A stretch of DNA of 64,000 nucleotides, from positions 186,001 to 250,000 of the forward strand of contig NZ_CP127295.1 in assembly GCF_030285665.1 (NCBI RefSeq), written 5' to 3'. This DNA is from Amycolatopsis mongoliensis. Lineage in GTDB: Bacteria; Actinomycetota; Actinomycetes; Mycobacteriales; Pseudonocardiaceae. Of the stretch, positions 1-64,000 are shown one piece after another (the stretch's first letter is position 1; each line of letters opens with the position of its first letter). The notes beneath the pieces are model-generated. The model was not told the DNA's origin. It was given only the letters and a program-made list of their open reading frames with translations, and did no database searches. A program made the translations under genes and the position numbers.

Positions 1-496
1 CGGACCGCGCGTTGCCGAGCACGCCGGGCAGGAGCCGGACGACGGCCTCGACGATGACCAGCACCGCCGCCTCGCCGCCGACCAGCACGTAGTCGCCGAT
101 CGACACCTCGTCGACCGGCATCCGGCGGGCGGCGTCGTCGACGACCCGCTGGTCGATGCCCTCGTAGCGGCCGCAGGCGAAGACCAGGTGCTTCTCCTCG
201 GCGTAGGCGTGCGCGAGCTCCTGGGTGAACGGCCTGCCCGCCGGCGTCGGCACGACCAGACGCGTCTCCGGCCGGCAGACGTCGTCCAGGGCCGGCCCCC
301 AGATCTGCGGTTTCATCACCATGCCGGGCCCGCCGCCGTACGGCGCGTCGTCGACCGCGCGGTGGACGTCGTGGGTCCATTCACGCAGGTCGTGCACGCC
401 GACCTCGATCAGGCCGCGGTCGATGGCCCGGCCCAGCAGCGCGGCGCGCAGCGGGTCGAGGTATTCGGGGAAGATCGTGACGACGTCGATGCGCAA
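1..496 (-). CDS. trmD: tRNA (guanine-N1)-methyltransferase TrmD, 3' end cut by window edge
   Basis: TrmD uses S-adenosylmethionine to methylate G37 of tRNAs and so prevents frameshifting. About 165 N-terminal residues are visible. The frame reads [16 protein letters not shown] at the start, then [10 protein letters not shown] (about residues 52-61), GRYEGID (109-115) and [11 protein letters not shown] (132-142), which are the trefoil-knot SAM-binding motifs of the family. The start is TTG at 496-494, four bases after the stop of the upstream secreted-protein gene, with a GGAAGTGG stretch as weak ribosome site. It closes the rpsP-khpA-rimM operon, as in most bacteria. The C-terminal domain lies outside the window. 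Confidence 0.95.
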
Positions 497-500
497 GCGG

Positions 501-1205
501 TCACCACTTCCAGTATTCGGTGGCCTCGGCGTGCCAGGGAGACTCGACCTGCTGGTCGATCGTGAAGGCCATGCCGAGCCCCTGGGCGATCCGGATGTCG
601 CGGCGCTTCGTCTCGCGGAGCGGCGAGCCGGCGGGCAGATCCTGGTCGGACGACCAGGACTCGCTCTGCGTGATGCACGTCCGGGCACCGAAGCGGGCCG
701 AGCTGCACGGTGCGGGCGCGTGCCAGGTCTGCACGTGCTTGAACCGGAAGGACTTGCCGCTGCTCTGCTCCGTGACGGTCCCCTCGGCGACCAGCTGGTA
801 GTCCGAAGACGGGACGGCCCAGCGGACGTAGTGCTGTTGTCCCCCGTGCGAAGGCAGCGGCGCGCAGGTGCCGCCCTGGCAGAGGGACTCGCTGGTGACG
901 CGCTCGGTGTAGTAAGTGCTGTTGTCGCCCCAGCCGTCGAGGAGCACCCAGTCGCCGTCGCGGACGAAGTGCTCCGCGTACGAAGGCGGCCAGGTGACCG
1001 GGTCGCCCCAGGAGATCCGCGACTCGGTGGCCGACTGCGGCGACCAGGCCCACTGGTAGGCCTTCTCCCCCGGCGGCGCGTACTGGCCGGCGCTGCGCTG
1101 GAACATCAGCGAGAAGTCGCCGTACGTGGGGCTCGCCGCCTGAGCGGGCGCCGCCGTGGCCACGACGAAGAGCAGCGCACCGAGCGCGGCCTGCCAGGCT
1201 CTCAT
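501..1205 (-). CDS. Secreted protein of unknown function embedded between rimM and trmD
   Basis: I do not recognise a family. The 234-residue protein starts with a clear Sec signal peptide (positively charged start, hydrophobic stretch about residues 6-18, cleavage probably after AQA near residue 23). There is no lipobox, so the mature protein should be released or wall-associated. The mature part is rich in Trp and Tyr and has four cysteines in two pairs (SLCQGGTC and [12 protein letters not shown]), which suggests two disulfides. Its ATG overlaps the rimM stop by four bases and its stop is four bases before the trmD start, so it is co-transcribed and probably translationally coupled with ribosome and tRNA maturation genes, an unexpected place for an exported protein. 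Confidence 0.8.
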
Positions 1206-1714
1206 GCGTCGAGGAGCCCTTCCGGGGGGTCGAGCACGACCCGGCCGCCCGCGACGTCCACCGTGGGGACGATCGCGCGGACGAACGGCACCAGGACTTC
1301 GCGGCCCTCGACGTCGAGCTCCAGCAGTTCGCCCGCGGGCGAGTGGACGACCTCGACGACCTTGCCGACGACCGTCCCGTCGGTCAGCTCGGCCCGCAGG
1401 CCGGCCAGCTCGTGGTCGTAGAACTCGTCGGGGTCCGAAGTCGGCGGCAGCGTGTCCGTGTCGGCGAGCAGGAGTGCCCCCCGCAGCGTCTCGGCGACGT
1501 CGCGGGTCAGGACCTCCTCGAAACGCACCAGCAGCCGCCCGCTGTGTTCGCGGGCGGCTGCGATGGTGAGTTCCCTCTTGCTGCCGTCACGCAGCTTCGT
1601 CGTCACGGCCACACCGACCCTGAACCGCTCGTCCGGCGAGTCCGTGCGCACGTCCACCGCGAGTTCCCCGCGGATGCCGTGCGCCTTGGCGATTCGGCCG
1701 ACTACGACGTCCAT
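1202..1714 (-). CDS. rimM: Ribosome maturation factor RimM
   Basis: RimM binds ribosomal protein S19 and assists 30S head maturation. The 170-residue protein has the N-terminal RimM domain beginning MDVVVGRIAKAHGIRGEL and a C-terminal PRC-barrel announced by DEFYDHELAGL (about residue 98 on), ending in the usual PPEGLLDA. Length is normal. The ATG at 1714 is chosen because the family starts directly at this motif; upstream in-frame sequence has no family similarity. It sits 22 bases after khpA and overlaps the downstream secreted-protein gene by four bases, in the rpsP operon. Confidence 0.95.
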   Translation of the reverse strand: MDVVVGRIAKAHGIRGELAVDVRTDSPDERFRVGVAVTTKLRDGSKRELTIAAAREHSGRLLVRFEEVLTRDVAETLRGALLLADTDTLPPTSDPDEFYDHELAGLRAELTDGTVVGKVVEVVHSPAGELLELDVEGREVLVPFVRAIVPTVDVAGGRVVLDPPEGLLDA

Positions 1715-1736
1715 CCTGACCGTTTCCGAAAGGGGC

Positions 1737-1976
1737 TCAGCGATCGGTGTCGACGACGTCCACCCGGACGCCGCGGCCACCGATGCCGCCCATGACGGTG
1801 CGCAGGGCGGTCGCCGTGCGACCACCCCGGCCGATCACCTTGCCGAGGTCGTCGGGGTGCACGTGCACCTCGAGCGTGCGGCCACGACGGGTGGTCAGCA
1901 GCTCGACCCGGACCTCGTCCGGGTTGTCGACGATCCCGCGCACCAGGTGCTCGAGGGAGTCCGCGAGGAAACTCAC
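1737..1976 (-). CDS. khpA: KH-domain RNA-binding protein KhpA
   Basis: This 79-residue protein is a single KH domain with the GxxG loop in [17 protein letters not shown] (about residues 43-59). KhpA proteins bind RNA, often with KhpB, and affect cell-division and envelope genes in Gram-positive bacteria. The gene overlaps the rpsP stop by four bases (ATGA, 1973-1976) and precedes rimM, which is the standard actinobacterial order rpsP-khpA-rimM-trmD. The size and motif leave little doubt about the family; its RNA targets here are unknown. Confidence 0.93.
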
Positions 1977-2416
1977 TCGGACTTCTCGCCCTCAGCGGCC
2001 TCCGCCTTCTCGGCCTCGGCCTTCTTCGGGGCGGACTTCTTCTTCGGCGTGGTGGCCTCGGTGGAGGGCTCCTCGCCGGCCGCGGCCAGGGCCGCGTTGA
2101 ACAGGTCCTGCTTGGACGGCTTCGGCTCGGCCACCTTCAGGGTGCCCTCGGCGCCCGGCAGGCCCTTGAACTTCTGCCAGTCACCGGTGATCTCGAGCAG
2201 GCGCTGGACCGGCTCGGTCGGCTGCGCGCCGACACCCAGCCAGTACTGGGCGCGCTCGGAGACGACCTCGATCAGGCTCGGCTCTTCCTTCGGGTGGTAC
2301 TTGCCGATCGTCTCGATGGCCTTGCCGTCCCGGCGGGTGCGCGCGTCGGCGACGATGATGCGGTAGTACGGCGCACGGATCTTGCCGAGGCGCTGCAGCT
2401 TGATCTTGACGGCCAC
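1973..2416 (-). CDS. rpsP: 30S ribosomal protein S16
   Basis: S16 is a small-subunit protein needed for 30S assembly. The N-terminal part ([19 protein letters not shown] and TIGKYHP) is diagnostic. The 147-residue product carries a Lys/Glu/Ala-rich C-terminal extension (about residues 110-147) beyond the roughly 85-residue core, typical of actinobacterial S16. The start is GTG at 2416, preceded by GAGGAG. It heads the operon khpA-rimM-secreted protein-trmD. Confidence 0.97.
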
Positions 2417-2587
2417 GGGTGTGGGTTCTCCTCGAATCTCTCTGGTGCTGGGCTGGGCGCACGCGGGCCGAGTGGGGACACGGACGCGGGCACCCGAAGG
2501 TCAGGAGCTTTCGCACGGTGAGAGGGTCCGGCGGAAGCAGGCAGTGCACCATTCTGCCAGACGGTCCCCGCGCACCGGGAAAGAGGC
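2417..2587 (-). promoter_or_regulatory. Promoter and leader region of the rpsP operon
   Basis: The 171-base gap upstream of rpsP contains a plausible minus-strand -10 hexamer CAGAAT (2556-2551), which would leave a leader of roughly 125-130 bases before the GTG. No convincing -35 element is seen at 17-18 bases. A leader this long could host feedback control, but I see no strong hairpin. Assignment rests on pattern only. Confidence 0.3.
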
Positions 2588-3391
2588 TCAGAAAGAGGCC
2601 ACTCCGAGCGCCCCGAGCAGGATGGTCAGCGCCGGCAGGAAGTTGTTCACCTGGTGCGCGACGATGCTGCCCGGCAGCCGTCCGGTGACCAGCCGGGCCA
2701 GGCCGATCGGTACCGCGATGACCAGCAGCAACGTCGTGCGCAGCGGCTCCAGGTGGCTCGCCGCGAACACCGCCGTGGACAGCAGGAACGCCGCGACCCG
2801 GCCCCAGCGCTCGCTGCGCCACTGCAGCTGTTCGGCGGCGCCCCAGAGCAGCCCCCGGTAGATGACCTCTTCGCAGATCGGGCCGAGCAGCCACAGGTAG
2901 ACGAACATCACGACGGCCGCCGAGACGGACATCTTCCGGTCCTCCACCAGTGCGCTGATCGCCGACGTCGCGTTGGCGTTGCCGACCAGCTGCGTCCAGA
3001 GGTAGGCGCCGATGGTGGTGAAGACGAGCCCGACGCAGCCGAAGCGGAACCCGGTCTTCACGTCGGCCCAGCGCCACTCCAGCCGCAGGTCTGCGAAGGG
3101 GCCGTTGCCCCGCACGTACGTGATCAGCACCGCGACGCCGGCCGCGATCATCGTCGGCAGCATGGTGCCGAGCAGCACGACCCGGATCGGCAGCGGGCCG
3201 GGCCCGGTGTCGCCGACCAGCACGGACACGAACGCGGCCGAGGCCAGCAGCACGGCCTCGACGAGCAGGAAGGCCCCGAAGCCCCAGCGGTGGCGCTGGG
3301 CGGGCGGCAGGAAAGCGGTCGCGGCGGGCTCCTCGGGCTCGGGGAACGGCGCGGCGTCGGGAGCCGGGTCCCGGGGCTGGGAAGTGGTCAC
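2588..3391 (-). CDS. CPBP-family intramembrane metalloprotease (first of a tandem pair)
   Basis: A 267-residue polytopic membrane protein of the CPBP (CAAX-processing/bacteriocin-processing, Abi) family. The motif CEEVIYRG has the Glu-Glu pair at about 174-175 and Arg near 179; later motifs are FAASHLEP and HQVNNFLP, whose His/Asn residues complete the glutamic-type active site. About seven or eight hydrophobic segments follow a proline-rich cytosolic N-terminus. The GTG at 3391 is chosen because GGAGGG lies just upstream; open sequence further upstream lacks family similarity. The paralogue at 3493-4218 is on the same strand 101 bases upstream. The substrate is unknown. Confidence 0.85.
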   Translation of the reverse strand: MTTSQPRDPAPDAAPFPEPEEPAATAFLPPAQRHRWGFGAFLLVEAVLLASAAFVSVLVGDTGPGPLPIRVVLLGTMLPTMIAAGVAVLITYVRGNGPFADLRLEWRWADVKTGFRFGCVGLVFTTIGAYLWTQLVGNANATSAISALVEDRKMSVSAAVVMFVYLWLLGPICEEVIYRGLLWGAAEQLQWRSERWGRVAAFLLSTAVFAASHLEPLRTTLLLVIAVPIGLARLVTGRLPGSIVAHQVNNFLPALTILLGALGVASF

Positions 3392-3492
3392 GCGTTGCCC
3401 TCCGCGATCGTCGGCTCCTGTCCCGAGCCTAGCCGCCGGAGAGTGATCACACAGTATCCGTCCGACTACTGTCCATCGATCTTCGCAACCGC

Positions 3493-4218
3493 TCAGTGCG
3501 CGACGAACAGCAGGACGGCGGGCGGCAGGTTGTTGGCCGCGTGGGCGATCACCCCGGCGCTCACCCGGCCGGACAGGTGCCGGGCCAGCCCGATCGCGAT
3601 GCCCTGGCCGAAGAGGGCGATCGTGCGGGTCGGCTCGCCGTGCAGCTGGGCGAACACCAGCGAGGTCAGGATGAGCACCACCCACGGCGGTACCCGGTGG
3701 AACTGCAGCGCGTTCCACAGCGTGCCGCGGACCAGCAGCTCCTCGGTGATCGGCGCGCCGGCGATGACGATCACCGCGGCGAGCACCAGCCAGACGGTGT
3801 CGCCGTCGAAGGTGTCGGCGAGGTCGCTCAGCGGGCTGTCGGAGACGTCGTCGGCGCCGTAGACGGCGATCAGCATCAGGTTGAGCCCGTAGCCGACGAC
3901 CAGCGCCAGCGCGCCGCAGGCGAGGCCGATCCGGACGTCGCGCCAGGTCGGCTTCAGCCCGAAGTCGGCGCGCAGGCCCTCGCCCCAGCGCCACGAACCC
4001 ACCGCCGGGCCGAGGCCGAGCAGGAGGTTGGGCACGAACGCGAGGAGCAGCAACGGGCCGATGTCGTGCAGCTCGAGGGGGTCGAACTCGCCGACGTTGC
4101 GGTTGACCGCCGCGGCGATGACGAGGTTGATCAGGTAGTAGCCGGCGATCCCCACGAAGAACGCCACGAAACACCAGTGCGCCCCCAGCACGCGCCGTGC
4201 GCCGTCGTCGTCCGTCAC
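3493..4218 (-). CDS. CPBP-family intramembrane metalloprotease (second of a tandem pair)
   Basis: A 241-residue multi-pass protein with the CPBP signature ITEELLVRG (Glu-Glu pair and Arg), followed by FAQLHGEP and HAANNLPPAV, the second and third catalytic motifs. All three blocks are intact, so activity is expected. It resembles its neighbour in motif spacing, so tandem duplication followed by divergence is likely. The GTG at 4218 follows GGGTCC and begins the hydrophobic family region after a short acidic stretch (VTDDDGARR). Targets cannot be predicted. Confidence 0.83.
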   Translation of the reverse strand: MTDDDGARRVLGAHWCFVAFFVGIAGYYLINLVIAAAVNRNVGEFDPLELHDIGPLLLLAFVPNLLLGLGPAVGSWRWGEGLRADFGLKPTWRDVRIGLACGALALVVGYGLNLMLIAVYGADDVSDSPLSDLADTFDGDTVWLVLAAVIVIAGAPITEELLVRGTLWNALQFHRVPPWVVLILTSLVFAQLHGEPTRTIALFGQGIAIGLARHLSGRVSAGVIAHAANNLPPAVLLFVAH

Positions 4219-4339
4219 GGACCCAACGCTACTGTGCCGTTGATTGCCGATCCGACAGCAGCCACGGCGGAAACCGGTGCCTTGCGCTGACCGGCCGCGG
4301 AACGTGTCCGCCTGCTTTTGGTCGGATCGACAACGTGCC

Positions 4340-4366
4340 GACCCCGCAAGGAAAACGGCGGGGGTC
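4340..4366 (-). terminator. Hairpin at the end of the amidohydrolase gene
   Basis: GACCCC.GC and GCGGGG(G)TC form a G+C-rich stem of about eight pairs around a CGTTTTCCTT-type loop, overlapping the amidohydrolase stop codon. It separates the ffh-amidohydrolase operon from the CPBP genes. No long U tract is present. Confidence 0.5.
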
Positions 4367-5441
4367 ACGCGTAGACGACGCCGCCCAGCACGATGTGCTC
4401 CGGATGCCGCAGGACGCCCAGGTCCTCGCGCGGGTCGCTCGCGTAGACGAGCAGGTCGGCGGGTGCGCCGTCGGCGATGCCCGGGTGACCGAGCCACTCG
4501 CGGGCACCCCAGGACGCGCTCGCCAGCGCCGCCTCGCGGGTCATGCCCGCGCGGTGCAGCGCCTCGATCTCGTCGACGAGCCGGCCGTGCTCGACCATGC
4601 CCCCGGCGTCGCTGCCCGCGAAGACGCGTACGCCCGCTTCGATGGCCGTGGCGACCATCTCGCCGACGCCGGCGTGCAGCGCCCGCATGTGGTCCGCGTA
4701 CGCCGGGTACTTGCCGGCCTTGTCCGCGATGCCCGGGAAGTTCTCGATGTTGATCAGGGTGGGCACCAGCGCGACGTCGTTGCGGGCCAGCTCGGACAGC
4801 TGATCGGCGCGCAGGCCCGTGCCGTGCTCGAGGCAGTCGATGCCGGACGCGATCAGCCCCGGCAGCGCGGCTTCGCCGAACACGTGCGCGGTGACGCGGG
4901 CGCCGTGGTCGTGCGCGACCTTGACGGCTTCGGCCAGGACGTCGTCCGGCCACAGCGGTGCGAGGTCGCCGACGCCGCGGTCGATCCAGTCGCCGACCAG
5001 CTTGACCCAGCCGTCGCCCTCGCGGGCCTGCTCGGCGACGGCCGCGGGCAGCTGCGAGGGGTCGTCCAGCTCGATGCCGAGCCCCGGGATGTAGCGCTTG
5101 GCCAGCGCGAGGTGCCGGCCGGCGCGGATGATCGTCGGCAGGTCGGCCCGCTCCTGCAGCGGCCGGACGTCGATCGGCAGGCCGCAGTCGCGGATCAGCA
5201 GCGTGCCCGCGGCGCGGTCGGCCAGCGCCTGCTCGGTCGCCTCTTCCAGTGACACGGGCCCGCCGACGCCGATGCCGGGGTGGCAGTGCGCGTCGACCAG
5301 GCCGGGCACGAGGAAGACGTCCCGGCCCAGCGTCTCGGCGTCCGGCACCGGCTCGAACGAGATCCGGCCGCCGGTGATCCAGAGGTCCCGGGACTCGCCG
5401 CCGGGCAGGACCACCCCGGCGGCGTGCAGTGCCGTGCTCAA
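4365..5441 (-). CDS. Amidohydrolase-superfamily metal-dependent hydrolase
   Basis: A 358-residue protein of the imidazolonepropionase-like amidohydrolase group. The first metal motif is GLVDAHCHPGIG (HxH near residues 51-53); later blocks include THVFGEAALPGLIASGIDCLEHGTG with a metal-ligand His, and FAGSDAGGM with the conserved Asp. C-terminal PADLLVYASDPREDL is the usual beta-sandwich closure. Substrate specificity cannot be read from these motifs. The start is TTG at 5441, overlapping the ffh stop (TTGA), so it is translated in the ffh operon. That pairing is seen in several actinobacteria, but I know of no functional link to the signal recognition particle. Confidence 0.82.
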   Translation of the reverse strand: MSTALHAAGVVLPGGESRDLWITGGRISFEPVPDAETLGRDVFLVPGLVDAHCHPGIGVGGPVSLEEATEQALADRAAGTLLIRDCGLPIDVRPLQERADLPTIIRAGRHLALAKRYIPGLGIELDDPSQLPAAVAEQAREGDGWVKLVGDWIDRGVGDLAPLWPDDVLAEAVKVAHDHGARVTAHVFGEAALPGLIASGIDCLEHGTGLRADQLSELARNDVALVPTLINIENFPGIADKAGKYPAYADHMRALHAGVGEMVATAIEAGVRVFAGSDAGGMVEHGRLVDEIEALHRAGMTREAALASASWGAREWLGHPGIADGAPADLLVYASDPREDLGVLRHPEHIVLGGVVYA

Positions 5442-6973
5442 TTGTCCTTGGGGTTCTTCGGCAGCTTGAACTTCGACGGGTCGAAGCCCGGGACGTCGTT
5501 CATGCCGCCGAGCTGCGACAGGTCGGGCATGCCGCCGGGCATCTGGCCACCGGGCGGCAGCATCGGCATGCCACCGGGGAAGCCGCCGCGGACCTTGGGC
5601 TGCGTCGGGCCGCGGCCCTTCTTGCCCTTCTTGCCCTTGCGGGACTTGGAGCCGCCCCCGCCGCCGAAGCCGAACCGGCCGGCCATCTGGGCCATCATCT
5701 TGCGGGCCTCGAAGAACCGGTTGACCAGGTCGTTGACCTCGCGGACGGTGACGCCGGAGCCGTTGGCGATGCGCAGCCGGCGCGACCCGTTGATCATCTT
5801 CGGGTTGTCGCGCTCGGCGGGCGTCATGCCGCGGATGATCGCCTGCAGCTTGTCCAGGTGCTTGTCGTCGACCTGGGCGAGCTGGTCCTTCATCTGGCCG
5901 GCACCCGGGAGCATGCCGAGCAGGTTGCCGATCGGGCCCATCTTGCGGACCGCGAGCATCTGCTCGAGGAAGTCCTCCAGGGTGAGCTGGCCGCTCGACA
6001 GCTTCGCCGCGGCCTGCTCGGCCTGGTCCTGGTCGAAGGCCTGCTCGGCCTGCTCGATCAGGGTCAGCACGTCACCCATGCCGAGGATCCGCGACGCCAT
6101 CCGGTCCGGGTGGAAGGTGTCGAAGTCCTCGAGCTTCTCGCCGTTGGAGGCGAAGAGGATCGGCTGGCCGGTGACCTCGCGGACGCTCAGCGCGGCACCA
6201 CCGCGGGCGTCGCCGTCGAGCTTCGTGAGCACCACGCCGGAGAAGCCGACGCCGTCTCGGAACGCCTCGGCCGTGGTCACGGCGTCCTGGCCGATCATCG
6301 CGTCGACGACGAACAGGGTCTCGTCCGGCTGCACGGCGTCGCGGATGTCCGCGGCCTGCTTCATCAGCTCTTCGTCGACGCCCAGGCGGCCCGCGGTGTC
6401 GACCACGACGACGTCGTGCTGCGCGTGCTTCGCCTCGGCGATGGCGCGGCGGGCGACGTCGACCGGGTCGCCGACGCCGTTGCCCGGCTCGGGGGCGAAG
6501 GTGACGACCCCGGCGCGCTCGCCGACGACCTGCAGCTGTGTGACGGCGTTCGGGCGCTGGAGGTCGCAGGCGACCAGCATCGGCGCGTGGCCCTGCTTCT
6601 TCAGCCACAGCGCGAGCTTGCCCGCGAGCGTCGTCTTGCCGGCACCCTGGAGGCCGGCGAGCATGATCACGGTGGGCGGGTTCTTCGCCAGGTTCAGCCG
6701 GCGCGTCTCGCCGCCGAGGATGCCGACGAGCTCCTCGTTGACGATCTTGACGACCTGCTGCGCGGGGTTGAGCGCCTGGGAGACCTCGGCGCCCTTCGCC
6801 CGCTCCTTGATCCTCGCGATGAAGGTCTTGACCACGCCGAGGGCGACGTCGGCCTCCAGCAGCGCGATGCGGATCTCGCGCGCGGTGGCGTCGATGTCGG
6901 CGTCGGACAGCCTGCCCTTGCGCGTGAGCGTCTGCAGGGCGGCGGTGAGCCGATCGGAGAGGGTGTCGAACAC
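5438..6973 (-). CDS. ffh: Signal recognition particle GTPase Ffh
   Basis: Ffh binds 4.5S RNA and signal sequences and delivers ribosomes to FtsY at the membrane. The 511-residue protein has the N domain from VFDTLSDRLTAALQTL, the G domain with GLQGAGKTT, DTAGRLGVDEELM and TKLDGDARGGAAL, and the Met-rich M domain from about residue 300, ending in a Gly/Met/Pro-rich tail. Length matches actinobacterial Ffh. The GTG at 6973 is preceded by CTGGAG at suitable spacing. Its receptor FtsY is encoded at 50.1-51.4 kb in this window. The downstream amidohydrolase overlaps its stop. Confidence 0.97.
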   Translation of the reverse strand: MFDTLSDRLTAALQTLTRKGRLSDADIDATAREIRIALLEADVALGVVKTFIARIKERAKGAEVSQALNPAQQVVKIVNEELVGILGGETRRLNLAKNPPTVIMLAGLQGAGKTTLAGKLALWLKKQGHAPMLVACDLQRPNAVTQLQVVGERAGVVTFAPEPGNGVGDPVDVARRAIAEAKHAQHDVVVVDTAGRLGVDEELMKQAADIRDAVQPDETLFVVDAMIGQDAVTTAEAFRDGVGFSGVVLTKLDGDARGGAALSVREVTGQPILFASNGEKLEDFDTFHPDRMASRILGMGDVLTLIEQAEQAFDQDQAEQAAAKLSSGQLTLEDFLEQMLAVRKMGPIGNLLGMLPGAGQMKDQLAQVDDKHLDKLQAIIRGMTPAERDNPKMINGSRRLRIANGSGVTVREVNDLVNRFFEARKMMAQMAGRFGFGGGGGSKSRKGKKGKKGRGPTQPKVRGGFPGGMPMLPPGGQMPGGMPDLSQLGGMNDVPGFDPSKFKLPKNPKDN

Positions 6974-7126
6974 GGGTGTGCACGCTCCAGCTGGGTCGAG
7001 AGTGGCGCGCCGGACGAGGCCGGCCCTCCCGAGGGTAGTCGCTCCGGCTCCCCCACCTCGCGGGTACGCGAAGGTCACCCACGCAATCAGTACGCATACG
7101 TTTACTACTTCACGCGCAAGACTTGA

Positions 7127-7142
7127 GTAAAACCGGCTTTAC
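7127..7142. promoter_or_regulatory. Candidate MarR operator upstream of the exporter operon
   Basis: GTAAAACCGGCTTTAC is a 16-bp palindrome with 14 of 16 positions symmetrical, 50-65 bases before the ABC-transporter ATG. MarR proteins usually bind such sites and the last gene of the operon is a marR, so autoregulation is a reasonable inference. A candidate -10 (TAAACA, 7179-7184) just before the ATG suggests a leaderless transcript. Confidence 0.45.
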
Positions 7143-7191
7143 CTGCCGAAATTTGCTAGCCACCGATGCGGCAGTCGGTAAACATGCGTGT

Positions 7192-8982
7192 ATGACTTCC
7201 GCGACCAGACCCCGGCCGTCGCTCGCCGAACCGGCCGCCGACACCGACGAACCGGTCCCCCTCCGGCGGATCGCCGGCCTGTTCCGCCCGCACCGCGGAC
7301 CCCTCGCCGCGCTGTTCGCGCTGATCGTGCTGCAGGCCGGCCTCGGTGTCGTCTCCCCGTTCCTGCTGCGCGAGATCCTCGACGACGCCCTCCCGCACCG
7401 CGACACGCTCCTGATCAGCGTCCTGGCCGCGGGGATGATCGCCTGCGCGGTCGGCAGCGGCTCCCTCGGCGTCGCGACCACCGGGCTGTCCAACACCATC
7501 GGCCAGCGGGTGATGAACGAGCTGCGCGTCACCGTCTACGGCCACCTGCAGCGGATGTCGCTCGGCTTCTTCACCCGGACGAAGAGCGGCGAAGTGCTCT
7601 CGCGGGTGTTCAACGACATCGGCGGCGTCGACAACGTCATCACCACGACCGCGGGGTCGATGGTCCAGAACGCGACCACCACGATCGCCATCACCGTCGC
7701 GCTGTTCGCGCTGGACTGGCAGCTCGCCGCGCTGTCGCTGATCGTCGTCCCGCTGTTCCTGCTGTTCACGCTGCGGCTGGGCAAGCGGCGGCGGACGCTG
7801 GCCCGCGGCCGGACCCGGCGGATGGCCCGGCTGACGACGATGGTCGAGGAGTCCCTGTCGGTCACCGGCGTGCTGCTCGCCAAGACGATGGGCAACGAAC
7901 GGGCGATGCGCGAGCGGTTCGGCGCCGAGTCGCGGGAGATCGCGTCGCTGGAACGCGCGGCGGCGCTGGCCGGGCGCTGGCAGATCGCGTCGCGGTCGAT
8001 GAGCCTGACCGTGATCCCGGCGCTGGTCTACTGGATCGCCGGGCTGGCGCTGGCGGGCGGCGCGTCGCCGTTCTCGCTCGGCACCGTCGTGGCGTTCACC
8101 AGCATGCTCAACCGGCTGGTCGCGCCGGCCAGCGCGATGCAGACCATCGGGCAGAACGTGGCGACGTCGAAGGCGCTGTTCGGGCGCATCTTCGAGGTGC
8201 TGGACCTGCCGGTGGAGATCAGCGACAAGCCGGGCGCGAGGACCCTGGACGTGCGCCGTGGCGACGTCTCGATGCGCGGGGTCTCCTTCCGCTACGACGA
8301 CGAAGGCCCGCTGACGCTGAAGGACATCGACCTCGACGTCCCGGCCGGGACCACGACCGCGCTGGTCGGCTCGACCGGCTCGGGCAAGACGACGCTCGCG
8401 TACCTGGTGGCGCGGCTGTACGAAGTGAGCGAAGGGTCCGTGGCGATCGACGGGACGGACGTCCGCGACGTCACCCTGGCCTCGCTCGCGGCGGGCGTCG
8501 GGATGGTGTCACAGGAGACGTATCTGTTCCACGACACCGTCCGGGAGAACCTGCGCTTCGCGAAGCCGGACGCGACCGACGACGAGATCGAGGCGGCGGC
8601 GAAGGCGGCGCACATCCACGACACCCTGGCCGGGCTGCCCGAGGGGTACGACACCGTCGTCGGCCAGCGCGGCTACCGGTTCTCCGGCGGGGAGAAGCAG
8701 CGGATGGCGATCGCGCGGATCCTGCTGCGCAACCCGCCGGTGCTCATCCTCGACGAGGCGACCAGCGCGCTCGACACGCGCACGGAACGCTCGGTGCAGG
8801 CCGAGCTCGACCGGCTCGCCGCGGGCCGCACGACGCTGACGATCGCGCACCGGCTGTCCACTGTGGAGCGCGCCGACCAGATCGTGGTGCTGCACGAGGG
8901 GCGGATCGTGGAACGCGGGACGCACGAGGAGCTGCTGGCGCGCGACGGGCGTTATGCCCGGCTGGTCCGGGGAACCGCCTAA
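7192..8982 (+). CDS. ABC exporter, fused permease-ATPase (half transporter)
   Basis: The 596-residue protein joins a six-helix transmembrane domain (about residues 25-325) to an ATPase domain (about 345-596). Walker A is GSTGSGKTT, the signature is FSGGEKQRMA (F and E replace L and Q of the common LSGGQ), and Walker B is PVLILDEATSALD followed by the switch HRLS. This architecture is a homodimeric or heterodimeric type IV exporter for drugs, lipids or peptides. The ATG at 7192 is used because the family starts with a short hydrophilic arm; an in-frame TTG at 7123 is less likely. A marR gene follows after 10 bases, suggesting a regulated efflux unit. Confidence 0.9.
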   Translation: MTSATRPRPSLAEPAADTDEPVPLRRIAGLFRPHRGPLAALFALIVLQAGLGVVSPFLLREILDDALPHRDTLLISVLAAGMIACAVGSGSLGVATTGLSNTIGQRVMNELRVTVYGHLQRMSLGFFTRTKSGEVLSRVFNDIGGVDNVITTTAGSMVQNATTTIAITVALFALDWQLAALSLIVVPLFLLFTLRLGKRRRTLARGRTRRMARLTTMVEESLSVTGVLLAKTMGNERAMRERFGAESREIASLERAAALAGRWQIASRSMSLTVIPALVYWIAGLALAGGASPFSLGTVVAFTSMLNRLVAPASAMQTIGQNVATSKALFGRIFEVLDLPVEISDKPGARTLDVRRGDVSMRGVSFRYDDEGPLTLKDIDLDVPAGTTTALVGSTGSGKTTLAYLVARLYEVSEGSVAIDGTDVRDVTLASLAAGVGMVSQETYLFHDTVRENLRFAKPDATDDEIEAAAKAAHIHDTLAGLPEGYDTVVGQRGYRFSGGEKQRMAIARILLRNPPVLILDEATSALDTRTERSVQAELDRLAAGRTTLTIAHRLSTVERADQIVVLHEGRIVERGTHEELLARDGRYARLVRGTA

Positions 8983-8992
8983 CCTGGGGGCC

Positions 8993-9457
8993 ATGCAGCC
9001 CGAACCCGACGTCGCCGCACCGGTCAGCGCGGACCCCGAGCTCGCCGACCTGGCCTGGCGGGTGCGCGAGGGCGTCGGGCGGCTGAACTGGCGGATGCGC
9101 GCGGAGCGGGACCCGAACGGCCCCGGCCCGGCGGTGCTGGCGGTGCTGAGCCGGCTCTACCGGGCGGGCACGCACACGCCGACCGAGCTGGCCGAGGCCG
9201 AACGGCTGCAGCCGCAGTCGCTGACCCGGATCCTCGCGTGGGTGACCGAACGCGAGCTGGTGACGCGCTCGCCGGACCCGGCGGACGGGCGCCGCTCGCT
9301 GGTGAGCATCACGCCGGCGGGGCTGGCGGTGCTGCGCGAGTACAGCGTCCGCCGGGAGCGCTGGCTGGCCGGCGCCATCGAGACGACGCTCTCGCCGACC
9401 GAACGGCAGCTGCTGAAACTGGCTTCGGAGCTGATGCTCCGGGTCGCGGAAGCCTGA
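8993..9457 (+). CDS. MarR-family transcriptional regulator of the exporter operon
   Basis: A 154-residue winged-helix protein. The HTH is in YRAGTHTPTELAEAERLQPQ and TRILAWVTERELVTR, followed by the wing DPADGRRSLVSIT, a clear MarR pattern. It lies 10 bases after the ABC exporter, so it probably represses the operon and releases it on binding an exported compound. A palindrome at 7127-7142 is the likely target. The stop codon lies inside a strong hairpin that should terminate the transcript. Confidence 0.88.
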   Translation: MQPEPDVAAPVSADPELADLAWRVREGVGRLNWRMRAERDPNGPGPAVLAVLSRLYRAGTHTPTELAEAERLQPQSLTRILAWVTERELVTRSPDPADGRRSLVSITPAGLAVLREYSVRRERWLAGAIETTLSPTERQLLKLASELMLRVAEA

Positions 9458-9499
9458 AAGCCGCCGCGGAGACCCCTCGATCCCTCCACGGCGGCTTTC
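9456..9499. terminator. Terminator hairpin after marR
   Basis: GAAAGCCGCCG (9456-9466) pairs perfectly with CGGCGGCTTTC (9489-9499) over 11 bp around a 22-base loop. It starts at the marR stop codon. Read on the minus strand it would also end any RNA coming from the structured region at 9500-9735. Confidence 0.7.
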
Positions 9500-9735
9500 G
9501 GGCCACCCCTCGTTCGCGCCGCCTCCCCGCGGTGCGACACGGGTTCCGGGCACGGACCGCTCCTCCGTCGGCCCGCCCCGGAACCCTGGTGCCCGGACGG
9601 CTCACCTCCCCAGGGGCCGTCCGGTTTCCTCCCCCCTCGCCAGCGATCCGGTATCCGCTGACAGGACGAAGTCTGCCGCGCCGGAGCACCCGGCCAGCAG
9701 TGGGAGAACCCTCAATTACCCGTGGGTAGTAATAC
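9500..9735. other. Non-coding, highly structured intergenic region
   Basis: No convincing gene is present. Three perfect inverted repeats occur: 9593-9601 with 9616-9624 (9 bp, CCGGACGGC), 9541-9550 with 9577-9586 (10 bp, GGGTTCCGGG), and 9546-9553 with 9589-9596 (8 bp, CCGGGCAC). The last two share bases 9546-9550, and the first and third share bases 9593-9596, so the stems compete. The palindrome TTACCCGTGGGTA near 9717-9729 lies next to the Ku stop. A structured RNA, on either strand, would fit; no known family was confidently matched. Confidence 0.4.
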
Positions 9736-10608
9736 TCAGGACGTCTTCGTGCGACCGCGCGTCGCGGCCCTCTTCGCCGTCGTACGCGCCTTCGCCGCCC
9801 GCGACGCGGCGGCCTTGGCCTTCGCGACGGCCGCGTTGCGTGCGTCCTCGGCTTCGGACGCCGACTCCTGCAGGGCTGCCAGCAGCCGCGTGACGCCCTC
9901 CGTCTGCTCGGCGGCCGTCGGCTGGACGACTTCGGCGCCGTCGATCTTCGCCTGGACCAACGCCTGGAACGCCTCGCGGTAACGGTCGGGGTACCGGCCG
10001 GGGTCGAACTCGCCGGTCAGCTCCTCGACGAGGTTCACCGCGCGCCGCAGCTCACCGGGCCGGATGTCGACGTCGGCGTGGCGGAACGGGAAGTCGGGCG
10101 CGCGCACCTCGTCCGGCCACAGCATCGTCTCCAGCACGATCACCTGGTCGCGCACGCGCAGCGCCCCGAGCGTCTCGCGGCGGCGCAGGGCGACCGTGAC
10201 CAGCGCGATCCGCCCGGACTGCTGCAGAGCTTCGCTGAACAGCACGTACGGCTTCGTGCCCGCCGGCTCCGGCTCGAGGTAGTAGCTCTTCGCGAACCAG
10301 ATCGGGTCGACGTCCGCGACCGGCGCGAACCCGCGGATGGCGATCGTGCGGCCGGGCATCGGGAGCGACGCGAGCTCGTGGTCGGACAGCAGCACGACGT
10401 CACCGCCGGGGACGGCGTACCCGCGGACCATCTGCTCGGGCGGCACCTCGGCGCCGTCGACCTCGCACACCCGCTTCACCCGGACGCGGCCGCCGTCGGC
10501 CTCGTGCACCTGGTGCAGCGGGATCTCACGCTCCTCGGTCGCGCTGTACGCCTTCACCGGAATGGCGTAACTGCCGAATCCGATCGTGCCCGTCCACACT
10601 GCGCGCAT
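9736..10608 (-). CDS. ku: Ku protein, non-homologous end joining
   Basis: Bacterial Ku forms a homodimeric ring on double-strand DNA ends and recruits LigD. The 290-residue protein begins MRAVWTGTIGFGSYAIPVK and contains CEVDGAEVPPEQMVRGYAV and WFAKSYYLEPE, all hallmarks of the family. The C-terminal tail (about residues 245-290) is rich in Lys, Arg and Ala, as in actinobacterial Ku with DNA-threading tails. The ATG at 10608 is chosen because GGAGG lies eight bases upstream; a GTG nine bases earlier would abut the ribosome site. No ligD is nearby, so the partner is elsewhere. Confidence 0.95.
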   Translation of the reverse strand: MRAVWTGTIGFGSYAIPVKAYSATEEREIPLHQVHEADGGRVRVKRVCEVDGAEVPPEQMVRGYAVPGGDVVLLSDHELASLPMPGRTIAIRGFAPVADVDPIWFAKSYYLEPEPAGTKPYVLFSEALQQSGRIALVTVALRRRETLGALRVRDQVIVLETMLWPDEVRAPDFPFRHADVDIRPGELRRAVNLVEELTGEFDPGRYPDRYREAFQALVQAKIDGAEVVQPTAAEQTEGVTRLLAALQESASEAEDARNAAVAKAKAAASRAAKARTTAKRAATRGRTKTS

Positions 10609-10660
10609 GCGAGCCACCTCCGCAGCTCCAGGCTAGACAGGCGGCCGCGCGCCCCGACAG

Positions 10661-11029
10661 CTACAAACGGGTGTCAGGCGCGACGGATTCGCTCACACAT
10701 TCGAACGACGGCGTGACCTCGTCGAGCGCTTCGGCCGCGCACCGGGCCGCGATGGCCGCCTCGCGCAGCACCTCGGTGACGACCTCGACGTCCACGGGCG
10801 GGGCCGCCGCGAGCGCGTTCGCCCCGCCTTCGACGCGGGCGGCGAGGCCGGCGAGCGCGTGGGAAATGGCTTCCTGGCCCGCGACCAGGTGCGCGACGAC
10901 GTCGGTGAGCTCGGCGGTCGTGGCGCCCGGGCCGCCGCAGCGCAGGCTCGCGGCGAGCTCCTCCGCACAGGAGCGCAGATGGGTGGCGACGACCGTCGGC
11001 GGCAGGGTGAGCCGCGGCAGGTCCTGCAT
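10661..11029 (-). CDS. Hypothetical alpha-helical protein
   Basis: A 122-residue protein of unknown function. It is Ala-rich and predicted almost wholly helical, with short heptad-like stretches (ELAASLRCGGPGATTAEL and HALAGLAARVEGG). There is no signal peptide or membrane segment. It is separated from ku by 52 bases and divergent from the TetR gene at 11152. The ATG at 11029 is preceded by GGGGTGAGCG. Coding support comes from length and third-position G+C rather than from homology I recognise. Confidence 0.55.
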   Translation of the reverse strand: MQDLPRLTLPPTVVATHLRSCAEELAASLRCGGPGATTAELTDVVAHLVAGQEAISHALAGLAARVEGGANALAAAPPVDVEVVTEVLREAAIAARCAAEALDEVTPSFECVSESVAPDTRL

Positions 11030-11114
11030 CGCTCACCCCTTCCGGACCGGTCAGATCAGCCATGGTGCCACCGCACTCGCCGTCATCGGAGCCGACACAC
11101 CGCCACTCGCTTAT

Positions 11115-11144
11115 TTGACCGATCGTTCTCGAAACAGCTAGGGT
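11115..11144 (+). promoter_or_regulatory. Promoter with overlapping TetR-type operator
   Basis: TTGACC (11115-11120) and TAGGGT (11139-11144) are separated by 18 bases, seven bases before the TetR ATG, so the mRNA is probably leaderless. GACCGATCGTTC (11117-11128), symmetrical at 10 of 12 positions, overlaps the -35 element and would allow autorepression. Confidence 0.55.
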
Positions 11145-11151
11145 TTCGATC

Positions 11152-11739
11152 ATGTCCCGGGTCAAGGAGTTCGACGTCGACGAAGCCTGCGACGCCGCGC
11201 TCGGGCTCTTCCGGCGTCAGGGCTACGAAGCGACGTCGGTGAGCGACCTCGTCACGCACCTCGGCGTCGCCAAGGCGAGCCTGTACGCCACCTTCGGCAC
11301 GAAGCACGACCTCTACGTGACGGCGTTGAAGCGCTACGCCGAGCGGACCGACACCCGGGTCGTGTCCGAGCTGTCGAAACCGGGCTCGGGCGTAGCTGCG
11401 GTGCGGCGGCTCCTCGACGGCTACACCGCGGACATCCTGGGCGAAGACGGGCCCATCGGCTGCTTCGTCGTCAACGCGGCGATCGAGCTGCTCCCCCGCG
11501 ACCCGGCGGTCGCCCGGATCGTCGAGCGCAGCTGGGACACCCTCGAGGTCGCCCTGACCATGGCGCTCGAACGCGCCAAGACCCAGGACGAACTCCCCGG
11601 CGGCAGCGACCCGGCGACGCTGGCGCGGTTCCTGCTCACCGTGCTCCAGGGACTACGCGTCCTGGGCAAGGGCACGGACGCGGCGAGCCGGCTGAACGCG
11701 GCCGTCTCGCAGGCGATGCGCATACTCATTCGAGACTGA
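11152..11739 (+). CDS. TetR/AcrR-family regulator of the adjacent SDR
   Basis: A 195-residue repressor. The N-terminal HTH is clear in QGYEATSVSDLVTHLGVAK followed by ASLYATFGTKHDLY (about residues 22-55); the C-terminal ligand domain has GPIGCFVVNAAIEL, typical of the AcuR/NemR-like subgroup that senses electrophiles or small acids. It starts at ATG 11152 right after its promoter. The SDR gene follows 22 bases later in the same direction, so it is the most likely target. Confidence 0.9.
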   Translation: MSRVKEFDVDEACDAALGLFRRQGYEATSVSDLVTHLGVAKASLYATFGTKHDLYVTALKRYAERTDTRVVSELSKPGSGVAAVRRLLDGYTADILGEDGPIGCFVVNAAIELLPRDPAVARIVERSWDTLEVALTMALERAKTQDELPGGSDPATLARFLLTVLQGLRVLGKGTDAASRLNAAVSQAMRILIRD

Positions 11740-11761
11740 TCAGACCAGAAAGAAGGCACGT

Positions 11762-12514
11762 ATGGGGGCACGGTTCGCAGGCAAGGTCGTGCTGGTGACC
11801 GGCGGTGGCTCGGGCATCGGGCTGACGACGGCGAAGGCGTTCGCCGCCGAGGGCGCGACGGTCGTCGTCGCGGGCCGGGACGAGCAGCGGCTCGCGTCCG
11901 CGGTGAAGGAGATCGGCGACGCGGCGAGCGCGGTGCAGGTCGACGTGACCGACTCGGCGGACGTGGCGCGGATGGTCGCCACGGTCGTCGAGCGGCACGG
12001 TGGGCTGGACGTCGCGGTCAACAACGCGGGCGTCCTCGGGTCGCCGGCCCCGGTGGCGGACCTCGACGAGGACGACTTCGGCGCGGTGATCGGCACGAAC
12101 CTCACCGGCACCTGGCTGTGCCTGAAGCACGAGGTCGCGCACATGCGGGCGCACGGCGGCGGCGCGATCGTCAACATGGCCTCGAACATCGGCGCGCACG
12201 GCCGGCTGCCGCGCATGGCGGCCTACGCGGCGTCGAAGGCCGCGGTGAGCGCGCTGACCCGCACGGCGGCGCGCGACCACATCGCCGACGGCGTCCGCAT
12301 CAACGCGGTCAGCCCCGGGGCGACTGCCACGGACATGTCGCTGCGTCCCGGTGAGACGGACGCGGACCGCGCCGCGCGGTTGAAGGACGCGATCCCGCTG
12401 GGCCGGGTGGGGGCCACCGCCGAGGTGGCCGCCGCGGTGCTGTGGCTGGCTTCGGACGAAGCGGCCTTCACCGTGGGGCACGACCTGGTGGTCGACGGCG
12501 GCGCGACCGCCTGA
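11762..12514 (+). CDS. Short-chain dehydrogenase/reductase (SDR)
   Basis: A classical 250-residue SDR with the cofactor motif TGGGSGIG (about residues 14-21), NNAG near residue 86, catalytic Ser in NMASNIGAHG and the YAASK catalytic Tyr/Lys near residues 155-159. Arg in VAGRDEQRL at the end of beta-2 suggests NADP(H). The C-terminal DLVVDGGATA is standard. The substrate is unknown. A purine-rich GAAAGAAGG precedes the ATG. It forms a two-gene unit with the TetR regulator upstream and points at the end of the hexapeptide array. Confidence 0.9.
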   Translation: MGARFAGKVVLVTGGGSGIGLTTAKAFAAEGATVVVAGRDEQRLASAVKEIGDAASAVQVDVTDSADVARMVATVVERHGGLDVAVNNAGVLGSPAPVADLDEDDFGAVIGTNLTGTWLCLKHEVAHMRAHGGGAIVNMASNIGAHGRLPRMAAYAASKAAVSALTRTAARDHIADGVRINAVSPGATATDMSLRPGETDADRAARLKDAIPLGRVGATAEVAAAVLWLASDEAAFTVGHDLVVDGGATA

Positions 12515-12540
12515 GCGGCCCCACCCGGGCCCGCGGTTCT

Positions 12541-12561
12541 TCAGGACTCACGGTTGCGCAT
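12541..12561 (-). CDS. MRNRES hexapeptide mini-ORF, unit 5
   Basis: ATG start with GAGAGGGG about nine bases upstream, then five sense codons and TGA. Codon 4 is CGT instead of CGC, a synonymous change. Confidence 0.55.
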   Translation of the reverse strand: MRNRES

Positions 12562-12609
12562 GGTGACGTTCCCCTCTCGTGCCGGGACGGACTCGGGTGC
12601 ACGGCGTGG

Positions 12610-12630
12610 TCAGGACTCGCGGTTGCGCAC
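12610..12630 (-). CDS. MRNRES hexapeptide mini-ORF, unit 4
   Basis: GTG start with GAAGGAG about seven bases upstream. The encoded peptide is identical to the other units. The preceding spacer resembles the one before unit 3, pointing to a recent duplication. Confidence 0.55.
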   Translation of the reverse strand: MRNRES

Positions 12631-12671
12631 GGCTGCTCTCCTTCCGGACGTGGTGACGGGCGGGCGCGGGC

Positions 12672-12692
12672 TCAGGACTCGCGGTTGCGCAC
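12672..12692 (-). CDS. MRNRES hexapeptide mini-ORF, unit 3
   Basis: GTG start with GGGAGGAG about six bases upstream. The peptide is identical to the other units and ends in TGA. Confidence 0.55.
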   Translation of the reverse strand: MRNRES

Positions 12693-12734
12693 GGCAGGCT
12701 CCTCCCGGACGTGGTGGTGACGGGCTGCGACGGC

Positions 12735-12755
12735 TCAGGACTCGCGATTGCGCAT
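12735..12755 (-). CDS. MRNRES hexapeptide mini-ORF, unit 2
   Basis: ATG start with GAGGAGG five bases upstream, the strongest ribosome site of the array. Codon 3 is AAT instead of AAC, a synonymous change. Confidence 0.55.
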   Translation of the reverse strand: MRNRES

Positions 12756-12801
12756 GACGACCTCCTCGCTGCTGCACGGCGAAAATGCGGGCTTCGGCGG
12801 C

Positions 12802-12822
12802 TCAGGACTCGCGGTTGCGCAT
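12802..12822 (-). CDS. MRNRES hexapeptide mini-ORF, unit 1 (promoter-proximal)
   Basis: ATG start with AGGGAGG five bases upstream. This unit is nearest the 113-base region shared with the divergent diguanylate cyclase gene, where the array promoter should lie; no strong -10/-35 pair is obvious. Confidence 0.55.
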   Translation of the reverse strand: MRNRES

Positions 12823-12935
12823 GACGGCCTCCCTTCACTGGTCCGATCGTGTGGCAATCGTCGATCGAGGTCGCCCGATGTGGTGAAGTGGACGCGGATC
12901 GTCGGATCACCCAGGGGAGTTGCACCGCCTTGAGT

Positions 12936-14240
12936 ATGGACGGCGCCCGTCCGGCCGAACCCCGCGTGGGCCGGATCCGTGGGGCGCTTCTCCCTGCTCA
13001 CTGGACCCTGTGGCGGCAGCGCGGGTCGCTGGTCTTCTACTGCTTCCTCGTCGAGTCCGTGGCGCTCGTGGCCACCGCCTGGACCGCCGTCTCGGTGCCC
13101 GTGGACGGGTGGGACCTGGTCGTCTTCGGCGTCCTCGCCGGCCTCGGCGTGCTGCAGGCGGAGCTGGGCCGGCAGATCGAGCGCGTCCGGCGGCTGGTGT
13201 CCGACACCCCGCACATCAACCTGACGTCGGTCTGGACGTTCGCCGGCGTGCTGCTCCTGCCGCCCGCGCTCGTCACGGCCCTGGTCGCCGTCCTCTACCT
13301 GCACCTGGCGACGCGCAGCCTCGCGCGGATGAAGCGCGTCCCGCCGTTCCGGACCACGTTGAACGCGACGCTGGTCGTCGTCACCTGCTACTCGGCCGAG
13401 CTCGTGCTCGCGCGCCTGGGCGTCCCCGACATGTACGCCGCGCTGACGTCGGGCTGGCGCGGCGTCACGGCCATCGCGCTGGCCGCGGTGACGTACTTCC
13501 TGGTCGCGGCGATCACGATCCTCCCGGCGCTGACGATCACGAAGCGCACGGTGAAGGCGTTCTTCGGCGGCCTCGGCGACAACCTCCTCGAGGTCGCGAC
13601 GCTCTGCCTGGGCCTGCTCACGGCGTTGACGCTGGCGACGCTGCCCGCGCTCGCCGTCGCGATCGTGCCGCCGCTGCTGGTGCTGCACCGGGCGGTGCTG
13701 ATCAAGCAGCTGGAGATCGCCGCCACGACCGACGAGAAGACGGGCCTGTTCAACACGACCGGGTGGCACCTGCTCGCTTCGCGCGAACTGGCCCGCGCCC
13801 AGCGCAGCACGCGAAGCACGTTCGGCGTGCTGATGATCGACCTGGACTACTTCAAGCTGATCAACGACGAGCACGGGCACCTGGCGGGCGACACGGTGCT
13901 ACGGGCGGTCGCGGCGACGATCAAGAGCGCGGTGCGCGACTACGACTCGGTCGGCCGCTTCGGCGGCGAGGAGTTCGTGGTGCTGCTGCCGGACATCGGT
14001 CCGGCGGCGGTGCTCGCGGTGGCCGAGCGCATCCGGTCGGCGATCGAATCCCTGAAGGTCGAGTACGAGGACGGCAGCCGCATCCGCGTCATCGACGCCC
14101 TGTCGGCGTCCATCGGCGTGGCGACGTACCCGGACGGCGGCACGGCCGTCGAACGGCTGCTGCAGGCCGCGGACAAGGCCCTCTACCGGGCCAAGGACGC
14201 GGGCCGCAACCAGGTGGTCGACGGCACCGCCACCGCCTGA
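12936..14240 (+). CDS. Membrane-anchored diguanylate cyclase (GGDEF)
   Basis: The 434-residue protein makes cyclic di-GMP from two GTP. About residues 25-255 hold six to eight hydrophobic segments in the membrane; the GGDEF domain follows from about residue 265 (TTDEKTGLFN). The active-site motif is RFGGEEF, and RDYD lies exactly five residues before GGEEF, so the inhibitory I-site (RxxD) is intact. LMIDLDYFKLINDEHGH carries the Mg-binding Asp and substrate contacts. Start choice is uncertain: ATG at 12936 or TTG at 12930, the latter better spaced from GGGGAG (12914-12919). It is transcribed divergently from the MRNRES array. Confidence 0.9.
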   Translation: MDGARPAEPRVGRIRGALLPAHWTLWRQRGSLVFYCFLVESVALVATAWTAVSVPVDGWDLVVFGVLAGLGVLQAELGRQIERVRRLVSDTPHINLTSVWTFAGVLLLPPALVTALVAVLYLHLATRSLARMKRVPPFRTTLNATLVVVTCYSAELVLARLGVPDMYAALTSGWRGVTAIALAAVTYFLVAAITILPALTITKRTVKAFFGGLGDNLLEVATLCLGLLTALTLATLPALAVAIVPPLLVLHRAVLIKQLEIAATTDEKTGLFNTTGWHLLASRELARAQRSTRSTFGVLMIDLDYFKLINDEHGHLAGDTVLRAVAATIKSAVRDYDSVGRFGGEEFVVLLPDIGPAAVLAVAERIRSAIESLKVEYEDGSRIRVIDALSASIGVATYPDGGTAVERLLQAADKALYRAKDAGRNQVVDGTATA

Positions 14241-14287
14241 CCCACTCCCCCCGTTTCCGGCCCTTGACCAGGCGACTTGTCATTTTT

Positions 14288-14321
14288 GCTCGGGCGAGCT
14301 AAATTTTGCTCATGCGAGCAA
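14288..14321. promoter_or_regulatory. Two TetR-type operators 20 bp apart overlapping the tetR start
   Basis: GCTCGGGCGAGC (14288-14299) and TTGCTCATGCGAGCAA (14306-14321) are inverted repeats sharing the half-site GCTC/GAGC. Their centres are 20 bp, about two helical turns, apart, and the second spans the ATG at 14312. Autorepression by the downstream TetR protein is the natural inference. Confidence 0.6.
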
Positions 14322-14914
14322 GAACGTTCACCGAGTCCGGCAGGCGGGCCCAGATCGTGCGGGCGGCGATCGAGGTGATCGCCGAGGCCGGCTACGCCAA
14401 GGCGTCGTTCAGCCGGATCGCAAAGCAGGCGGGCCTGTCGAGCACCGGCATGATCAGCTACCACTTCGCGGGCAAGGACGACCTGCTCGCGGCGTGCGTC
14501 GCCGAGATCGAGCTGGTCACCGGGGCGTTCATGCAGCCGCGCATCGACGCCGCCGTCGGGCACGTCGCGCAGCTGCGCGCCTACGTCGAAGCGAACGTCG
14601 CCCTCGTCGGGGAGCACCCCGCCGAGGTCCAGGCGCTGATCGACCTGGTGAAGAACGCCGGCTCGCGGAGTGACGCCGTCAACGGGCGGCTCGCGCTGTT
14701 CGAAGAGCACTTCCGCACCGGGCAGGCGGCCGGCGTCTTCGGCGCCTTCGACGCCCGGACCGCGGCGCTCTCCCTCACCGCCGGGCTCGACGCCGTGGTC
14801 GCCACGGCGGCCGCGGCCGTGCCCGGCCCCACCGAGCTCGCGCGCGTCGGCCGCGAGCTCGCCGACCTCTACGTGCGGGCGACCGCACCCGAATCCGCTG
14901 GGGGATCCGCATGA
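14312..14914 (+). CDS. TetR-family regulator of the membrane-protein/monooxygenase operon
   Basis: A 200-residue repressor with the HTH in AGYAKASFSRIAKQAGLSS followed by MISYHFAGKDDLL, typical of TetR proteins. The C-terminal half is helical with no recognised ligand motif. The ATG at 14312 is preferred over the TTG at 14306 because both lie inside the operator and the family starts with a short basic arm (MRARTFTESGRRAQIV). The next gene overlaps its stop by four bases and the FAD monooxygenase follows, so the three form one autoregulated operon. Confidence 0.88.
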   Translation: MRARTFTESGRRAQIVRAAIEVIAEAGYAKASFSRIAKQAGLSSTGMISYHFAGKDDLLAACVAEIELVTGAFMQPRIDAAVGHVAQLRAYVEANVALVGEHPAEVQALIDLVKNAGSRSDAVNGRLALFEEHFRTGQAAGVFGAFDARTAALSLTAGLDAVVATAAAAVPGPTELARVGRELADLYVRATAPESAGGSA

Positions 14915-15573
14915 TGATCGAAGCGAAGACCGAACCCGACGCCGGCCTGCGCCGGGTGGTCCGCGCCAACGTGCTGAACGTCGTGTTCGAAGTGATCGTG
15001 CCGATGGCGCTGTTCTACGGACTGCGCAGCGCGGGCGTGAGCCAGTGGTGGGCGCTGATGGCCGGCGTCCTGGTGGCCGCGCCGTACGTGCTGTGGACGA
15101 TCGCGCGGAACCGCAAGATCGACCTGATCGCCCTGGTCACGCTGAGCGTCCTGGTGCTGTCGGTCGTGCTGGGCCTGCTGTCGGACGACCCGCGCACGCT
15201 GGCGATCCGCGAGGGGTGGACCGCCGCGCTGGGTGGCCTGTTCGGCGCGTGGATGCTCGTCACGGTCTTCGTCGGCCGGCCGGCGCAGCTGACGCTGGGC
15301 CGCACGATCGCCGAGGTCAAGCGCGGCGCCGAGGGCGCGGCCGCGTGGGCGGCCCGTTGGGACACCGACGCCCGGTTCCGGCGCGGCCTGCGGATCGACA
15401 CGGCCGCCTGGGGTGGCGTGCTGGTGATCAGCGCGGTGACGCACATCGTGCTCGTCTACACGCTGCCGATCGACCTCATCTCCCTGGTCACCACCGTGCA
15501 GTGGTTCGCCATGCTGGCCGCGCTGATCGTCTGGCACGTCTGGTACCTCAAGAAGGAGAACCTCGATGCCTGA
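14911..15573 (+). CDS. Integral membrane protein, VC0807-like
   Basis: A 220-residue protein with about six hydrophobic segments (for example VVFEVIVPMALFYGL, IDLIALVTLSVLVLSVVLG and VVTTVQWFAMLAALIVW-like stretches). The pattern, including the YLKKE-type C-terminus, resembles the VC0807 family of uncharacterised membrane proteins. It is commonly found beside TetR regulators in actinobacteria. ATGA overlaps the tetR stop and its own stop overlaps the monooxygenase start by eight bases. It could be a transporter-like partner, but no function is established. Confidence 0.75.
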   Translation: MMIEAKTEPDAGLRRVVRANVLNVVFEVIVPMALFYGLRSAGVSQWWALMAGVLVAAPYVLWTIARNRKIDLIALVTLSVLVLSVVLGLLSDDPRTLAIREGWTAALGGLFGAWMLVTVFVGRPAQLTLGRTIAEVKRGAEGAAAWAARWDTDARFRRGLRIDTAAWGGVLVISAVTHIVLVYTLPIDLISLVTTVQWFAMLAALIVWHVWYLKKENLDA

Positions 15574-16948
15574 CGTCCTGGTCGCGGGCGCCGGCCCGAC
15601 CGGCCTGCTGACGGCGTTCGAACTGGAACGCGCCGGGCTCGACGTGCTGGTCCTGGAACGGGACGCCCGGCCCACCACGCAGTCGAAGGCCCTCGGCCTG
15701 CAGCCCCGGTCGGTCGAGGTGCTCGCGGACCGCGGCCTGCTCGCCGCGATCGAGCCGCACGTCCAGGCGAAGCTGCCCGCCGGGCACTTCTCGGGTCTCC
15801 CGATCGACTACACCGACCTGCCGACGTGCTTCCCGTACCAGCTCGGCGTGGAGCAGGCCCACGTCGCGGCGGCGATCGAGGCGCGGCTGCGCACCCCCGT
15901 GCTGCGCGACGCGGCCGTCACCGCCGTGGCGCAGGACGACGAGGGCGTCACGGTCACCGCGGGCGGGCGCGACCACCGGGCCGGCTGGCTCGTCGCCGCC
16001 GACGGCGGGCGCAGCACGGTGCGCACGCTGCTGGGCGCCGCGTTCCCGGGCACGCCGGCCCGGATCTCGCTGGTCGTCGCCGACATCAGGCTGTCGGCCA
16101 AGCCCGCCGGCCTGGCCGACGCGTGGCAGCTGCCGTCGTCGGGATCGGGATACCTGCTGCCGCTCTCCGGTGGCCGCCACCGCACGATCGTCTTCGGCGA
16201 GGAGCAGCAGCGGCTCGGCCGCGGCGAGCCGGTCACGGCCGGCGAGGTGCAGCGGGCCCTGACCGCCGCCCACGGCCCGGACATCGAGGTGGGCGAGGTG
16301 CTGTGGGCGTCGCGCTTCGGCGACGCGGCCCGGCAGCTGGAGCGCTACCGCCACGGCCGGGTGCTGTTCGCCGGCGACGCCGCGCACGTCCACCTCCCGG
16401 TCGGCGGCCAAGGCCTCAACCTGGGCTTGCAGGACGCGGTGAACCTCGGCTGGAAGCTGGCCGCGACGGTCCGCGGCACCGCTGCCGACGGGCTGCTCGA
16501 CAGCTACCACGACGAACGCCACCCGGTCGCCGCCCGCGTGCTGGTCAGCACCCGGGCCCAGGCGGTGCTGGGCGTGCCCGACCCGGACGCGGCGGCCGTC
16601 CGGGAGGTCGTCACGGGACTGCTGGCCGTCCCCGAGGCCCGCCGAGCCGTCGCTGCGGAGCTCTCGGGCATCGCGGTGACCTACCCCGGGATCACCGGCC
16701 GCGCCACCGATGTGCCGGCCGCCGCGGACGGCCGCGCCGTCCTGGTCGGCGCGGCGCTGCCGGCGGGGTGGGCGGACCGGGTCGAGACTCGTGACGGCGC
16801 CGGGCCGCGGCTCGTCCGGCCGGATGGTTACGTGGCCTGGGCCGGCGGCCCGGGGCTGGCCGAGGCGCTGCTGCGGTGGTTCGGGCCGCCCGCGGCCGAA
16901 CGGCCCGCCCCCGAGCGCGCGACGAGCACCGCCGGCGCGACCACGTGA
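15566..16948 (+). CDS. FAD-dependent aromatic monooxygenase (PheA/TfdB/rifampicin-monooxygenase type)
   Basis: A 460-residue class A flavoprotein hydroxylase. The ADP-binding motif is VAGAGPTG at the N-terminus, the middle motif is VAADGGRSTVRTLLG, and the GD motif is RVLFAGDAAHVHLPVGGQG, with NLGLQDAVNLGWKLA after it. These enzymes use NAD(P)H and O2 to hydroxylate phenols, polyketides or drugs. The C-terminal thioredoxin-like domain is short compared with phenol hydroxylases. As part of a TetR-controlled operon it may inactivate or modify an aromatic compound. The last residues overlap a terminator hairpin. Confidence 0.88.
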   Translation: MPDVLVAGAGPTGLLTAFELERAGLDVLVLERDARPTTQSKALGLQPRSVEVLADRGLLAAIEPHVQAKLPAGHFSGLPIDYTDLPTCFPYQLGVEQAHVAAAIEARLRTPVLRDAAVTAVAQDDEGVTVTAGGRDHRAGWLVAADGGRSTVRTLLGAAFPGTPARISLVVADIRLSAKPAGLADAWQLPSSGSGYLLPLSGGRHRTIVFGEEQQRLGRGEPVTAGEVQRALTAAHGPDIEVGEVLWASRFGDAARQLERYRHGRVLFAGDAAHVHLPVGGQGLNLGLQDAVNLGWKLAATVRGTAADGLLDSYHDERHPVAARVLVSTRAQAVLGVPDPDAAAVREVVTGLLAVPEARRAVAAELSGIAVTYPGITGRATDVPAAADGRAVLVGAALPAGWADRVETRDGAGPRLVRPDGYVAWAGGPGLAEALLRWFGPPAAERPAPERATSTAGATT

Positions 16949-16963
16949 CCCGATCCGGTCACG
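16944..16963. terminator. Bidirectional hairpin between convergent genes
   Basis: CGTGACC (16944-16950) pairs with GGTCACG (16957-16963) around a six-base loop. The stem contains the stop codons of both the monooxygenase and glnD genes. Confidence 0.5.
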
Positions 16964-19271
16964 AAGCCGCGGCCAGGATCGCCTGCTCCACCTCGCGCCG
17001 CCAGCCCGGCTCGATGCGGCCGCTGCGGGGCGTCACCGCGAACGAGTCCACCACCGCACCACCCAGCGTCGAGACCTTCGCCCAGCGGACCTCCGCGTCA
17101 CAGCGGCGCAGCGCACCCGCGACCCGGAACAGCAGGCCGATCCGGTCGGCGGCGCGCAACTCGAGGACCACCGTGTCGGGGCCGCTCGTCTCGTCGTCGA
17201 ACCAGAGGACCTTCGGCGCGACCGGGGCGTCCGGCGAACCGTAGTCGCGTTCCTTCGCCGCCAGGCGCTGGGTGAGCGGGAGGGTGCCGGCGACCGCGCG
17301 GGCGAACTGCTCGCGCAGCAGCGTCGCGTCCGGCAGGGAGCCGAACTTCGGCGACGCCGTGAACACTCCGGCGCGCCCGCCGTCGTGGCCGCGCAGGACC
17401 GCCGAGTGCACCTCCATCGAGTTCAGCGCCAGCACGCCCGCCGCCGGCGCCAGGAGCTCGGCGCGGGCCGGCACGGCGAGCAGCACCGTGACGACCTTGC
17501 CGTGCGCGCGGATCCGGATCTCGCCGGTGCCCGAAGCCACGGCCTGGGCGACGAGCTCGCGCTGTTCGTCGTCCATCGGCTCGGGCGCGGTGAAACCCTT
17601 TCCGCGCAACACTTCTTCGCAGCCGGTGACGAGCTCGGCGAGCAGCCGGGCCTTCCAGTCCGTCCAGACGCCGGGGCCGGTGGCCAGCGAGTCGGCCTGG
17701 GTGAGCGCGTGCAGCAGCTCGACCAGGACGAGGTCGCTGTCCAGGGTCTTGACCACCCGCGCCACCGTGGCCGGTTCGCTGATGTCGCGCCGGGTCGCGG
17801 TGTGCGGCAGCAGGAGGTGGTGGCGGACCATCGCCGACACCGTCGCCGCGTCCGCCGGGCTCAGCCCGAGCCGCGTCGCGACCTGGGCGGAGATCTTGGC
17901 GCCCAGCTCCGAGTGGTCGGCGTCGCGCCCCTTGCCGATGTCGTGCAGCAGCGCGCCGACCAGCAGCAGGTCCGGGCGCGACACCGTGGTGGTCAGCTTG
18001 GCGGCCTCGACGCAGGTGCGCACCAGGTGCCGGTCGACCGTCCACTGGTGCACCGGCGAGCGCGGCGGCAGGTCGCGGACCGCGCCCCACTCGGGGAACA
18101 GCCGGGCCCACAGCCCGGTCCGGTCGAGCGACTCGACCGCGTCGACCATGCCCTCCCCCGCACCCAGCAGTTCGACCAGGGCGTTCAACGCGTCGGGCGG
18201 CCACGGCGCCCGCAGCTCCGGCGCCGATTCCGCCAGCGCCTTGAGCGTGCCGAGCGCGATGGGCTTGCCCGTGCGCGCCGACGCGGCGGCGACCCGAAGC
18301 AACAGCGCCGGGTCTTTCGCCGGGACGGCGTCGCGGGCCAGCGCGACCTCGTTCCCGTGCAGCACCACACCTTCGGCGAGCGGGGTCCGCGACGGACGCC
18401 GGCCGAACCGCGGCTTCGGTGGCTCCACAGTGGACCGGAGCGCGACGTCCAGCGCGTACGCGATCGTGCGACCGGCGCCGGAAAGCTTGCGGGCCAAGGT
18501 GAAGCGGTCACCGAAACCGAGTTCGGCGGCCACCAGCTCGGCCTCCGGCGCGGACAGGATGTCCCGTTCGCGCCGGATCTCGCGTCGCAGCTCGGTGCGG
18601 ACGTCGAGCAGGAGCTCCTTGGCTTCCAGGAGTTCTTCGCCGGGGCGCGCGGTGAGCTGCGCCGCGGCCAGTGCTTCCAGGACCGCGAAGTCCCGCAACC
18701 CACCGCGCCCGTGCTTGAGGTCGGGTTCGGCGGACTGCGCGATCTCGCCGCTGCGGGCCCAGCGCTGCCGGACCGACGCCGTCATGTCCGGGATCAGCTT
18801 GCGCGCGGTGCGGCGCCACTGGTCCCGCGCCGCGGCGACCAGGCGGCCGGTCAGCTCGGCGTCCCCGGACAGGTGCCGGGCGTCGAGCAGGCCCATGGCC
18901 GTGCGAAGGTCCTCCGAAGCGACCTTCAGTGCTTCGCCGGGTGTCCGGACCGAGTGGTCCAACCCGACTTTCGCGTCCCACAAGGGATACCAGAGCGCGT
19001 CCGCGATCTCGGCGATGCCGCTGGTGCCGTTGTGCACCAGCAGCAGGTCGAGATCGGAGAACGGCACCAGCTCCCGGCGGCCGAGCCCGCCCACGGCGAC
19101 CAGCGCGACACCCGGTTCCGCGGTGTCGACGCCGGCCGCCGAGGCTCCCCTGCCCAGCCAGAACTCGTAGAGGTCGACCAGGGCCGCCCGCAGTGCGGAC
19201 GCCCCCAGCCTCCCGTGCCTGCCCTCGAGCAAACGCTCGGTGGCTTTGACCAGTTCGCCCCCGTCGGCCAT
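16959..19271 (-). CDS. glnD: PII uridylyltransferase/adenylyltransferase-type GlnD
   Basis: GlnD modifies the PII protein in response to glutamine; in actinobacteria the modification is adenylylation. The 770-residue protein has the nucleotidyltransferase motif VGGLGRRELVPFSDLDLLL (about residues 59-77), the HD phosphodiesterase motif LLLVGALLHDIGKGRDADH (near residue 450), and two C-terminal ACT domains, the last from DTVVLELRAADRIGLL. Length is somewhat shorter than the roughly 890 residues of enterobacterial GlnD but normal for actinobacteria. The ATG at 19271 lies 11 bases after the glnB stop, making amtB-glnB-glnD a compact operon. Confidence 0.95.
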   Translation of the reverse strand: MADGGELVKATERLLEGRHGRLGASALRAALVDLYEFWLGRGASAAGVDTAEPGVALVAVGGLGRRELVPFSDLDLLLVHNGTSGIAEIADALWYPLWDAKVGLDHSVRTPGEALKVASEDLRTAMGLLDARHLSGDAELTGRLVAAARDQWRRTARKLIPDMTASVRQRWARSGEIAQSAEPDLKHGRGGLRDFAVLEALAAAQLTARPGEELLEAKELLLDVRTELRREIRRERDILSAPEAELVAAELGFGDRFTLARKLSGAGRTIAYALDVALRSTVEPPKPRFGRRPSRTPLAEGVVLHGNEVALARDAVPAKDPALLLRVAAASARTGKPIALGTLKALAESAPELRAPWPPDALNALVELLGAGEGMVDAVESLDRTGLWARLFPEWGAVRDLPPRSPVHQWTVDRHLVRTCVEAAKLTTTVSRPDLLLVGALLHDIGKGRDADHSELGAKISAQVATRLGLSPADAATVSAMVRHHLLLPHTATRRDISEPATVARVVKTLDSDLVLVELLHALTQADSLATGPGVWTDWKARLLAELVTGCEEVLRGKGFTAPEPMDDEQRELVAQAVASGTGEIRIRAHGKVVTVLLAVPARAELLAPAAGVLALNSMEVHSAVLRGHDGGRAGVFTASPKFGSLPDATLLREQFARAVAGTLPLTQRLAAKERDYGSPDAPVAPKVLWFDDETSGPDTVVLELRAADRIGLLFRVAGALRRCDAEVRWAKVSTLGGAVVDSFAVTPRSGRIEPGWRREVEQAILAAAS

Positions 19272-19282
19272 GTCCCGGACGC

Positions 19283-21006
<1,724 letters not shown>

Positions 21007-21056
21007 ATCGTCCTCCCGTGCCCTGGGTCCGTGCGATGGCAGTTTTGGCGCGCGGT

Positions 21057-21094
21057 GTTTCACGGGGCGGCGCGTGAGGTTTCGCCCGCGTGAA
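21057..21094 (-). promoter_or_regulatory. GlnR-type operator upstream of amtB-glnB-glnD
   Basis: Read on the minus strand the site is TTCAC-n6-GAAAC-n6-CGCCG-n6-GAAAC. Both b-sites (GAAAC) match the actinobacterial GlnR consensus gTnAC-n6-GaAAC repeated, exactly 22 bp apart; the first a-site is good and the second is weak. GlnR activates ammonium-uptake operons under nitrogen limitation, so this fits the gene content. Confidence 0.75.
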
Positions 21095-21179
21095 CTGTCC
21101 GCGCCCGGTTGTTACGGCCAGGTTTCCCGGGACGTGTCCTGGAGTGTCCGGTTGCGTTACGTCGTGGTCGAATATCCCC

Positions 21180-22031
21180 ATGACCTCGAGTGACCACGGG
21201 AATGACCCACTGCCACGCCAGGTCGGGGAAGCATTGCGCTGTTCGGTGTGCGGTACGCCGTTGGAGGCCGTCGATCGCACGCTGCGTTGCGAAAACGGCC
21301 ACTCGTTCGATCTAGCCCGCCAGGGTTACGTGAACCTGTTGCACGCGCGAATCCCGGCCGGGACGGCGGACACGGCACCGATGGTCGCAGCCCGCGCGGA
21401 CTTCCTGGAGTCGGGCGCTTACCGGCCGCTCGCGGACGAGCTGGCCCGCGTGTGCGCGGAGACCGGCGGTCTCGTGATCGACGCGGGCGCCGGGACGGGC
21501 TACTACCTCGCGCACGTGCTGGAGACGGCGCCCCAGGCGTTCGGCCTGGCGCTGGACGTCTCTGCGGTGGCCCTGCGACGCGCGGCCCGCGCCCACGCGC
21601 GCCTGGGCGCGGCGGTGTGGAACCTGTGGGAGCCGTGGCCGGTGGGCGACGAGGTGGCGTCGGTGGTGATGAACGTCTTCGCGCCGCGCAACGGGCCGGA
21701 GTTCCACCGCGTGCTGCGGCCCGGAGGCCTGCTGGCGGTCGCGTCCCCGGCCGCCGACCACCTCCAGGAGCTGGGCGACTTGGTGCTGTCGGTGGACGAC
21801 CGCAAGGAGGAGCGCCTGGACGGCACCCTCGGCGAGTACTTCGCCCGCACCGGGCGGACGGAGGTCCGTCGGACGGCGCAGCTGACACCGGGGCAGGTCC
21901 GCCAGGCGGTGGAGATGGGCCCGACGGCGTTCCACCTGGACCGCGGCGATCGTCGTGCCCGCCTGGACGCGCTGACCGAGCCCCAGGCGGTGACGGTGTC
22001 GTTCACGGTCTCCACCTACCGGCGGCGGTGA
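21180..22031 (+). CDS. Putative 23S rRNA (guanine-N1)-methyltransferase, RlmA-like
   Basis: A 283-residue protein with an N-terminal zinc-binding motif (LRCSVCGTPLE, then LRCENGHSFDLARQGYVNLL, about residues 20-52) and a Rossmann SAM domain with VIDAGAGTGYYLAHVL (near residue 102). This combination defines the RlmA/TlrB group that methylates G745 or G748 of 23S rRNA; TlrB and relatives confer macrolide resistance in producers. Which base is modified here cannot be decided from sequence. The ATG at 21180 is the first start consistent with the zinc domain. It is divergent from amtB. Confidence 0.82.
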   Translation: MTSSDHGNDPLPRQVGEALRCSVCGTPLEAVDRTLRCENGHSFDLARQGYVNLLHARIPAGTADTAPMVAARADFLESGAYRPLADELARVCAETGGLVIDAGAGTGYYLAHVLETAPQAFGLALDVSAVALRRAARAHARLGAAVWNLWEPWPVGDEVASVVMNVFAPRNGPEFHRVLRPGGLLAVASPAADHLQELGDLVLSVDDRKEERLDGTLGEYFARTGRTEVRRTAQLTPGQVRQAVEMGPTAFHLDRGDRRARLDALTEPQAVTVSFTVSTYRRR

Positions 22032-22055
22032 ACGCGTTCTGGAAGGCTGGGTGAC

Positions 22056-22682
22056 GTGAAGCCCGACTGGACCGCGTCCGCGACGCTGCTCGCGGACGCG
22101 GAGTGGGTACGTGCCCGCATCGGCGGCGCGGCGAAGCTCTACGGCTGTGCCCGGCCGGAGGTGCTCGGCACGATCTGGTGGTACTCGCTGTCGTCGGTGC
22201 TCGTGGCTCCCGCGCTCGAAGGCCTGGTCGCCGGGGCACCGGCCGACCCGTCGCTCGACGCCATGGAGCTCGACCTCCTCGCCGACGGCCGGTTCCTCGG
22301 AGCTCGGTCCACCCGTCCCTTCTCGGGCGGGCTGCCCGAGCTGGGCGCCGCGTTCGGCGAGGCACTCGGCACCGCCATCACCACGATCGCCACCGTCACC
22401 GGCGCCCGGGCGCGTGCCCTCGGCGCCATCGCCACCGACTCGATCGGCAACCGGCTGCTGTGGACGCCCGACCCCGGGCGCGCGATGGCCCTGGCCGAGC
22501 CGCTCGTGGCCGCGATCGGCCTGGACCTGCCGAAGCCCCGCTTCCAGCAGGTCGGCCGGACGCCCGCCGTGCGGCGCGCGTCGTGCTGCCTGATCTACGA
22601 GGTCGGCAACCCGAAGTGCGTGAGCTGCCCGCGTCAGACACCGGCCGAGCGCGACGCGCGGCTCCGCGCCGCCCTGGGCTGA
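22056..22682 (+). CDS. FhuF-like (2Fe-2S)-binding protein
   Basis: A 208-residue protein ending in RRASCCLIYEVGNPKCVSCP, the CC-x10-C-x2-C motif that binds the 2Fe-2S cluster of FhuF-type ferric-siderophore reductases. The N-terminal two thirds lack further motifs I can name but show the usual WWYSLSSVLVAP block of actinobacterial members. The expected role is release of iron from siderophores in the cytosol. It starts with GTG 24 bases after the methyltransferase gene and may share its transcript. No siderophore genes are nearby. Confidence 0.8.
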   Translation: MKPDWTASATLLADAEWVRARIGGAAKLYGCARPEVLGTIWWYSLSSVLVAPALEGLVAGAPADPSLDAMELDLLADGRFLGARSTRPFSGGLPELGAAFGEALGTAITTIATVTGARARALGAIATDSIGNRLLWTPDPGRAMALAEPLVAAIGLDLPKPRFQQVGRTPAVRRASCCLIYEVGNPKCVSCPRQTPAERDARLRAALG

Positions 22683-22692
22683 CCCGCGTCAG
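22679..22692. terminator. Small bidirectional hairpin between convergent genes
   Basis: CTGAC and GTCAG form a five-pair stem with loop CCGC, covering the stop codons of the FhuF-like and sigma-factor genes. Short, so its strength is doubtful. Confidence 0.3.
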
Positions 22693-23546
22693 TCGAGGAC
22701 GGCCAGCTCCAGCCCGCGCAGCCGCTCCGGGTCGGCGATGACCTCGATGCCGGTGATCCGGTTCTCGTCCACCTGGAACGCCAGGACGACCGACAGCCGC
22801 CCCTCGCGCACCCACAGCAGCCCGGGCGAGCCGTCGACGAGCGCCAGCTCGCTGGCGCGAGCCCGTTCGGACGCCAGGACCGCGCCCTTGCGCACGTTCT
22901 CGACGCCGCGCAGCACGACCGGCGCCGGGCTCGGGCCGACGAACCGGTCCGCGTGCAGCACCACGTCCGGGTCGAGCAGCGCGAGCAGCGCTTCGAAGTC
23001 GCCAGCCCGCGACGCGGCCAGGAACGCCTCGACGACCTTGCGCCGCCGCGGCAGGCCCGCGTCCGCCGCGGTGCCGCCCTTGACCCGCCGCCGGGCGCGG
23101 CTCGCGAGCTGCCGGGCCGCCGCCGGGGTCTTGTCGATCATCGGCGCGATCTCGTCGAACGGCACGGCGAACATGTCGTGCAGCACGAACGCGACCCGCT
23201 CGGCCGGCGCCAGCGCGTCGAGCACCACCAGCAGCGCCAGCCCGACCGAGTCGGCCAGTTCGGCCTCCTGCTCGGGGTCGCGGCGGTCCTCCCCCTGCTC
23301 GGGCCGGCCGTCCAGCGGCTCCTCACGGTGATTGCGACGCGTCCGGAGCATCGACAGGCACACCCGCGCGACGACGGTCGTCAGCCACGCGCCGACGTTC
23401 TCGACCTCGCCCGTGTCGGTGCGGTCGAACCGCAGCCAGGCCTCCTGGAGAGCGTCGTCGGCCTCGCTCGCCGAACCGAGCATCCGGTAGGCGACCGCCC
23501 GCAGCCGCGCTCGCTCCTGCTCGAACCGATCGGTCAGCGTGTCCAC
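22689..23546 (-). CDS. SigJ-like ECF sigma factor with C-terminal SnoaL-like domain
   Basis: A 285-residue extracytoplasmic-function sigma factor. Region 2 (AVAYRMLGSASEADDALQEAWLRF) and region 4 (LAPAERVAFVLHDMFAVPFDEI) are clear, followed from about residue 165 by a SnoaL/NTF2-like domain. Such fused C-terminal domains replace a separate anti-sigma factor in SigJ/ECF41-type proteins and tune activity. The ECF41 NPDKL motif is present as the variant ADPERL. No anti-sigma gene is adjacent. A GTG start at 23546 follows AGGAACGGG. The PPOX gene upstream could be a target, by neighbourhood only. Confidence 0.88.
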   Translation of the reverse strand: MDTLTDRFEQERARLRAVAYRMLGSASEADDALQEAWLRFDRTDTGEVENVGAWLTTVVARVCLSMLRTRRNHREEPLDGRPEQGEDRRDPEQEAELADSVGLALLVVLDALAPAERVAFVLHDMFAVPFDEIAPMIDKTPAAARQLASRARRRVKGGTAADAGLPRRRKVVEAFLAASRAGDFEALLALLDPDVVLHADRFVGPSPAPVVLRGVENVRKGAVLASERARASELALVDGSPGLLWVREGRLSVVLAFQVDENRITGIEVIADPERLRGLELAVLD

Positions 23547-23651
23547 CGTGTCCCGTTCCTTCCGCGCCGCAGTCGTAGCAGTAGACCCCGCGCCGGCGGC
23601 CGATGTGACGAGAACGCGCGACGCCGTGCGTGACCTCGGTCATCCCGGCGG

Positions 23652-24089
23652 TCAACCGCGCGTGGAACCGATCACCTGCCCATGTACCGCCCTCCTCGGC
23701 TCGTACCACGTCTCGCCCGCGGGCTCCCCCGCCATGTTCCAGCTCCATGAAATCCGCGGGGTGATCCGGGAGTACTGCCCGGGCCCGACCAGGCCGGTCC
23801 GTTCCACGGGCTCGTCCGCGTCGCCGTACACGCGGATCGCCCGGGCGATGAACGGCTGCAGCGACACCAGGTCGTCCACCACCAGCGCGACCTTCCGGCG
23901 GCCGGCGGCGACGTTCCGGAACTTGCGGGTCGCCGCCACCGCCGCGCCGACACCGCCGACCCAGAAGTGCTCGCCGTCGAACTCGAACGCGAGCGGGACG
24001 ACGTCCGGCTGTCCACCCGCACCGAGCGTCGCCACTCGGGCCAGCGGTTGCGAACGCAGGTAGTCGATCTCTTCGGTGGTGAAGCTCAT
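23652..24089 (-). CDS. PPOX-class F420- or flavin-dependent oxidoreductase
   Basis: A 145-residue split-barrel protein of the pyridoxamine 5'-phosphate oxidase-like superfamily. MSFTTEEIDYLRSQPLARVATLGAGGQPDVVPLAF-type architecture is seen, with RKFRNV and KVALVVDD in the core barrel. Actinobacterial members use F420 to reduce quinones, biliverdin or coumarin-like compounds; the cofactor cannot be fixed from sequence alone. The ATG at 24089 has GAAGGAG eight bases upstream. It lies between the VOC-family and sigma-factor genes on the same strand. Confidence 0.83.
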   Translation of the reverse strand: MSFTTEEIDYLRSQPLARVATLGAGGQPDVVPLAFEFDGEHFWVGGVGAAVAATRKFRNVAAGRRKVALVVDDLVSLQPFIARAIRVYGDADEPVERTGLVGPGQYSRITPRISWSWNMAGEPAGETWYEPRRAVHGQVIGSTRG

Positions 24090-24151
24090 GAGCGCTCCTT
24101 CGTGATCCGGATCCACCTCCTACACGAACTCGTGAAGCCCGGATCGACAGC

Positions 24152-24589
24152 TCAGAGCACGCAGAACTCGTTGCCCTCCGGATCCGCCATCACGACGTGG
24201 TCAGGGCGGCCGTCCAGCTCGCTTTCGTACAGCACCGTCGCTCCCGCCGCGGTGATGCGGGCGACCGCTTCGACGACCCGCTCCCACCGCGTGTCCCACG
24301 GAACCTCGCGTCCGCCGCCCGCCTGGATGTCCAGGTGCAGCCGGTTCTTCGCGACCTTCCCCTCAGGCACCTTGAGGAAGCTCAGGCTCGGCAGGACGCC
24401 CTCCGGATCGCTCAGGTACGTGCCGTCGTCCCACTCCGCCTCGGGCACGCCTTGCTGGGCGAACCACGCTTCCCAGCTCGCGAACCCCGCCGGCGGCGGC
24501 CGCTCGATGTAGCCGAGGGCCACCGCCCAGAACCTCGCCAGCGCGCGGGGTTCCGCGCAGTCCATCGTCAGGCTCCACCGCACCGTCAC
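24152..24589 (-). CDS. VOC-family (glyoxalase/bleomycin-resistance fold) protein
   Basis: A 145-residue protein. RWSLTMDCAEPRALARFWA at the start, RLHLDIQ in the middle and MADPEGNEFCVL at the end are the conserved blocks of the actinobacterial glyoxalase-like subfamily. The paired beta-alpha-beta repeats give a metal-binding VOC fold. The reaction is unknown. The GTG at 24589 overlaps the stop of the upstream hydrolase gene (GTGA), so translation is coupled; the next in-frame GTG at 24583 is an alternative. Confidence 0.8.
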   Translation of the reverse strand: MTVRWSLTMDCAEPRALARFWAVALGYIERPPPAGFASWEAWFAQQGVPEAEWDDGTYLSDPEGVLPSLSFLKVPEGKVAKNRLHLDIQAGGGREVPWDTRWERVVEAVARITAAGATVLYESELDGRPDHVVMADPEGNEFCVL

Positions 24590-25884
24590 GGGCGAAGCGT
24601 AGCCGCGAGAAGCGCGAATGAGCCCTTCGCGACGGCGATGCCCAGCGCCGCGACGTGGTCCTCGTTCAGCGGCGCGGCCGGGTCCGAAACCATGACGCTG
24701 GTGACCAGCGAGCGGCCGTCCGCGGTGCGCGCCAGGTAGTTCAAGGTCAGCACGCCGGGTTCGCTGCCGCCCTTGAACCAGACCTCCGGGAACTTCGCCC
24801 GGTCGAGTCCCAGGCCGCCGTCGTTCAGCGACAACGCGTGCCCGATCTCCGGCTGGTTTTCCTTCTGCAGCCCGGAGAACGCGCGGCACAGGTCGGCCGG
24901 CGAACCGAACCACTCGATGTCGTCGATCTTCTCGGGCGCCTGCCAGCCCTGGAGACCGGTAAGCGGAAGGCGTTCCAGCCCCGCGACCGCCGCGGAACGC
25001 GCCCAGCGTGGCAGCGCCAAGTAGGCATCCGCCCGAGCCGGGTACTGCGTGGCCTTGAGCTCGAACATCGCCTTCGTGGTCAGGAACGGGACGTTCGCCG
25101 ACGGCCGCTGGTTGCCGAACGCGACGACCTGCCGCTGCACGGCGTCCCGGCCGAGCCGGTGGATCAAGTGGTCGGTCGCGGTGTTGTCGCTGATCGAGAT
25201 CATCTTGTCGGCATACGCGGACAGCGGGAGCCGCGTGCCGGCCGGCTCGTTCTGCAGCACCCCGGACGGCAGGCTCTTCCAGTCGTCGCGGATCGCCAGC
25301 TGTTCACTCCAGGACGCCTTGTGCTCGGCGACCGCCTTGCCGAGCGCGCCCAGGACGTAGAGCTTGAAGGCCGAGCCCAACGGCCGCTGCACGTCGTCGT
25401 GCACACCGTGCACGGCCTGGCAACGCCCGTCCGGGAGGATCTCCGACGCGCCGAACGACACGCGGGCGCCGAGCGTCGCGAGCTGCGTGTCGACCTCCGG
25501 CCAGGACACCGGGACCGGGTCGTCCGGGCTCGCCCTGAGCCCGTCGATCAGCCCGGCCTGGTCCACGTGCAGGTCGAGCAGGTAGTCGTCGACGGGCCCG
25601 TGGACCGCGGCCGCCACGTGGTCCGGTGCCTCGGCGACGATCTGTTTCAGCTCGATGGGACCGAGCTTCGCGAGCGCGCCGTTGATGCCCGCCGTACCGC
25701 CCGCGGCGGTGAGCAGGACCTGGGCGATGTGCTCGCGCACCTCGGCATCGGACACCGGGACGCGGCCGGTCGCGTCGACCACCCACTCGAGCTGCTGCGT
25801 CGCCGTGGGCACTTCGGCGGCCTGGGCGGCCGGAGCCACCAACGGCACCAGGACCGCGACCACGCCCGCTATCGCTGTCTTCAT
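24586..25884 (-). CDS. Secreted serine hydrolase, beta-lactamase-like (LpqF type)
   Basis: A 432-residue exported protein with a signal peptide (MKTAIAGVVAVLVPLVAPA, cleavage near AQA at 22). An N-terminal helical/SnoaL-like domain (about 28-135) precedes a class A beta-lactamase-like domain. All three catalytic motifs are seen: SxxK as GSAFK, SDN as SISDNTATD, and KGG as WFKGGSEPG. Mycobacterial LpqF has the same layout, but no lipobox is present here. It probably acts on cell-wall peptides or esters; clinical beta-lactamase activity should not be assumed. It is coupled to the VOC-family gene downstream. Confidence 0.82.
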   Translation of the reverse strand: MKTAIAGVVAVLVPLVAPAAQAAEVPTATQQLEWVVDATGRVPVSDAEVREHIAQVLLTAAGGTAGINGALAKLGPIELKQIVAEAPDHVAAAVHGPVDDYLLDLHVDQAGLIDGLRASPDDPVPVSWPEVDTQLATLGARVSFGASEILPDGRCQAVHGVHDDVQRPLGSAFKLYVLGALGKAVAEHKASWSEQLAIRDDWKSLPSGVLQNEPAGTRLPLSAYADKMISISDNTATDHLIHRLGRDAVQRQVVAFGNQRPSANVPFLTTKAMFELKATQYPARADAYLALPRWARSAAVAGLERLPLTGLQGWQAPEKIDDIEWFGSPADLCRAFSGLQKENQPEIGHALSLNDGGLGLDRAKFPEVWFKGGSEPGVLTLNYLARTADGRSLVTSVMVSDPAAPLNEDHVAALGIAVAKGSFALLAATLRP

Positions 25885-25924
25885 CTATCCCCCTGTGTTT
25901 CCATCGTTCCCCCTTGGTCACCGG

Positions 25925-26611
25925 CTACTGTTCGGGCGGCCGGATCCACAGCCCGGCCACTCGGCCGTCTTCGCGGTAGGTCACCTGCACGGTCCGCTCG
26001 CCGGCCTCGAAGGCCAGCGGCATGTGGACGACCGTGTAGTCGCCTGTGGACCGCGCATACGGTTCCCCCATCCCCTCGTAACTTCCGACCGATCCGGCCA
26101 CCTGGGCCCAGGCGAGCCGCAGCTCGTCCTCGCCGACCGCCGCCTGCATCCGGTCGTCGAAGTCGCGCCGCACCTCGTGCCACTGGCAGCCGACGAGCTC
26201 CGCCACGAGCCCCTCCGCACGGTGGATCGCGTCCGGCGGCTTCAGCTCCGTCATGGACGCTCCCGTCGCCGGATCGACCGGCCGGCCGAACCGCTGGAAG
26301 GCGGCCTGCCGGCTGGTGCCCAGCAGATCGCCGATCTCCTGCCACGTGTGCCCGGCCACCCTGGCCGCGTCCACGGCGTCCCGCAGTGTCCCTTCGGCGT
26401 CACGGACTTTCCGCAACGCCTCACCGACCGCGGCCAAAGGCCCTCCCGGCACAACGTCAAGAGTGGATTGACGCGGCTGGGTTGTCAAGTCATTCTTTAC
26501 GTGCACTCGCTGCCGGCGGGCAGCGCTCCGGCAAGTGGCGTCGCAGTACTGGCGATTTCGACCAGCTCCGCGCCGAGGTGGCAGCGGCTTGCCACAGGAA
26601 GCACATTTCAT
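25925..26611 (-). CDS. Zinc-finger/HTH protein with a DUF3887-like C-terminal domain
   Basis: A 228-residue protein with a three-part layout. Residues 1-33 form a treble-clef-like finger (C3, C6, then YCDATCR supplying the second pair). Residues about 55-110 hold an HTH ([22 protein letters not shown]). The C-terminal part (about 125-228, [14 protein letters not shown] onward) resembles DUF3887, thought to bind small ligands in regulatory proteins. It is therefore a likely DNA-binding sensor. It is divergent from metY and shares a compact promoter region with it, so metY is a candidate target. Family assignment of the last domain is tentative. Confidence 0.72.
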
Positions 26612-26616
26612 GCTTT

Positions 26617-26655
26617 CGAGTGTAGCGCACGGAATTTCAAAGCGTGCTACGCTCG
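26617..26655. promoter_or_regulatory. Symmetrical divergent promoter region of the HTH gene and metY
   Basis: An imperfect inverted repeat CGAGTGTAGCGCACG / CGTGCTACGCTCG places mirror-image -10-like hexamers, TACGCT (26648-26653, plus) and TACACT (minus, seven bases from the HTH-gene ATG). A protein bound here would control both directions. -35 elements are not obvious. Confidence 0.4.
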
Positions 26656-26667
26656 GCAGCACGAAAT

Positions 26668-26733
26668 GGTCGCGCCCAGCACCTGAGAGGCGTGGCCATC
26701 GGAAGGGGAGGACGGTTACGGTGAGAACCGATG
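26668..26733 (+). promoter_or_regulatory. Structured metY leader with start-codon-sequestering hairpin
   Basis: GGTCGCGCC (26668-26676) pairs with GGCGTGGCC (26689-26697). Downstream, CATCGG (26697-26702) can pair with CCGATG (26728-26733), which includes the metY ATG, enclosing the GGGGAGG ribosome site; CGGTT/AACCG (26713-26717/26726-26730) is an alternative. No known SAM riboswitch was recognised. Confidence 0.35.
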
Positions 26734-28017
26734 AGTGAACGCACCTGGGGCTTCCGCACCCGAGCGCTGCACGCGGGCGGGACCCCCGATCCGGCGACCG
26801 GCGCGCGGGCCGTGCCGATCTACCAGACCACGAGCTTCGTCTTCGAGGACGCCGCCGACGCGGCGAACCTCTTCGCGCTGCAGAAGTACGGCAACATCTA
26901 CAGCCGCATCGGCAACCCGACCGTGGCCGCGTTCGAGGAACGGATCGCCAGCCTCGAAGGCGCCATCGGCGGCGTCGCCACCGCGAGCGGGCAGGCCGCG
27001 GAGTTCCTCACCTTCAGCGCGCTCACCGAGGCGGGTGACCACATCGTGTCGGCGAGCGGCCTCTACGGCGGCACGGTCACCCAGCTCACGGGCACGCTCC
27101 GGCGGTTCGGCGTGGGGACGACGTTCGTCAGCGGCGGGATCGACGACTACGCGGCCGCGATCACCGACCGGACCCGGCTGCTCTACACCGAGGTGATCGG
27201 CAACCCCGGTGGCGGCATCGCCGACCTCGCGGCACTGGCGGATCTCGCGCACTCCCACGACATCCCGCTGGTGGTGGACACGACGCTGGCGACGCCGTAC
27301 CTGTGCCGGCCGATCGAGCACGGCGCCGACATCGTGCTGCACTCGGCGACGAAGTTCCTCGGCGGCCACGGGACGACGCTCGGCGGGATCGTCGTCGAGT
27401 CGGGGAAGTTCGACTGGGGCAACGGGAAGTTCCCCCGGATGACCGAGACCGTCGAGAGCTATGGCGGCCTGCGGTACTGGGAGAACTTCGGCGAGTACGC
27501 GTTCTGCACCCGGCTGCGTGCCGAACAGCTGCGGGACATCGGCGCGGTCCTGTCGCCCCACTCGGCTTTCCTGCTGCTGCAAGGGGTCGAGACGCTCCCG
27601 CAGCGGATGGACGCGCACGTGGCCAACGCCCGGGCGGTCGCCGAGTACCTCGAAGCGGACCCACGGGTGGCTTGGGTGTCGTACGCCGGGCTGCCCTCCC
27701 ACCCGCACCACGCCCTGGCGAAGAAGTACCTGCCGGCCGGGCCGGGCGCGGTGTTCTCGTTCGGCATCGACGGCGGCCGGGCGGCGGGCGAGAAGTTCGT
27801 CGAATCGGTGGAGCTGCTGTCGCACCTGGCGAACGTCGGGGACGCGCGGACGCTCGTGATCCACCCGGCGTCGACCACGCACGCGCAGCTGTCGGAAGAC
27901 CAGCTTGCGGCCGCGGGTGTCGGGCCCGACCTGGTCCGGCTGTCGATCGGCCTGGAAGACGTCGACGACATCCTCTGGGACCTCGACCAGGCCCTGGGCA
28001 AGGCGGTGGCCGGATGA
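26731..28017 (+). CDS. metY: O-acetylhomoserine sulfhydrylase (MetY-type, PLP-dependent)
   Basis: MetY makes homocysteine from O-acetyl- or O-succinyl-homoserine and sulfide. The 428-residue protein has the Cys/Met-metabolism fold: [13 protein letters not shown] near the N-terminus, YSRIGNPT, the substrate-side SGLYGGT, and the PLP lysine in [16 protein letters not shown] (near residue 210). [12 protein letters not shown] and [12 protein letters not shown] close the C-terminal domain. Length is that of MetY rather than cystathionine synthases (about 380). GGGGAGG precedes the ATG. The CoA-binding protein gene overlaps its stop. Confidence 0.92.
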
Positions 28018-28490
28018 CCCATGCGGTGGGCGCCGTCGAGCGGCGGGCGATCCTCAACCGGACGAAGTCGGTGACGCTGGTGGGCGCGTCCGCCAACCCG
28101 GCGCGGCCCAGCTACTTCGTCGCGACGTACCTGCTCTCGTCGACGCGTTACGAGGTCACCTTCGTCAACCCGCGGCTGGACACGCTGTTCGGGAAACCGG
28201 TGTACGCCTCGCTCAAGGACGTACCGGGAGAACCGGACCTGGTCAGCGTGTTCCGCAAGCACGACGACCTGCCTCAGGTGGCGGAAGAGGTGATCGACGC
28301 CGGCGCGCGGACGCTGTGGCTACAGCTCGGCCTGTGGCACGAGCCGGTCGCCGACCGGGCGCGGGAGGCCGGGCTGGACGTCGTGATGAACCGGTGCGTG
28401 AAGATCGAACACGCGCGCTTCGCGGGCGGGCTCCACCTGGCCGGGTTCAACACCGGCGTGATCAGTTCCCGGAGGCAGTCGGCACCCTAG
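28014..28490 (+). CDS. CoA-binding (Rossmann) domain protein, YccU-like
   Basis: A 158-residue single-domain protein. KSVTLVGASANPARPSYFVATYL is the nucleotide-binding segment, followed by NPRLDTLFGKPVYASLKDVP and a C-terminal MNRCVKIEHARF, all characteristic of YccU/CoA_binding_2 proteins. It is coupled to metY by an ATGA overlap, a common pairing in actinobacteria that suggests a role in sulfur amino-acid metabolism, perhaps persulfide or CoA-linked. The biochemical activity is not established. Confidence 0.85.
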   Translation: MTHAVGAVERRAILNRTKSVTLVGASANPARPSYFVATYLLSSTRYEVTFVNPRLDTLFGKPVYASLKDVPGEPDLVSVFRKHDDLPQVAEEVIDAGARTLWLQLGLWHEPVADRAREAGLDVVMNRCVKIEHARFAGGLHLAGFNTGVISSRRQSAP

Positions 28491-28525
28491 GGAAGAGAAC
28501 GCCCGTTCCCGCTGTTGGCCGGGGT

Positions 28526-29281
28526 ATGACCGAGAACCTGGGGATCACCTTGTCCGGCGGCCCGACCGCCCTCCTGGAACTGGGCGGCGTCCGGCTGCTC
28601 ACCGACCCGACCTTCGACGCGCCCGGCGACCACGCCGTCGGTGAGCGCGTGCTGGTCAAGACCGAGGACTCGGTGCTGACCGAGGGCACGGTCGGCGTGG
28701 TGGACGCCGTGCTGCTGTCCCACGACCAGCACCCCGACAACCTGGACGACCGCGGTCGTGCGTACCTCGGGACGGTCCCGCTGACCCTGGTCACGCCCAG
28801 CGGGGCCGAGCGACTGGGCGGGACCGCGCGGGGGCTGAAGCCGTGGGAGGAGACGCGGGTCGGACCGCTGACGGTGACCGCGGTCCCGGCACTGCACGGG
28901 CCGGAGGGCGCCGAGCCGACGACCGGCGAGGTCACCGGGTTCGTGCTGAGCGGCGATGGCCTGCCGACGGTGTACGTCAGCGGGGACAACGCGTCGGTCG
29001 AGCTGGTGCGAGAGATCGCGTCGCGGTTCCGCGTCGACATCGCGGTGCTGTTCGCCGGCGCCGCCCGGACGGCGCTCTTCGACGGCGCTCCCCTGACACT
29101 GACCAGCGCGAACGCCGTGGAAGCGGCGAAGGTGCTCGGCGCGGCGAAGGTGGTGCCGCTGCACTTCCGCGGCTGGCAGCACTTCAGCGAAGGGCCGGAC
29201 GCGCTGCGGAAGGAGTTCGAGGGGGCCGGCCTCACCGACCGTCTCGTGCTGCTCGAACCCGGGGAGCGCGCGGAGGTCTGA
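28526..29281 (+). CDS. Metallo-beta-lactamase-fold hydrolase (UlaG-like group)
   Basis: A 251-residue MBL-fold protein. The usual HxHxDH motif appears as the variant LSHDQHPDNLD, and further metal-binding blocks are PALHGP, VYVSGDNAS and PLHFRGWQHF. The pattern fits UlaG-like or YcbL-related MBL proteins acting on phosphoesters or lactones; the substrate is unknown. It begins 35 bases after the CoA-binding gene and may be co-transcribed with metY. A terminator-like hairpin follows at 29370-29400. Confidence 0.82.
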   Translation: MTENLGITLSGGPTALLELGGVRLLTDPTFDAPGDHAVGERVLVKTEDSVLTEGTVGVVDAVLLSHDQHPDNLDDRGRAYLGTVPLTLVTPSGAERLGGTARGLKPWEETRVGPLTVTAVPALHGPEGAEPTTGEVTGFVLSGDGLPTVYVSGDNASVELVREIASRFRVDIAVLFAGAARTALFDGAPLTLTSANAVEAAKVLGAAKVVPLHFRGWQHFSEGPDALRKEFEGAGLTDRLVLLEPGERAEV

Positions 29282-29369
29282 CGCCCCCGGCAGCGCGGCG
29301 GCCCGCTGCCTGCCCGCGCACCGGACGACCGCCATCGCCCCGCAAGGGCCGGCGTCGGTCCACACCCGA

Positions 29370-29400
29370 GCTCAGGCGGTCGGCCACAGCCGACCTGAGC
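29370..29400 (+). terminator. Hairpin downstream of the MBL-fold gene
   Basis: GCTCA/TGAGC and GGTCGGC/GCCGACC form a 12-pair stem with a small bulge and loop CACA. The remaining 29282-29491 region shows no gene or other clear signal. Confidence 0.55.
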
Positions 29401-29491
29401 CCGGATGGCTCCCACCGGGGCGCGCGGCGGCCGGAGATGCCTGCTCCTGGGCCCGCGGCAGTTCGGCTCGCGCCCGTGAGAGGCTGGTGGC

Positions 29492-29665
29492 ATGGCCAAA
29501 CCCACCCCGCTGCAGTTCCGGAACATCCTCGTCGCCGTGCTGGCGGCGGCGGCCTTCGTCTGGAGCGTCGTGGCCGGGCTGCAGTGGTGGGTGAGTGCGA
29601 TCATCGGCTGCGCTTGCGTGCTGTCGCTGGCCTCCGCCTACCTCAACCGCCCGGACGCGGGCTGA
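29492..29665 (+). CDS. Small membrane protein
   Basis: A 57-residue protein starting MAKPTPLQFRN, with two hydrophobic stretches (ILVAVLAAAAFVWSVVAGL and VSAIIGCACVLSLASAYL) that could form a helical hairpin in the membrane. It has no recognised family. The start is ATG at 29492 with GAGAGGC upstream. It is flanked by hairpins on both sides, which supports an independent transcription unit. Confidence 0.6.
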   Translation: MAKPTPLQFRNILVAVLAAAAFVWSVVAGLQWWVSAIIGCACVLSLASAYLNRPDAG

Positions 29666-29699
29666 TCGCGAGCCGTCGGCGACGGCCGACGGCTCGCGA
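29666..29699. terminator. Strong bidirectional terminator hairpin
   Basis: Fifteen perfect base pairs (29666-29680 with 29685-29699, core CGAGCCGTCGGC) around loop GACG separate the convergent small membrane protein and allantoicase genes. Confidence 0.75.
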
Positions 29700-29707
29700 A
29701 GCGAACG

Positions 29708-30730
29708 TCACCGCGTCTTGGCGAAGCGGGCCTTCACGTTGGTCCGGCCCGCTTCGGTGAGCCGGCCGAACAGGCGCAGCCTGGCCAGCCCGCCGTCCGG
29801 GTAGATGTCCAGGCGCGCCTCCGTCACCTCCGGGCCGTCCTTCACCGCGAAACGGTGGCGGGTGTCCGGCTGCAGGCGGGTCTTCGGCAGCAGGTCGACC
29901 CACTCGCCGTAGGTGCCGCGGCCGCTGATCGAGGCCCAGCCCGGGGCGTTGCCCTTGAGGTTGCTCGTGTCCAGCTCGGCGAACCGGACGATGCCCGCGC
30001 CGGCGAGGCGGAGGGTCACCCAGTCGTTGCCGTCGTCGCGGCGGCGGGCCGTCTCCCAGCCCTCGGCCTGGTGGGCTGCCAGGCCCGGGGAGAGCAGGTT
30101 GTTCGGCGACGAATAGAACTTGTTGCTGCACCCGGTGACCAGGGCGCCGTTCTCCAGCGCCGCCAGGTCGAGCGCGTCCAGGTCGAGCAGGTCCGGGTCC
30201 GGGATCGGCGTGCCGTGCACTCGCAGGCGCGCGACGCCGCCGTCCGGGTGCTGCGTCAGCCGCACGTGCGTGTAGCGGCGCGAACCGTTGACCGCGTAGA
30301 AGTTCTCCGTGTGGCCGGCCGCCGGCGCGCGGTCGACCAGGACGTCCCAGTCCGCCGACGCCAGCTCCGTGGCGCTCGGGTAGCCCGGCACCGAAGCCGC
30401 CTCGACCGACACGAACGGCGGGTAATTGCCCTTGAAGAACGCCGTGTCGACGATGACGCCGGTGACCGTGCCGGCCAGGCCGAGGCGCAAGATCGCCTGG
30501 TCGTCGCCCGGTTCGCGGTGGCGGCGGGTCTCCCAGCCGTCGTAGACCTGGCCCTTCGGGCCGAACGTCTCGGCGCGGTGCGCCGGCGTCCACGGGTTGA
30601 CCAGGTTCTCCTTCTCGGCGAACAGCTCGTCGGTCGCCCACATCACCGTCCCGCCGAAGCGGCGTGACGCGAGGTCGGGCAGTTCTGTCCACTCAGGACG
30701 GACAGGGTGGTCGGACAAGGCAGCCTCCAT
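29708..30730 (-). CDS. alc: Allantoicase
   Basis: Allantoicase hydrolyses allantoate to ureidoglycolate and urea. The 340-residue protein consists of two similar jelly-roll repeats (about residues 10-170 and 180-340), each with a WETRRHREPGDDQAILRLG- or WETARRRDDGNDWVTLRL-like block. RFGGTVMWATDELFAEKENL is the characteristic N-terminus, and SNKFYSSPNNLL repeats that motif in the second half. It lies one base after the allantoinase stop, so the two are co-translated. Together they take allantoin to ureidoglycolate. Confidence 0.95.
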   Translation of the reverse strand: MEAALSDHPVRPEWTELPDLASRRFGGTVMWATDELFAEKENLVNPWTPAHRAETFGPKGQVYDGWETRRHREPGDDQAILRLGLAGTVTGVIVDTAFFKGNYPPFVSVEAASVPGYPSATELASADWDVLVDRAPAAGHTENFYAVNGSRRYTHVRLTQHPDGGVARLRVHGTPIPDPDLLDLDALDLAALENGALVTGCSNKFYSSPNNLLSPGLAAHQAEGWETARRRDDGNDWVTLRLAGAGIVRFAELDTSNLKGNAPGWASISGRGTYGEWVDLLPKTRLQPDTRHRFAVKDGPEVTEARLDIYPDGGLARLRLFGRLTEAGRTNVKARFAKTR

Positions 30731-30731
30731 T

Positions 30732-32060
30732 TCAGCAGTCCCCCCGGGTCAGCAACGTGCCGCGGGGCTCGTCGCCGGTGATTTCGGTGCCCCGCAACCA
30801 CGTCGAGCGCACGACGCCGGCGAGCGGGCGCCGGTCGTACGCGCTGACCGGGTTGCGGTGCTTCAGCTTCGCGACGTCGACCACGAACGCCTCCTCCGGC
30901 GCGAACACGCAGAAGTCGGCGTCGTAGCCCACCGCGAGATGCCCCTTGCGGCGCATCCCGGCCTGCGCGGCCGGGCGCTCGGCCATCCAGCGGACGACGT
31001 CGGTGAGCGCGAACCCGCGTTGCCGCGCCTGCGTCCAGATCGCCGGCAGCCCCAGCTGCAAGCTGGAGATCCCGCCCCAGGCAAGCCCGAAATCGCCGCT
31101 GTCGAAGCGTTTCAGCTCCGGCGTGCACGGCGAATGGTCGCTGACGACGGTGTCGATCACGCCGTCGGCGAGCCCCTGCCAGAGCAGCTCGCGGTTGGCC
31201 GCCTCCCGGATCGGCGGGCAGCACTTGAACTGCGTCGCACCGTCGCGGATCTCCTCGGCGACGAAGCTGAGGTAGTGCGGGCAGGTCTCGGCCGTCAGCG
31301 CCACGCCGTCGCGGCGTGCCGACGCGATCAGCGGCAGGGCGTCCGAAGAGGACAGGTGCAGGATGTGCGCCCGCGCGGAGTTCCGCCGAGCCGCCTCGAT
31401 CACGTGCGTGATCGCGAGGTTTTCCGCCTGCCGCGGCCGCGAGTGCAGAAAGTCGACATAGCGACCGCCATGCGGTTCCGGCGCCGAGTCGATCTCGTGC
31501 GCGTCTTCGGCGTGGACGATCATCAGCGCGTCGAAGGAACTCAGCTCCCGCAACGCTTCGTCGAGCCCGGCCGGGTCGAGCGGCGGGAACTCGTCGACGC
31601 CCGAGTGCAGCAGGAAGCACTTGAAGCCGAACACCCCGGAGTCGTGCAGGCCGCGCAGATCCCCGACGTTGCCGGGAATCGCGCCGCCCCAGAACCCGAC
31701 GTCGACGTGCACGCGGCCGGTCGCCGCCGCGCGCTTGACCTCCAGGGCCGCGACGTCGACCGTCGGGGGCAGGCTGTTGAGCGGCATGTCCACGATCGTG
31801 GTCACCCCACCGGCCGCGGCCGCGCGGGTCGCCGTCTCGAAGCCCTCCCACTCGGCGCGGCCGGGATCGTTGACGTGGACGTGCGTGTCGACGAGTCCCG
31901 GCAGCAGCACGACGTCGTCGCCGAGGTCGAGCACGCGGTCGCCGGACAGCGAAGCGCCACCGGGTTCGACCGCGACGATCCGGCCGCCGTCGACACCGAC
32001 GGTCGCCGGAACCTCGCCCTCGGCCGTCACGGCCCGGGCCGCGCGCACCACAAGATCCAT
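30732..32060 (-). CDS. allB: Allantoinase
   Basis: Allantoinase opens the hydantoin ring of allantoin. The 442-residue amidohydrolase has [14 protein letters not shown] (metal-binding HxH near residue 58), VDMPLNSLP, the lysine likely to be carbamylated in FGFKCFL, and [19 protein letters not shown] and VSDHSPC with further metal ligands. These motifs, especially HVHVNDPGR, separate it from dihydropyrimidinases. The ATG at 32060 has AGAAGGG upstream. It is divergent from the thiamine-binding-like/HTH regulator gene. Confidence 0.95.
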
Positions 32061-32098
32061 CCGAAAACCCTTCTCCGGGAGGATTGAACCACCGCCGA

Positions 32099-32123
32099 TT
32101 TCACAGTACGGAAAGGCGGTTTC
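32099..32123. promoter_or_regulatory. Candidate operator between allB and the regulator gene
   Basis: TTTC-n8-GAAA-n5-TTTC forms two overlapping inverted repeats (32099-32102, 32111-32114, 32120-32123). The position between divergent genes fits a repressor site, possibly of an IclR-type or the adjacent regulator. Pattern evidence only. Confidence 0.3.
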
Positions 32124-32191
32124 GCACAACGACAGTAACCACGGCGCGCGCCGCTCGTCAACGACAGACCCGGCGCGTTACGGTCATCCTC

Positions 32192-32734
32192 GTGCGGCTT
32201 GAAGCGGAGTTCACCAGCGAACCGTTCCACGGCGAGGGTTCGCCGCCCGAGCACGCCCTCGCCGCACGGGACGCCGCCGCGGAAGCCGGGCTGGAGACCG
32301 ACTTCGGCCCGCTCGGGACGCTCGCGCGAGGCGAGGCGAAGGCGCTGCTCGACGCCATCCCGGCCATCGCGAAGGCGGCGCTCGAGGGCGGCGCGACGCA
32401 GGTGACGCTGCAGGTGCGCCAGGTCGGCGCGAGCCAGGCCGTCGAACCGGCCGGCACGAGAACGCCGGAAAACCCGAGCGAACCGCACGACACGAGGAAA
32501 GCGTCCGAAACCGTCGTCGAACTGACCGACGCGCTCGCCCGGCTCATCGCCGATGTCGAGCGGGAACTCGGCGCGAAACTCGGCGAGCTCGACCGTCCCG
32601 GGAAGCAGCGCGCCGTCCGGCTGCTGCGGGAACGCGGGGCCTTCGGCCTGCGGAAATCCGTCTCGTCGGTGGCCGACGCGCTGGGGGTCACGCGGTTCAC
32701 CGTCTACAACTACCTCAACCGAGAAGCCGACTGA
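32192..32734 (+). CDS. HTH regulator with N-terminal thiamine-binding-like domain
   Basis: A 180-residue protein that joins two domains. Residues about 1-85 (VRLEAEFTSEPFHGEG, DFGPLGTLARGE, TQVTLQVRQVG) resemble the MTH1187/YkoF thiamine-binding fold. After a Pro/Thr-rich linker, residues about 110-180 end in an HTH (SVSSVADALGVTRFTVYNYL). It is probably a ligand-responsive transcription factor. It lies between allantoin genes and the urate genes, so it is a good candidate for their regulator, with urate or a ureide as possible ligand. The GTG at 32192 is the first start that keeps the fold intact. Confidence 0.7.
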   Translation: MRLEAEFTSEPFHGEGSPPEHALAARDAAAEAGLETDFGPLGTLARGEAKALLDAIPAIAKAALEGGATQVTLQVRQVGASQAVEPAGTRTPENPSEPHDTRKASETVVELTDALARLIADVERELGAKLGELDRPGKQRAVRLLRERGAFGLRKSVSSVADALGVTRFTVYNYLNREAD

Positions 32735-32743
32735 CCAGGGCTT

Positions 32744-32783
32744 TCAACAAAATGTTGACGGAACTCCGGCGCCGACGTACGGT
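32744..32783 (+). promoter_or_regulatory. Promoter and operator of the uraD-uraH-uox operon
   Basis: TCAACAAAATGTTGA (32744-32758) is a perfect palindrome with a three-base centre. It overlaps the -35 element TTGACG (32755-32760), which is 17 bases from the -10 TACGGT (32778-32783). Repression by occupancy of the operator is the likely mechanism; the regulator gene immediately upstream is the natural candidate. Confidence 0.65.
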
Positions 32784-32813
32784 CAGCGAGACGCCACTCA
32801 CGAGGAGTTCCCC

Positions 32814-33293
32814 GTGCCGCTCACCCTCACCGACTTCAACGCCGCCGACGCCGACGACGTCCGTCCGGCGCTGACCGCCTGTCTCGCCGTCCCCCGCTGG
32901 GTGGACACGATTCTCGGCAACCGGCCCTACGCCAGCTGGGACGCGCTGACCGCCGCCGCCGAGCTGCCGTTGAGCAGCGACGAAATCCGGCAGGCCATGG
33001 CCGCCCACCCCCGGATCGGCGAGAAGCCGAAACAGGCGGGCACCGAAGGCGAGTGGTCACGATCGGAACAGTCCGGTGTGGACAATGCCGACGCGTTCGC
33101 CGCGGCGAACGCCGAGTACGAAGCCAAGTTCGGGCACGTCTACCTGGTGTGTGCCAGCGGCCGCAGCGGGGAAGAGCTGCTGAAGATCCTCGAAAGCCGG
33201 CTGGACAACGATCCCGCGACCGAACTCGCCGTCGCCGGGCGGGAACTGCTGAAGATCGCCGAACTCCGACTCGCGAAAGCGGTGACCGCGTGA
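32814..33293 (+). CDS. uraD: OHCU decarboxylase
   Basis: UraD decarboxylates 2-oxo-4-hydroxy-4-carboxy-5-ureidoimidazoline to S-allantoin. The 159-residue protein has the catalytic AAHPRIGEKPK (His near residue 65) and WSRSEQSGV (Glu near 85), and FGHVYLVCASGRSGEELL typical of the family. The GTG at 32814 has GAGGAG eight bases upstream. It heads uraD-uraH-uox, ordered in reverse of the pathway. Confidence 0.95.
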   Translation: MPLTLTDFNAADADDVRPALTACLAVPRWVDTILGNRPYASWDALTAAAELPLSSDEIRQAMAAHPRIGEKPKQAGTEGEWSRSEQSGVDNADAFAAANAEYEAKFGHVYLVCASGRSGEELLKILESRLDNDPATELAVAGRELLKIAELRLAKAVTA

Positions 33294-33607
33294 GCCTCGT
33301 GACCACCCACGTCCTCGACACGGCGACCGGCCGCCCCGCGAAGGGGATCGCCGTCCGGTTCGAGACCGCCGAGGGGAAGCCGATCGCCGACGGGCGCACC
33401 GACGACGACGGCCGGATCCGCGACCTCGGCCCGGAAACCCTGGACCCGGGCGCCTACCGGCTGGTCTTCGACACCGGCGCCTACCTGGGCCCGGACGCCT
33501 TCTTCCCGGAGGTGGCGCTCACCTTCCGGATCTCCGACGGCGCCGCGCACCACCACGTGCCGCTCCTGCTCAGCCCGTTCGCCTATTCGACCTACCGAGG
33601 GAGCTGA
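33290..33607 (+). CDS. uraH: 5-hydroxyisourate hydrolase (transthyretin-like)
   Basis: UraH hydrolyses 5-hydroxyisourate, the product of urate oxidase. The 105-residue protein starts VSLVTTHVLDTATGRPAKG and ends in the diagnostic YRGS tetrapeptide. HHHVPLLLSPFAYSTYRGS contains further active-site residues. It has the usual length and no signal peptide, so it is cytosolic. Its GTG overlaps the uraD stop (GTGA) and the urate oxidase gene starts three bases after its own stop. Confidence 0.96.
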   Translation: MSLVTTHVLDTATGRPAKGIAVRFETAEGKPIADGRTDDDGRIRDLGPETLDPGAYRLVFDTGAYLGPDAFFPEVALTFRISDGAAHHHVPLLLSPFAYSTYRGS

Positions 33608-33610
33608 ACC

Positions 33611-34492
33611 GTGGCCATCACCCTGGGCCCCAACCAGTACGGCAAGGCGGAGGTCCGCCTGGTGACGGTGCGCCGCGACGGCCCCGTGCACCACCTGAAG
33701 GACCTCACCGTGTCGACGTCGCTGCGCGGTGAGCTCGCCGCGACGCACCTCACCGGCGACAACGCGGGCGTGCTCGCGACCGACACGCAGAAGAACACCG
33801 TGTACGCCTTCGCGAAGGAGGCGCCGGTCGGCGAGATCGAGGACTTCGCCCTGCGCCTGGCGCGGCACTTCACCGGCACGCAGGGGAACATCACCGGCGC
33901 GCGGATCAAGATCGACGAGCACGGCTGGGACCGGATCGCCGTCGGCGGCGAGCCGCACGACCACGCGTTCAGCCGCTCCGGCGACGAACGGCGCACCACG
34001 GCCGTGACGGTCCGGGACGGCCGCGCGTGGGTCGTGTCCGGCATCGACGGCCTGACGCTGCTCAAGTCGACGGGTTCGGAGTTCCACGGCTTCCCGCGCG
34101 ACCAGTACACGACGCTCGCCGAGACCGACGACCGGATCCTCGCGACGGCGGTCACAGCGAAGTGGCGCTACCAGGGCGAGGGCATCGACTGGGCCGAGAG
34201 CCACCGCGAGATCCGGCGGCTGATGCTCGAGACGTTCGCGACGAAGCACAGCCTTTCGCTGCAGCAGACGCTGTACGCGATGGGGTCGGCGGTGCTCGAG
34301 GCGCGGCCGGAGGTCGCCGAGGTGCGGCTGTCGCTGCCGAACAAGCACCACTTCCTGGTGGACCTGAGCCCGTTCGGGCTGAAGAACGCCAACGAGGTGT
34401 TCTACGCGGCGGACCGGCCGTACGGGCTGATCGAGGGCACGATCCTGCGCGACGACGCCGAGGACCCGGGCCCCGCCTGGGACATCCACTGA
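33611..34492 (+). CDS. uox: Urate oxidase (uricase), cofactor-free
   Basis: Uricase oxidises urate to 5-hydroxyisourate and peroxide without a cofactor. The 293-residue protein has the catalytic Lys near residue 12 (QYGKAEVRLV), Thr near 57 (VLATDTQKNTVYAFA) and the conserved LPNKHHFLVDL with active-site residues. Two T-fold repeats are expected. The start is GTG at 33611. As last gene of the operon it directly feeds uraH and uraD. Confidence 0.97.
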   Translation: MAITLGPNQYGKAEVRLVTVRRDGPVHHLKDLTVSTSLRGELAATHLTGDNAGVLATDTQKNTVYAFAKEAPVGEIEDFALRLARHFTGTQGNITGARIKIDEHGWDRIAVGGEPHDHAFSRSGDERRTTAVTVRDGRAWVVSGIDGLTLLKSTGSEFHGFPRDQYTTLAETDDRILATAVTAKWRYQGEGIDWAESHREIRRLMLETFATKHSLSLQQTLYAMGSAVLEARPEVAEVRLSLPNKHHFLVDLSPFGLKNANEVFYAADRPYGLIEGTILRDDAEDPGPAWDIH

Positions 34493-34507
34493 GCCACCAC
34501 GCCCGGA

Positions 34508-34538
34508 TTGATAGAACGCTCTACCGATCCGGGCGTAT
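34508..34538 (+). promoter_or_regulatory. Promoter with TetR-type operator
   Basis: TTGATA (34508-34513) and TATCGT (34533-34538) are 19 bases apart. TAGAACGCTCTA (34512-34523) is an inverted repeat (TAGA-n4-TCTA) overlapping the -35, typical of TetR sites. The GTG of the tetR gene follows 10 bases after the -10. Confidence 0.5.
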
Positions 34539-34547
34539 CGTGGCGTC

Positions 34548-35126
34548 GTGGCAGGGACCAAGGAACGCATCATGGCCGCCGGCGCGGAACTGTTCCGGCG
34601 CAACGGCTACAGCGGCACCGGGCTGAAGCAGATCGTCACCGAGGCGAACGCTCCCTTCGGGTCGCTCTACCACTTCTTCCCCGGCGGCAAGGAGCAGCTC
34701 GGCCAGGAGGTCATCCGCACCTCCGGGCTCGCCTACATCCAGCTCTTCGACCTCTTCATCGCGCCCGCACCCGACCTCGTCAGCGGGATCGAGGCCTTCT
34801 TCGCCGCCGGGATCGCGACGCTCGAAGCCACCGACTACGTCGAAGGCTGCCCGATCGCGACCGTCGCGCTCGAGGTCGCCAGCACCAACGAGCCGCTGCG
34901 GGAAGCCACCGCGGACGTCTTCACCGCGTGGATCGAAGCCGGGACCGAGAAGTTCGCGAAGTTCGGGCTCAGCCGGGAGGCCGCCCGGACGCTCACCATC
35001 TCCGTCGTCAACAGCCTCGAAGGCGCGTTCGTCCTCTGCCGCGCGCTCCGGGACACCGAGGCCATGGCCGTCGCGGGCGCGACCAGCGTGGACATCGCCA
35101 GGCGGCTCCAGGACGAGCAACTTTAG
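34548..35126 (+). CDS. TetR/AcrR-family regulator (LmrA/YxaF-type)
   Basis: A 192-residue repressor with HTH NGYSGTGLKQIVTEANAPFG followed by SLYHFFPGGKEQLG, close to the LmrA/YxaF subgroup that controls drug or flavonoid efflux. YVEGCPIATVALEVAST matches the C-terminal domain of that group. It starts with GTG at 34548 just after its promoter. It lies between urate oxidase and alpha-galactosidase; neither is an obvious target, so it may act only on its own promoter or at a distance. Confidence 0.88.
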   Translation: MAGTKERIMAAGAELFRRNGYSGTGLKQIVTEANAPFGSLYHFFPGGKEQLGQEVIRTSGLAYIQLFDLFIAPAPDLVSGIEAFFAAGIATLEATDYVEGCPIATVALEVASTNEPLREATADVFTAWIEAGTEKFAKFGLSREAARTLTISVVNSLEGAFVLCRALRDTEAMAVAGATSVDIARRLQDEQL

Positions 35127-35241
35127 TCGGGAATCCAACAAGAATACTCAACATGGCGCTTGACCGCGCAGCATCGGACATCGAAGCTACGCAGTGGTCT
35201 AGTCCTCCTGCCTTCAACACCGTCGTTCGGTTGGAGCCGCC

Positions 35242-36825
35242 ATGCGCCGATTCCTCGCTGTCCTCGCCACCGCCGTCGCCGCCGCCGGGCTGGTGAACCC
35301 GTCCGCGGAAGCCCTCGAAAACGGGCTCGCCCGAACACCCCCGATGGGGTGGAACACCTGGAACACCTTCGAGTGCGACATCAACGAAACCCTGGTCAAG
35401 CAGACCACCGACCTCATGGTCAGCTCCGGGATGCGCGACCGCGGCTACACCTACGTCAACCTCGACGACTGCTGGATGACGCACAGCCGCGACGCCGCCG
35501 GCAACCTCGTCGCCGACCCCGCGAAGTTCCCCAGCGGCCTCAAGGCCCTCGGTGACTACATCCACGCGCACGGGATGAAGTTCGGCATCTACGAGAGCGC
35601 CGGCACCGAAACCTGCCAGCACTACCCCGGCAGCCTCGGCCACGAGCAGACCGACGCGAACAGCTTCGCGAGCTGGGGGGTCGACTACCTCAAGTACGAC
35701 AACTGCGGCAGCCCCGCCGGCGAAACCCAGCAGGACTACGTCCGCCGCTACTCCGCCATGCGCGACGCGCTGAAGGCCACCGGCCGCCCGATCGCCTACA
35801 GCATCTGCGAGTGGGGCAACTTCTCCCCCTCGACCTGGGCCCCCGACGTCGGCAACCTGTGGCGCACCACCGGGGACATCACCAACAACTGGGGCAGCAT
35901 CGACTCGATCTACCACCAGAACGTCGGACTCGCGTCCGCCGCGAAGCCCGGTGCCTGGAACGACCCCGACATGCTCGAGGTCGGCGACGGCATGGACTTC
36001 CAGGAGGACCGCGCCCACTTCACGCTCTGGGCCGCGATGGCCGCGCCCCTGATCGCGGGCGCCGACCTGCGCTCCGCCAGCGTCGCCACCTTCTCGACCT
36101 ACCTCAACGGCGACGTCATCGCCGTCGACCAGGACCCGCTCGGCAAGCAGGCCACGCGGATCTCGTCGAGCGGCGGCCTGGATGTCTTGGCGAAGCCGCT
36201 CCAGGGCGGGGACGTCGCCGTCGTGCTGTTCAACGAGAACGGCACCACGAAGACCGTCTCGACGACGGCCGCCGCGGCCGGGCTGCCCGCCGCGTCGAAC
36301 TACCGGCTGACCAACCTCTGGTCCAAGGAGCTGACCACGAGCACCGGCACGATCAGCGCGAACGTCCCGTCGCACAGCACGGTCGTCTACCGCGTCAAGG
36401 CCAACGCGAGCGGCAGCAGCATCGACACCGCCCACCCGCTGCCGGGTGCGTCGTCGTCACGCTGCATCGACATCAACGGCAACGTCACCACGCCCGGCAC
36501 CAAGGTCGACATCTGGGACTGCGACGGCGGCCCGAACCAGTCCTGGACGTTCACCAGCGCCGGCGAACTCAAAGCCGCCAACGGCCTCTGCCTCGACGCC
36601 AACGAGGGCGGCACCACCGCAGGCACCCAGCTCATCGCCTGGACCTGTCACGGCGGCGCGAACCAGAAGTTCAAGCTCAACCCGGACGGCTCGATCACCG
36701 GCACGCAGACCGGCCTGTGCGTCGACGTCACCGGCGGCGACAAGCCCGCCGGCAACGTCAACGGCGTCCAGCTCGAGCTCTGGGGCTGCAACGACGACGC
36801 CAACCAGAACTGGCAGCTCAGGTAG
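35242..36825 (+). CDS. Secreted GH27 alpha-galactosidase with ricin-type lectin domain
   Basis: A 527-residue exported enzyme. A signal peptide (residues 1-24, ending AEA) is followed by the GH27 barrel: RTPPMGWNTWNTFEC, the nucleophile Asp in DYLKYDNCG (near residue 153), probable acid/base Asp in WRTTGDITNNW (near 212) and WNDPDMLEVG. A beta-sandwich follows, then from about residue 400 a ricin-B/CBM13 trefoil with GPNQSW, GANQKF and DANQNW repeats for carbohydrate binding. It releases terminal alpha-galactose from plant oligosaccharides. It interrupts the purine region and appears unrelated to it. Confidence 0.95.
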   Translation: MRRFLAVLATAVAAAGLVNPSAEALENGLARTPPMGWNTWNTFECDINETLVKQTTDLMVSSGMRDRGYTYVNLDDCWMTHSRDAAGNLVADPAKFPSGLKALGDYIHAHGMKFGIYESAGTETCQHYPGSLGHEQTDANSFASWGVDYLKYDNCGSPAGETQQDYVRRYSAMRDALKATGRPIAYSICEWGNFSPSTWAPDVGNLWRTTGDITNNWGSIDSIYHQNVGLASAAKPGAWNDPDMLEVGDGMDFQEDRAHFTLWAAMAAPLIAGADLRSASVATFSTYLNGDVIAVDQDPLGKQATRISSSGGLDVLAKPLQGGDVAVVLFNENGTTKTVSTTAAAAGLPAASNYRLTNLWSKELTTSTGTISANVPSHSTVVYRVKANASGSSIDTAHPLPGASSSRCIDINGNVTTPGTKVDIWDCDGGPNQSWTFTSAGELKAANGLCLDANEGGTTAGTQLIAWTCHGGANQKFKLNPDGSITGTQTGLCVDVTGGDKPAGNVNGVQLELWGCNDDANQNWQLR

Positions 36826-36826
36826 C

Positions 36827-39082
36827 TCAGGTGTCCGTGAGGTGCTCCGGCCGCACCGGGACGCGCGTGAGCGCGAGCCCGGTCGCGGCCCGGATCGCGG
36901 CCACGATCGCCGGGGTCGACGAGATCGTCGGGGGCTCGCCGACCCCGCGCAGGCCGTACGGCGCGTGCGGGTCCGGGCGTTCCAGGACGTCGATGCTCAT
37001 CGGCGGCATGTCCAGGACCGTCGGGATCAGGTAGTCGGTGAAGGAGGGGTTCCGGATCTTCCCGCCGGAGGTCTGGATCTCCTCCATCACCGCCAGCCCG
37101 AGGCCCTGCGCCGAACCACCCTGGATCTGGCCCAGCACGGCCTGGGGGTTCAGCGCCTTGCCGACGTCCTGGGCGCAGTCCAGTGCGACCACCTTGACCA
37201 ATCCCAGCTCGGTGTCGACGTCGACGACTGCCCGGTGCGCGGCGAACGCGTACTGCACGTGGGCGGTGCCCTGGCCGGTTTCCGGATCCAGTGCGGAAGT
37301 GGGCCGGTGCCGCCACTCCACGGTTTCGTCGTAGACGTCGTCACCGAGGACGTCCACCAGGTCGGCGAGCACCTGGCCGTCGGCCGCGACGAGCTTGCCG
37401 CCCTCGACGCGCACCTTCCGGTCGAACCGGGAAAGCAGCCGCGCCCGCACCGCCACGCAGGCGGCTTGCACGGCGCCGCCGGTGACGTAGGTCTGGCGCG
37501 ACGCCGACGTCGAGCCGCCGTTGCCGATCGAGGTGTCCATCGGCAGGATCGTCACCTGCTCGACGCCCAGCTCGGTCCGCACGATCTGCTGCATGATCGT
37601 CACCAGGCCCTGGCCGACCTCGCAGGCCGCGGTGTGCACCGTGGCCGCCGGCTCGCCGCCGACCAGCTGCAGGCGCACCCTCGCCGTCGAGTAGTCGTCG
37701 AAGCCTTCGGAGAAGCAGACGTTCTTGATGCCCACGGCGTACCCGACCCCGCGGACGACGCCTTCGCCGTGCGTCGTGTTCGAGACGCCGCCCGGCATGT
37801 GCCGCAGGTCGAACGGCCGCTCCGGCGGCATCGGCTTGTCCCGGACCAGCCCCAGCAGCTCCGCGACGGGCGCGGCGGAGTCGACGACCTGCCCGGTCGG
37901 CATCAGGTCGCCCTCGGTCATCGCGTTGCGGACGCGGATCTCGACCGGGTCCAAGCCGCAGGCGGCAGCGAGCTTGTCCATCTGCGACTCGTAGCCGAAC
38001 GCCGCCTGCACCGCGCCGAAGCCGCGCATCGCGCCGCACGGCGGGTTGTTCGTGTAGGTGCCCCAGCAGTCGACCGACACACTGTCCACTGTGTACGGCC
38101 CGACGCCGAGCGTCGCGGCGTTCGCCACCACGGCACCCGTCGAGGACGCGTACGCTCCGCCGTCGAGGTACAAGCGCGTGCGCACGTACACGAGCCGGCC
38201 GTCGCGAGTGGCGCCGTGCTCGTAGTACATCTTCGCCGGGTGCCGGTGGACGTGGCCGTAGAAGGACTCTTCGCGGTTGTAGACCATCTTCACCGGCTTG
38301 CCGGTGTGCAGCGCGAGGAGGCACGCGTGCACCTGCATCGACAGGTCCTCGCGCCCGCCGAACGCTCCCCCGACGCCGCCGAGGGTCAGCCGCACCTTCT
38401 CGGCCGGCAGGCCCAGCGCGGCGACGATCTGCTGCTGGTCGACGTGCAGCCACTGAGTCGCGACGTACAGGTCGACGCCGCCTTCGGTGTCCGGCACGGC
38501 GAGCCCCGACTCCGGCCCGAGGAACGCCTGGTCCTGCATGCCGACCTCGTAAACGTCCGAGACGACGACGTCGGCCGAGACGTCCTGAGGACCGCGGCGG
38601 ATCTTCACGTGCCGGACGACGTTGCCACCGTCGTGCAGCGAAGCACCTTCGCCCGCGACGGCTGCTTCGGAGTCCGTCACCGGAGAAAGCTCTTCGTAGG
38701 TGACGGTGATCCGCTTCATCGCGCGGCGCGCGGTCTCCGGGTGGTCGGCGGCGACCAGCGCCACCGGCTCGCCTTGGTACCGCACGACTTCGGAGGCGAG
38801 CACCGGCTGGTCGGAGTGCTCCAGGCCGTAGCGGTTGACGCCGGGGACGTCCTCGTGCGTCAGCACCGCATAGACGCCGGGCACTTTCAAGGCTTCGGTG
38901 ATGTCGATCGCCGTGATCCGCGCGTACGGGTGCGGGCTGCGCAGGGTCACGCCCCACACCATGTCCTCGTGCCACAGGTCCGAGGAGTACGCGAACTCGC
39001 CGCGGACCTTCACGATGCCGTCCGGGCGCTGCGGCGACGTGCCGACGCCGCCGCCCGTCCGGGTGCCGACGGTGGTGGTCAT
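36827..39082 (-). CDS. Xanthine dehydrogenase, molybdopterin-binding subunit
   Basis: The 751-residue large subunit of a three-subunit xanthine dehydrogenase that oxidises hypoxanthine and xanthine to urate. RPDGIVKVRGEFAYSSDL marks the N-terminal domain; GGVGGAFGGRED and AMRGFGAVQAAFGYE contact the molybdopterin; GVGEPPTISSTPAIV carries the catalytic Glu near the C-terminus. Length and motifs fit bacterial XdhB/PucD-like proteins. The ATG at 39082 overlaps the amidohydrolase stop. Its own stop is one base from the alpha-galactosidase stop on the other strand. The XdhC insertion chaperone is not in the window. Confidence 0.93.
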   Translation of the reverse strand: MTTTVGTRTGGGVGTSPQRPDGIVKVRGEFAYSSDLWHEDMVWGVTLRSPHPYARITAIDITEALKVPGVYAVLTHEDVPGVNRYGLEHSDQPVLASEVVRYQGEPVALVAADHPETARRAMKRITVTYEELSPVTDSEAAVAGEGASLHDGGNVVRHVKIRRGPQDVSADVVVSDVYEVGMQDQAFLGPESGLAVPDTEGGVDLYVATQWLHVDQQQIVAALGLPAEKVRLTLGGVGGAFGGREDLSMQVHACLLALHTGKPVKMVYNREESFYGHVHRHPAKMYYEHGATRDGRLVYVRTRLYLDGGAYASSTGAVVANAATLGVGPYTVDSVSVDCWGTYTNNPPCGAMRGFGAVQAAFGYESQMDKLAAACGLDPVEIRVRNAMTEGDLMPTGQVVDSAAPVAELLGLVRDKPMPPERPFDLRHMPGGVSNTTHGEGVVRGVGYAVGIKNVCFSEGFDDYSTARVRLQLVGGEPAATVHTAACEVGQGLVTIMQQIVRTELGVEQVTILPMDTSIGNGGSTSASRQTYVTGGAVQAACVAVRARLLSRFDRKVRVEGGKLVAADGQVLADLVDVLGDDVYDETVEWRHRPTSALDPETGQGTAHVQYAFAAHRAVVDVDTELGLVKVVALDCAQDVGKALNPQAVLGQIQGGSAQGLGLAVMEEIQTSGGKIRNPSFTDYLIPTVLDMPPMSIDVLERPDPHAPYGLRGVGEPPTISSTPAIVAAIRAATGLALTRVPVRPEHLTDT

Positions 39083-40419
39083 CGGGCCTCCCTCAGCCGG
39101 GCGCTCGCCGCGGACAGCTCGCCGGCGATCTCGGACTCGTCCGCCTCGCGCAGCGTGCCGTCCTCGACGACGGCCTTGCCGCCGACGAACAGCCGGCGCA
39201 CCGGCGGCGTCGTGCCCAGCACCAGCGCCGCGACCGGGTCGGTGATGCCGGCGTAGTTCAGGCCGGACAGGTCCCAGACGGCGAGGTCGGCGAGCTTTCC
39301 GGGCTCGATCGACCCCAGGTCGTCCGCGCGGCCGAGGCAGCGCGCGCCCCCCATCGTGCCCATCCACAACGCTTCCCGCGTGGTCAGCCCGCGCGGGCCG
39401 CCGCGCTGGCGGGCCTGCAGCAACGCCTGGTGCAGCTCTTCGCCGAGGCCGCCGGACTCGTTGGACGCGGCCCCGTCGGCGCCGAGCCCGACCGGGACAC
39501 CCGCGTCGAGCAGGTCGCGGACCGGGGCGATGCCCGCGCCGATCCGGCCGTTGGACGTCGGGCAGTGCGCCGAACCGGTGCCGGTCGCGCCGAAGCGGCG
39601 GATGGCGTCGGGCGCGAGGTGGATGGTGTGCGCGAGCCAGACGTCGTCGGCGAGCCAGCCGAGCTTGTCGGCGTACTCGGCGGGCGTGCAGCCCACCTCG
39701 GCGAGGCACTGCTGCTCCTCGTCGAGGGTCTCGGCGAGGTGGGTGTGCAGGCGGACGCCCGTGCGGCGGGCCAGCTCGGCCGCGCCGGACATCAGGCGTT
39801 CGGTGACCGAGAACGGCGAGCACGGGCCGACGGCGATCTGCAGGTGCGCCCCGGCCGAGTCGTCGTGGAAGCGGCCGATCGCGGCTTCGGTGCCGGTCAG
39901 CGCCTCCTCGGTCGACTCGACGAGGTTGTCCGGCGGCAGGCCGCCGTCGGACTCGCCGCGGTCCATCGACCCGCGCACGACGTGCAGCCGGACGCCGATC
40001 CGCTGGCGGGCCGCGGCCAGCGCCGCGACCTGGTCGCCGCCGTCGCGCGGGAAGACGTAGTGGTGGTCGGCGACGGTCGTGCAGCCGGTCAGCGCCAGCC
40101 GGGCCATCCCGGCCGTGCCCGCGGCGTGCGTGATCTCCGCGTCGAGCCGGCCCCAGACCGGGTAGAGCGCGACCAGCCACTCGAAGAGCGTGTGGTCGGC
40201 GGCCATCCCGCGGGTGGCCCACTGGTAGAGGTGGTGGTGGGTGTTGATCAGGCCGGGCGTGACCAGGCAGCCCGACGCGTCGACGCGCTCGTCGAACTCG
40301 CCCGTGTAGACGCCTTCGCCGACCTCGGCGATGCGGTCGTTCTCGACGACGACGTGCCCGCTGGCGTACTCCTCGCCGCTGACGGTGGCGATCGCCCCGC
40401 CGGTGATGAGCGTCCTCAC
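39079..40419 (-). CDS. 8-oxoguanine deaminase-like amidohydrolase
   Basis: A 446-residue member of the aminohydrolase branch (guanine/8-oxoguanine/chloroatrazine deaminases). TPGLINTHHHLYQWATRG is the N-terminal metal motif typical of 8-oxoguanine deaminases; HTHLAETLDE and GLGADGAASNESG supply further ligands. 8-oxoguanine deamination gives urate directly, and guanine deamination gives xanthine, so either activity fits the operon. It lies between the iron-sulfur and molybdenum subunits of xanthine dehydrogenase with four-base overlaps on both sides, so it is made together with them. GTG start at 40419. Confidence 0.85.
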   Translation of the reverse strand: MRTLITGGAIATVSGEEYASGHVVVENDRIAEVGEGVYTGEFDERVDASGCLVTPGLINTHHHLYQWATRGMAADHTLFEWLVALYPVWGRLDAEITHAAGTAGMARLALTGCTTVADHHYVFPRDGGDQVAALAAARQRIGVRLHVVRGSMDRGESDGGLPPDNLVESTEEALTGTEAAIGRFHDDSAGAHLQIAVGPCSPFSVTERLMSGAAELARRTGVRLHTHLAETLDEEQQCLAEVGCTPAEYADKLGWLADDVWLAHTIHLAPDAIRRFGATGTGSAHCPTSNGRIGAGIAPVRDLLDAGVPVGLGADGAASNESGGLGEELHQALLQARQRGGPRGLTTREALWMGTMGGARCLGRADDLGSIEPGKLADLAVWDLSGLNYAGITDPVAALVLGTTPPVRRLFVGGKAVVEDGTLREADESEIAGELSAASARLREAR

Positions 40420-40883
40420 GCGACACCACCCTTCGCGACCGCGCGCACCGCGTCGAGGATCTTCTCGTAGCCGGTGCAGCGGCACAGGTTCCCGGCGAGT
40501 GCTTCGCGGATCTCCTCGTCGCTCGGATCGGGTACGCGGTTCAGCAGGTCGTGCGCGGCGACGACCAGGCCCGGCGTGCAGAAGCCGCACTGCACCGCGC
40601 CCGCGTCCACAAAGGACTGCTGGAGCGGGTCGAGCGTGTCGCCGTCGGCCAGGCCCTCGACCGTGCGCACTGTCCGGCCCTCGGCCTGCCCGGCCGCGAC
40701 CAGGCAGGCGCACACCGGGACGTCGTCGAGGTAGACCGTGCAGGAGCCGCATTCCCCCTGCTCACAGGCGTTCTTCGAACCGGGGAGGCCGAGGCGCTCC
40801 CGCAGTACGTAGAGCAGGCTCTCGCCCTCCCAGACGTCGTCGGCCTGCCGCTGCTCGCCGTTGATCGTGACATTCAGGCGCAT
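40416..40883 (-). CDS. Xanthine dehydrogenase, 2Fe-2S subunit
   Basis: A 155-residue iron-sulfur protein with a plant-ferredoxin-like N-terminal cluster motif (CEQGECGSCTVYLDD, plus a later Cys in VCACLVA) and a C-terminal helical cluster domain (CGFCTPGLVVAAHDLL and LCRCTGYEKI). It passes electrons from molybdopterin to the FAD subunit. The ATG at 40883 overlaps the stop of the FAD subunit gene by 10 bases and its stop overlaps the deaminase GTG. Confidence 0.96.
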   Translation of the reverse strand: MRLNVTINGEQRQADDVWEGESLLYVLRERLGLPGSKNACEQGECGSCTVYLDDVPVCACLVAAGQAEGRTVRTVEGLADGDTLDPLQQSFVDAGAVQCGFCTPGLVVAAHDLLNRVPDPSDEEIREALAGNLCRCTGYEKILDAVRAVAKGGVA

Positions 40884-41737
40884 GCCCGCTCCCCCGTCCG
40901 GTGTTCGTCCCAGGCCCACGTCAACGTACGCCGTGCGAGCACCGACAGCGCGTGCTTGCGGTACGCGGCGCTGCCGCGGACGTCGTCGATCGGCGACGTC
41001 GCTTCGGCCACCAGCTCGCCGAAGCGGCGCTTCAGGGAGTCCGGCACCGCGTCCGGCGAGCCCCACGGCAGTTCGGCGGCCAGGAACTCTTCGGCGGCGC
41101 GAGCGCGGCGCGGGGTCGGCGCGGCGGACCCGATCGCGGCGCCCGCCCGGCCGTCGCGCAGGGCCAGTGCGAAGGAGCAGACCGCGATGACCATCGCGTT
41201 GCGCGTGCCGACCTTGGCGAACTGCTGCGGCCCGGCGTGCGCGGGCAGGTGGACGGCGGTGATCAGCTCGTCCGGGTCGAGCGCGTGCCGTTTCACGCCG
41301 ACGTAGAACTCCTCCGCGCGGAGGATCCGGGTCCCCCGGACGGAGGCCACCTCGATCCGCGCGTCCAGGGCGAGCAGCACCGGGTGCGTGTCGCCGGCCG
41401 GGGACGCGGCGCCGAGGTTGCCGCCGACCGTGCCGCGGTTGCGGATCTGGGGCGACCCGACCGTGCGCGAGGCCATGGCCAGCGCCGGGACGGATTCACC
41501 CAGATCGGCGATGACGCGGGTGTAGGGGACGCCGGCGCCGAGCCGGACGGTGCCGTCCGATGTGGACCACTCCGTCAGCTCGGGGACCGTGGTCAGGTCG
41601 AGCAGGGCTTCGGGACGCCGGTGGTCGAAGTTCAGCTCGACCATGACGTCGGTGCCGCCGGCGATCGGCACGGCGCCGGGCCGTTCGGCCTTGAGGGCCA
41701 GGGCCTCGGCGAGCGTCGCGGGACGCAGGAACTCCAC
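40874..41737 (-). CDS. Xanthine dehydrogenase, FAD-binding subunit
   Basis: A 287-residue flavoprotein subunit. VPIAGGTDVMVELN and IRNRGTVGGNLGAASPAGDTHP are the two FAD-contact blocks of the CO dehydrogenase/xanthine dehydrogenase medium subunit; the C-terminal domain follows from about residue 180. The GTG at 41737 has GAAGGAG seven bases upstream. It is the first gene of the operon FAD-FeS-deaminase-Mo and is divergent from the PucR-type regulator. Confidence 0.95.
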   Translation of the reverse strand: MEFLRPATLAEALALKAERPGAVPIAGGTDVMVELNFDHRRPEALLDLTTVPELTEWSTSDGTVRLGAGVPYTRVIADLGESVPALAMASRTVGSPQIRNRGTVGGNLGAASPAGDTHPVLLALDARIEVASVRGTRILRAEEFYVGVKRHALDPDELITAVHLPAHAGPQQFAKVGTRNAMVIAVCSFALALRDGRAGAAIGSAAPTPRRARAAEEFLAAELPWGSPDAVPDSLKRRFGELVAEATSPIDDVRGSAAYRKHALSVLARRTLTWAWDEHRTGERACA

Positions 41738-41824
41738 TCTCGCTCCTTCGTGACGGCGCCCTTCGTGAGGGCGATAGACCAGTAGACGCCGAAGGGACCA
41801 CGGGCGGCAACGGCACCGAGCATG

Positions 41825-41854
41825 AAACGCACAGGAGCGAAACCCCGCGCGTTT
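41825..41854. promoter_or_regulatory. Candidate operator between xdh and pucR-type gene
   Basis: AAACGC (41825-41830) and GCGTTT (41849-41854) form an inverted repeat with an 18-base centre in the 136-base divergent region. A PucR-type activator could act here; the Bacillus PucR box is not recognised. Confidence 0.25.
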
Positions 41855-41873
41855 GTGCTTTCCTACAAGCCTG

Positions 41874-43205
41874 ATGACGACCGTGAAAACTCTGCTGGGC
41901 CTGCCGGGGCTGCGGCTGCGCCCACGGGCCGGAGCCGACCTGCTCGACCGGCCCGTGACCCGCATCTACGTCACGGAACTGCCCGATCCCGGACGGTACC
42001 TGTCGGCCGGTGAGCTGGTGCTGTCCGGCCTGCTCTGGTGGCGGCGCCCGGGCGACGCCGAGCCGTTCGTGGCCGCGCTGGCCCGGGCGGGCGCGGCGGC
42101 GCTGGCCGCCTCCGGCGCCGACTCCGGCGACATCCCCGGCGACGTCGTCGAGGCCTGCGAGCGGCACCGGATGCCGCTCCTGGAAGTGCCCGCCGACCTG
42201 TCGTTCTCGGTGATCACCGAGCAGGTGGTGCTGGCGCTCGCGGCTGCCTCCGAGAGCGCGCGCAAACGTTTGCAGGCCGCCGCGGACGCGCCCGTGGAGA
42301 CGTTGCTGGAGAGCGCGTCGGCGGAGCTCGGGCTGCCGTGCTGGGTGCTGTCGGGCCTCGGCCGGGTGGTCGCCGGGGCTTCCCCGCTGCCGGTGCCGGC
42401 GGCGGAGGTCGTCCGCCGGTACGCGGCCAAGGAGTCCGGGCCACTGACGGTGGTCCCGGTCGAAGGACGGCACGCCGTGCCGTGGCTGGTCGCCGCCGGC
42501 GGCCCGCTGAGCACGGCGCAGGCGGAGCTGGCCGAAGAGCTCGCCGGACTCGTGGGAGTCACGCGGGCGCGGGCGGCCGCCCCCGAGGCCGAGGTGCCCG
42601 GCGAGGCGCGCGTCGTCGCGTTGCGGACCGAAGGCAGCGACGAGAGCCGGGACGTCCTGCGCGAGCTGCTGCCGGACGGGCGTCTGCTCGAGTCCGTCGG
42701 CGACACGTCGTACGCGGCGACCGCCCTGGTGCCGTCCACCACCGAGCTGTCCACTGTGGAGCCGCTGCTCCGCGCGTCGCGGATCCTCTGCGGTGTCGGC
42801 GATCCCGCGCCCCGCGACGAGGCGCGGGACGTCGCGGCGTACGCGCTCGCGGTGGCGGCCCGGCGCCCGGGCCGCGTCTCGGTGGTCCCGGCCGGCGAGG
42901 TGGACGTGCACCGGCTGCTGGTGGCCGGCGCCCCGGACGGGCTGCGCGCCGCGCTGCGCCGCCGGGTGCTCGGGCCGCTGCTCGAGTACGACGCCGAGCA
43001 GCACACGGACCTCGTGCACACGGTGCGGGTGTTCCTGGAGTGCTCGGGGTCGCCGACCCGGGCGGCGAAGGCGCTGCACGTCCACGTCAACACGCTGCGC
43101 TACCGCATCGGCCGGGCGGGCGAGCTGCTCGGCGCGGACCTGACGGAGTTCACCGACCAGCTCGACGTCTACCTCGCCTTGCGCGCCGGGGACCAGGCAG
43201 GATGA
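41874..43205 (+). CDS. PucR-family regulator of purine catabolism
   Basis: A 443-residue regulator. The N-terminal PucR domain (about 1-120, starting MTTVKTLLGLPGLRL) is followed by a GAF-like/GGDEF-like middle and a C-terminal HTH: FLECSGSPTRAAKALHVHVNTLRYRIGRAGELLG. This layout is that of PucR/CdaR activators. Its divergent position next to the xanthine dehydrogenase operon makes that operon its probable target. The ATG at 41874 lies near a TACAAG -10-like sequence, so the transcript may be leaderless. The marR gene overlaps its stop. Confidence 0.92.
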   Translation: MTTVKTLLGLPGLRLRPRAGADLLDRPVTRIYVTELPDPGRYLSAGELVLSGLLWWRRPGDAEPFVAALARAGAAALAASGADSGDIPGDVVEACERHRMPLLEVPADLSFSVITEQVVLALAAASESARKRLQAAADAPVETLLESASAELGLPCWVLSGLGRVVAGASPLPVPAAEVVRRYAAKESGPLTVVPVEGRHAVPWLVAAGGPLSTAQAELAEELAGLVGVTRARAAAPEAEVPGEARVVALRTEGSDESRDVLRELLPDGRLLESVGDTSYAATALVPSTTELSTVEPLLRASRILCGVGDPAPRDEARDVAAYALAVAARRPGRVSVVPAGEVDVHRLLVAGAPDGLRAALRRRVLGPLLEYDAEQHTDLVHTVRVFLECSGSPTRAAKALHVHVNTLRYRIGRAGELLGADLTEFTDQLDVYLALRAGDQAG

Positions 43206-43702
43206 TGGGCGGCGTGGAACCCGAAATCACTTCGGCCCGGCAGGCGGGGCACGACCCGCGCGTGCTGGCCTTCGGGCGGCTGCAGGGCGCGGCGAACCGG
43301 CTCGAGTACCTGCTCGGGCGGGCGCTGGAACGCGAATGCGGGGTCACGCACCTGATGTACGAGGTGCTGCTGATCGTCGGCCGCGCGGGTGCGGACGGGT
43401 TGACCATGCGCTCGATCGCGCAGGAGCAGGTGCTCACGACCGGCGGGGCGACCCGGCTGGTCGACCGGATGGAATCGCTGGGCCTGGTGACGCGGACGGC
43501 GTCCCCGCGCGACCGGCGCGTCCAGCTCGTGCGGCTGACTTCGCTGGGCGAAGAGACCACGGTGCGGGCGAGCCGGCTGCACGTGGAGAACATCGAGCAG
43601 TTCTTCTTCCGGCCGTTGCCGCCCGAGCACCACGAGCGGTTCGCCGAGGACCTGCGGACGTTGAGCCACTTCGCGCGGGACGCTCTCCCGCGGCTGCGTT
43701 AA
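43202..43702 (+). CDS. MarR-family regulator
   Basis: A 166-residue winged-helix regulator. YEVLLIVGRAGADGLTMRSIAQE and GGATRLVDRMESLGLVTR contain the HTH, and SPRDRRVQLVRLT the wing. It overlaps the PucR gene stop (ATGA), so the two regulators are coupled. Start choice is uncertain: ATG at 43202, ATG at 43205 or GTG at 43214. Its stop overlaps that of the convergent DoxX-like gene by four bases (TTAA). The ligand is unknown. Confidence 0.85.
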   Translation: MMGGVEPEITSARQAGHDPRVLAFGRLQGAANRLEYLLGRALERECGVTHLMYEVLLIVGRAGADGLTMRSIAQEQVLTTGGATRLVDRMESLGLVTRTASPRDRRVQLVRLTSLGEETTVRASRLHVENIEQFFFRPLPPEHHERFAEDLRTLSHFARDALPRLR

Positions 43703-44025
43703 AGCAGCGTCGCCGCGGCCAGCCCGAGGAAGAGCAGCGGAGCGGCGCCGGTGGCGAACTTGCGGGCTTTCAGGTGCGCGACGATCGCGCCCACGTAGAA
43801 CAGGACCAGGCCGATCCCGGCGGCGACCCCCAGGACGGGCACGCCGAGCAAGCCCAGTGTGAGGCCCGCCGCGCCGGCGAGCTTGAGGGTGCCGAGCAGG
43901 GGCAGCCAGCTCGGCGGGACGTCGACGGCTTTCGAGGTGGCCAGGACGAACGGCGCCTTGACCAGGTCGGCGATGCCGATTCCGGCGTTCAGGACGATCA
44001 CGGTGAGGACGACGGCGGTGTGCAT
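43699..44025 (-). CDS. DoxX-like membrane protein
   Basis: A 108-residue protein with four hydrophobic helices, about residues 4-20, 42-62, 65-82 and 92-108, and the pattern LPLLGTLKLAGAAGLTLGL of DoxX-like/DUF4267-type proteins. The role is unclear; some members support oxidative-stress proteins. It faces the MarR gene and is divergent from the DUF2786 gene. Confidence 0.75.
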   Translation of the reverse strand: MHTAVVLTVIVLNAGIGIADLVKAPFVLATSKAVDVPPSWLPLLGTLKLAGAAGLTLGLLGVPVLGVAAGIGLVLFYVGAIVAHLKARKFATGAAPLLFLGLAAATLL

Positions 44026-44081
44026 GCCTTTCCGACGGGGCGGCCGCCGGGAAGGTGACCGGGCTGCGGCACACTCGCCCC

Positions 44082-45275
44082 GTGGGCAAGCAGAAGCGGC
44101 GCGTTCCGGCCGAAGAGACCGCGCGGCCTCGGACCGCCGAAGAATTCGGCGACGCCCTGCTGGCCGCGGCCTCCGAGGTCGCGCGGGGAGTCCGGGGTGC
44201 GGCCGGGAAAAGCGCGAACCGGCTGGCGCCGGACCTCGAACTGCCCGCCGAGGCGGCCGAAGGTGCCCACCGCGCCGGGCAGCACCTGATCGCCCGCGTC
44301 TGCCGGGGCGGCTGGCTGCCCGAAGACCTCCAGCAGGCGGCCCGGCGGCGCGTCGACGAGTTCGCCCGGTCCTTCGTGCTCGACGCCCTGGCCGCGTACG
44401 GAGAGCAGTTCCCAGGCCGGCAGGACCAGCTCGATGAGGTGGGCGCCGTCCGCTGGTGGACGGAGTCCGAACCGCACCTGCCGCAGTGGGCGGCGAAGCA
44501 CATCCTGACCCCGGCCGAGGCGCTGACCTCCGTCATCGAAGCCCTGGGCTTCCTGATGACCCTGCCGGCGCTGACCCCGCCGGGAACTGCGACGCCGGCT
44601 CGCCCGGCGCACCACGCCGTCGACGAGAAGAAGCTGAGCCGGGTCCGCGCACTGCTGGCGAAAGCCGAGTCGAGCTCGTTCCCGGAGGAGGCCGAAGCTC
44701 TCTCGGCGAAAGCGCAGGAGCTCATGACCCGGTACGCCTTCGACCGGGTGCTGGTCGAGGCCGGCGAGGCCGGGCACGACGTGCCCGCGTCGCGCCGGAT
44801 CTGGCTCGAGACCCCGTACGTCGACGCCAAGTCGCTGCTGGTCCACGTGGTCGCGAAGGCGAACCGCTGCCGGGCCGTCTTCGACCCGCGCTGGGACTTC
44901 GTCACCGTGGTCGGCGACGAGGACGACCTGGACTCCGTCACATTGCTGACGACGTCCCTGCTCGTCCAGGCGACGCGGGCGATGATCACCGACCCGGCCG
45001 GCCGGGACCGGGCGTTCCGGAAGTCGTTCCTCGTCTCCTACGCCACCCGGATCGGCGAGCGCCTGGAAAAGGCCGCCGCGGTCACGCTCACGGCCACGCC
45101 CGACGCGGACCGGCTGCTGCCGGTGCTGGCGTCGCACGAGCTGAAGGTGAACGCGGCCTTCACCACGCTCTTTCCCCAGGTGGTGGGCAAATCGGTGACC
45201 GTGCGCAGCCACGAGGGCTGGCACGCCGGACGGTCGGCCGCGGACCGCGCCCGCCTTCACGAGCCGGGGTCGTGA
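44082..45275 (+). CDS. DUF2786-domain protein
   Basis: A 397-residue cytosolic protein. The middle part (LSRVRALLAKAESSSFPEEAEALSAKAQELM, near residues 190-220) is the DUF2786 block found in bacterial and phage proteins of unknown function, and ATRIGERLEKA follows in the C-terminal part. The N-terminal half is helical and Ala-rich. No catalytic motif was recognised. The GTG at 44082 (VGKQKRRV) is preferred because upstream in-frame sequence is non-conserved in character. The stop lies in a large terminator hairpin. Confidence 0.75.
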   Translation: MGKQKRRVPAEETARPRTAEEFGDALLAAASEVARGVRGAAGKSANRLAPDLELPAEAAEGAHRAGQHLIARVCRGGWLPEDLQQAARRRVDEFARSFVLDALAAYGEQFPGRQDQLDEVGAVRWWTESEPHLPQWAAKHILTPAEALTSVIEALGFLMTLPALTPPGTATPARPAHHAVDEKKLSRVRALLAKAESSSFPEEAEALSAKAQELMTRYAFDRVLVEAGEAGHDVPASRRIWLETPYVDAKSLLVHVVAKANRCRAVFDPRWDFVTVVGDEDDLDSVTLLTTSLLVQATRAMITDPAGRDRAFRKSFLVSYATRIGERLEKAAAVTLTATPDADRLLPVLASHELKVNAAFTTLFPQVVGKSVTVRSHEGWHAGRSAADRARLHEPGS

Positions 45276-45316
45276 GTGGGAAACAGGGTTAGAACACTGT
45301 TTCCCACTCACGACCC
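45267..45316. terminator. Very strong bidirectional hairpin
   Basis: Nineteen perfect base pairs (45267-45285 with 45298-45316; core GTGAGTGGGAAACA) surround a 12-base loop. It begins inside the DUF2786 stop region and ends at the base before the aldolase stop, so it serves both convergent genes. Confidence 0.85.
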
Positions 45317-46503
45317 TCAGGCGAGCCGCAGCGCGTACTTCTCCAGTTCCGGCCGCCCGAACGGCAGCTCGCTCTCGTCGAGCGCGCCGCAGTCGAGGCC
45401 GCGCAGCAGGTACACCGCCAGCGCCTGGGCCGTCGCCGGTTCGTCCAGGACACCCCCGGCCTGCTTGTCCGCATACGCCCGCAGCCGCTCCACCGCGGCC
45501 GGGAACCCCTCGCGGTAGAACGTGTACGTCGCCGCGAAGCGCGTCGGCAGCTGGTGCGGGTGCAGGTCCCAGCCCTGGTAGAACCCGCGCTCCAGCGACC
45601 GGCGGACCAGCCGCAGGTGCTCGGCCCACGCGTCCGGGAGCGCGTCGCCGACCGGCAGGCGGTTGGTCGAACCGTCCGACAGCCGGACGCCGGTGCCCGC
45701 CGCCGCGACCTGCATCAGGCCCTTCGCCAGGTCCGCCGCCGGGTGCTCCATGCTCTGGTACGCCGCCGCGATGCCCAGGCCCGCGCTGTAGTCGTACGTC
45801 CCGTAGTGCAGGCCCGTGCACCGGCCCGACGCGGCCTGCACGATCCGCGCCACCGACAGCGTCCCGTCGAGGTCCACAATGGACTGCGCGGTTTCGATCT
45901 GGACCTCGAAGCGCAGGGTGTTCTCGGGCAGGCCGTACGCGGATTCCAGGCGCGCCAGGACTTCCGCGGCCACCGACACCTGCTCGACCGCCGTCACCTT
46001 CGGCAGCGTGACGACGAACCCGGGCGGCAGCGGCCCGTTCTCGAGCAGCGCACCCAGGAAAAGGTCCAGGGTGCGGATGCCCCGCCGGCGCGTCGCCGCT
46101 TCGAAGCTCTTGAAGCGGATGCCGCAGAACGGCGTCCCACCGGTGGTGGCCAGAGTCTGGCCGGCCGCCCGCGCGGCCGCGTCCTCGACGTCATCGGGCA
46201 CGCGGCCGAAGCCGTCTTCGAAGTCGATGCGCAGATCCTCGATGGGCTCGGTCAGCAGCTTCGCGCGGACGCGTTCGTACCCGCCGGCGTCGACGCCGAG
46301 GAGCTCGGCGTGCTCGATGAACACGCGCATCGCCTGCTTGCCCCAGTCGGCGACCAGGCGGGTGCGGTACTGCGACGCCGGCACGTACACCGTGTGCACC
46401 GGCTGCCGCCCCGGCCGCTCCCCGGGTACGACGCCGCGACGCGCGCGTCGGCCTCGGCCAGGCGCGCGTCGGCGGCGGCGTAGACGTCTTCGGGAAGACG
46501 CAC
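45317..46503 (-). CDS. HpcH/HpaI aldolase-citrate lyase superfamily protein, apparent frameshift near N-terminus
   Basis: The main frame (46399-45317, 360 residues from an internal GTG) has RIDFEDGFGR, GIRFKSFEAATRRRG, the metal-binding FEVQIETAQSIVDLDG and GLHYGTYDYSAGLG, the pattern of citrate-lyase-beta/HpcH-type C-C lyases. About 27 further N-terminal residues (RLPEDVYAAADARLAEADARVAA type sequence) are read in another frame starting at GTG 46503, which overlaps the malate synthase stop. The two frames would join if one base were added in the CCCC run at 46420-46423. It could be a real mutation, a sequence error, or initiation at the internal GTG. Co-transcription with aceB suggests glyoxylate-related chemistry. 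Confidence 0.75.
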
Positions 46504-48080
46504 TACTTGATCCGCTCGTAGGCGGGCAGCGTCAGGAAGTCCGGGAACTCGTCGGCCAGCGCGACCTGCTCGAACAGCTCGACGGCCGGCAGCAGCCGGT
46601 CGGCGGGGAGCTCGCGGGCCAGCTCGCCGCGGACGTCCGTCAGCACACCGCGCACCAGCTCCGACGTCACGACGTCGCCGGTGTCCAGCGTGGTGCCGTT
46701 CTTGACCCACTGCCAGACCTGCGAACGCGAGATCTCCGCCGTCGCCGCGTCCTCCATCAGGTTGTGGATCGCCGCCGCGCCGTTGCCGCTCAGCCAGGAC
46801 GCGATGTAGCGGACGCCGACGTCGACCGCGGCGCGCAGGCCGGCCGCCGTCGCGCCGCCCGGCGTCGAGGCGACGTCCAGCAGCTGGTCGGCGGTCACGC
46901 TGACCTCGTCACGGGTGCGCTCGAGCTGGTTCGGCCGCTCGCCGAGGACCTTGTCGAACTCCTCCTTGCAGAGGGCGACCATGCCGGGGTGCGCGACCCA
47001 GGAGCCGTCGAAGCCGTCCGCAGCCTCGCGCGCCTTGTCGTCGTGGACCTTCTTGAACGCGCCCTCGTTGACCTCGGGGTCCTTGCTCGGGATGAACGCG
47101 GCCATGCCGCCGATCGCGAAAGCGCCGCGCTTGTGGCAGGTGCGCACCAGCAGCTCGGTGTAGGCGCGCATGAACGGCGCGGTCATGGTGACCGAGTTGC
47201 GGTCCGGCAGCACGAACTTCTCGCCCGCGTCGCGGAAGTACTTGATCACGCTGAACAGGTAGTCCCAGCGGCCGGCGTTGAGGCCCGACGCGTGCTCGCG
47301 CAGCTCGTAGAGGATCTCCTCCATCTCGAACGCGGCCGGGATGGTCTCGATCAGCACGGTGGCGCGGACGGTGCCGTGCTCGATGCCGAGCGCCTTCTCC
47401 GAGTGGGTGAAGACGTCGTTCCAGAGCCGCGCTTCGAGGTGGCTCTCCATCTTCGGCAGGTAGTAGTACGGGCCCTTGCCGCGCTTCAGCTGCTCGGCCG
47501 CGTTGTGGAAGAAGTGCAGGCCGAAGTCGACGAGCGCACCGACGGCTTCGCGGCCGCCGAAGGACAGGCCGCGCTCGGGCAGGTGCCAGCCGCGCGGGCG
47601 GACCACGATCGTCGCGTGCTCGACGTCGTCCTTGAGCGCGTAGCTCTTGCCGCCGCTCTCGAGCGTGATCGTCTCGCGAACGGCGTCGTACAGGTTGACC
47701 TGGCCGGACACGACGTTCGCCCAGTGCGGCGTGTTGGCGTCCTCGAGGTCGGCGAGCCACACCTTCGCGCCGGAGTTGAGCGCGTTGATGGTCATCTTGC
47801 GGCTGGTCGGCCCGGTGATCTCGACACGCCGGTCGCGCAGCGCGGGCGGCGCGCCGGCGACCTGCCAGTCCCCCTCGCGGATCTCCTTGGTCTCCGGCAG
47901 GAAGTCGAGCCTGCCGGTGGTCCGGGCCTCCTCACGACGCTTGCCGCGCGCCTGGAGCAGCTCGTCGCGGCGGCCCGCGAACGCGTCGTGCAGGCCGGCG
48001 AGGAAGTCGAGCGCCTCGGGCGTGAGGATCTCGTCACCGCGCTCGACCGGCTCGCCCAGCACCTGGACTTCAGAAGACAT
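46503..48080 (-). CDS. aceB: Malate synthase A
   Basis: Malate synthase condenses glyoxylate with acetyl-CoA. The 525-residue protein has the A-form motifs LADLEDANTPHW, YYYLPKMESHLEARLWNDVF, ATVLIETIPAAFEMEEILYELR, GRWDYLFSVIKYFRD and DGSWVAHPGMV; the C-terminal helical domain holds LMEDAATAEISRSQVWQW. The ATG at 48080 fits the family start. In this neighbourhood it would use glyoxylate released from ureidoglycolate. Expression is probably governed by the divergent IclR regulator through a site in the promoter spacer. Confidence 0.96.
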   Translation of the reverse strand: MSSEVQVLGEPVERGDEILTPEALDFLAGLHDAFAGRRDELLQARGKRREEARTTGRLDFLPETKEIREGDWQVAGAPPALRDRRVEITGPTSRKMTINALNSGAKVWLADLEDANTPHWANVVSGQVNLYDAVRETITLESGGKSYALKDDVEHATIVVRPRGWHLPERGLSFGGREAVGALVDFGLHFFHNAAEQLKRGKGPYYYLPKMESHLEARLWNDVFTHSEKALGIEHGTVRATVLIETIPAAFEMEEILYELREHASGLNAGRWDYLFSVIKYFRDAGEKFVLPDRNSVTMTAPFMRAYTELLVRTCHKRGAFAIGGMAAFIPSKDPEVNEGAFKKVHDDKAREAADGFDGSWVAHPGMVALCKEEFDKVLGERPNQLERTRDEVSVTADQLLDVASTPGGATAAGLRAAVDVGVRYIASWLSGNGAAAIHNLMEDAATAEISRSQVWQWVKNGTTLDTGDVVTSELVRGVLTDVRGELARELPADRLLPAVELFEQVALADEFPDFLTLPAYERIK

Positions 48081-48141
48081 GGGGAAACACCTCGAAGGTT
48101 CGGATCTTTGGATAACGGCCCTACGGTTTTCTACCAGCCGG

Positions 48142-48170
48142 ACTATAGTTTCTGCATAGCGGAACCTCAA
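48142..48170 (-). promoter_or_regulatory. aceB promoter with operator in the spacer
   Basis: Minus-strand TTGAGG (48170-48165) and TATAGT (48147-48142) are 17 bases apart. The 16-base imperfect palindrome TTTCTGCATAGCGGAA (48149-48164) fills the spacer, an ideal position for IclR-type repression. ACTATAGT is palindromic, so a -10 is present for the iclR direction too. Confidence 0.65.
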
Positions 48171-48193
48171 CGCCAACGTAAGGAGGGCCACCG

Positions 48194-48970
48194 GTGGCAG
48201 CGGAGAAGAACGGGCGCGACGGCGGCGTCCAGTCCCTGCAGCGCGCCTTCGAGCTGCTGGAACACCTGGCGGACACCGGCGGGGAGGCCAGCCTGTCCGA
48301 GCTCGCGACGCTGTCCGGGCTGCCGATGCCGACGATCCACCGGCTCATCCGCACCCTGGTCGACCTCGGATATGTGCGGCAGAACACCAACCGCCGCTAC
48401 GCGCTGGGCGCGCGCCTGATCCGGCTCGGCGAGAACGCGAGCATGCAGTTCGGCGCCTGGGCGCGGCCGCTGCTGGCGGAGCTGGTCGAGGAGGTCGGCG
48501 AGACGGCGAACCTGGCGGTCCTGGAGCGCGACGAAGTCGTGTACGTGGCCCAGGTGCCCTCGAAGCACTCGATGCGGATGTTCACCGAGGTCGGGCGGCG
48601 GCTGCTGCCGCACGGCACCGGCGTCGGCAAGGCGATGCTGGCCCACCTGCCCGAGGCCGACGTCCGCGCGTTGCTGGAGCGGACCGGGATGCCGGCGTAC
48701 ACCGAGCACACGTTCACCGACGCGGACGCCCTGGCCGTCGAGCTTTCGCGTATCGCTTCGCAGGGGTACGCGCTCGACGAGGCGGAGCAGGAGCTGGGTG
48801 TGCGGTGCGTCGCGGTGGCGGTACCGGGCGCGCCGGTGCCGGCGGCGGTGTCGGTGTCCGGCCCGTCGGGCCGGCTGACCGCCGAAGCGGTGGCACACAT
48901 CGCCCCGGCGGTGCAGCGGGTGGCGGACGCGTTGGGCGCGAGCCTGTCCCAGTCGGCGGTCACCGTCTAA
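48194..48970 (+). CDS. IclR-family regulator of malate synthase
   Basis: A 258-residue protein with the IclR winged HTH (VQSLQRAFELLEHLADTGG, then LSELATLSGLPMPTIHRLIRTL) and the effector domain from about residue 85 (LLPHGTGVGKAMLAHLPE; LGVRCVAVAVPG). It resembles AllR/GclR-type members that sense glyoxylate or allantoin-derived acids. The GTG at 48194 has AAGGAGGG upstream. It is divergent from aceB and the operator lies between them. Its stop overlaps that of the GNAT gene by four bases. Confidence 0.93.
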   Translation: MAAEKNGRDGGVQSLQRAFELLEHLADTGGEASLSELATLSGLPMPTIHRLIRTLVDLGYVRQNTNRRYALGARLIRLGENASMQFGAWARPLLAELVEEVGETANLAVLERDEVVYVAQVPSKHSMRMFTEVGRRLLPHGTGVGKAMLAHLPEADVRALLERTGMPAYTEHTFTDADALAVELSRIASQGYALDEAEQELGVRCVAVAVPGAPVPAAVSVSGPSGRLTAEAVAHIAPAVQRVADALGASLSQSAVTV

Positions 48971-49467
48971 GCCAGCTCACCCTTCAGCAGGTCCATCAAC
49001 AGTCCGTCGTGCCAGGTGCCGTCCGGGGCGCGCTCGTAGTCGCGCATCAGCCCCACCGGGCGGAATCCCACCTTCGTGTACACCCGGATCGCCGTCTCGT
49101 TCGACGCCGCCGGGTCGATCGTCAGGCGGTGGTGGCCGGCGTCGAGCAGGTGGCGGGCCAGCGCCCGGAGCGCGTCCGTGCCGATGCCGCGGCCGTGGAA
49201 GTCCGGGTGCACCGAGATGTCGATGCCCGCGTGGCGGTACTGCGGCTCCAGCTCCTCGCAGCTCTGGATCAGCCCGACCACCACTCCGCCGAGTTCGATC
49301 ACGTAGCACGTGTACCCGTCCTCGACGGCGTACAGGCCTTCGGTCTCGTGGTCCGGGTCGCCCCACCAGCGGGCGACCTCCGGCGTGGCCAGGATCTCGC
49401 GCACCCGGGCGCGGTCCGTTGCGGCGATCGGGCGCAGTCGCACCCGCTCGCCGGTGATGACAGTCAT
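48967..49467 (-). CDS. GNAT-family N-acetyltransferase
   Basis: A 166-residue acetyl-CoA-dependent acyltransferase. The acetyl-CoA loop is HPDFHGRGIGTDALRALARHLL, and VARWWGDPD with YTCYVIELGGVVVGLIQ gives similarity to the AAC(6')-type branch. DPAASNETAIRVYTKVGFRPVG is the usual beta-5 block. Aminoglycosides are possible substrates but this subgroup is wide. The ATG at 49467 has AGAGGACC upstream. Confidence 0.85.
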   Translation of the reverse strand: MTVITGERVRLRPIAATDRARVREILATPEVARWWGDPDHETEGLYAVEDGYTCYVIELGGVVVGLIQSCEELEPQYRHAGIDISVHPDFHGRGIGTDALRALARHLLDAGHHRLTIDPAASNETAIRVYTKVGFRPVGLMRDYERAPDGTWHDGLLMDLLKGELA

Positions 49468-49613
49468 GATGGGTCCTCTCTTCGTAGCGAATGACGGCTT
49501 TGGCGCGTCTGCTACGAGGAGGGGCACGAGCGGAAGTGCGTCAACCCGGCATGCCCGGAGTGTGCGCCGCCGCACCGCCGCCCGTCATCCGATTTTCGCC
49601 GGAGGGACCGCCG

Positions 49614-50102
49614 ATGGACCCGCACACCGGCGGCGCACTCGCCTGGCTCGCGCAGGGCGCCGCCTCGAACCTGCTGGACCGGCTCGTCGACCGCGCCCTC
49701 GACGGCTCACCGCAGTCACCCGCGTGGCCGCGCCCAGCCGGGGCACCCGCCGGGACGGTCGAGATCAGCGTGCGCCACCACGTCACCACCAAGGGGCGCA
49801 CGCCGGTGATCCTCACGCTGCAGGAGGACGGCGGGCACACGGGCACGGTGTTCTCGGTCGTGCTGGGCCACACCGCCCGCATCGCGGTGCCGGGCGGCCG
49901 CTACTTCGGGGCGGCCATGGTGATCGACCCGCAGCGGCGCACCCGCTCCGGCCCGACGCTGCAGGGCATCGGCTGGTCCCGGCTGACGGTCGCGGCCCGC
50001 CGGACGTCGCCGTTCCTCATCCCGGTCCAGCGCCCGACGGCACCGGTGCTGCTGCAGCTGGGCCTGCGCAAGGCGGACGGGACGCCGCTCTTCCGGCTCT
50101 AG
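49614..50102 (+). CDS. Hypothetical protein
   Basis: A 162-residue protein of no recognised family. The first 30 residues are hydrophilic to amphipathic (MDPHTGGALAWLAQGAASNLLDRLVDRAL), and the remainder is beta-rich with VEISVRHHVTTKG and IAVPGGRYFGAAMVIDP. There is no signal peptide or membrane helix. GGAGGG lies eight bases before the ATG, which supports this start over an upstream in-frame ATG. Its TAG overlaps the ftsY stop on the other strand (CTAG). Confidence 0.6.
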   Translation: MDPHTGGALAWLAQGAASNLLDRLVDRALDGSPQSPAWPRPAGAPAGTVEISVRHHVTTKGRTPVILTLQEDGGHTGTVFSVVLGHTARIAVPGGRYFGAAMVIDPQRRTRSGPTLQGIGWSRLTVAARRTSPFLIPVQRPTAPVLLQLGLRKADGTPLFRL

Positions 50103-51376
50103 CCGAGCAGGGCGTCCACGAAGGCGCCCGGCTCGAACGGCGCCAGGTCGTCCGGCCCTTCACCGAGCCCGACGAGCTTCACCGGCACGCCCAGCTCACG
50201 CTGGACCTGGAAGACGATGCCGCCCTTGGCGGTGCCGTCCAGCTTCGTCAGCACGATGCCCGTCACGTCGATGACCTCGGCGAACACGCGCGCCTGCATC
50301 AGGCCGTTCTGGCCCGTCGTCGCGTCCAGGACGAGCAGGACCTCGTCGACCTTCGCCAGCTTCTCCACGACGCGCTTGACCTTGCCCAGCTCGTCCATCA
50401 GGCCCGTCTTCGTGTGCAGCCGGCCCGCCGTGTCGACCAGGACCGCGTCCACGCCCGTGTCCACGCCGCGCTTGACCGCGTCGAACGCCACCGCCGCCGG
50501 GTCGGAGCTCTCCTTGCCGCGGACGACCTCCGCGCCCACGCGCTCGGCCCACGTCTGCAGCTGGTCGGCCGCCGCCGCGCGGAACGTGTCCGCCGCGCCC
50601 AGCACCACCGTCTTGTCCTGGGCCACCAGGACGCGGGCGAGCTTGCCCGTGGTCGTCGTCTTGCCCGTGCCGTTGACGCCGGCCACCAGGACCACCGCGG
50701 GCTGCTTCTTGCCGTCGACGATGTGCGGCAGCGCCCGCACCGCGCGCTCGCTGTCGGTGGACAGCTCCGCCGTCAGCACCTCGTGCAGCACCTCGCGAGC
50801 CTCGGCGGGGTTCCGCACCGCACGGCGGGACAGCTCGTCGCGCAACCGCTCGACGATGTGGTTCGTGGTCGCCGCGCCGAGGTCGGCCATCAGCAGCGTG
50901 TCTTCGACGTCCTGCCAGGAGTCTTCGTCGAGGTCACCGGCGCCGAGCAGGCCGAGCAGGCTCTGGCCGAACACCGACCGCGACTTCGACAGCCGGCCGC
51001 GCAGGCGCTCCAGGCGGCCGGTCGCCGGGTCGATCTCTTCGACGACGGCCGCGGGTTCTTCGGCCTCGGGCAGCTTGACGTCGCGCACCGTGCGCTGCGG
51101 CGAGTCGCGCGGCACGGCGGCGTCGTCGCCCACCGCGGGCTGGCCGTCGACCTCCGGCCGATCTTCGACCGGGTGCTCGGGTGCCTCCGCCGTGCCGCCG
51201 GGCGCGAGCGCGATGCCCCCGCTGGCCGCGTAGCTGCCGCCCTTCGGTTTCTCCTCGACCTCGCGCCGGGCGTCCAGGCTGATCCGGCGCTTGCGCGCGA
51301 CCAGCAGGCCGACCACCAGGACGGCGACCAGCACGACGACGGCGAGGACTACGAACAGGAACCAGGTGCTCGACAC
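50099..51376 (-). CDS. ftsY: Signal recognition particle receptor FtsY
   Basis: FtsY is the membrane receptor for Ffh. The 425-residue protein has an N-terminal hydrophobic anchor (about residues 4-27), an acidic linker, the N domain from about residue 120 and the G domain with AGVNGTGKTTTTGKL, GAADTFRAAAADQL, DTAGRLHTKTGLMDEL and TKLDGTAKGG. An N-terminal membrane segment is usual in actinobacterial FtsY. The start is GTG at 51376. In related genomes it sits directly between smc and amtB; here both intervals hold extra genes. Confidence 0.97.
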   Translation of the reverse strand: MSSTWFLFVVLAVVVLVAVLVVGLLVARKRRISLDARREVEEKPKGGSYAASGGIALAPGGTAEAPEHPVEDRPEVDGQPAVGDDAAVPRDSPQRTVRDVKLPEAEEPAAVVEEIDPATGRLERLRGRLSKSRSVFGQSLLGLLGAGDLDEDSWQDVEDTLLMADLGAATTNHIVERLRDELSRRAVRNPAEAREVLHEVLTAELSTDSERAVRALPHIVDGKKQPAVVLVAGVNGTGKTTTTGKLARVLVAQDKTVVLGAADTFRAAAADQLQTWAERVGAEVVRGKESSDPAAVAFDAVKRGVDTGVDAVLVDTAGRLHTKTGLMDELGKVKRVVEKLAKVDEVLLVLDATTGQNGLMQARVFAEVIDVTGIVLTKLDGTAKGGIVFQVQRELGVPVKLVGLGEGPDDLAPFEPGAFVDALLG

Positions 51377-51515
51377 CCGTCCATCCTTTCATCCGCACCG
51401 CAGCGGCCCGGACACCCCGTCCGCACAGGCAATTCGTAACGATGTAGATCCCGATTGGGCCAAGACTTCACCACGCGGGTTGCGCCACCAGGAGGCCTGC
51501 ACTAAACCCCTCCGG

Positions 51516-52724
51516 ATGGGGATGCGCGCAAGCCACGGCTTCCGGGTGATCGGGCTGATTTCGGGCACGTCGGTCGACGGCATCGACGTGGCCGCCGCCG
51601 ACCTGCACGCCGAAGACGGCACCGTGGTCCTGACCCCGCTGGGCGAGCTCGACGTCCCCTACCCGGACCCGCTGCGCGAAGGCCTGCTCGCCGCGTTGCC
51701 GCCGGGCTCCTGCACCGCCGGCGAGCTGACGCGACTCGACACCGGCGTCGGCCAGGCGTTCGCCGACGCGGCCGCCCGCGGCGTCGAAGAGCTCGCCGGC
51801 GGCCGGGCGGACCTCGTCGCCTCGCTGGGCCAGACGGTGTTCCACTGGGTCGAGGACGGCCACGTCCGCGGCACGCTGCAGCTCGGCCAGCCCGCCTGGA
51901 TCGCCGAGCGCACCGGGCTGCCGGTGCTGGCCGACCTGCGGGCCCGGGACGTCGCCGCGGGCGGCCACGGCGCTCCCCTGGCGAGCACGTTCGACCAGCT
52001 GTGGCTGCGCGGGCTGGCCCAGGACACCGGTCACCCGGTCGCCGCGCTGAACCTCGGTGGGATCGCGAACATCACCGTGGTCGCCGACGGCGAGCCGGCG
52101 ATCGCCTACGACACCGGGCCCGCCAACGCGCTGCTCGACGTCGCCGCCCACCGCGTCACCGGGCGGCCCAGCGACGTCGACGGCCGGCTCGCGCTCAGCG
52201 GGTCGGTGCGCTCCGACCTGCTCGCGCGACTGCTCGCCGACCCGTACTTCACCGCCGCGCCGCCGAAGTCCACCGGCAAGGAGTACTTCCACGCGCCCTA
52301 CCTCGACGCCGCCCTCGCCGGGCTGCCGCCGGTCGACCCCGCGGACCTCCTGGCGACGCTGACCGAGTTCACCGCGGTGACCGTCGCCGACGAGTGCAAG
52401 CGCCACGGCGTCACGACGGTGATCGCCTCCGGCGGCGGCGTCGCGAACCCGGCCCTGTTGGCGGCACTGGCGCGGAACCTGCCCTCGGCGGTGCTCAAGA
52501 CCAGCGACGACCTCGGCCTGCCCGGCGCCGGCAAGGAGGCGTACCTCACCGCGCTGCTCGGCTGGCTCACCTGGTGCGGCGTGCCCGGTACGGTGCCGTC
52601 CGCGACCGGTGCCCGCGGGCCGCGCCTGCTCGGCGCGCTCGTTCCCGGTGCCGGGCCCCTGATCCTTCCCGCCCCGCTGGGGGGCACCGTGACGCGGTTG
52701 CGAGTCGCGGAGAAGGCCGGATGA
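51516..52724 (+). CDS. anmK: Anhydro-N-acetylmuramic acid kinase
   Basis: AnmK phosphorylates and opens 1,6-anhydroMurNAc from peptidoglycan turnover. The roughly 400-residue protein starts with FRVIGLISGTSVDGIDVA, then has LVASLGQTVFHW, DLRARDVAAGGHGAPL, NLGGIANIT and YDTGPANALLD, all diagnostic, and a C-terminal ASGGGVANPALL block. The start is uncertain between ATG 51516 and ATG 51522; AGGAGG at 51490 is rather far. A sodium-solute symporter gene follows after 15 bases, suggesting joint uptake and use of the sugar. Confidence 0.93.
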   Translation: MGMRASHGFRVIGLISGTSVDGIDVAAADLHAEDGTVVLTPLGELDVPYPDPLREGLLAALPPGSCTAGELTRLDTGVGQAFADAAARGVEELAGGRADLVASLGQTVFHWVEDGHVRGTLQLGQPAWIAERTGLPVLADLRARDVAAGGHGAPLASTFDQLWLRGLAQDTGHPVAALNLGGIANITVVADGEPAIAYDTGPANALLDVAAHRVTGRPSDVDGRLALSGSVRSDLLARLLADPYFTAAPPKSTGKEYFHAPYLDAALAGLPPVDPADLLATLTEFTAVTVADECKRHGVTTVIASGGGVANPALLAALARNLPSAVLKTSDDLGLPGAGKEAYLTALLGWLTWCGVPGTVPSATGARGPRLLGALVPGAGPLILPAPLGGTVTRLRVAEKAG

Positions 52725-52739
52725 CAGTAGGAGAAGTCC

Positions 52740-54308
52740 ATGCGCGGTGTTGACCTCGCCATCATCGTGGTCTACCTGGCGGCGATGCCGCTGATCGGCG
52801 TGCTCGTCGGCCGCAAGCAACGGTCGGCGGCCGACTACTTCGTCGGCGAGCGCAGCCTCCCGTGGGGTGCGGTGATGCTGTCCGTGGTCGCCACGGAGAC
52901 CTCGACGCTGACCGTGATCAGCACGCCGGGGCTGGTCTTCGGCAACGCTTTCCTGTTCCTGCAGCTGGCCTTCGGCTACATCATCGGCCGGACGATCGCC
53001 GCGTTCGTGCTGCTGCCGCGGTACTTCCGGGGCAACCTCGTGAGCGCGTACGCGTTCCTCGGGAAGCGGTTCGGCTCCGGGCTGCAGGGCACCGCGTCGG
53101 TGACGTTCGTGATCACGCGGCTGCTCGCCGAGGGCGTGCGCCTGTTCGCCGGCGCGATCCCGATCAAGGTGATCCTCGGGCACTACAACATCCACCTGGA
53201 CTACTGGGTGATCGTCGTCATCCTGACCGCGCTGACGCTGATCTACGCCTACATCGGCGGGATCAAGGCGGTCGTCTGGGTCGACGTCATCCAGCTGTCG
53301 CTCTACCTGGGCGGCGCGGCGGTGGCGGCGATCGTGCTGCTCAACAAGCTGCCCGGCGACTGGTTCACGCAGGCGTCCGACGACGGCAAGTTCATGCTCG
53401 TCGACTTCTCGAAGAACCTGCTGACCAGCCCGTACGCCTTCGTGACGGCGGTGCTCGGCGGCGCGGCGCTGTCGATGGCCTCGCACGGCGCCGACCAGCT
53501 GATCGCCCAGCGGCTGATGGCCACGCGCAGCCTGCGCGACGGCCAGAAGGCGCTCATCGGCAGCGGCATCATCGTCACCATCCAGTTCGCGCTGTTCCTG
53601 CTGGTCGGCGCGATGCTGTGGGTGTTCAACGGCCGCAAGTCGGTCGCGCAGCTCGGCCTGCAGAGCCCGGACGACGTGTTCTCGCGGTTCATCATCGACG
53701 ACCTGCCGGTCGGGGTGTCGGGCCTGCTCATCGCGGGTGTGCTGGCCTCGACCATGGGCGCGCTGGCCTCGGCGCTCAACGCGCTTTCGACGTCGACCGT
53801 GGCCGACCTCTACCAGCGGTTCACCAAGCGCTCGCCGGAGGATTCGAAGCTGCTGCAGCACGGTCGCATGTGGACCCTGATCTGGGCGGTCGTGTTCGCG
53901 GTGTTCGCGTCGCTGTTCTCGACCACGAAGAACTCGGTGATCGAGCTCGGCCTGGCCATCACCGGGTACACCTACGGCGCGCTGCTCGGGTCGTTCCTGC
54001 TCGGGCTGCTGATCAAGAAGGCTCGGCAGGCGGACGCGATCGTCGCGTTCGTCACGACGGTCGTGGTGATGGCGTTCGTCATCCTCGGCGTGAAGTTCAG
54101 CGCGAAGACCGGCGGTCTCCTCGGGATCGACTTCAGCAAGGCGGCCGGGGACAAGGTCGCGCTGGCCTACCCCTGGTACACCCTGCTCGGCGTGGTGATC
54201 ACGCTCGTCGTGGGCGGGTTGCTCTCGCTGCGGCACCGGACGCCGGACCCGAAGGCGGCCGAATCGGAAGCCGCGGGCGAGGCGGAAGCGGAAGTTCCCG
54301 CCGCCTGA
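52740..54308 (+). CDS. Sodium:solute symporter (SSS family), probable amino-sugar transporter
   Basis: A 522-residue membrane protein with about 13 helices. MRGVDLAIIVVYLAAMPLIG opens the first helix, ATETSTLTVISTPG and GGIKAVVWVDVIQ are the SSS core motifs with sodium-site Ser/Thr residues, and ASTMGALASALNALSTST the conserved central helix. Because it follows anmK with 15 bases between, anhydroMurNAc or another amino sugar is the most likely substrate, by context only. GGAG lies upstream of the ATG. The C-terminal tail is acidic. Confidence 0.9.
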   Translation: MRGVDLAIIVVYLAAMPLIGVLVGRKQRSAADYFVGERSLPWGAVMLSVVATETSTLTVISTPGLVFGNAFLFLQLAFGYIIGRTIAAFVLLPRYFRGNLVSAYAFLGKRFGSGLQGTASVTFVITRLLAEGVRLFAGAIPIKVILGHYNIHLDYWVIVVILTALTLIYAYIGGIKAVVWVDVIQLSLYLGGAAVAAIVLLNKLPGDWFTQASDDGKFMLVDFSKNLLTSPYAFVTAVLGGAALSMASHGADQLIAQRLMATRSLRDGQKALIGSGIIVTIQFALFLLVGAMLWVFNGRKSVAQLGLQSPDDVFSRFIIDDLPVGVSGLLIAGVLASTMGALASALNALSTSTVADLYQRFTKRSPEDSKLLQHGRMWTLIWAVVFAVFASLFSTTKNSVIELGLAITGYTYGALLGSFLLGLLIKKARQADAIVAFVTTVVVMAFVILGVKFSAKTGGLLGIDFSKAAGDKVALAYPWYTLLGVVITLVVGGLLSLRHRTPDPKAAESEAAGEAEAEVPAA

Positions 54309-54391
54309 TCCTTCTGAACCGCTTCCGGCGGGCGCCCGTGTCGATCTGCGGGAGCCCGCCGGTGAGCGGCGGGAGAATCGAAGGTGGGTTC

Positions 54392-54892
54392 ATGAAACGG
54401 ATGACGGTGGCGCTCGCGGTCGGTGCCCTGGTGCTCGGCGGCGCGGCGACGGCTTCGGCCAGCCCGGCGGCCCCGAAGGTGCCGGACGCGATCAAGGTCC
54501 CGGCCGGCAACCACGCGCTGGCGACCTACGCGGCCGAGGGCGTGCAGATCTACGGGTGCACCGCCGGCGCGTGGATGCTGATCCAGCCCGCGGCGGTGCT
54601 GTCGAAACACGGAAAGCCGGTGGCGCTGCACAGCAAAGGGCCGGTCTGGACGTCCATTGTGGATGGAAGCACGGTCGGCGCGGCGGCGGTGGCGAACGCA
54701 CCGCGGGACGGCGCGATCCCGGAGCTGCTGCTCAAGGCGAACCTGAACACGGGTGACGGGGTGTTCGGCAAGGTGACGTACGTCCAGCGCCTCAACACGC
54801 GCGGCGGCGTGGCTCCGGCCGGGAGCTGCACGGACGGCGCCCAGACCGCGGTCCGCTACTCGGCCGACTACGCCTTCTGGGTCGCCGACTAG
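54392..54892 (+). CDS. Secreted DUF3455 protein
   Basis: A 166-residue exported protein. A signal peptide covers about residues 1-23 (MKRMTVALAVGALVLGGAA, cleavage after ASA). The mature part starts SPAAPKVPDAIKVPAGNHAL and has VQIYGCTAG, VALHSKGPVW, SIVDGSTVG and VTYVQRLNTRGG, the DUF3455 pattern found in actinobacteria and fungi. Two Cys may form a disulfide (YGCTAG, GSCTDG). Function is unknown. Its stop is followed by the 30-bp hairpin repeat. Confidence 0.85.
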   Translation: MKRMTVALAVGALVLGGAATASASPAAPKVPDAIKVPAGNHALATYAAEGVQIYGCTAGAWMLIQPAAVLSKHGKPVALHSKGPVWTSIVDGSTVGAAAVANAPRDGAIPELLLKANLNTGDGVFGKVTYVQRLNTRGGVAPAGSCTDGAQTAVRYSADYAFWVAD

Positions 54893-54896
54893 CCGG

Positions 54897-54979
54897 CGCC
54901 CCAATGTGGCGTTCGGTGCGTCTCACGCACCCAATGTGGCGTTCGGTGCGTCCCACGCACCCGACGCCACATTGGGGCG
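54897..54979. repeat. 30-bp tandem hairpin repeat, locus 1
   Basis: Two 30-bp copies (54901-54930, 54931-54960) differ at one base. Each has the internal hairpin GGTGCGT-n3-ACGCACC. The flanks 54897-54912 and 54964-54979 pair perfectly over 16 bp and enclose the copies. The same family occurs at 60112-60194. Probably a terminator-like or REP-like element. Confidence 0.8.
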
Positions 54980-55025
54980 TTGTGGCCCAGGCCGTCGTAA
55001 GGTGGTGCGGGGACAGGGGGGTCAC

Positions 55026-55247
55026 ATGGGGTTCTTCATCGGCATCGGCGTTGTGCTCGCCGCGGTGCTCGTCGTCGCCTTGGTGCTCGACCGGTCGGAC
55101 CGCAAGCGCGGGGTCAAGCGCGGGATGATCACGCCCCGCGGACGCCGGCCGCGGATCGACGACGCGCGGTGGATGGGCAGCGACCTCACCACCTACGAGC
55201 ACCGGGCCCGGCCGGACGACCGGGCACCGCGGGACGACGCGTCTTAG
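55026..55247 (+). CDS. Small single-pass membrane protein
   Basis: A 73-residue protein with one hydrophobic segment (GFFIGIGVVLAAVLVVALVL, residues about 2-21) and a basic cytosolic tail (DRSDRKRGVKRG and PRGRRPRIDD). A GGGGGG stretch lies just before the ATG. The family is not recognised, but small proteins of this layout are common beside smc in related genomes. Its TAG overlaps the smc stop on the other strand. Confidence 0.65.
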   Translation: MGFFIGIGVVLAAVLVVALVLDRSDRKRGVKRGMITPRGRRPRIDDARWMGSDLTTYEHRARPDDRAPRDDAS

Positions 55248-58200
55248 CCGACCGCGACCGGTTCGTCGTCGGCCGTGCGCAGGCGCTGCGAGATCACCTT
55301 CGTGATGCCGTCGCCCTGCATGCTCACGCCGTAGAGCGCGTCGGCGATCTCCATCGTCGGCTTCTGGTGGGTGATGATGATCAGCTGCGACGAGTCGCGC
55401 AGCTGCTCCAGCAGCCCGATCAGCCGGCGCATGTTGGTGTCGTCCAGCGCGGCCTCGACCTCGTCCATGACGTAGAAGGGTGAGGGCCGGGCGCGGAAGA
55501 TCGCGACCAGCATGCCGACCGCGACCAGCGACTTCTCGCCACCGGACAGCAGCGACAGCCGCTTGACCTTCTTGCCCGGCGGGCGCGCTTCGACGTCGAC
55601 GCCGGTGCTGAGCAGGTCGTCCGGCTCGGTGAGGACCATCCGGCCCTCGCCGCCAGGGAACAGCACGCTGAACACCGTCTCGAACTCGCGGGCCACGTCC
55701 GCGTAGGCGCCGGCGAAGACCTCGAGGATCTTCTCGTCGACCTGCTTGATGACGGCTTCGAGGTCCTTGCGGGTGTCTTTGAGGTCTTCCAGCTGCGTGG
55801 AGAGGAACTTGTACCGCTCCTCCAGCGCCGCGAACTCCTCCAGCGCGAGCGGGTTCACCTTGCCCAGCAGGGAAAGGTCCTTCTCGGCGCGCTTGGCGCG
55901 GCGGGCCTGGGTGTCGCGGTCGTACGGCATCGGCGGCGGCGGGGTGACGTCCTCGCCGCGGTCCTTGGCCGCCTCGTACTCGGCCATCTCGCCCGCGCTC
56001 GGCGGGACCGGGACGTCCGGGCCGTACTCCTGGACCAGGTCGGTGAGGCCGATGCCGAAGTCCTCGGCGATCTTCGCTTCCAGCGTCTCCAGCCGGAGCC
56101 GCTGTTCGGCGCGCAGCACCTCGTCGCGGTGGACGGCGTCGGTCAGCTTCTCCAGCTCGCCGGTGAGCTCGCGGACCTTGGCGCGGACGCCGGTCAGCGC
56201 CGCCTCGCGGCTCTGGCGGCGGGCCTGGACCTGGTCGCGCTCGGTGGCCGCGCGCTGGACTGAGTGCTCGATGCGTTCCAGCGCGATCTCGCCGCCGTTG
56301 ACGACGGCGTTGGCGATCTCGGCGCCGCGCTTGCGGTTCGCCGCGGCGCGCTCGGCGCGTTCGCGGGCCTGCTGCTCGGCGTGCGCGGCGCGGCGGAGCC
56401 CTTCGGCCTTGCCCGCGATGCTGCGTGCCCGCTCTTCGGCGGTGCGCTGCGCGAGCCGCGCCTCCATCTCCTCCTGCCGGACGACGGCCAGCTCCTCGAC
56501 GGCGGCGTCGCGCTCGGCGGTGTCCGGGTCGTCCTCGACGGGCTGCTCGGCGACGGCGGCGAGCCGTTCCTCCAGCTCGGCGAGCTGGGCCAGGGCCTGC
56601 ACGCGGCTCTGCTCGACCTTCGCGCGCTGGCCGCTGAACCGTTCGACCTCGGCCTGGGCCTGGCGGGCCGCCTGCTGCAGCCGGCTGAGCCGCTCCGACG
56701 AGCGGGCCTTGCGGACCTTCGCCTCGCCGAGGGCGTCCTTGGCCTGGGAGACCTCTTCGCGACGGGCCTGCTGCTCGGCGCGGGCGCCTTCCAGCTCGGC
56801 CGCGTACCGCTCCAGCGAACGCTCGGCCGTGCGGAGCCGCTCCCCGGCCTCGTCGACGGCGGCCTGGACCTCGATCACGCTCTCGCGCTTGCCGGAGCCA
56901 CCGATCGCCCAGCGGGCGCCGAAGACGTCGCCTTCGGCCGTGACCACCCGGACCTCCGGGTGCGTCGCGACCAGGTGGCGGGCCGCTTCGAGGTCGGGGA
57001 CCAGGGCCAGCTTGTCGAGGGCCTGTTCGACGGCGGGCCGCAGCTGCGGGGGCGCCGTGACGACCTCGCGGGCCCAGCGCGCACCTTCCGGCAGCGACGG
57101 CCACGAGTACGTGTCCACAGTGGACTCGGGTCCGCCGAGCAGGATGCCGGCGCGGCCGGAGTCGGTGTCCTTCAGGTACTTCAGCGCGCGCAGGGCGTCT
57201 TCGCCGCCCGAGACGGCGACCGCGTCGGCCACCGGGCCGAGCGCCGCGGCCAGCGCGACCTCGTGGCCGGGTTCGACGGTCAGCAGCGCGGCGACCGAGC
57301 CGAGCAGGCCCGGCAGCTCGTGGGATGCGCCGAGGAGCGCGCCCGCGCCGTCCTTGCGCCGCAGGCCCATCGACAGCGCCTCGACGCGCGCCTTCTCCGA
57401 CGCGATCTCGCGCTCGGCGGTGCGTTCGGCCTTGACCAGCTCTTCGACGCGCGCCTTGGCCGCGTTGTTGGCCTCGACCGCGCGGTCGTGGCGGTCCATC
57501 AGGCCGGCGTCGTCGGACTCCTCGGCGCCGCCCTCGGCCTTGGCCATTTCGAGCTCTTCGACGGCGATCTCGGCGCGTTCGGCGGCCTCTTCGAGGGAGA
57601 CGCTGAGGCGGTCGATCTCGTCGGAGGTGGCGCCGTTCTTGCTGCGCAGCGCTTCCACCTGGCCGGTCAGCTTGGCCATGCCCTCGCGGCGGTCGGCGAT
57701 GGCGCGGACGGCGGCCCAGTGCGCGCGCTCGGCGGCCTGCACGCGCTGTTCGAGGTCTTCGCGCCGCAGGACGGTCTGGGCGAGCAGCTCCCGGGCCTCC
57801 ATGACGGCCTCGTTGAGCTCTTCCTCCTGCTCGGCGACGCGCTCGGCCTCTTCGAGGAGCTCTTCGGGGTCGCGGCCGCCGGTCGCCGTCGAGACGTCGG
57901 CCGAGAGGTGGCGCTGCCGCTCGATCGCGAGCCGGACGGTGCCGCGCAGGCGCTCGGCCAGCGCGGACAGCTTGTACCAGGTCTCCTGGGCGGTCTGCAG
58001 CAGCGGCGCGTCCTCGGCGAGCGAGGACTCCAGCTCGGCTTCTTCGGCGGAGACGACTTCGAGGGTCTGCTCGACCTCGGCGCGGCGCTGGCGGGCGGTC
58101 TTCTCGTCCGCCTCTTCGCGGGCGATCGCGTCCCGCTGGGTGACCAGGTCGTCGGCGAGCAGCCGCAGGCGGGAGTCGCGCAGCTCGGACTGCACCGACT

Positions 58201-58846
58201 GGGCCTTGCGGGCGATCTCGGCCTGCTTGCCCAGCGGCTTGAGCTGGCGGCGCAGCTCGGTGGTGAGGTCGCCGAGGCGGTCGAGGTTGCCCTGCATGTT
58301 GGCCAGCTTGCGCAGGGTCTGTTCCTTGCGCTTGCGGTGCTTGAGGACGCCGGCGGCCTCTTCGATGAAGGCGCGGCGCTCCTCGGGCTTGGACTCGAGG
58401 ATCGCCGAGAGCTGGCCCTGCCCGACGATGACGTGCATCTCGCGGCCGATACCGGAGTCCGACAGCAGCTCCTGGACGTCCATCAGGCGGCAGCGGTCGC
58501 CGTTGATCTCGTACTCGCTGGCGCCGTCGCGGAACATCCGGCGGGTGATGGACACCTCGGCGTACTCGATGGGGAGCGCGCCGTCGGCGTTGTCGATGGT
58601 GAGGGTGACCTCCGCGCGGCCGAGCGGGGCGCGGCCCGCGGTGCCGGCGAAGATGACGTCCTCCATCTTGCCGCCGCGCAGGTCCTTGGCGCCCTGGGTG
58701 CCCATGACCCAGCGCAGCGCGTCCAGCACGTTGGACTTGCCCGAGCCGTTCGGCCCGACCACGCAGGTGATGCCCGGCTCGAAGCGCAGCGTGGTGGCCG
58801 AGGCGAAGGACTTGAAGCCCTTGAGCGTCAGGCTTTTCAGGTGCAC
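55244..58846 (-). CDS. smc: Chromosome partition protein Smc
   Basis: SMC dimers extrude DNA loops and organise chromosomes with ScpAB. The 1200-residue protein has the N-terminal head with VGPNGSGKSNVLDALRW (Walker A near residues 32-40), long coiled coils (about 165-500 and 670-1010), a hinge between them (LLGSVAALLTVEPGHEVALA region), and the C-terminal head with LSLLSGGEKSLVAVG and PFYVMDEVEAALDD. Length matches bacterial Smc. The start is GTG at 58846. acyP precedes it at 59016-59303, the conserved actinobacterial order. Confidence 0.98.
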   Translation of the reverse strand: MHLKSLTLKGFKSFASATTLRFEPGITCVVGPNGSGKSNVLDALRWVMGTQGAKDLRGGKMEDVIFAGTAGRAPLGRAEVTLTIDNADGALPIEYAEVSITRRMFRDGASEYEINGDRCRLMDVQELLSDSGIGREMHVIVGQGQLSAILESKPEERRAFIEEAAGVLKHRKRKEQTLRKLANMQGNLDRLGDLTTELRRQLKPLGKQAEIARKAQSVQSELRDSRLRLLADDLVTQRDAIAREEADEKTARQRRAEVEQTLEVVSAEEAELESSLAEDAPLLQTAQETWYKLSALAERLRGTVRLAIERQRHLSADVSTATGGRDPEELLEEAERVAEQEEELNEAVMEARELLAQTVLRREDLEQRVQAAERAHWAAVRAIADRREGMAKLTGQVEALRSKNGATSDEIDRLSVSLEEAAERAEIAVEELEMAKAEGGAEESDDAGLMDRHDRAVEANNAAKARVEELVKAERTAEREIASEKARVEALSMGLRRKDGAGALLGASHELPGLLGSVAALLTVEPGHEVALAAALGPVADAVAVSGGEDALRALKYLKDTDSGRAGILLGGPESTVDTYSWPSLPEGARWAREVVTAPPQLRPAVEQALDKLALVPDLEAARHLVATHPEVRVVTAEGDVFGARWAIGGSGKRESVIEVQAAVDEAGERLRTAERSLERYAAELEGARAEQQARREEVSQAKDALGEAKVRKARSSERLSRLQQAARQAQAEVERFSGQRAKVEQSRVQALAQLAELEERLAAVAEQPVEDDPDTAERDAAVEELAVVRQEEMEARLAQRTAEERARSIAGKAEGLRRAAHAEQQARERAERAAANRKRGAEIANAVVNGGEIALERIEHSVQRAATERDQVQARRQSREAALTGVRAKVRELTGELEKLTDAVHRDEVLRAEQRLRLETLEAKIAEDFGIGLTDLVQEYGPDVPVPPSAGEMAEYEAAKDRGEDVTPPPPMPYDRDTQARRAKRAEKDLSLLGKVNPLALEEFAALEERYKFLSTQLEDLKDTRKDLEAVIKQVDEKILEVFAGAYADVAREFETVFSVLFPGGEGRMVLTEPDDLLSTGVDVEARPPGKKVKRLSLLSGGEKSLVAVGMLVAIFRARPSPFYVMDEVEAALDDTNMRRLIGLLEQLRDSSQLIIITHQKPTMEIADALYGVSMQGDGITKVISQRLRTADDEPVAVG

Positions 58847-59015
58847 TGGGTGCTGACCCCTCTGGCTGCCGGTACTGGCGATTCAATCGTCCCAGGCTAC
58901 CCGGGGGCCGCGGGGGACCGCCGGACGCGCCCCCTCATCGGCGCGCCTTAGCACATCCCGGAGGGCCCCAGCAACCTCACGAACCACACCGGCCCCGGAT
59001 GTACCAAGCCGCCGG

Positions 59016-59303
59016 CTACCGCTCGGCGAACCCGCTGAGTCCCCCTTTCGGGTCGGACCAGCGCTCGACGACGCTGTCCACACTTCCGGGTGATTCTCCG
59101 GACCGCAGGATGGCCAGCAACCGCTCACAGTGGTCTCGATCACCCTCCGCTATGACCTCGACACGCCCGTCGGGCATGTTGCGGGCGCTGCCGACCAGCC
59201 CGAGTTCGAGCGCCCGGCTGCGGGTCCACCAGCGGAAACCGACGCCTTGCACCCGTCCGCGGACCCACGCCGTCAACCGGGTGTTCGTTTGTTCCTCACG
59301 CAC
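59016..59303 (-). CDS. acyP: Acylphosphatase
   Basis: AcyP hydrolyses acyl phosphates. The 95-residue protein has TAWVRGRVQGVGFRWWTRSRA with the catalytic Arg in the GVGFR loop, GSARNMPDGRVEVIAEG with the catalytic Asn, and PGSVDSVVERW. It starts at GTG 59303 with a few extra N-terminal residues compared with the typical 90. It lies upstream of smc, as usual in actinobacteria. The 169 bases to smc contain no feature I recognise. Confidence 0.95.
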   Translation of the reverse strand: MREEQTNTRLTAWVRGRVQGVGFRWWTRSRALELGLVGSARNMPDGRVEVIAEGDRDHCERLLAILRSGESPGSVDSVVERWSDPKGGLSGFAER

Positions 59304-59489
59304 GCTTTCATCCTTTCCGGACAGATCGACTGCGCACAGTGATCGCGCAGGCCTACTACCTGGGCGAATAGGGCACCGACGGTGATAGCCTCGCCGCCGA
59401 GGTCGTCCTCCCGGGTTCCCCCACCGGGGGAAGCAGTGATCGATTCACGGCCTCGCACCGCGCCCTCCCGAACCCCCGAGGAGCCTGTA

Positions 59490-60101
59490 ATGCCCCGCCC
59501 CGACGGGTCCGCATCGAGCTCGCACGTGACCAGGATCGACACCGCCCCGCCGAAGAGCAGCAAACCGAACCGCACCGGGTACGTCGTGCTCGGGGTGGCC
59601 GGCCTGGTGGTCGCGACCGCGTTCGCCGCGGTCGCCGAGCTCGCCGGCCCGGACCCCGCCACCACCGCGGGCGGCACCGGCGGCACCGGTGGCCAGGGCA
59701 CCTCGCAGGCCGGCCTGCAGACGGTGCCGAGCACCCCCTCGTCGTCCGGCCCGTCGACCGCCGGCGCGCCGACGTCGGAGTCGGCGCCCAAGTCCTCGAC
59801 CCCGCCGAGCACGGTGGTGTCGATCAGCCCGGACGGCAAGACCACGACCACCGTGGTGACCCACGCCGACCCGCCCCCGCCCCCGCGCGACGACACGGGC
59901 AACCCGCCGCAGTCGACGCCGAAGACCACTCCCCCGCCGACGACCAAGACGACGCCGCCGACCACGACACCGGACCCGACGACGACGCCCCCGACGACGA
60001 CACCGTCGCCGACCGGGGGCGGCACGAGCACCGCGGGCTCGCCGTCGCCGACCACGAGCGACTCCCCGGGCGTGACCGGAAGCACCACGCACGCGCAGTA
60101 G
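59490..60101 (+). CDS. Membrane-anchored Pro/Thr/Ser-rich protein
   Basis: A 203-residue protein with a hydrophilic N-terminus (about 1-28), one transmembrane segment (YVVLGVAGLVVATAFAAVA, about 29-48) and a long extracytoplasmic low-complexity region rich in Thr, Pro and Ser, with TTPPPTTKTTPPTTTP-like runs. No globular domain is visible; it may be a glycosylated stalk or wall-spanning protein. GAGGAG lies before the ATG at 59490. Its high Thr/Pro content makes some database matches unreliable. The 30-bp repeat follows. Confidence 0.7.
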   Translation: MPRPDGSASSSHVTRIDTAPPKSSKPNRTGYVVLGVAGLVVATAFAAVAELAGPDPATTAGGTGGTGGQGTSQAGLQTVPSTPSSSGPSTAGAPTSESAPKSSTPPSTVVSISPDGKTTTTVVTHADPPPPPRDDTGNPPQSTPKTTPPPTTKTTPPTTTPDPTTTPPTTTPSPTGGGTSTAGSPSPTTSDSPGVTGSTTHAQ

Positions 60102-60111
60102 GAACACCGTC

Positions 60112-60194
60112 CGCCCCAAGGCGGCCTTGGGTGCGTCCAACGCACCGAAGGCCGCCTTGGGTGCGTTGGACGCACCGAAGGCCACATTGGGGCG
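60112..60194. repeat. 30-bp tandem hairpin repeat, locus 2
   Basis: Two 30-bp copies (60118-60147, 60148-60177) and a partial third end in GCCACATTGGGGCG, the same ending as locus 1. Each contains GGTGCGT-n-ACGCACC. 60112-60128 pairs with 60178-60194 (15 of 17). It lies between convergent genes. Confidence 0.8.
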
Positions 60195-60205
60195 CTCGGT
60201 GCGGA

Positions 60206-60847
60206 TCAGGCGAGGATCGCGGCGACGACCGCGTCGCGCAGGAACTTCCCATAGCGCTCCGGCGGCCACCCGCGCTCCAGGCACAACAGTTCGTACTGCT
60301 CCGGCCCGTGGTACGCCCACAGGACGTCGCGCACGTCGTCGGCGGCCAGGTCCGGCTTGACCTGCCCGGTCGCCAGCAGATCGGCCGAGAAGTACGTCAT
60401 CGCGGTGAGCATCTCGCCGCGCATCTGCGCCCACACCTCGGCAGCCGCCGGGTCCGCCGCGGCCGCTTCCCTGGCCAGCAGCTGGACCGGGACCACCACC
60501 GGCGCGATCGCCGCGAGGTGGTCGAAGTACATCCCGATCTTGCGGGCGGCGTCCGGCTCGGCCTGGATCGCCGCGATGAAGTCGCGGCCGGCGATCGGGA
60601 CGTCCTCGTCGTCGCCCGCGACCGTCACGTCGAAGACCGCCTTGAGCAGCGTCGCCTTGTTCGCGAACGCCTTGTAGACCGTCTGGACCGCGACGCCCGC
60701 CGCCTTCGCCACCTCGGGCATCGACGTGCCCGCGTACCCCTTCTCCCGGAAGAGCCCCGACGCCGCCGTCAGGATGCGGCGGCGGTTCTCGCGCGCCTGC
60801 TCTTGGCGTCGCGACGTGTCGTAACGGCGCTTGACAGGCTCGACCAT
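60206..60847 (-). CDS. TetR-family regulator
   Basis: A 213-residue repressor with HTH KGYAGTSMPEVAKAAGVAVQ followed by TVYKAFANKATLLKAVFD. The C-terminal domain (about 80-213) has no recognised ligand motif. It is divergent from the acyl-CoA dehydrogenase-like gene, with a palindromic operator between them, so this gene is the probable target as well as its own promoter. The start is ATG at 60847. Confidence 0.9.
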   Translation of the reverse strand: MVEPVKRRYDTSRRQEQARENRRRILTAASGLFREKGYAGTSMPEVAKAAGVAVQTVYKAFANKATLLKAVFDVTVAGDDEDVPIAGRDFIAAIQAEPDAARKIGMYFDHLAAIAPVVVPVQLLAREAAAADPAAAEVWAQMRGEMLTAMTYFSADLLATGQVKPDLAADDVRDVLWAYHGPEQYELLCLERGWPPERYGKFLRDAVVAAILA

Positions 60848-60862
60848 TTAGGTAAAGACTCC

Positions 60863-60875
60863 TCTATCGAATAGA
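60863..60875. promoter_or_regulatory. TetR-type operator between divergent genes
   Basis: TCTATCGAATAGA is a 13-bp palindrome (TCTAT-CGA-ATAGA) in the 65-base gap between the tetR gene and the dehydrogenase-like gene. Its place fits control of both. Confidence 0.6.
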
Positions 60876-60912
60876 CGTCCATCTATCATGACACCCTGAG
60901 GGGGCGCTGACC

Positions 60913-62052
60913 ATGATGGGACAAGCCACCACCGACGCCGTGACCGCCGCGCGGGAGCTCGCGCCCGAGCTGAGCGCGCGGGCCGTCGAGGCCGAACGGC
61001 TCCAGACGCTGCCGCGCGACCTCGTCGAGCGGGCGCGGGAAGCCGGGCTCTTCCGCCTGGCGACGCCGCGCGCCCTCGGTGGGCAGGAGCTGCCGCCTGC
61101 CGAGCTCGTCGAAGTGATCGAGGAGCTGTCCCGCGCCGACGGGTCCGCGGGCTGGACGATCACCATCGGCAACGGCTCGGCGTTCCTCGCCTGGCTCGAC
61201 CCCGCGGTCGCCGCGGAGCTCGTCGCCGGCACGCCGGACCCGATCGGCGGCGGCGTCTTCGCGCCGATGGGCCGCCTCACCCCGGACGGCGCCGGGAAGT
61301 TCTCGTTCGCCGGCCGGTGGGGGTTCTGCAGCGGCAGCCCGCACACCGACCTGTTCTTCAACGGCGCCTTCGCCGGCGGCGACCCGCGGGACTGGCGGCT
61401 CGCCGCCGTCCCGGCCGCCGAAGTGCGGGTGGTCGGGAACTGGGACGTCAGCGGCCTGCGCGGCACCGGCAGCCACGACGTCGAGATCGAAACCGTCGTG
61501 CGCGAGGAGCACACGATCTCGCCGTTCACGAACCCGGCGCGCCACGACGGGCCGTTGTGGCGGTTCCCGTTCTTCACGTTCATCGGCACGCTGATGGCGG
61601 GCGTCCCGCTCGGCATCGCCCGGCGCGCGCTGGACGAGTTCACCGAGTTCGCGCCGGCGAAGTTCCGCCCACCGGGCCCGGGCCCGATCGCCGAGGACGG
61701 CGACGTCCAGGTCGCCCTGACCCGGGCTGAGGGAGAGCTGCGGTCGGCGCGCGCGTTCGTGTTCGACGCGCTGGGCGCGCTGTGGGAGACGGCGTGCGCG
61801 GGCGACGTCCCGGACGTCGGTGAGCGGGGCCAGTTCCTGCTGGCGACCCAGCAGGCGATGCGGGCTTCGCTGAGCGCGGTGAACACGGTGACGGGTCTGG
61901 CGGGCGCGGGGGCGTTGCACGCGGATCAGCCGGTCCAGCGCTGCTTCCGCGACCTGCACGCGGCTTCCCAGCACATCTACTTCTCCGCGGCGGCGGCCAA
62001 GCGGTACGCCAAGCTGCGGTTCGGGATCGAGCAGCCGACCTTCTGGTTCTAG
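60913..62052 (+). CDS. Acyl-CoA dehydrogenase-fold flavin-dependent protein
   Basis: A 379-residue member of the acyl-CoA dehydrogenase superfamily, of the HsaA/NcnH/DszC-like group that often acts as a flavin-dependent hydroxylase. FRLATPRALGGQELPP, ADGSAGWTITIGNGSAFLAWL and GRWGFCSGSPHTDLFF are family blocks, and the C-terminal helical bundle has the RDLHAASQHIYF motif. The usual catalytic Glu of dehydrogenases is not evident, which supports an oxygenase role needing FMNH2. Start at ATG 60913 or 60916. Its stop overlaps that of a small minus-strand gene (CTAG). Confidence 0.83.
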   Translation: MMGQATTDAVTAARELAPELSARAVEAERLQTLPRDLVERAREAGLFRLATPRALGGQELPPAELVEVIEELSRADGSAGWTITIGNGSAFLAWLDPAVAAELVAGTPDPIGGGVFAPMGRLTPDGAGKFSFAGRWGFCSGSPHTDLFFNGAFAGGDPRDWRLAAVPAAEVRVVGNWDVSGLRGTGSHDVEIETVVREEHTISPFTNPARHDGPLWRFPFFTFIGTLMAGVPLGIARRALDEFTEFAPAKFRPPGPGPIAEDGDVQVALTRAEGELRSARAFVFDALGALWETACAGDVPDVGERGQFLLATQQAMRASLSAVNTVTGLAGAGALHADQPVQRCFRDLHAASQHIYFSAAAAKRYAKLRFGIEQPTFWF

Positions 62053-62276
62053 CGACGGCGCCGCAGGCGGTGGGCGAACAGCGCCCACAAATAGACCGTC
62101 AGCAGGGCACCGGCGCCCGCCGCCGCCACGCGCAGCCACGTCACCCCGCTCACGCCGCCGTCGAACGCCGTGAAAAGCCAACCGAGGGCGCCGAACGTCG
62201 CTCCCACCGCCAGCGTCAGCACGATCACCGGCGGGATGCGCTCACCGCCCTGCAGCCACGTCTTCGTCCCGGCCAT
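62049..62276 (-). CDS. Small membrane protein
   Basis: A 75-residue protein with two hydrophobic segments (PPVIVLTLAVGATFGALGWL and VAAAGAGALLTVYLWALF) and a basic C-terminal end (HRLRRRR). No family is recognised. It lies 21 bases downstream of kdpE on the same strand and may be co-transcribed with the two-component genes. Its stop overlaps the dehydrogenase-like gene stop by four bases. Confidence 0.65.
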   Translation of the reverse strand: MAGTKTWLQGGERIPPVIVLTLAVGATFGALGWLFTAFDGGVSGVTWLRVAAAGAGALLTVYLWALFAHRLRRRR

Positions 62277-62297
62277 GGCCTTGGGGTACCCACGCCG

Positions 62298-62996
62298 CTA
62301 CACCTCGAAGCGGTACCCCATGCCGGGCTCGGTGAGCAGGTGCCGGGGCCGGGACGGCTCCGGTTCCAGCTTGCGCCGCAGCTGGGCCAGGTACACCCGC
62401 AGGTAGTGGGACTCCCGCTCGTACGACGGGCCCCAAACCTCGTGCAGCAGCTGCTTCTGCGCCACCAGCCGGCCGCGGTTGCGGACCAGCAGCTCCAGCA
62501 CGCCCCACTCCGTCTTCGTCAGGTGGACCTCCACGCCGTCGCGGCGGCGGACCTTCTTCGCGGCCAGATCCACGCTGAACGACGACGTCTCCACCACCGC
62601 GTCCGCGTCGTCGGCGCCCGTCACCGCCGAGCGGCGGACCGCCGCCCTCAACCGGGCCAGCAGCTCGTCCATCCCGAACGGCTTCGTGACGTAGTCGTCC
62701 GCGCCCGCGTCGAGGGCCTGGACCTTGTCCGCCGAGTCGCCGCGCGCCGACAGCACGATGATCGGGACCGTCGTCCAGCCGCGCAGGCCGGCGATCACCT
62801 CCGTGCCGTCCAGGTCCGGCAGGCCGAGGTCGAGCACGACGACGTCGGGCTTGGTCTCGGCCACCGCCTTGAGCGCGGCCGTGCCGTCGTGCGCGGTGAT
62901 CACCTTGTAGCCGCGGGCGTTCAGGTTGATCCGCAGCGCCCGCACGATCTGCGGCTCGTCGTCCACCACCAGCACGGTGGCACCCGGGTCACTCAT
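62298..62996 (-). CDS. kdpE: Response regulator KdpE
   Basis: A 232-residue OmpR/PhoB-type regulator. The receiver domain has VLVVDDEPQIVRAL, the phosphorylated Asp in VVVLDLGLPDLDG (near residue 53) and DYVTKPF with the conserved Lys. The C-terminal winged helix has HLTKTEWGVLELLVRNRGRLV and HYLRVYLAQLRRKLEPEP, which closely fits KdpE. It should activate the potassium-transport operon kdpFABC, which is not in the window. ATGA overlap with kdpD. Confidence 0.93.
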   Translation of the reverse strand: MSDPGATVLVVDDEPQIVRALRINLNARGYKVITAHDGTAALKAVAETKPDVVVLDLGLPDLDGTEVIAGLRGWTTVPIIVLSARGDSADKVQALDAGADDYVTKPFGMDELLARLRAAVRRSAVTGADDADAVVETSSFSVDLAAKKVRRRDGVEVHLTKTEWGVLELLVRNRGRLVAQKQLLHEVWGPSYERESHYLRVYLAQLRRKLEPEPSRPRHLLTEPGMGYRFEV

Positions 62997-64000
62997 CGCA
63001 CCCCCTCCTCGACTTCTTCGAACGTGACGCTGTGCTCGGGCAGCGAGACCACGACCGTGAGCCCGCCGCCCGGGGTGTCCTCGGCGCGGATCGTGCCGCC
63101 CATCGCCTCGGTGAACCCCTTCGCCACCGACAGCCCGAGCCCGACCCCCGGCGTCGCGTCGCGGTCGCCGCCGAGGCGCTGGAACGGCGCGAACGCCGAG
63201 TCCGCGGTCCCCTTCCGCAGTCCCTTGCCGTGGTCGACGATCCGCAGCTCGACGTGGCCGGAGTGGGCCGAAGCCCGCGCGGACACCGGTCGCCCGCCGT
63301 GGCGCAGGGCGTTGTCCAGCACGTTCGCCACCACTCGTTCCAGCAGGCCCGGATCGGCCAGCACCGGCGGCAGCCGGTCGTCGACCGCGACCTCGACCGC
63401 CTCCGACGAGTCTACAGTGGACAGAGCGTGGGCGACGACCTCGTCGTAGCCGACCGGGCGCAGGTGCGGGCGCACCGCGCCGGTGGCCAGCCGCGAGGAG
63501 TCCAGGAGGTTGTCGATCAGCCCGGCCAGCCGGTCGGCCGACAGCTCGATGGCCTCCATCAGCTCGGCGGTGTCCTCTTCGGACAGTGCGAGGTCGGGGG
63601 CGCGCAGGCTGCCGATCGACGCCTTGATCGACGTCAGCGGCGTCCGCAGGTCGTGCCCGACCGCCGACAACAGCGTCGTGCGCAGCTCGGTGGCCTCGGC
63701 CTTGCGCTCGGCGCGGGCCGCGGCGGCGGCGCTGCGCTGCTGGCGCAGGGCGAGCAGCGCCTGCCCGGCCACCGCTTCCAGCACGCGCCGGTCGGCCGCG
63801 GGCAACGCCCGTCCCCGCAGGGTCAGGTGGACGTCGGCGGTGACGGCGATGTCGACGTCGGCCTCGTCCGGGTCGGCGCACGGGTGCTCCCCCGCCGTCG
63901 CCACCCCGCGCCACTCGCCGTCCTGCTTCTCCAGCAGGGTCACCGACGTCAGCGCGAAGTTCTCGCGGACCTTCTCCAGCAGCCGCTCGATCGGGTTCGC
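62993..64000 (-). CDS. kdpD: Sensor histidine kinase KdpD, C-terminal part (cut by window edge)
   Basis: The visible 336 residues include a GAF-like segment (VTLLEKQDGEWRGVAT), the dimerisation domain with the phosphoacceptor His in LLSAVGHDLRTPLTS, the N box in VVANVLDNALRHGG and the G boxes DHGKGLRKG and GVGLGLSVAKGF. The spacing and SAVGHDLRTPL motif are typical of KdpD, which senses potassium and turgor stress. The N-terminal KdpD/Usp domain and membrane helices lie beyond the right edge. The stop overlaps the kdpE ATG. Confidence 0.92.
   Translation of the reverse strand, partial: ANPIERLLEKVRENFALTSVTLLEKQDGEWRGVATAGEHPCADPDEADVDIAVTADVHLTLRGRALPAADRRVLEAVAGQALLALRQQRSAAAAARAERKAEATELRTTLLSAVGHDLRTPLTSIKASIGSLRAPDLALSEEDTAELMEAIELSADRLAGLIDNLLDSSRLATGAVRPHLRPVGYDEVVAHALSTVDSSEAVEVAVDDRLPPVLADPGLLERVVANVLDNALRHGGRPVSARASAHSGHVELRIVDHGKGLRKGTADSAFAPFQRLGGDRDATPGVGLGLSVAKGFTEAMGGTIRAEDTPGGGLTVVVSLPEHSVTFEEVEEGVR

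Follow-up and report, generated by a model that had tools for sequence, protein, structure and literature searches.

Tandem hexapeptide minigenes facing a membrane diguanylate cyclase in Amycolatopsis: a candidate multicopy signal-peptide gene and its family

The stretch of DNA analysed here, referred to as the window, comprises 64,000 nucleotides of the Amycolatopsis mongoliensis genome (contig NZ_CP127295.1, positions 186,001 to 250,000). Direct reading of the sequence and a repeat search confirmed what the first-pass annotation had described at 12541..12822 on the minus strand, namely five 21-nt units, each with a Shine-Dalgarno (SD) sequence, an ATG or GTG start, the codons for MRNRES and a TGA stop. 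Unit 1 (12802..12822) begins with ATG and has the SD sequence GGAGG 5 nt upstream; unit 2 (12735..12755) also begins with ATG, encodes Asn as AAT and follows AGGAGGT at a distance of 4 nt; units 3 (12672..12692) and 4 (12610..12630) both begin with GTG, behind GGAGG 8 nt upstream and AAGGAG 7 nt upstream, respectively. Unit 5 (12541..12561) begins with ATG, has a weaker SD sequence (GAGG) and encodes the second Arg with CGT, like the last unit of most arrays. In total, three ATG and two GTG starts, five TGA stops and one identical translation are found, with start-to-start spacings of 67, 63, 62 and 69 nt. The spacers are mostly unrelated to each other, as had been claimed, except that two of them have in common an 18-nt stretch at 94% identity (repeat family D7). 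A search of the complete 10.8 Mb genome (10,811,244 bases, one contig) with the MRNRES-TGA pattern returned five exact matches, all in the array, and one further, unrelated site with two mismatches. As these five matches all lie here, the reversed control pattern gives none and 26 of 80 genomes of the genus carry the array, it vastly exceeds chance expectation. Last units, here and in relatives, mostly carry the CGT second Arg together with a leader of their own, GTCACC, before the start; inner units differ from them, and first and last units seem positionally distinct.

The array lies head to head with a diguanylate cyclase (DGC) gene on the plus strand (12936..14240), which encodes a membrane domain of about 268 residues at the N-terminus followed by a GGDEF domain (PF00990, 149.4 bits against a curated cut-off of 23.8) with GGEEF and RxxD motifs read in the translation. 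The intergenic stretch from the first unit to the DGC start (12823..12935) is strongly conserved among MRNRES loci and presumably holds two divergent promoters, possibly with a shared operator; a consensus scan for sigma-70 promoters and for terminators returned no hits. On the other side, a short-chain dehydrogenase (SDR) gene (11762..12514, plus strand) has its 3′ end facing the array. A G+C-rich stretch between the last unit and the SDR stop codon, which it adjoins (12519-12536), is conserved at MRNRES loci and may act as a terminator that lacks a T tail.

Of 80 Amycolatopsis genomes, 26 carry the MRNRES-TGA pattern (with TCN serine), against none of the 310 family genomes from outside the genus (26 of 390 family-wide), with zero matches to the reversed-pattern control in all genomes listed. 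The 25 other arrays were fetched; each genome holds one cluster of 4-11 units, mostly spaced at 59-70 nt, one array (G051) being divided between two contigs, and the DGC gene adjoins the array in 26 of 26 genomes. A census allowing up to 6 mismatches collected 178 units from these genomes, in which 152 synonymous and 0 non-synonymous differences were counted, with no amino-acid change in 890 post-start sense codons. Only third codon positions and the start base vary; the TGA stop is kept in all 178 units, and the start is lost (GTT) in a single one. Every unit (178 of 178) is preceded by an SD match of 4 nt or more and 148 by one of 5 nt or more, compared to 22% and 7.7%, respectively, of all ATG and GTG codons in the window. 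One relative encodes MRNRES with AGC serine in two units, as opposed to TCN elsewhere, and the MRSRDN array at locus L129 mixes CGN and AGG arginine codons. These purely synonymous differences, including the exchanges between TCN and AGC and between CGN and AGG, support the earlier proposal that selection acts on the peptide and not on the DNA.

The membrane domain of the DGC defines a family found mainly in Pseudonocardiaceae. To collect its members, GTDB genomes were searched with 30 aligned sensor domains, and of the 85 named loci obtained the best 80 were kept. The Pfam family MASE9 matches this domain weakly in 4 of the 30 members (best E 0.012), without reaching its cut-off. In its fold the domain may resemble the S-components of ECF transporters, which are transporter subunits and not sensors; a Foldseek search returned nothing at E 0.001. 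In 41 of 55 Amycolatopsis genomes (54 without a pattern match plus the window's own) a homolog of the DGC was present at E 1e-40.

The first-pass annotation had described the array as standing alone. What was found instead is a repeated module consisting of a peptide gene, a DGC with the family-specific membrane domain and, often, a transporter gene of the major facilitator superfamily (MFS), so that the array is one member of a wider minigene family. Using as criteria an SD match of 5 nt or longer, a length of 5-7 residues and a position within 600 nt upstream of the DGC, a divergent minigene was found at 74 of the 80 named loci (best 80 of 85), and all 74 fit the shared motif M-x-[NGSDT]-[RKW]-[DEGS]-x, which was drawn up after the first sets had been seen, many of the 80 loci being mutual orthologs. 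Locus L210, with a strong SD sequence and a TTG start, brings the loci with a divergent peptide gene to 75 of 80. On the same strand as the DGC, such ORFs occur at 2 of 80 loci, neither fitting the motif; dinucleotide shuffles gave an average of 4.4 loci in 80 (20 rounds); and 30 such ORFs, none fitting the motif, were counted outside the arrays in 1,141,218 strand-bases of the window and 26 fetched loci. At L260, a GGDEF gene that lacks this sensor is accompanied by an SD-led MRPLR outside the motif; some of the 12 control GGDEF matches are fragments.

The peptides differ between DGC paralogs. In genus relatives, MRNRDS, MRNRES with AGC serine, MRNRET and MSNRDT were found in the same divergent place, and more distant genus paralogs face MRDRGN, MRNRDN, MRNKDL, MNGRED, MAGRDQ or MEGKEW; peptides outside the motif, also located in these gaps, are MRARDQ, MRKSQNW, MSARDW, MSDNNW, MRGIEY and MRGQNW. 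A peptide that changes freely while its nucleotide sequence is kept would have pointed to the DNA, and the opposite was seen, as peptides change between paralogs and the copies within an array, with few exceptions, keep their last residues. Minigenes, often in arrays, were present at all 20 DGC loci chosen in the family's other genera, and a peptide gene was present at 13 of 20 further genus paralogs. None was found at the other seven (L097, L103-L105, L108, L110 and L113), at 5 of the 80 named loci (L207, L211, L213, L215 and L217), at L070 and L071 among the first 29 genus loci, or at L255, L261 and L263, three of the eight DGCs in the window's genome that have the sensor. Neither an MFS gene nor a peptide gene was found at two groups of sensor-type DGCs, L243, L298, L299 and L302-L305 on the one hand and L103-L105, L108, L110 and L113 on the other. 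These DGCs may respond to peptides encoded at other sites or to a different ligand.

The third partner, the MFS gene, was present in 13 of 21 clustered neighbourhoods, on the DGC strand and ending towards the minigenes. Pfam MFS_1 marks its product as an efflux-type transporter (82.6 bits against a cut-off of 33.4 in one member, at L277), and NCBIfam transporter models (TIGR00900, EntS and others) match below cut-off only. Among the 80 named loci, 44 have this gene upstream on the same strand, and all 44 have a peptide gene; the five peptide-less loci all lack it. In eight Amycolatopsis genomes, the MFS subfamily has 39 members at E 1e-40, of which 38 immediately precede a sensor DGC across a gap of 149-917 nt. 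Every one of these 38 gaps holds a peptide gene in divergent orientation, which is a minigene of 5-7 residues in 29 gaps, a single ORF with PTDW(T) repeats in 8 and a set of three RNNTW ORFs in 1. With 61 sensor DGCs counted in these genomes, leaving aside four fragment rows, 16 of the remaining 23 were examined; 7 have a peptide gene, and at 9 none was found. The window's genome has four members of the MFS subfamily, all at peptide loci other than MRNRES, and at all MRNRES loci seen the SDR gene occupies the place of the MFS gene. The SDR gene was considered as a partner in the module and rejected, as it is a neighbour at MRNRES and MRNRDS loci only whereas the DGC is constant.

The repeat ORFs bear on what is being multiplied. 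The DGC at 4,912,831 of the window's own genome (L264) lacks a minigene; instead, a divergent ORF in which PTDWT occurs seven times lies between its MFS and DGC genes. Counterparts with 2-10 PTDW copies occur in the seven other genomes of the set of eight (L307, L316, L319, L322, L324, L326 and L328). These ORFs have a single start and a single stop. In the gap before the DGC at 7,059,651 of genome G006 (L329), three SD-led ORFs of 13-14 residues carry two RNNTW copies each, which is intermediate between a minigene array and a repeat precursor. Three of these nine repeat cases (L307, L316 and L329) were missed by the scripts and recognised by eye, and as the scan of gap ORFs in this set kept one start per stop, some unit lengths may be one codon off. 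Since minigenes and single-start repeat ORFs have in common many copies of a short core next to a DGC and an MFS gene, peptide copy number, and not the count of initiations, looks like the selected property. The first-pass annotation had offered three roles for the array; a dosage-multiplied peptide signal fits best, whereas sequestration of peptidyl-tRNA and ribosome-based regulation of an RNA are both weakened by the single-start, single-stop ORFs with 2-10 copies in the same place and by the folding of the array RNA, which is less stable than that of all 100 of its shuffles.

The copies of one array may differ in the residue that follows Met but keep the C-terminal core, with few exceptions. 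Examples include MRNRDN, MANRDN and MTNRDN in one array (L173), MSNRDL, MRNRDL and MANRDL in another (L323), MNKDW and MVNKDW at L187, and MSKDL, MRSKDL, MSSKDL, MCSKDL and MHSKDL at L216, where one unit reads MCSKDR. From this pattern of variation, the last four residues are probably the recognised part. The cores in the window's genome are MRNRES, MCGRDN, MRTRDQ, MSNRDF/MANRDF and PTDWT. Across the eight genomes, 45 peptide loci were found, 4-9 per genome, with no core occurring twice in any one genome. When 48 sensor domains, of which 44 have an associated peptide, are arranged in a tree, the 16 core types require 15 changes, which is the minimum; this count is no proof of co-evolution, as linkage alone would give the same result.

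Starting from the units with their ribosome sites, the conservation of the peptide and the association with DGC and MFS genes, which are read directly from the DNA, we infer translation, a role for dosage, export, binding and an output as follows. With moderate confidence, we favour the interpretation that the array is a multicopy gene for a leaderless signal peptide, the exported product of which would be sensed by the adjacent DGC and would set the level of c-di-GMP. Messenger RNAs with several ribosome sites would yield much peptide, with fMRNRES as the predicted product, and each very short ORF would perhaps be translated again and again by one ribosome, by analogy with the microcin C gene of 7 codons, for which reiterative translation in vitro is reported with a fitted 71 cycles (PMC6495379). 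The peptide, perhaps trimmed, would then be exported by the MFS protein and bind the membrane sensor domain of the divergently encoded DGC, altering cyclase activity and c-di-GMP. Each DGC paralog would thereby have a private peptide line, with four to nine such lines in each of the eight genomes.

The weakest point of this model for the MRNRES array is export, which at loci without an MFS gene would need an MFS paralog or another route. Because the SDR gene takes the place of the MFS gene at MRNRES loci, the main rival is an intracellular ligand, in which the peptide would stay in the cell, bind the adjacent DGC and report expression of the divergent array, with the MFS protein doing something else. 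The peptides have no signal sequence, and the conserved charged residues of the sensor fall in stretches read as cytoplasmic, both of which suit this explanation; the confinement of 38 of 39 MFS subfamily members to these loci, and the peptide gene at every MFS-bearing named locus, speak against it, and we regard it as unlikely.

A secreted antimicrobial or effector peptide, with the MFS protein providing export or immunity and the DGC acting as regulator, is improbable. A gene of a few codons beside an MFS exporter does resemble microcin C, whose exporter MccC is an MFS protein, and the peptides vary from locus to locus. Microcin C production also involves a ThiF-like protein, MccB, and matches to PF00899 (ThiF) occur in 18 of 18 genomes but none within 20 kb of the located DGC loci, the nearest lying at about 21 kb, so membership of the microcin C family was rejected. 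Besides the DGC and MFS genes no family, modification enzymes included, recurs in more than 3 of the 21 neighbourhoods (heuristic gene calls of at least 100 residues). The constant partner is instead a sensor-cyclase, and the peptide cores follow the sensor tree, although linkage would produce that too.

Strong SD sequences on very short ORFs, together with the known toxicity of minigenes, would suit a ribosome or tRNA device in which repeated initiation and termination (peptidyl-tRNA drop-off or a ribosome sponge) matter and the peptide is incidental; we consider this very improbable, as cores are kept through synonymous codon changes, AGC and AGG included, and single-start PTDW(T)-repeat ORFs occupy the same place. 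That the repeated 21-nt unit serves as a binding site in DNA or RNA is scarcely credible, despite invariant first and second codon positions and a fairly regular spacing of about 62 nt in MRNRES arrays, given variation confined to third positions and the start base, the synonymous swaps in relatives, the low stability of the RNA fold and the lack of any Rfam match over the gathering score at 11500-14500 (one sub-threshold match, E 0.81, lies inside the DGC gene).

Several known systems resemble the favoured signalling module in part. The RRNPP and arbitrium systems of Firmicutes and phages use mature signals of about 5-8 residues in private receptor-peptide pairs, and the likeness extends to signal length and private pairing; their signals come from longer exported precursors and their receptors are cytosolic regulators, whereas the constant neighbour of the peptide genes here is a membrane GGDEF protein and not an RRNPP-type (RopB) regulator. 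Closer in layout is the leaderless communication peptide of Firmicutes, sensed by RopB, which is likewise encoded by a very short gene without a secretion signal; in Lactobacillus reuteri the receptor gene is divergent from it and the transporter gene convergent (PMC10518010). The divergent layout was met here at 75 of 80 named loci, with the DGC as putative receptor. The leaderless communication peptide is a single-copy hydrophobic peptide with a cytosolic RRNPP-type receptor and an ABC transporter (PMC10518010), in contrast to the multicopy charged or polar peptides, candidate membrane DGC receptor and MFS transporter of these Actinomycetota. Like mccA of microcin C, a gene of 7 codons (PMC6495379), the minigenes run from start to stop as stand-alone genes, and their length of 5-7 residues fits; tandem copies and a constant sensor-cyclase partner set them apart, and C-terminal Asn is not general, as Ser, Thr, Trp, Asp, Leu, Gln and Gly also occur. 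Quorum signals read directly by c-di-GMP enzymes, as is proposed here, include AI-2 (by a dCACHE DGC) and BDSF (by RpfR); both are small non-peptide molecules acting on other sensor domains, and no peptide signal is named in the accessible part of this 2022 review and census (PMC8846402).

A literature search covering titles and the starts of abstracts, mainly of openly accessible journal papers, found no description of tandem hexapeptide minigenes or of a peptide-sensing DGC and no paper naming MRNRES. The proposed signalling form, of which that search found no account, differs from the leaderless communication peptide in receptor class, transporter class, copy form and phylum. A broader claim, on which belief and doubt are nearly balanced, is that these loci represent a new class of communication, with leaderless peptides of 5-7 residues multiplied by minigenes or repeats, export by a dedicated MFS subfamily, sensor-DGCs resembling S-components, four C-terminal residues as the code word and four to nine private lines per Amycolatopsis genome. 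If true, a large group of antibiotic-producing actinomycetes would have a peptide language that was found described nowhere, and c-di-GMP enzymes would gain peptide ligands. The need for many peptide copies would have received two evolutionary answers, many minigenes or many repeats per ORF. Genes of 21 bases are overlooked by gene finders. The sequence next to each receptor gene directly gives its candidate ligand, so that ligand, receptor and exporter are testable with short synthetic peptides.

Finally, the named loci belong to Amycolatopsis, Kutzneria, Kibdelosporangium, Actinophytocola, Thermocrispum, Haloechinothrix, Labedaea, Solihabitans, Herbihabitans, Actinokineospora, Pseudonocardia, Fodinicola and a metagenome-assembled genome (MAG) of Propionibacteriales. 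A search of 396 genomes of the phylum with the sensor profile at E 1e-15, scoring six candidates per genome, returned only the window's own genome. Two outliers outside Pseudonocardiaceae, Fodinicola feengrottensis (L181) and the Propionibacteriales MAG (L182), carry MRNRDT units and MRNKGL, and perhaps gained the module by transfer.
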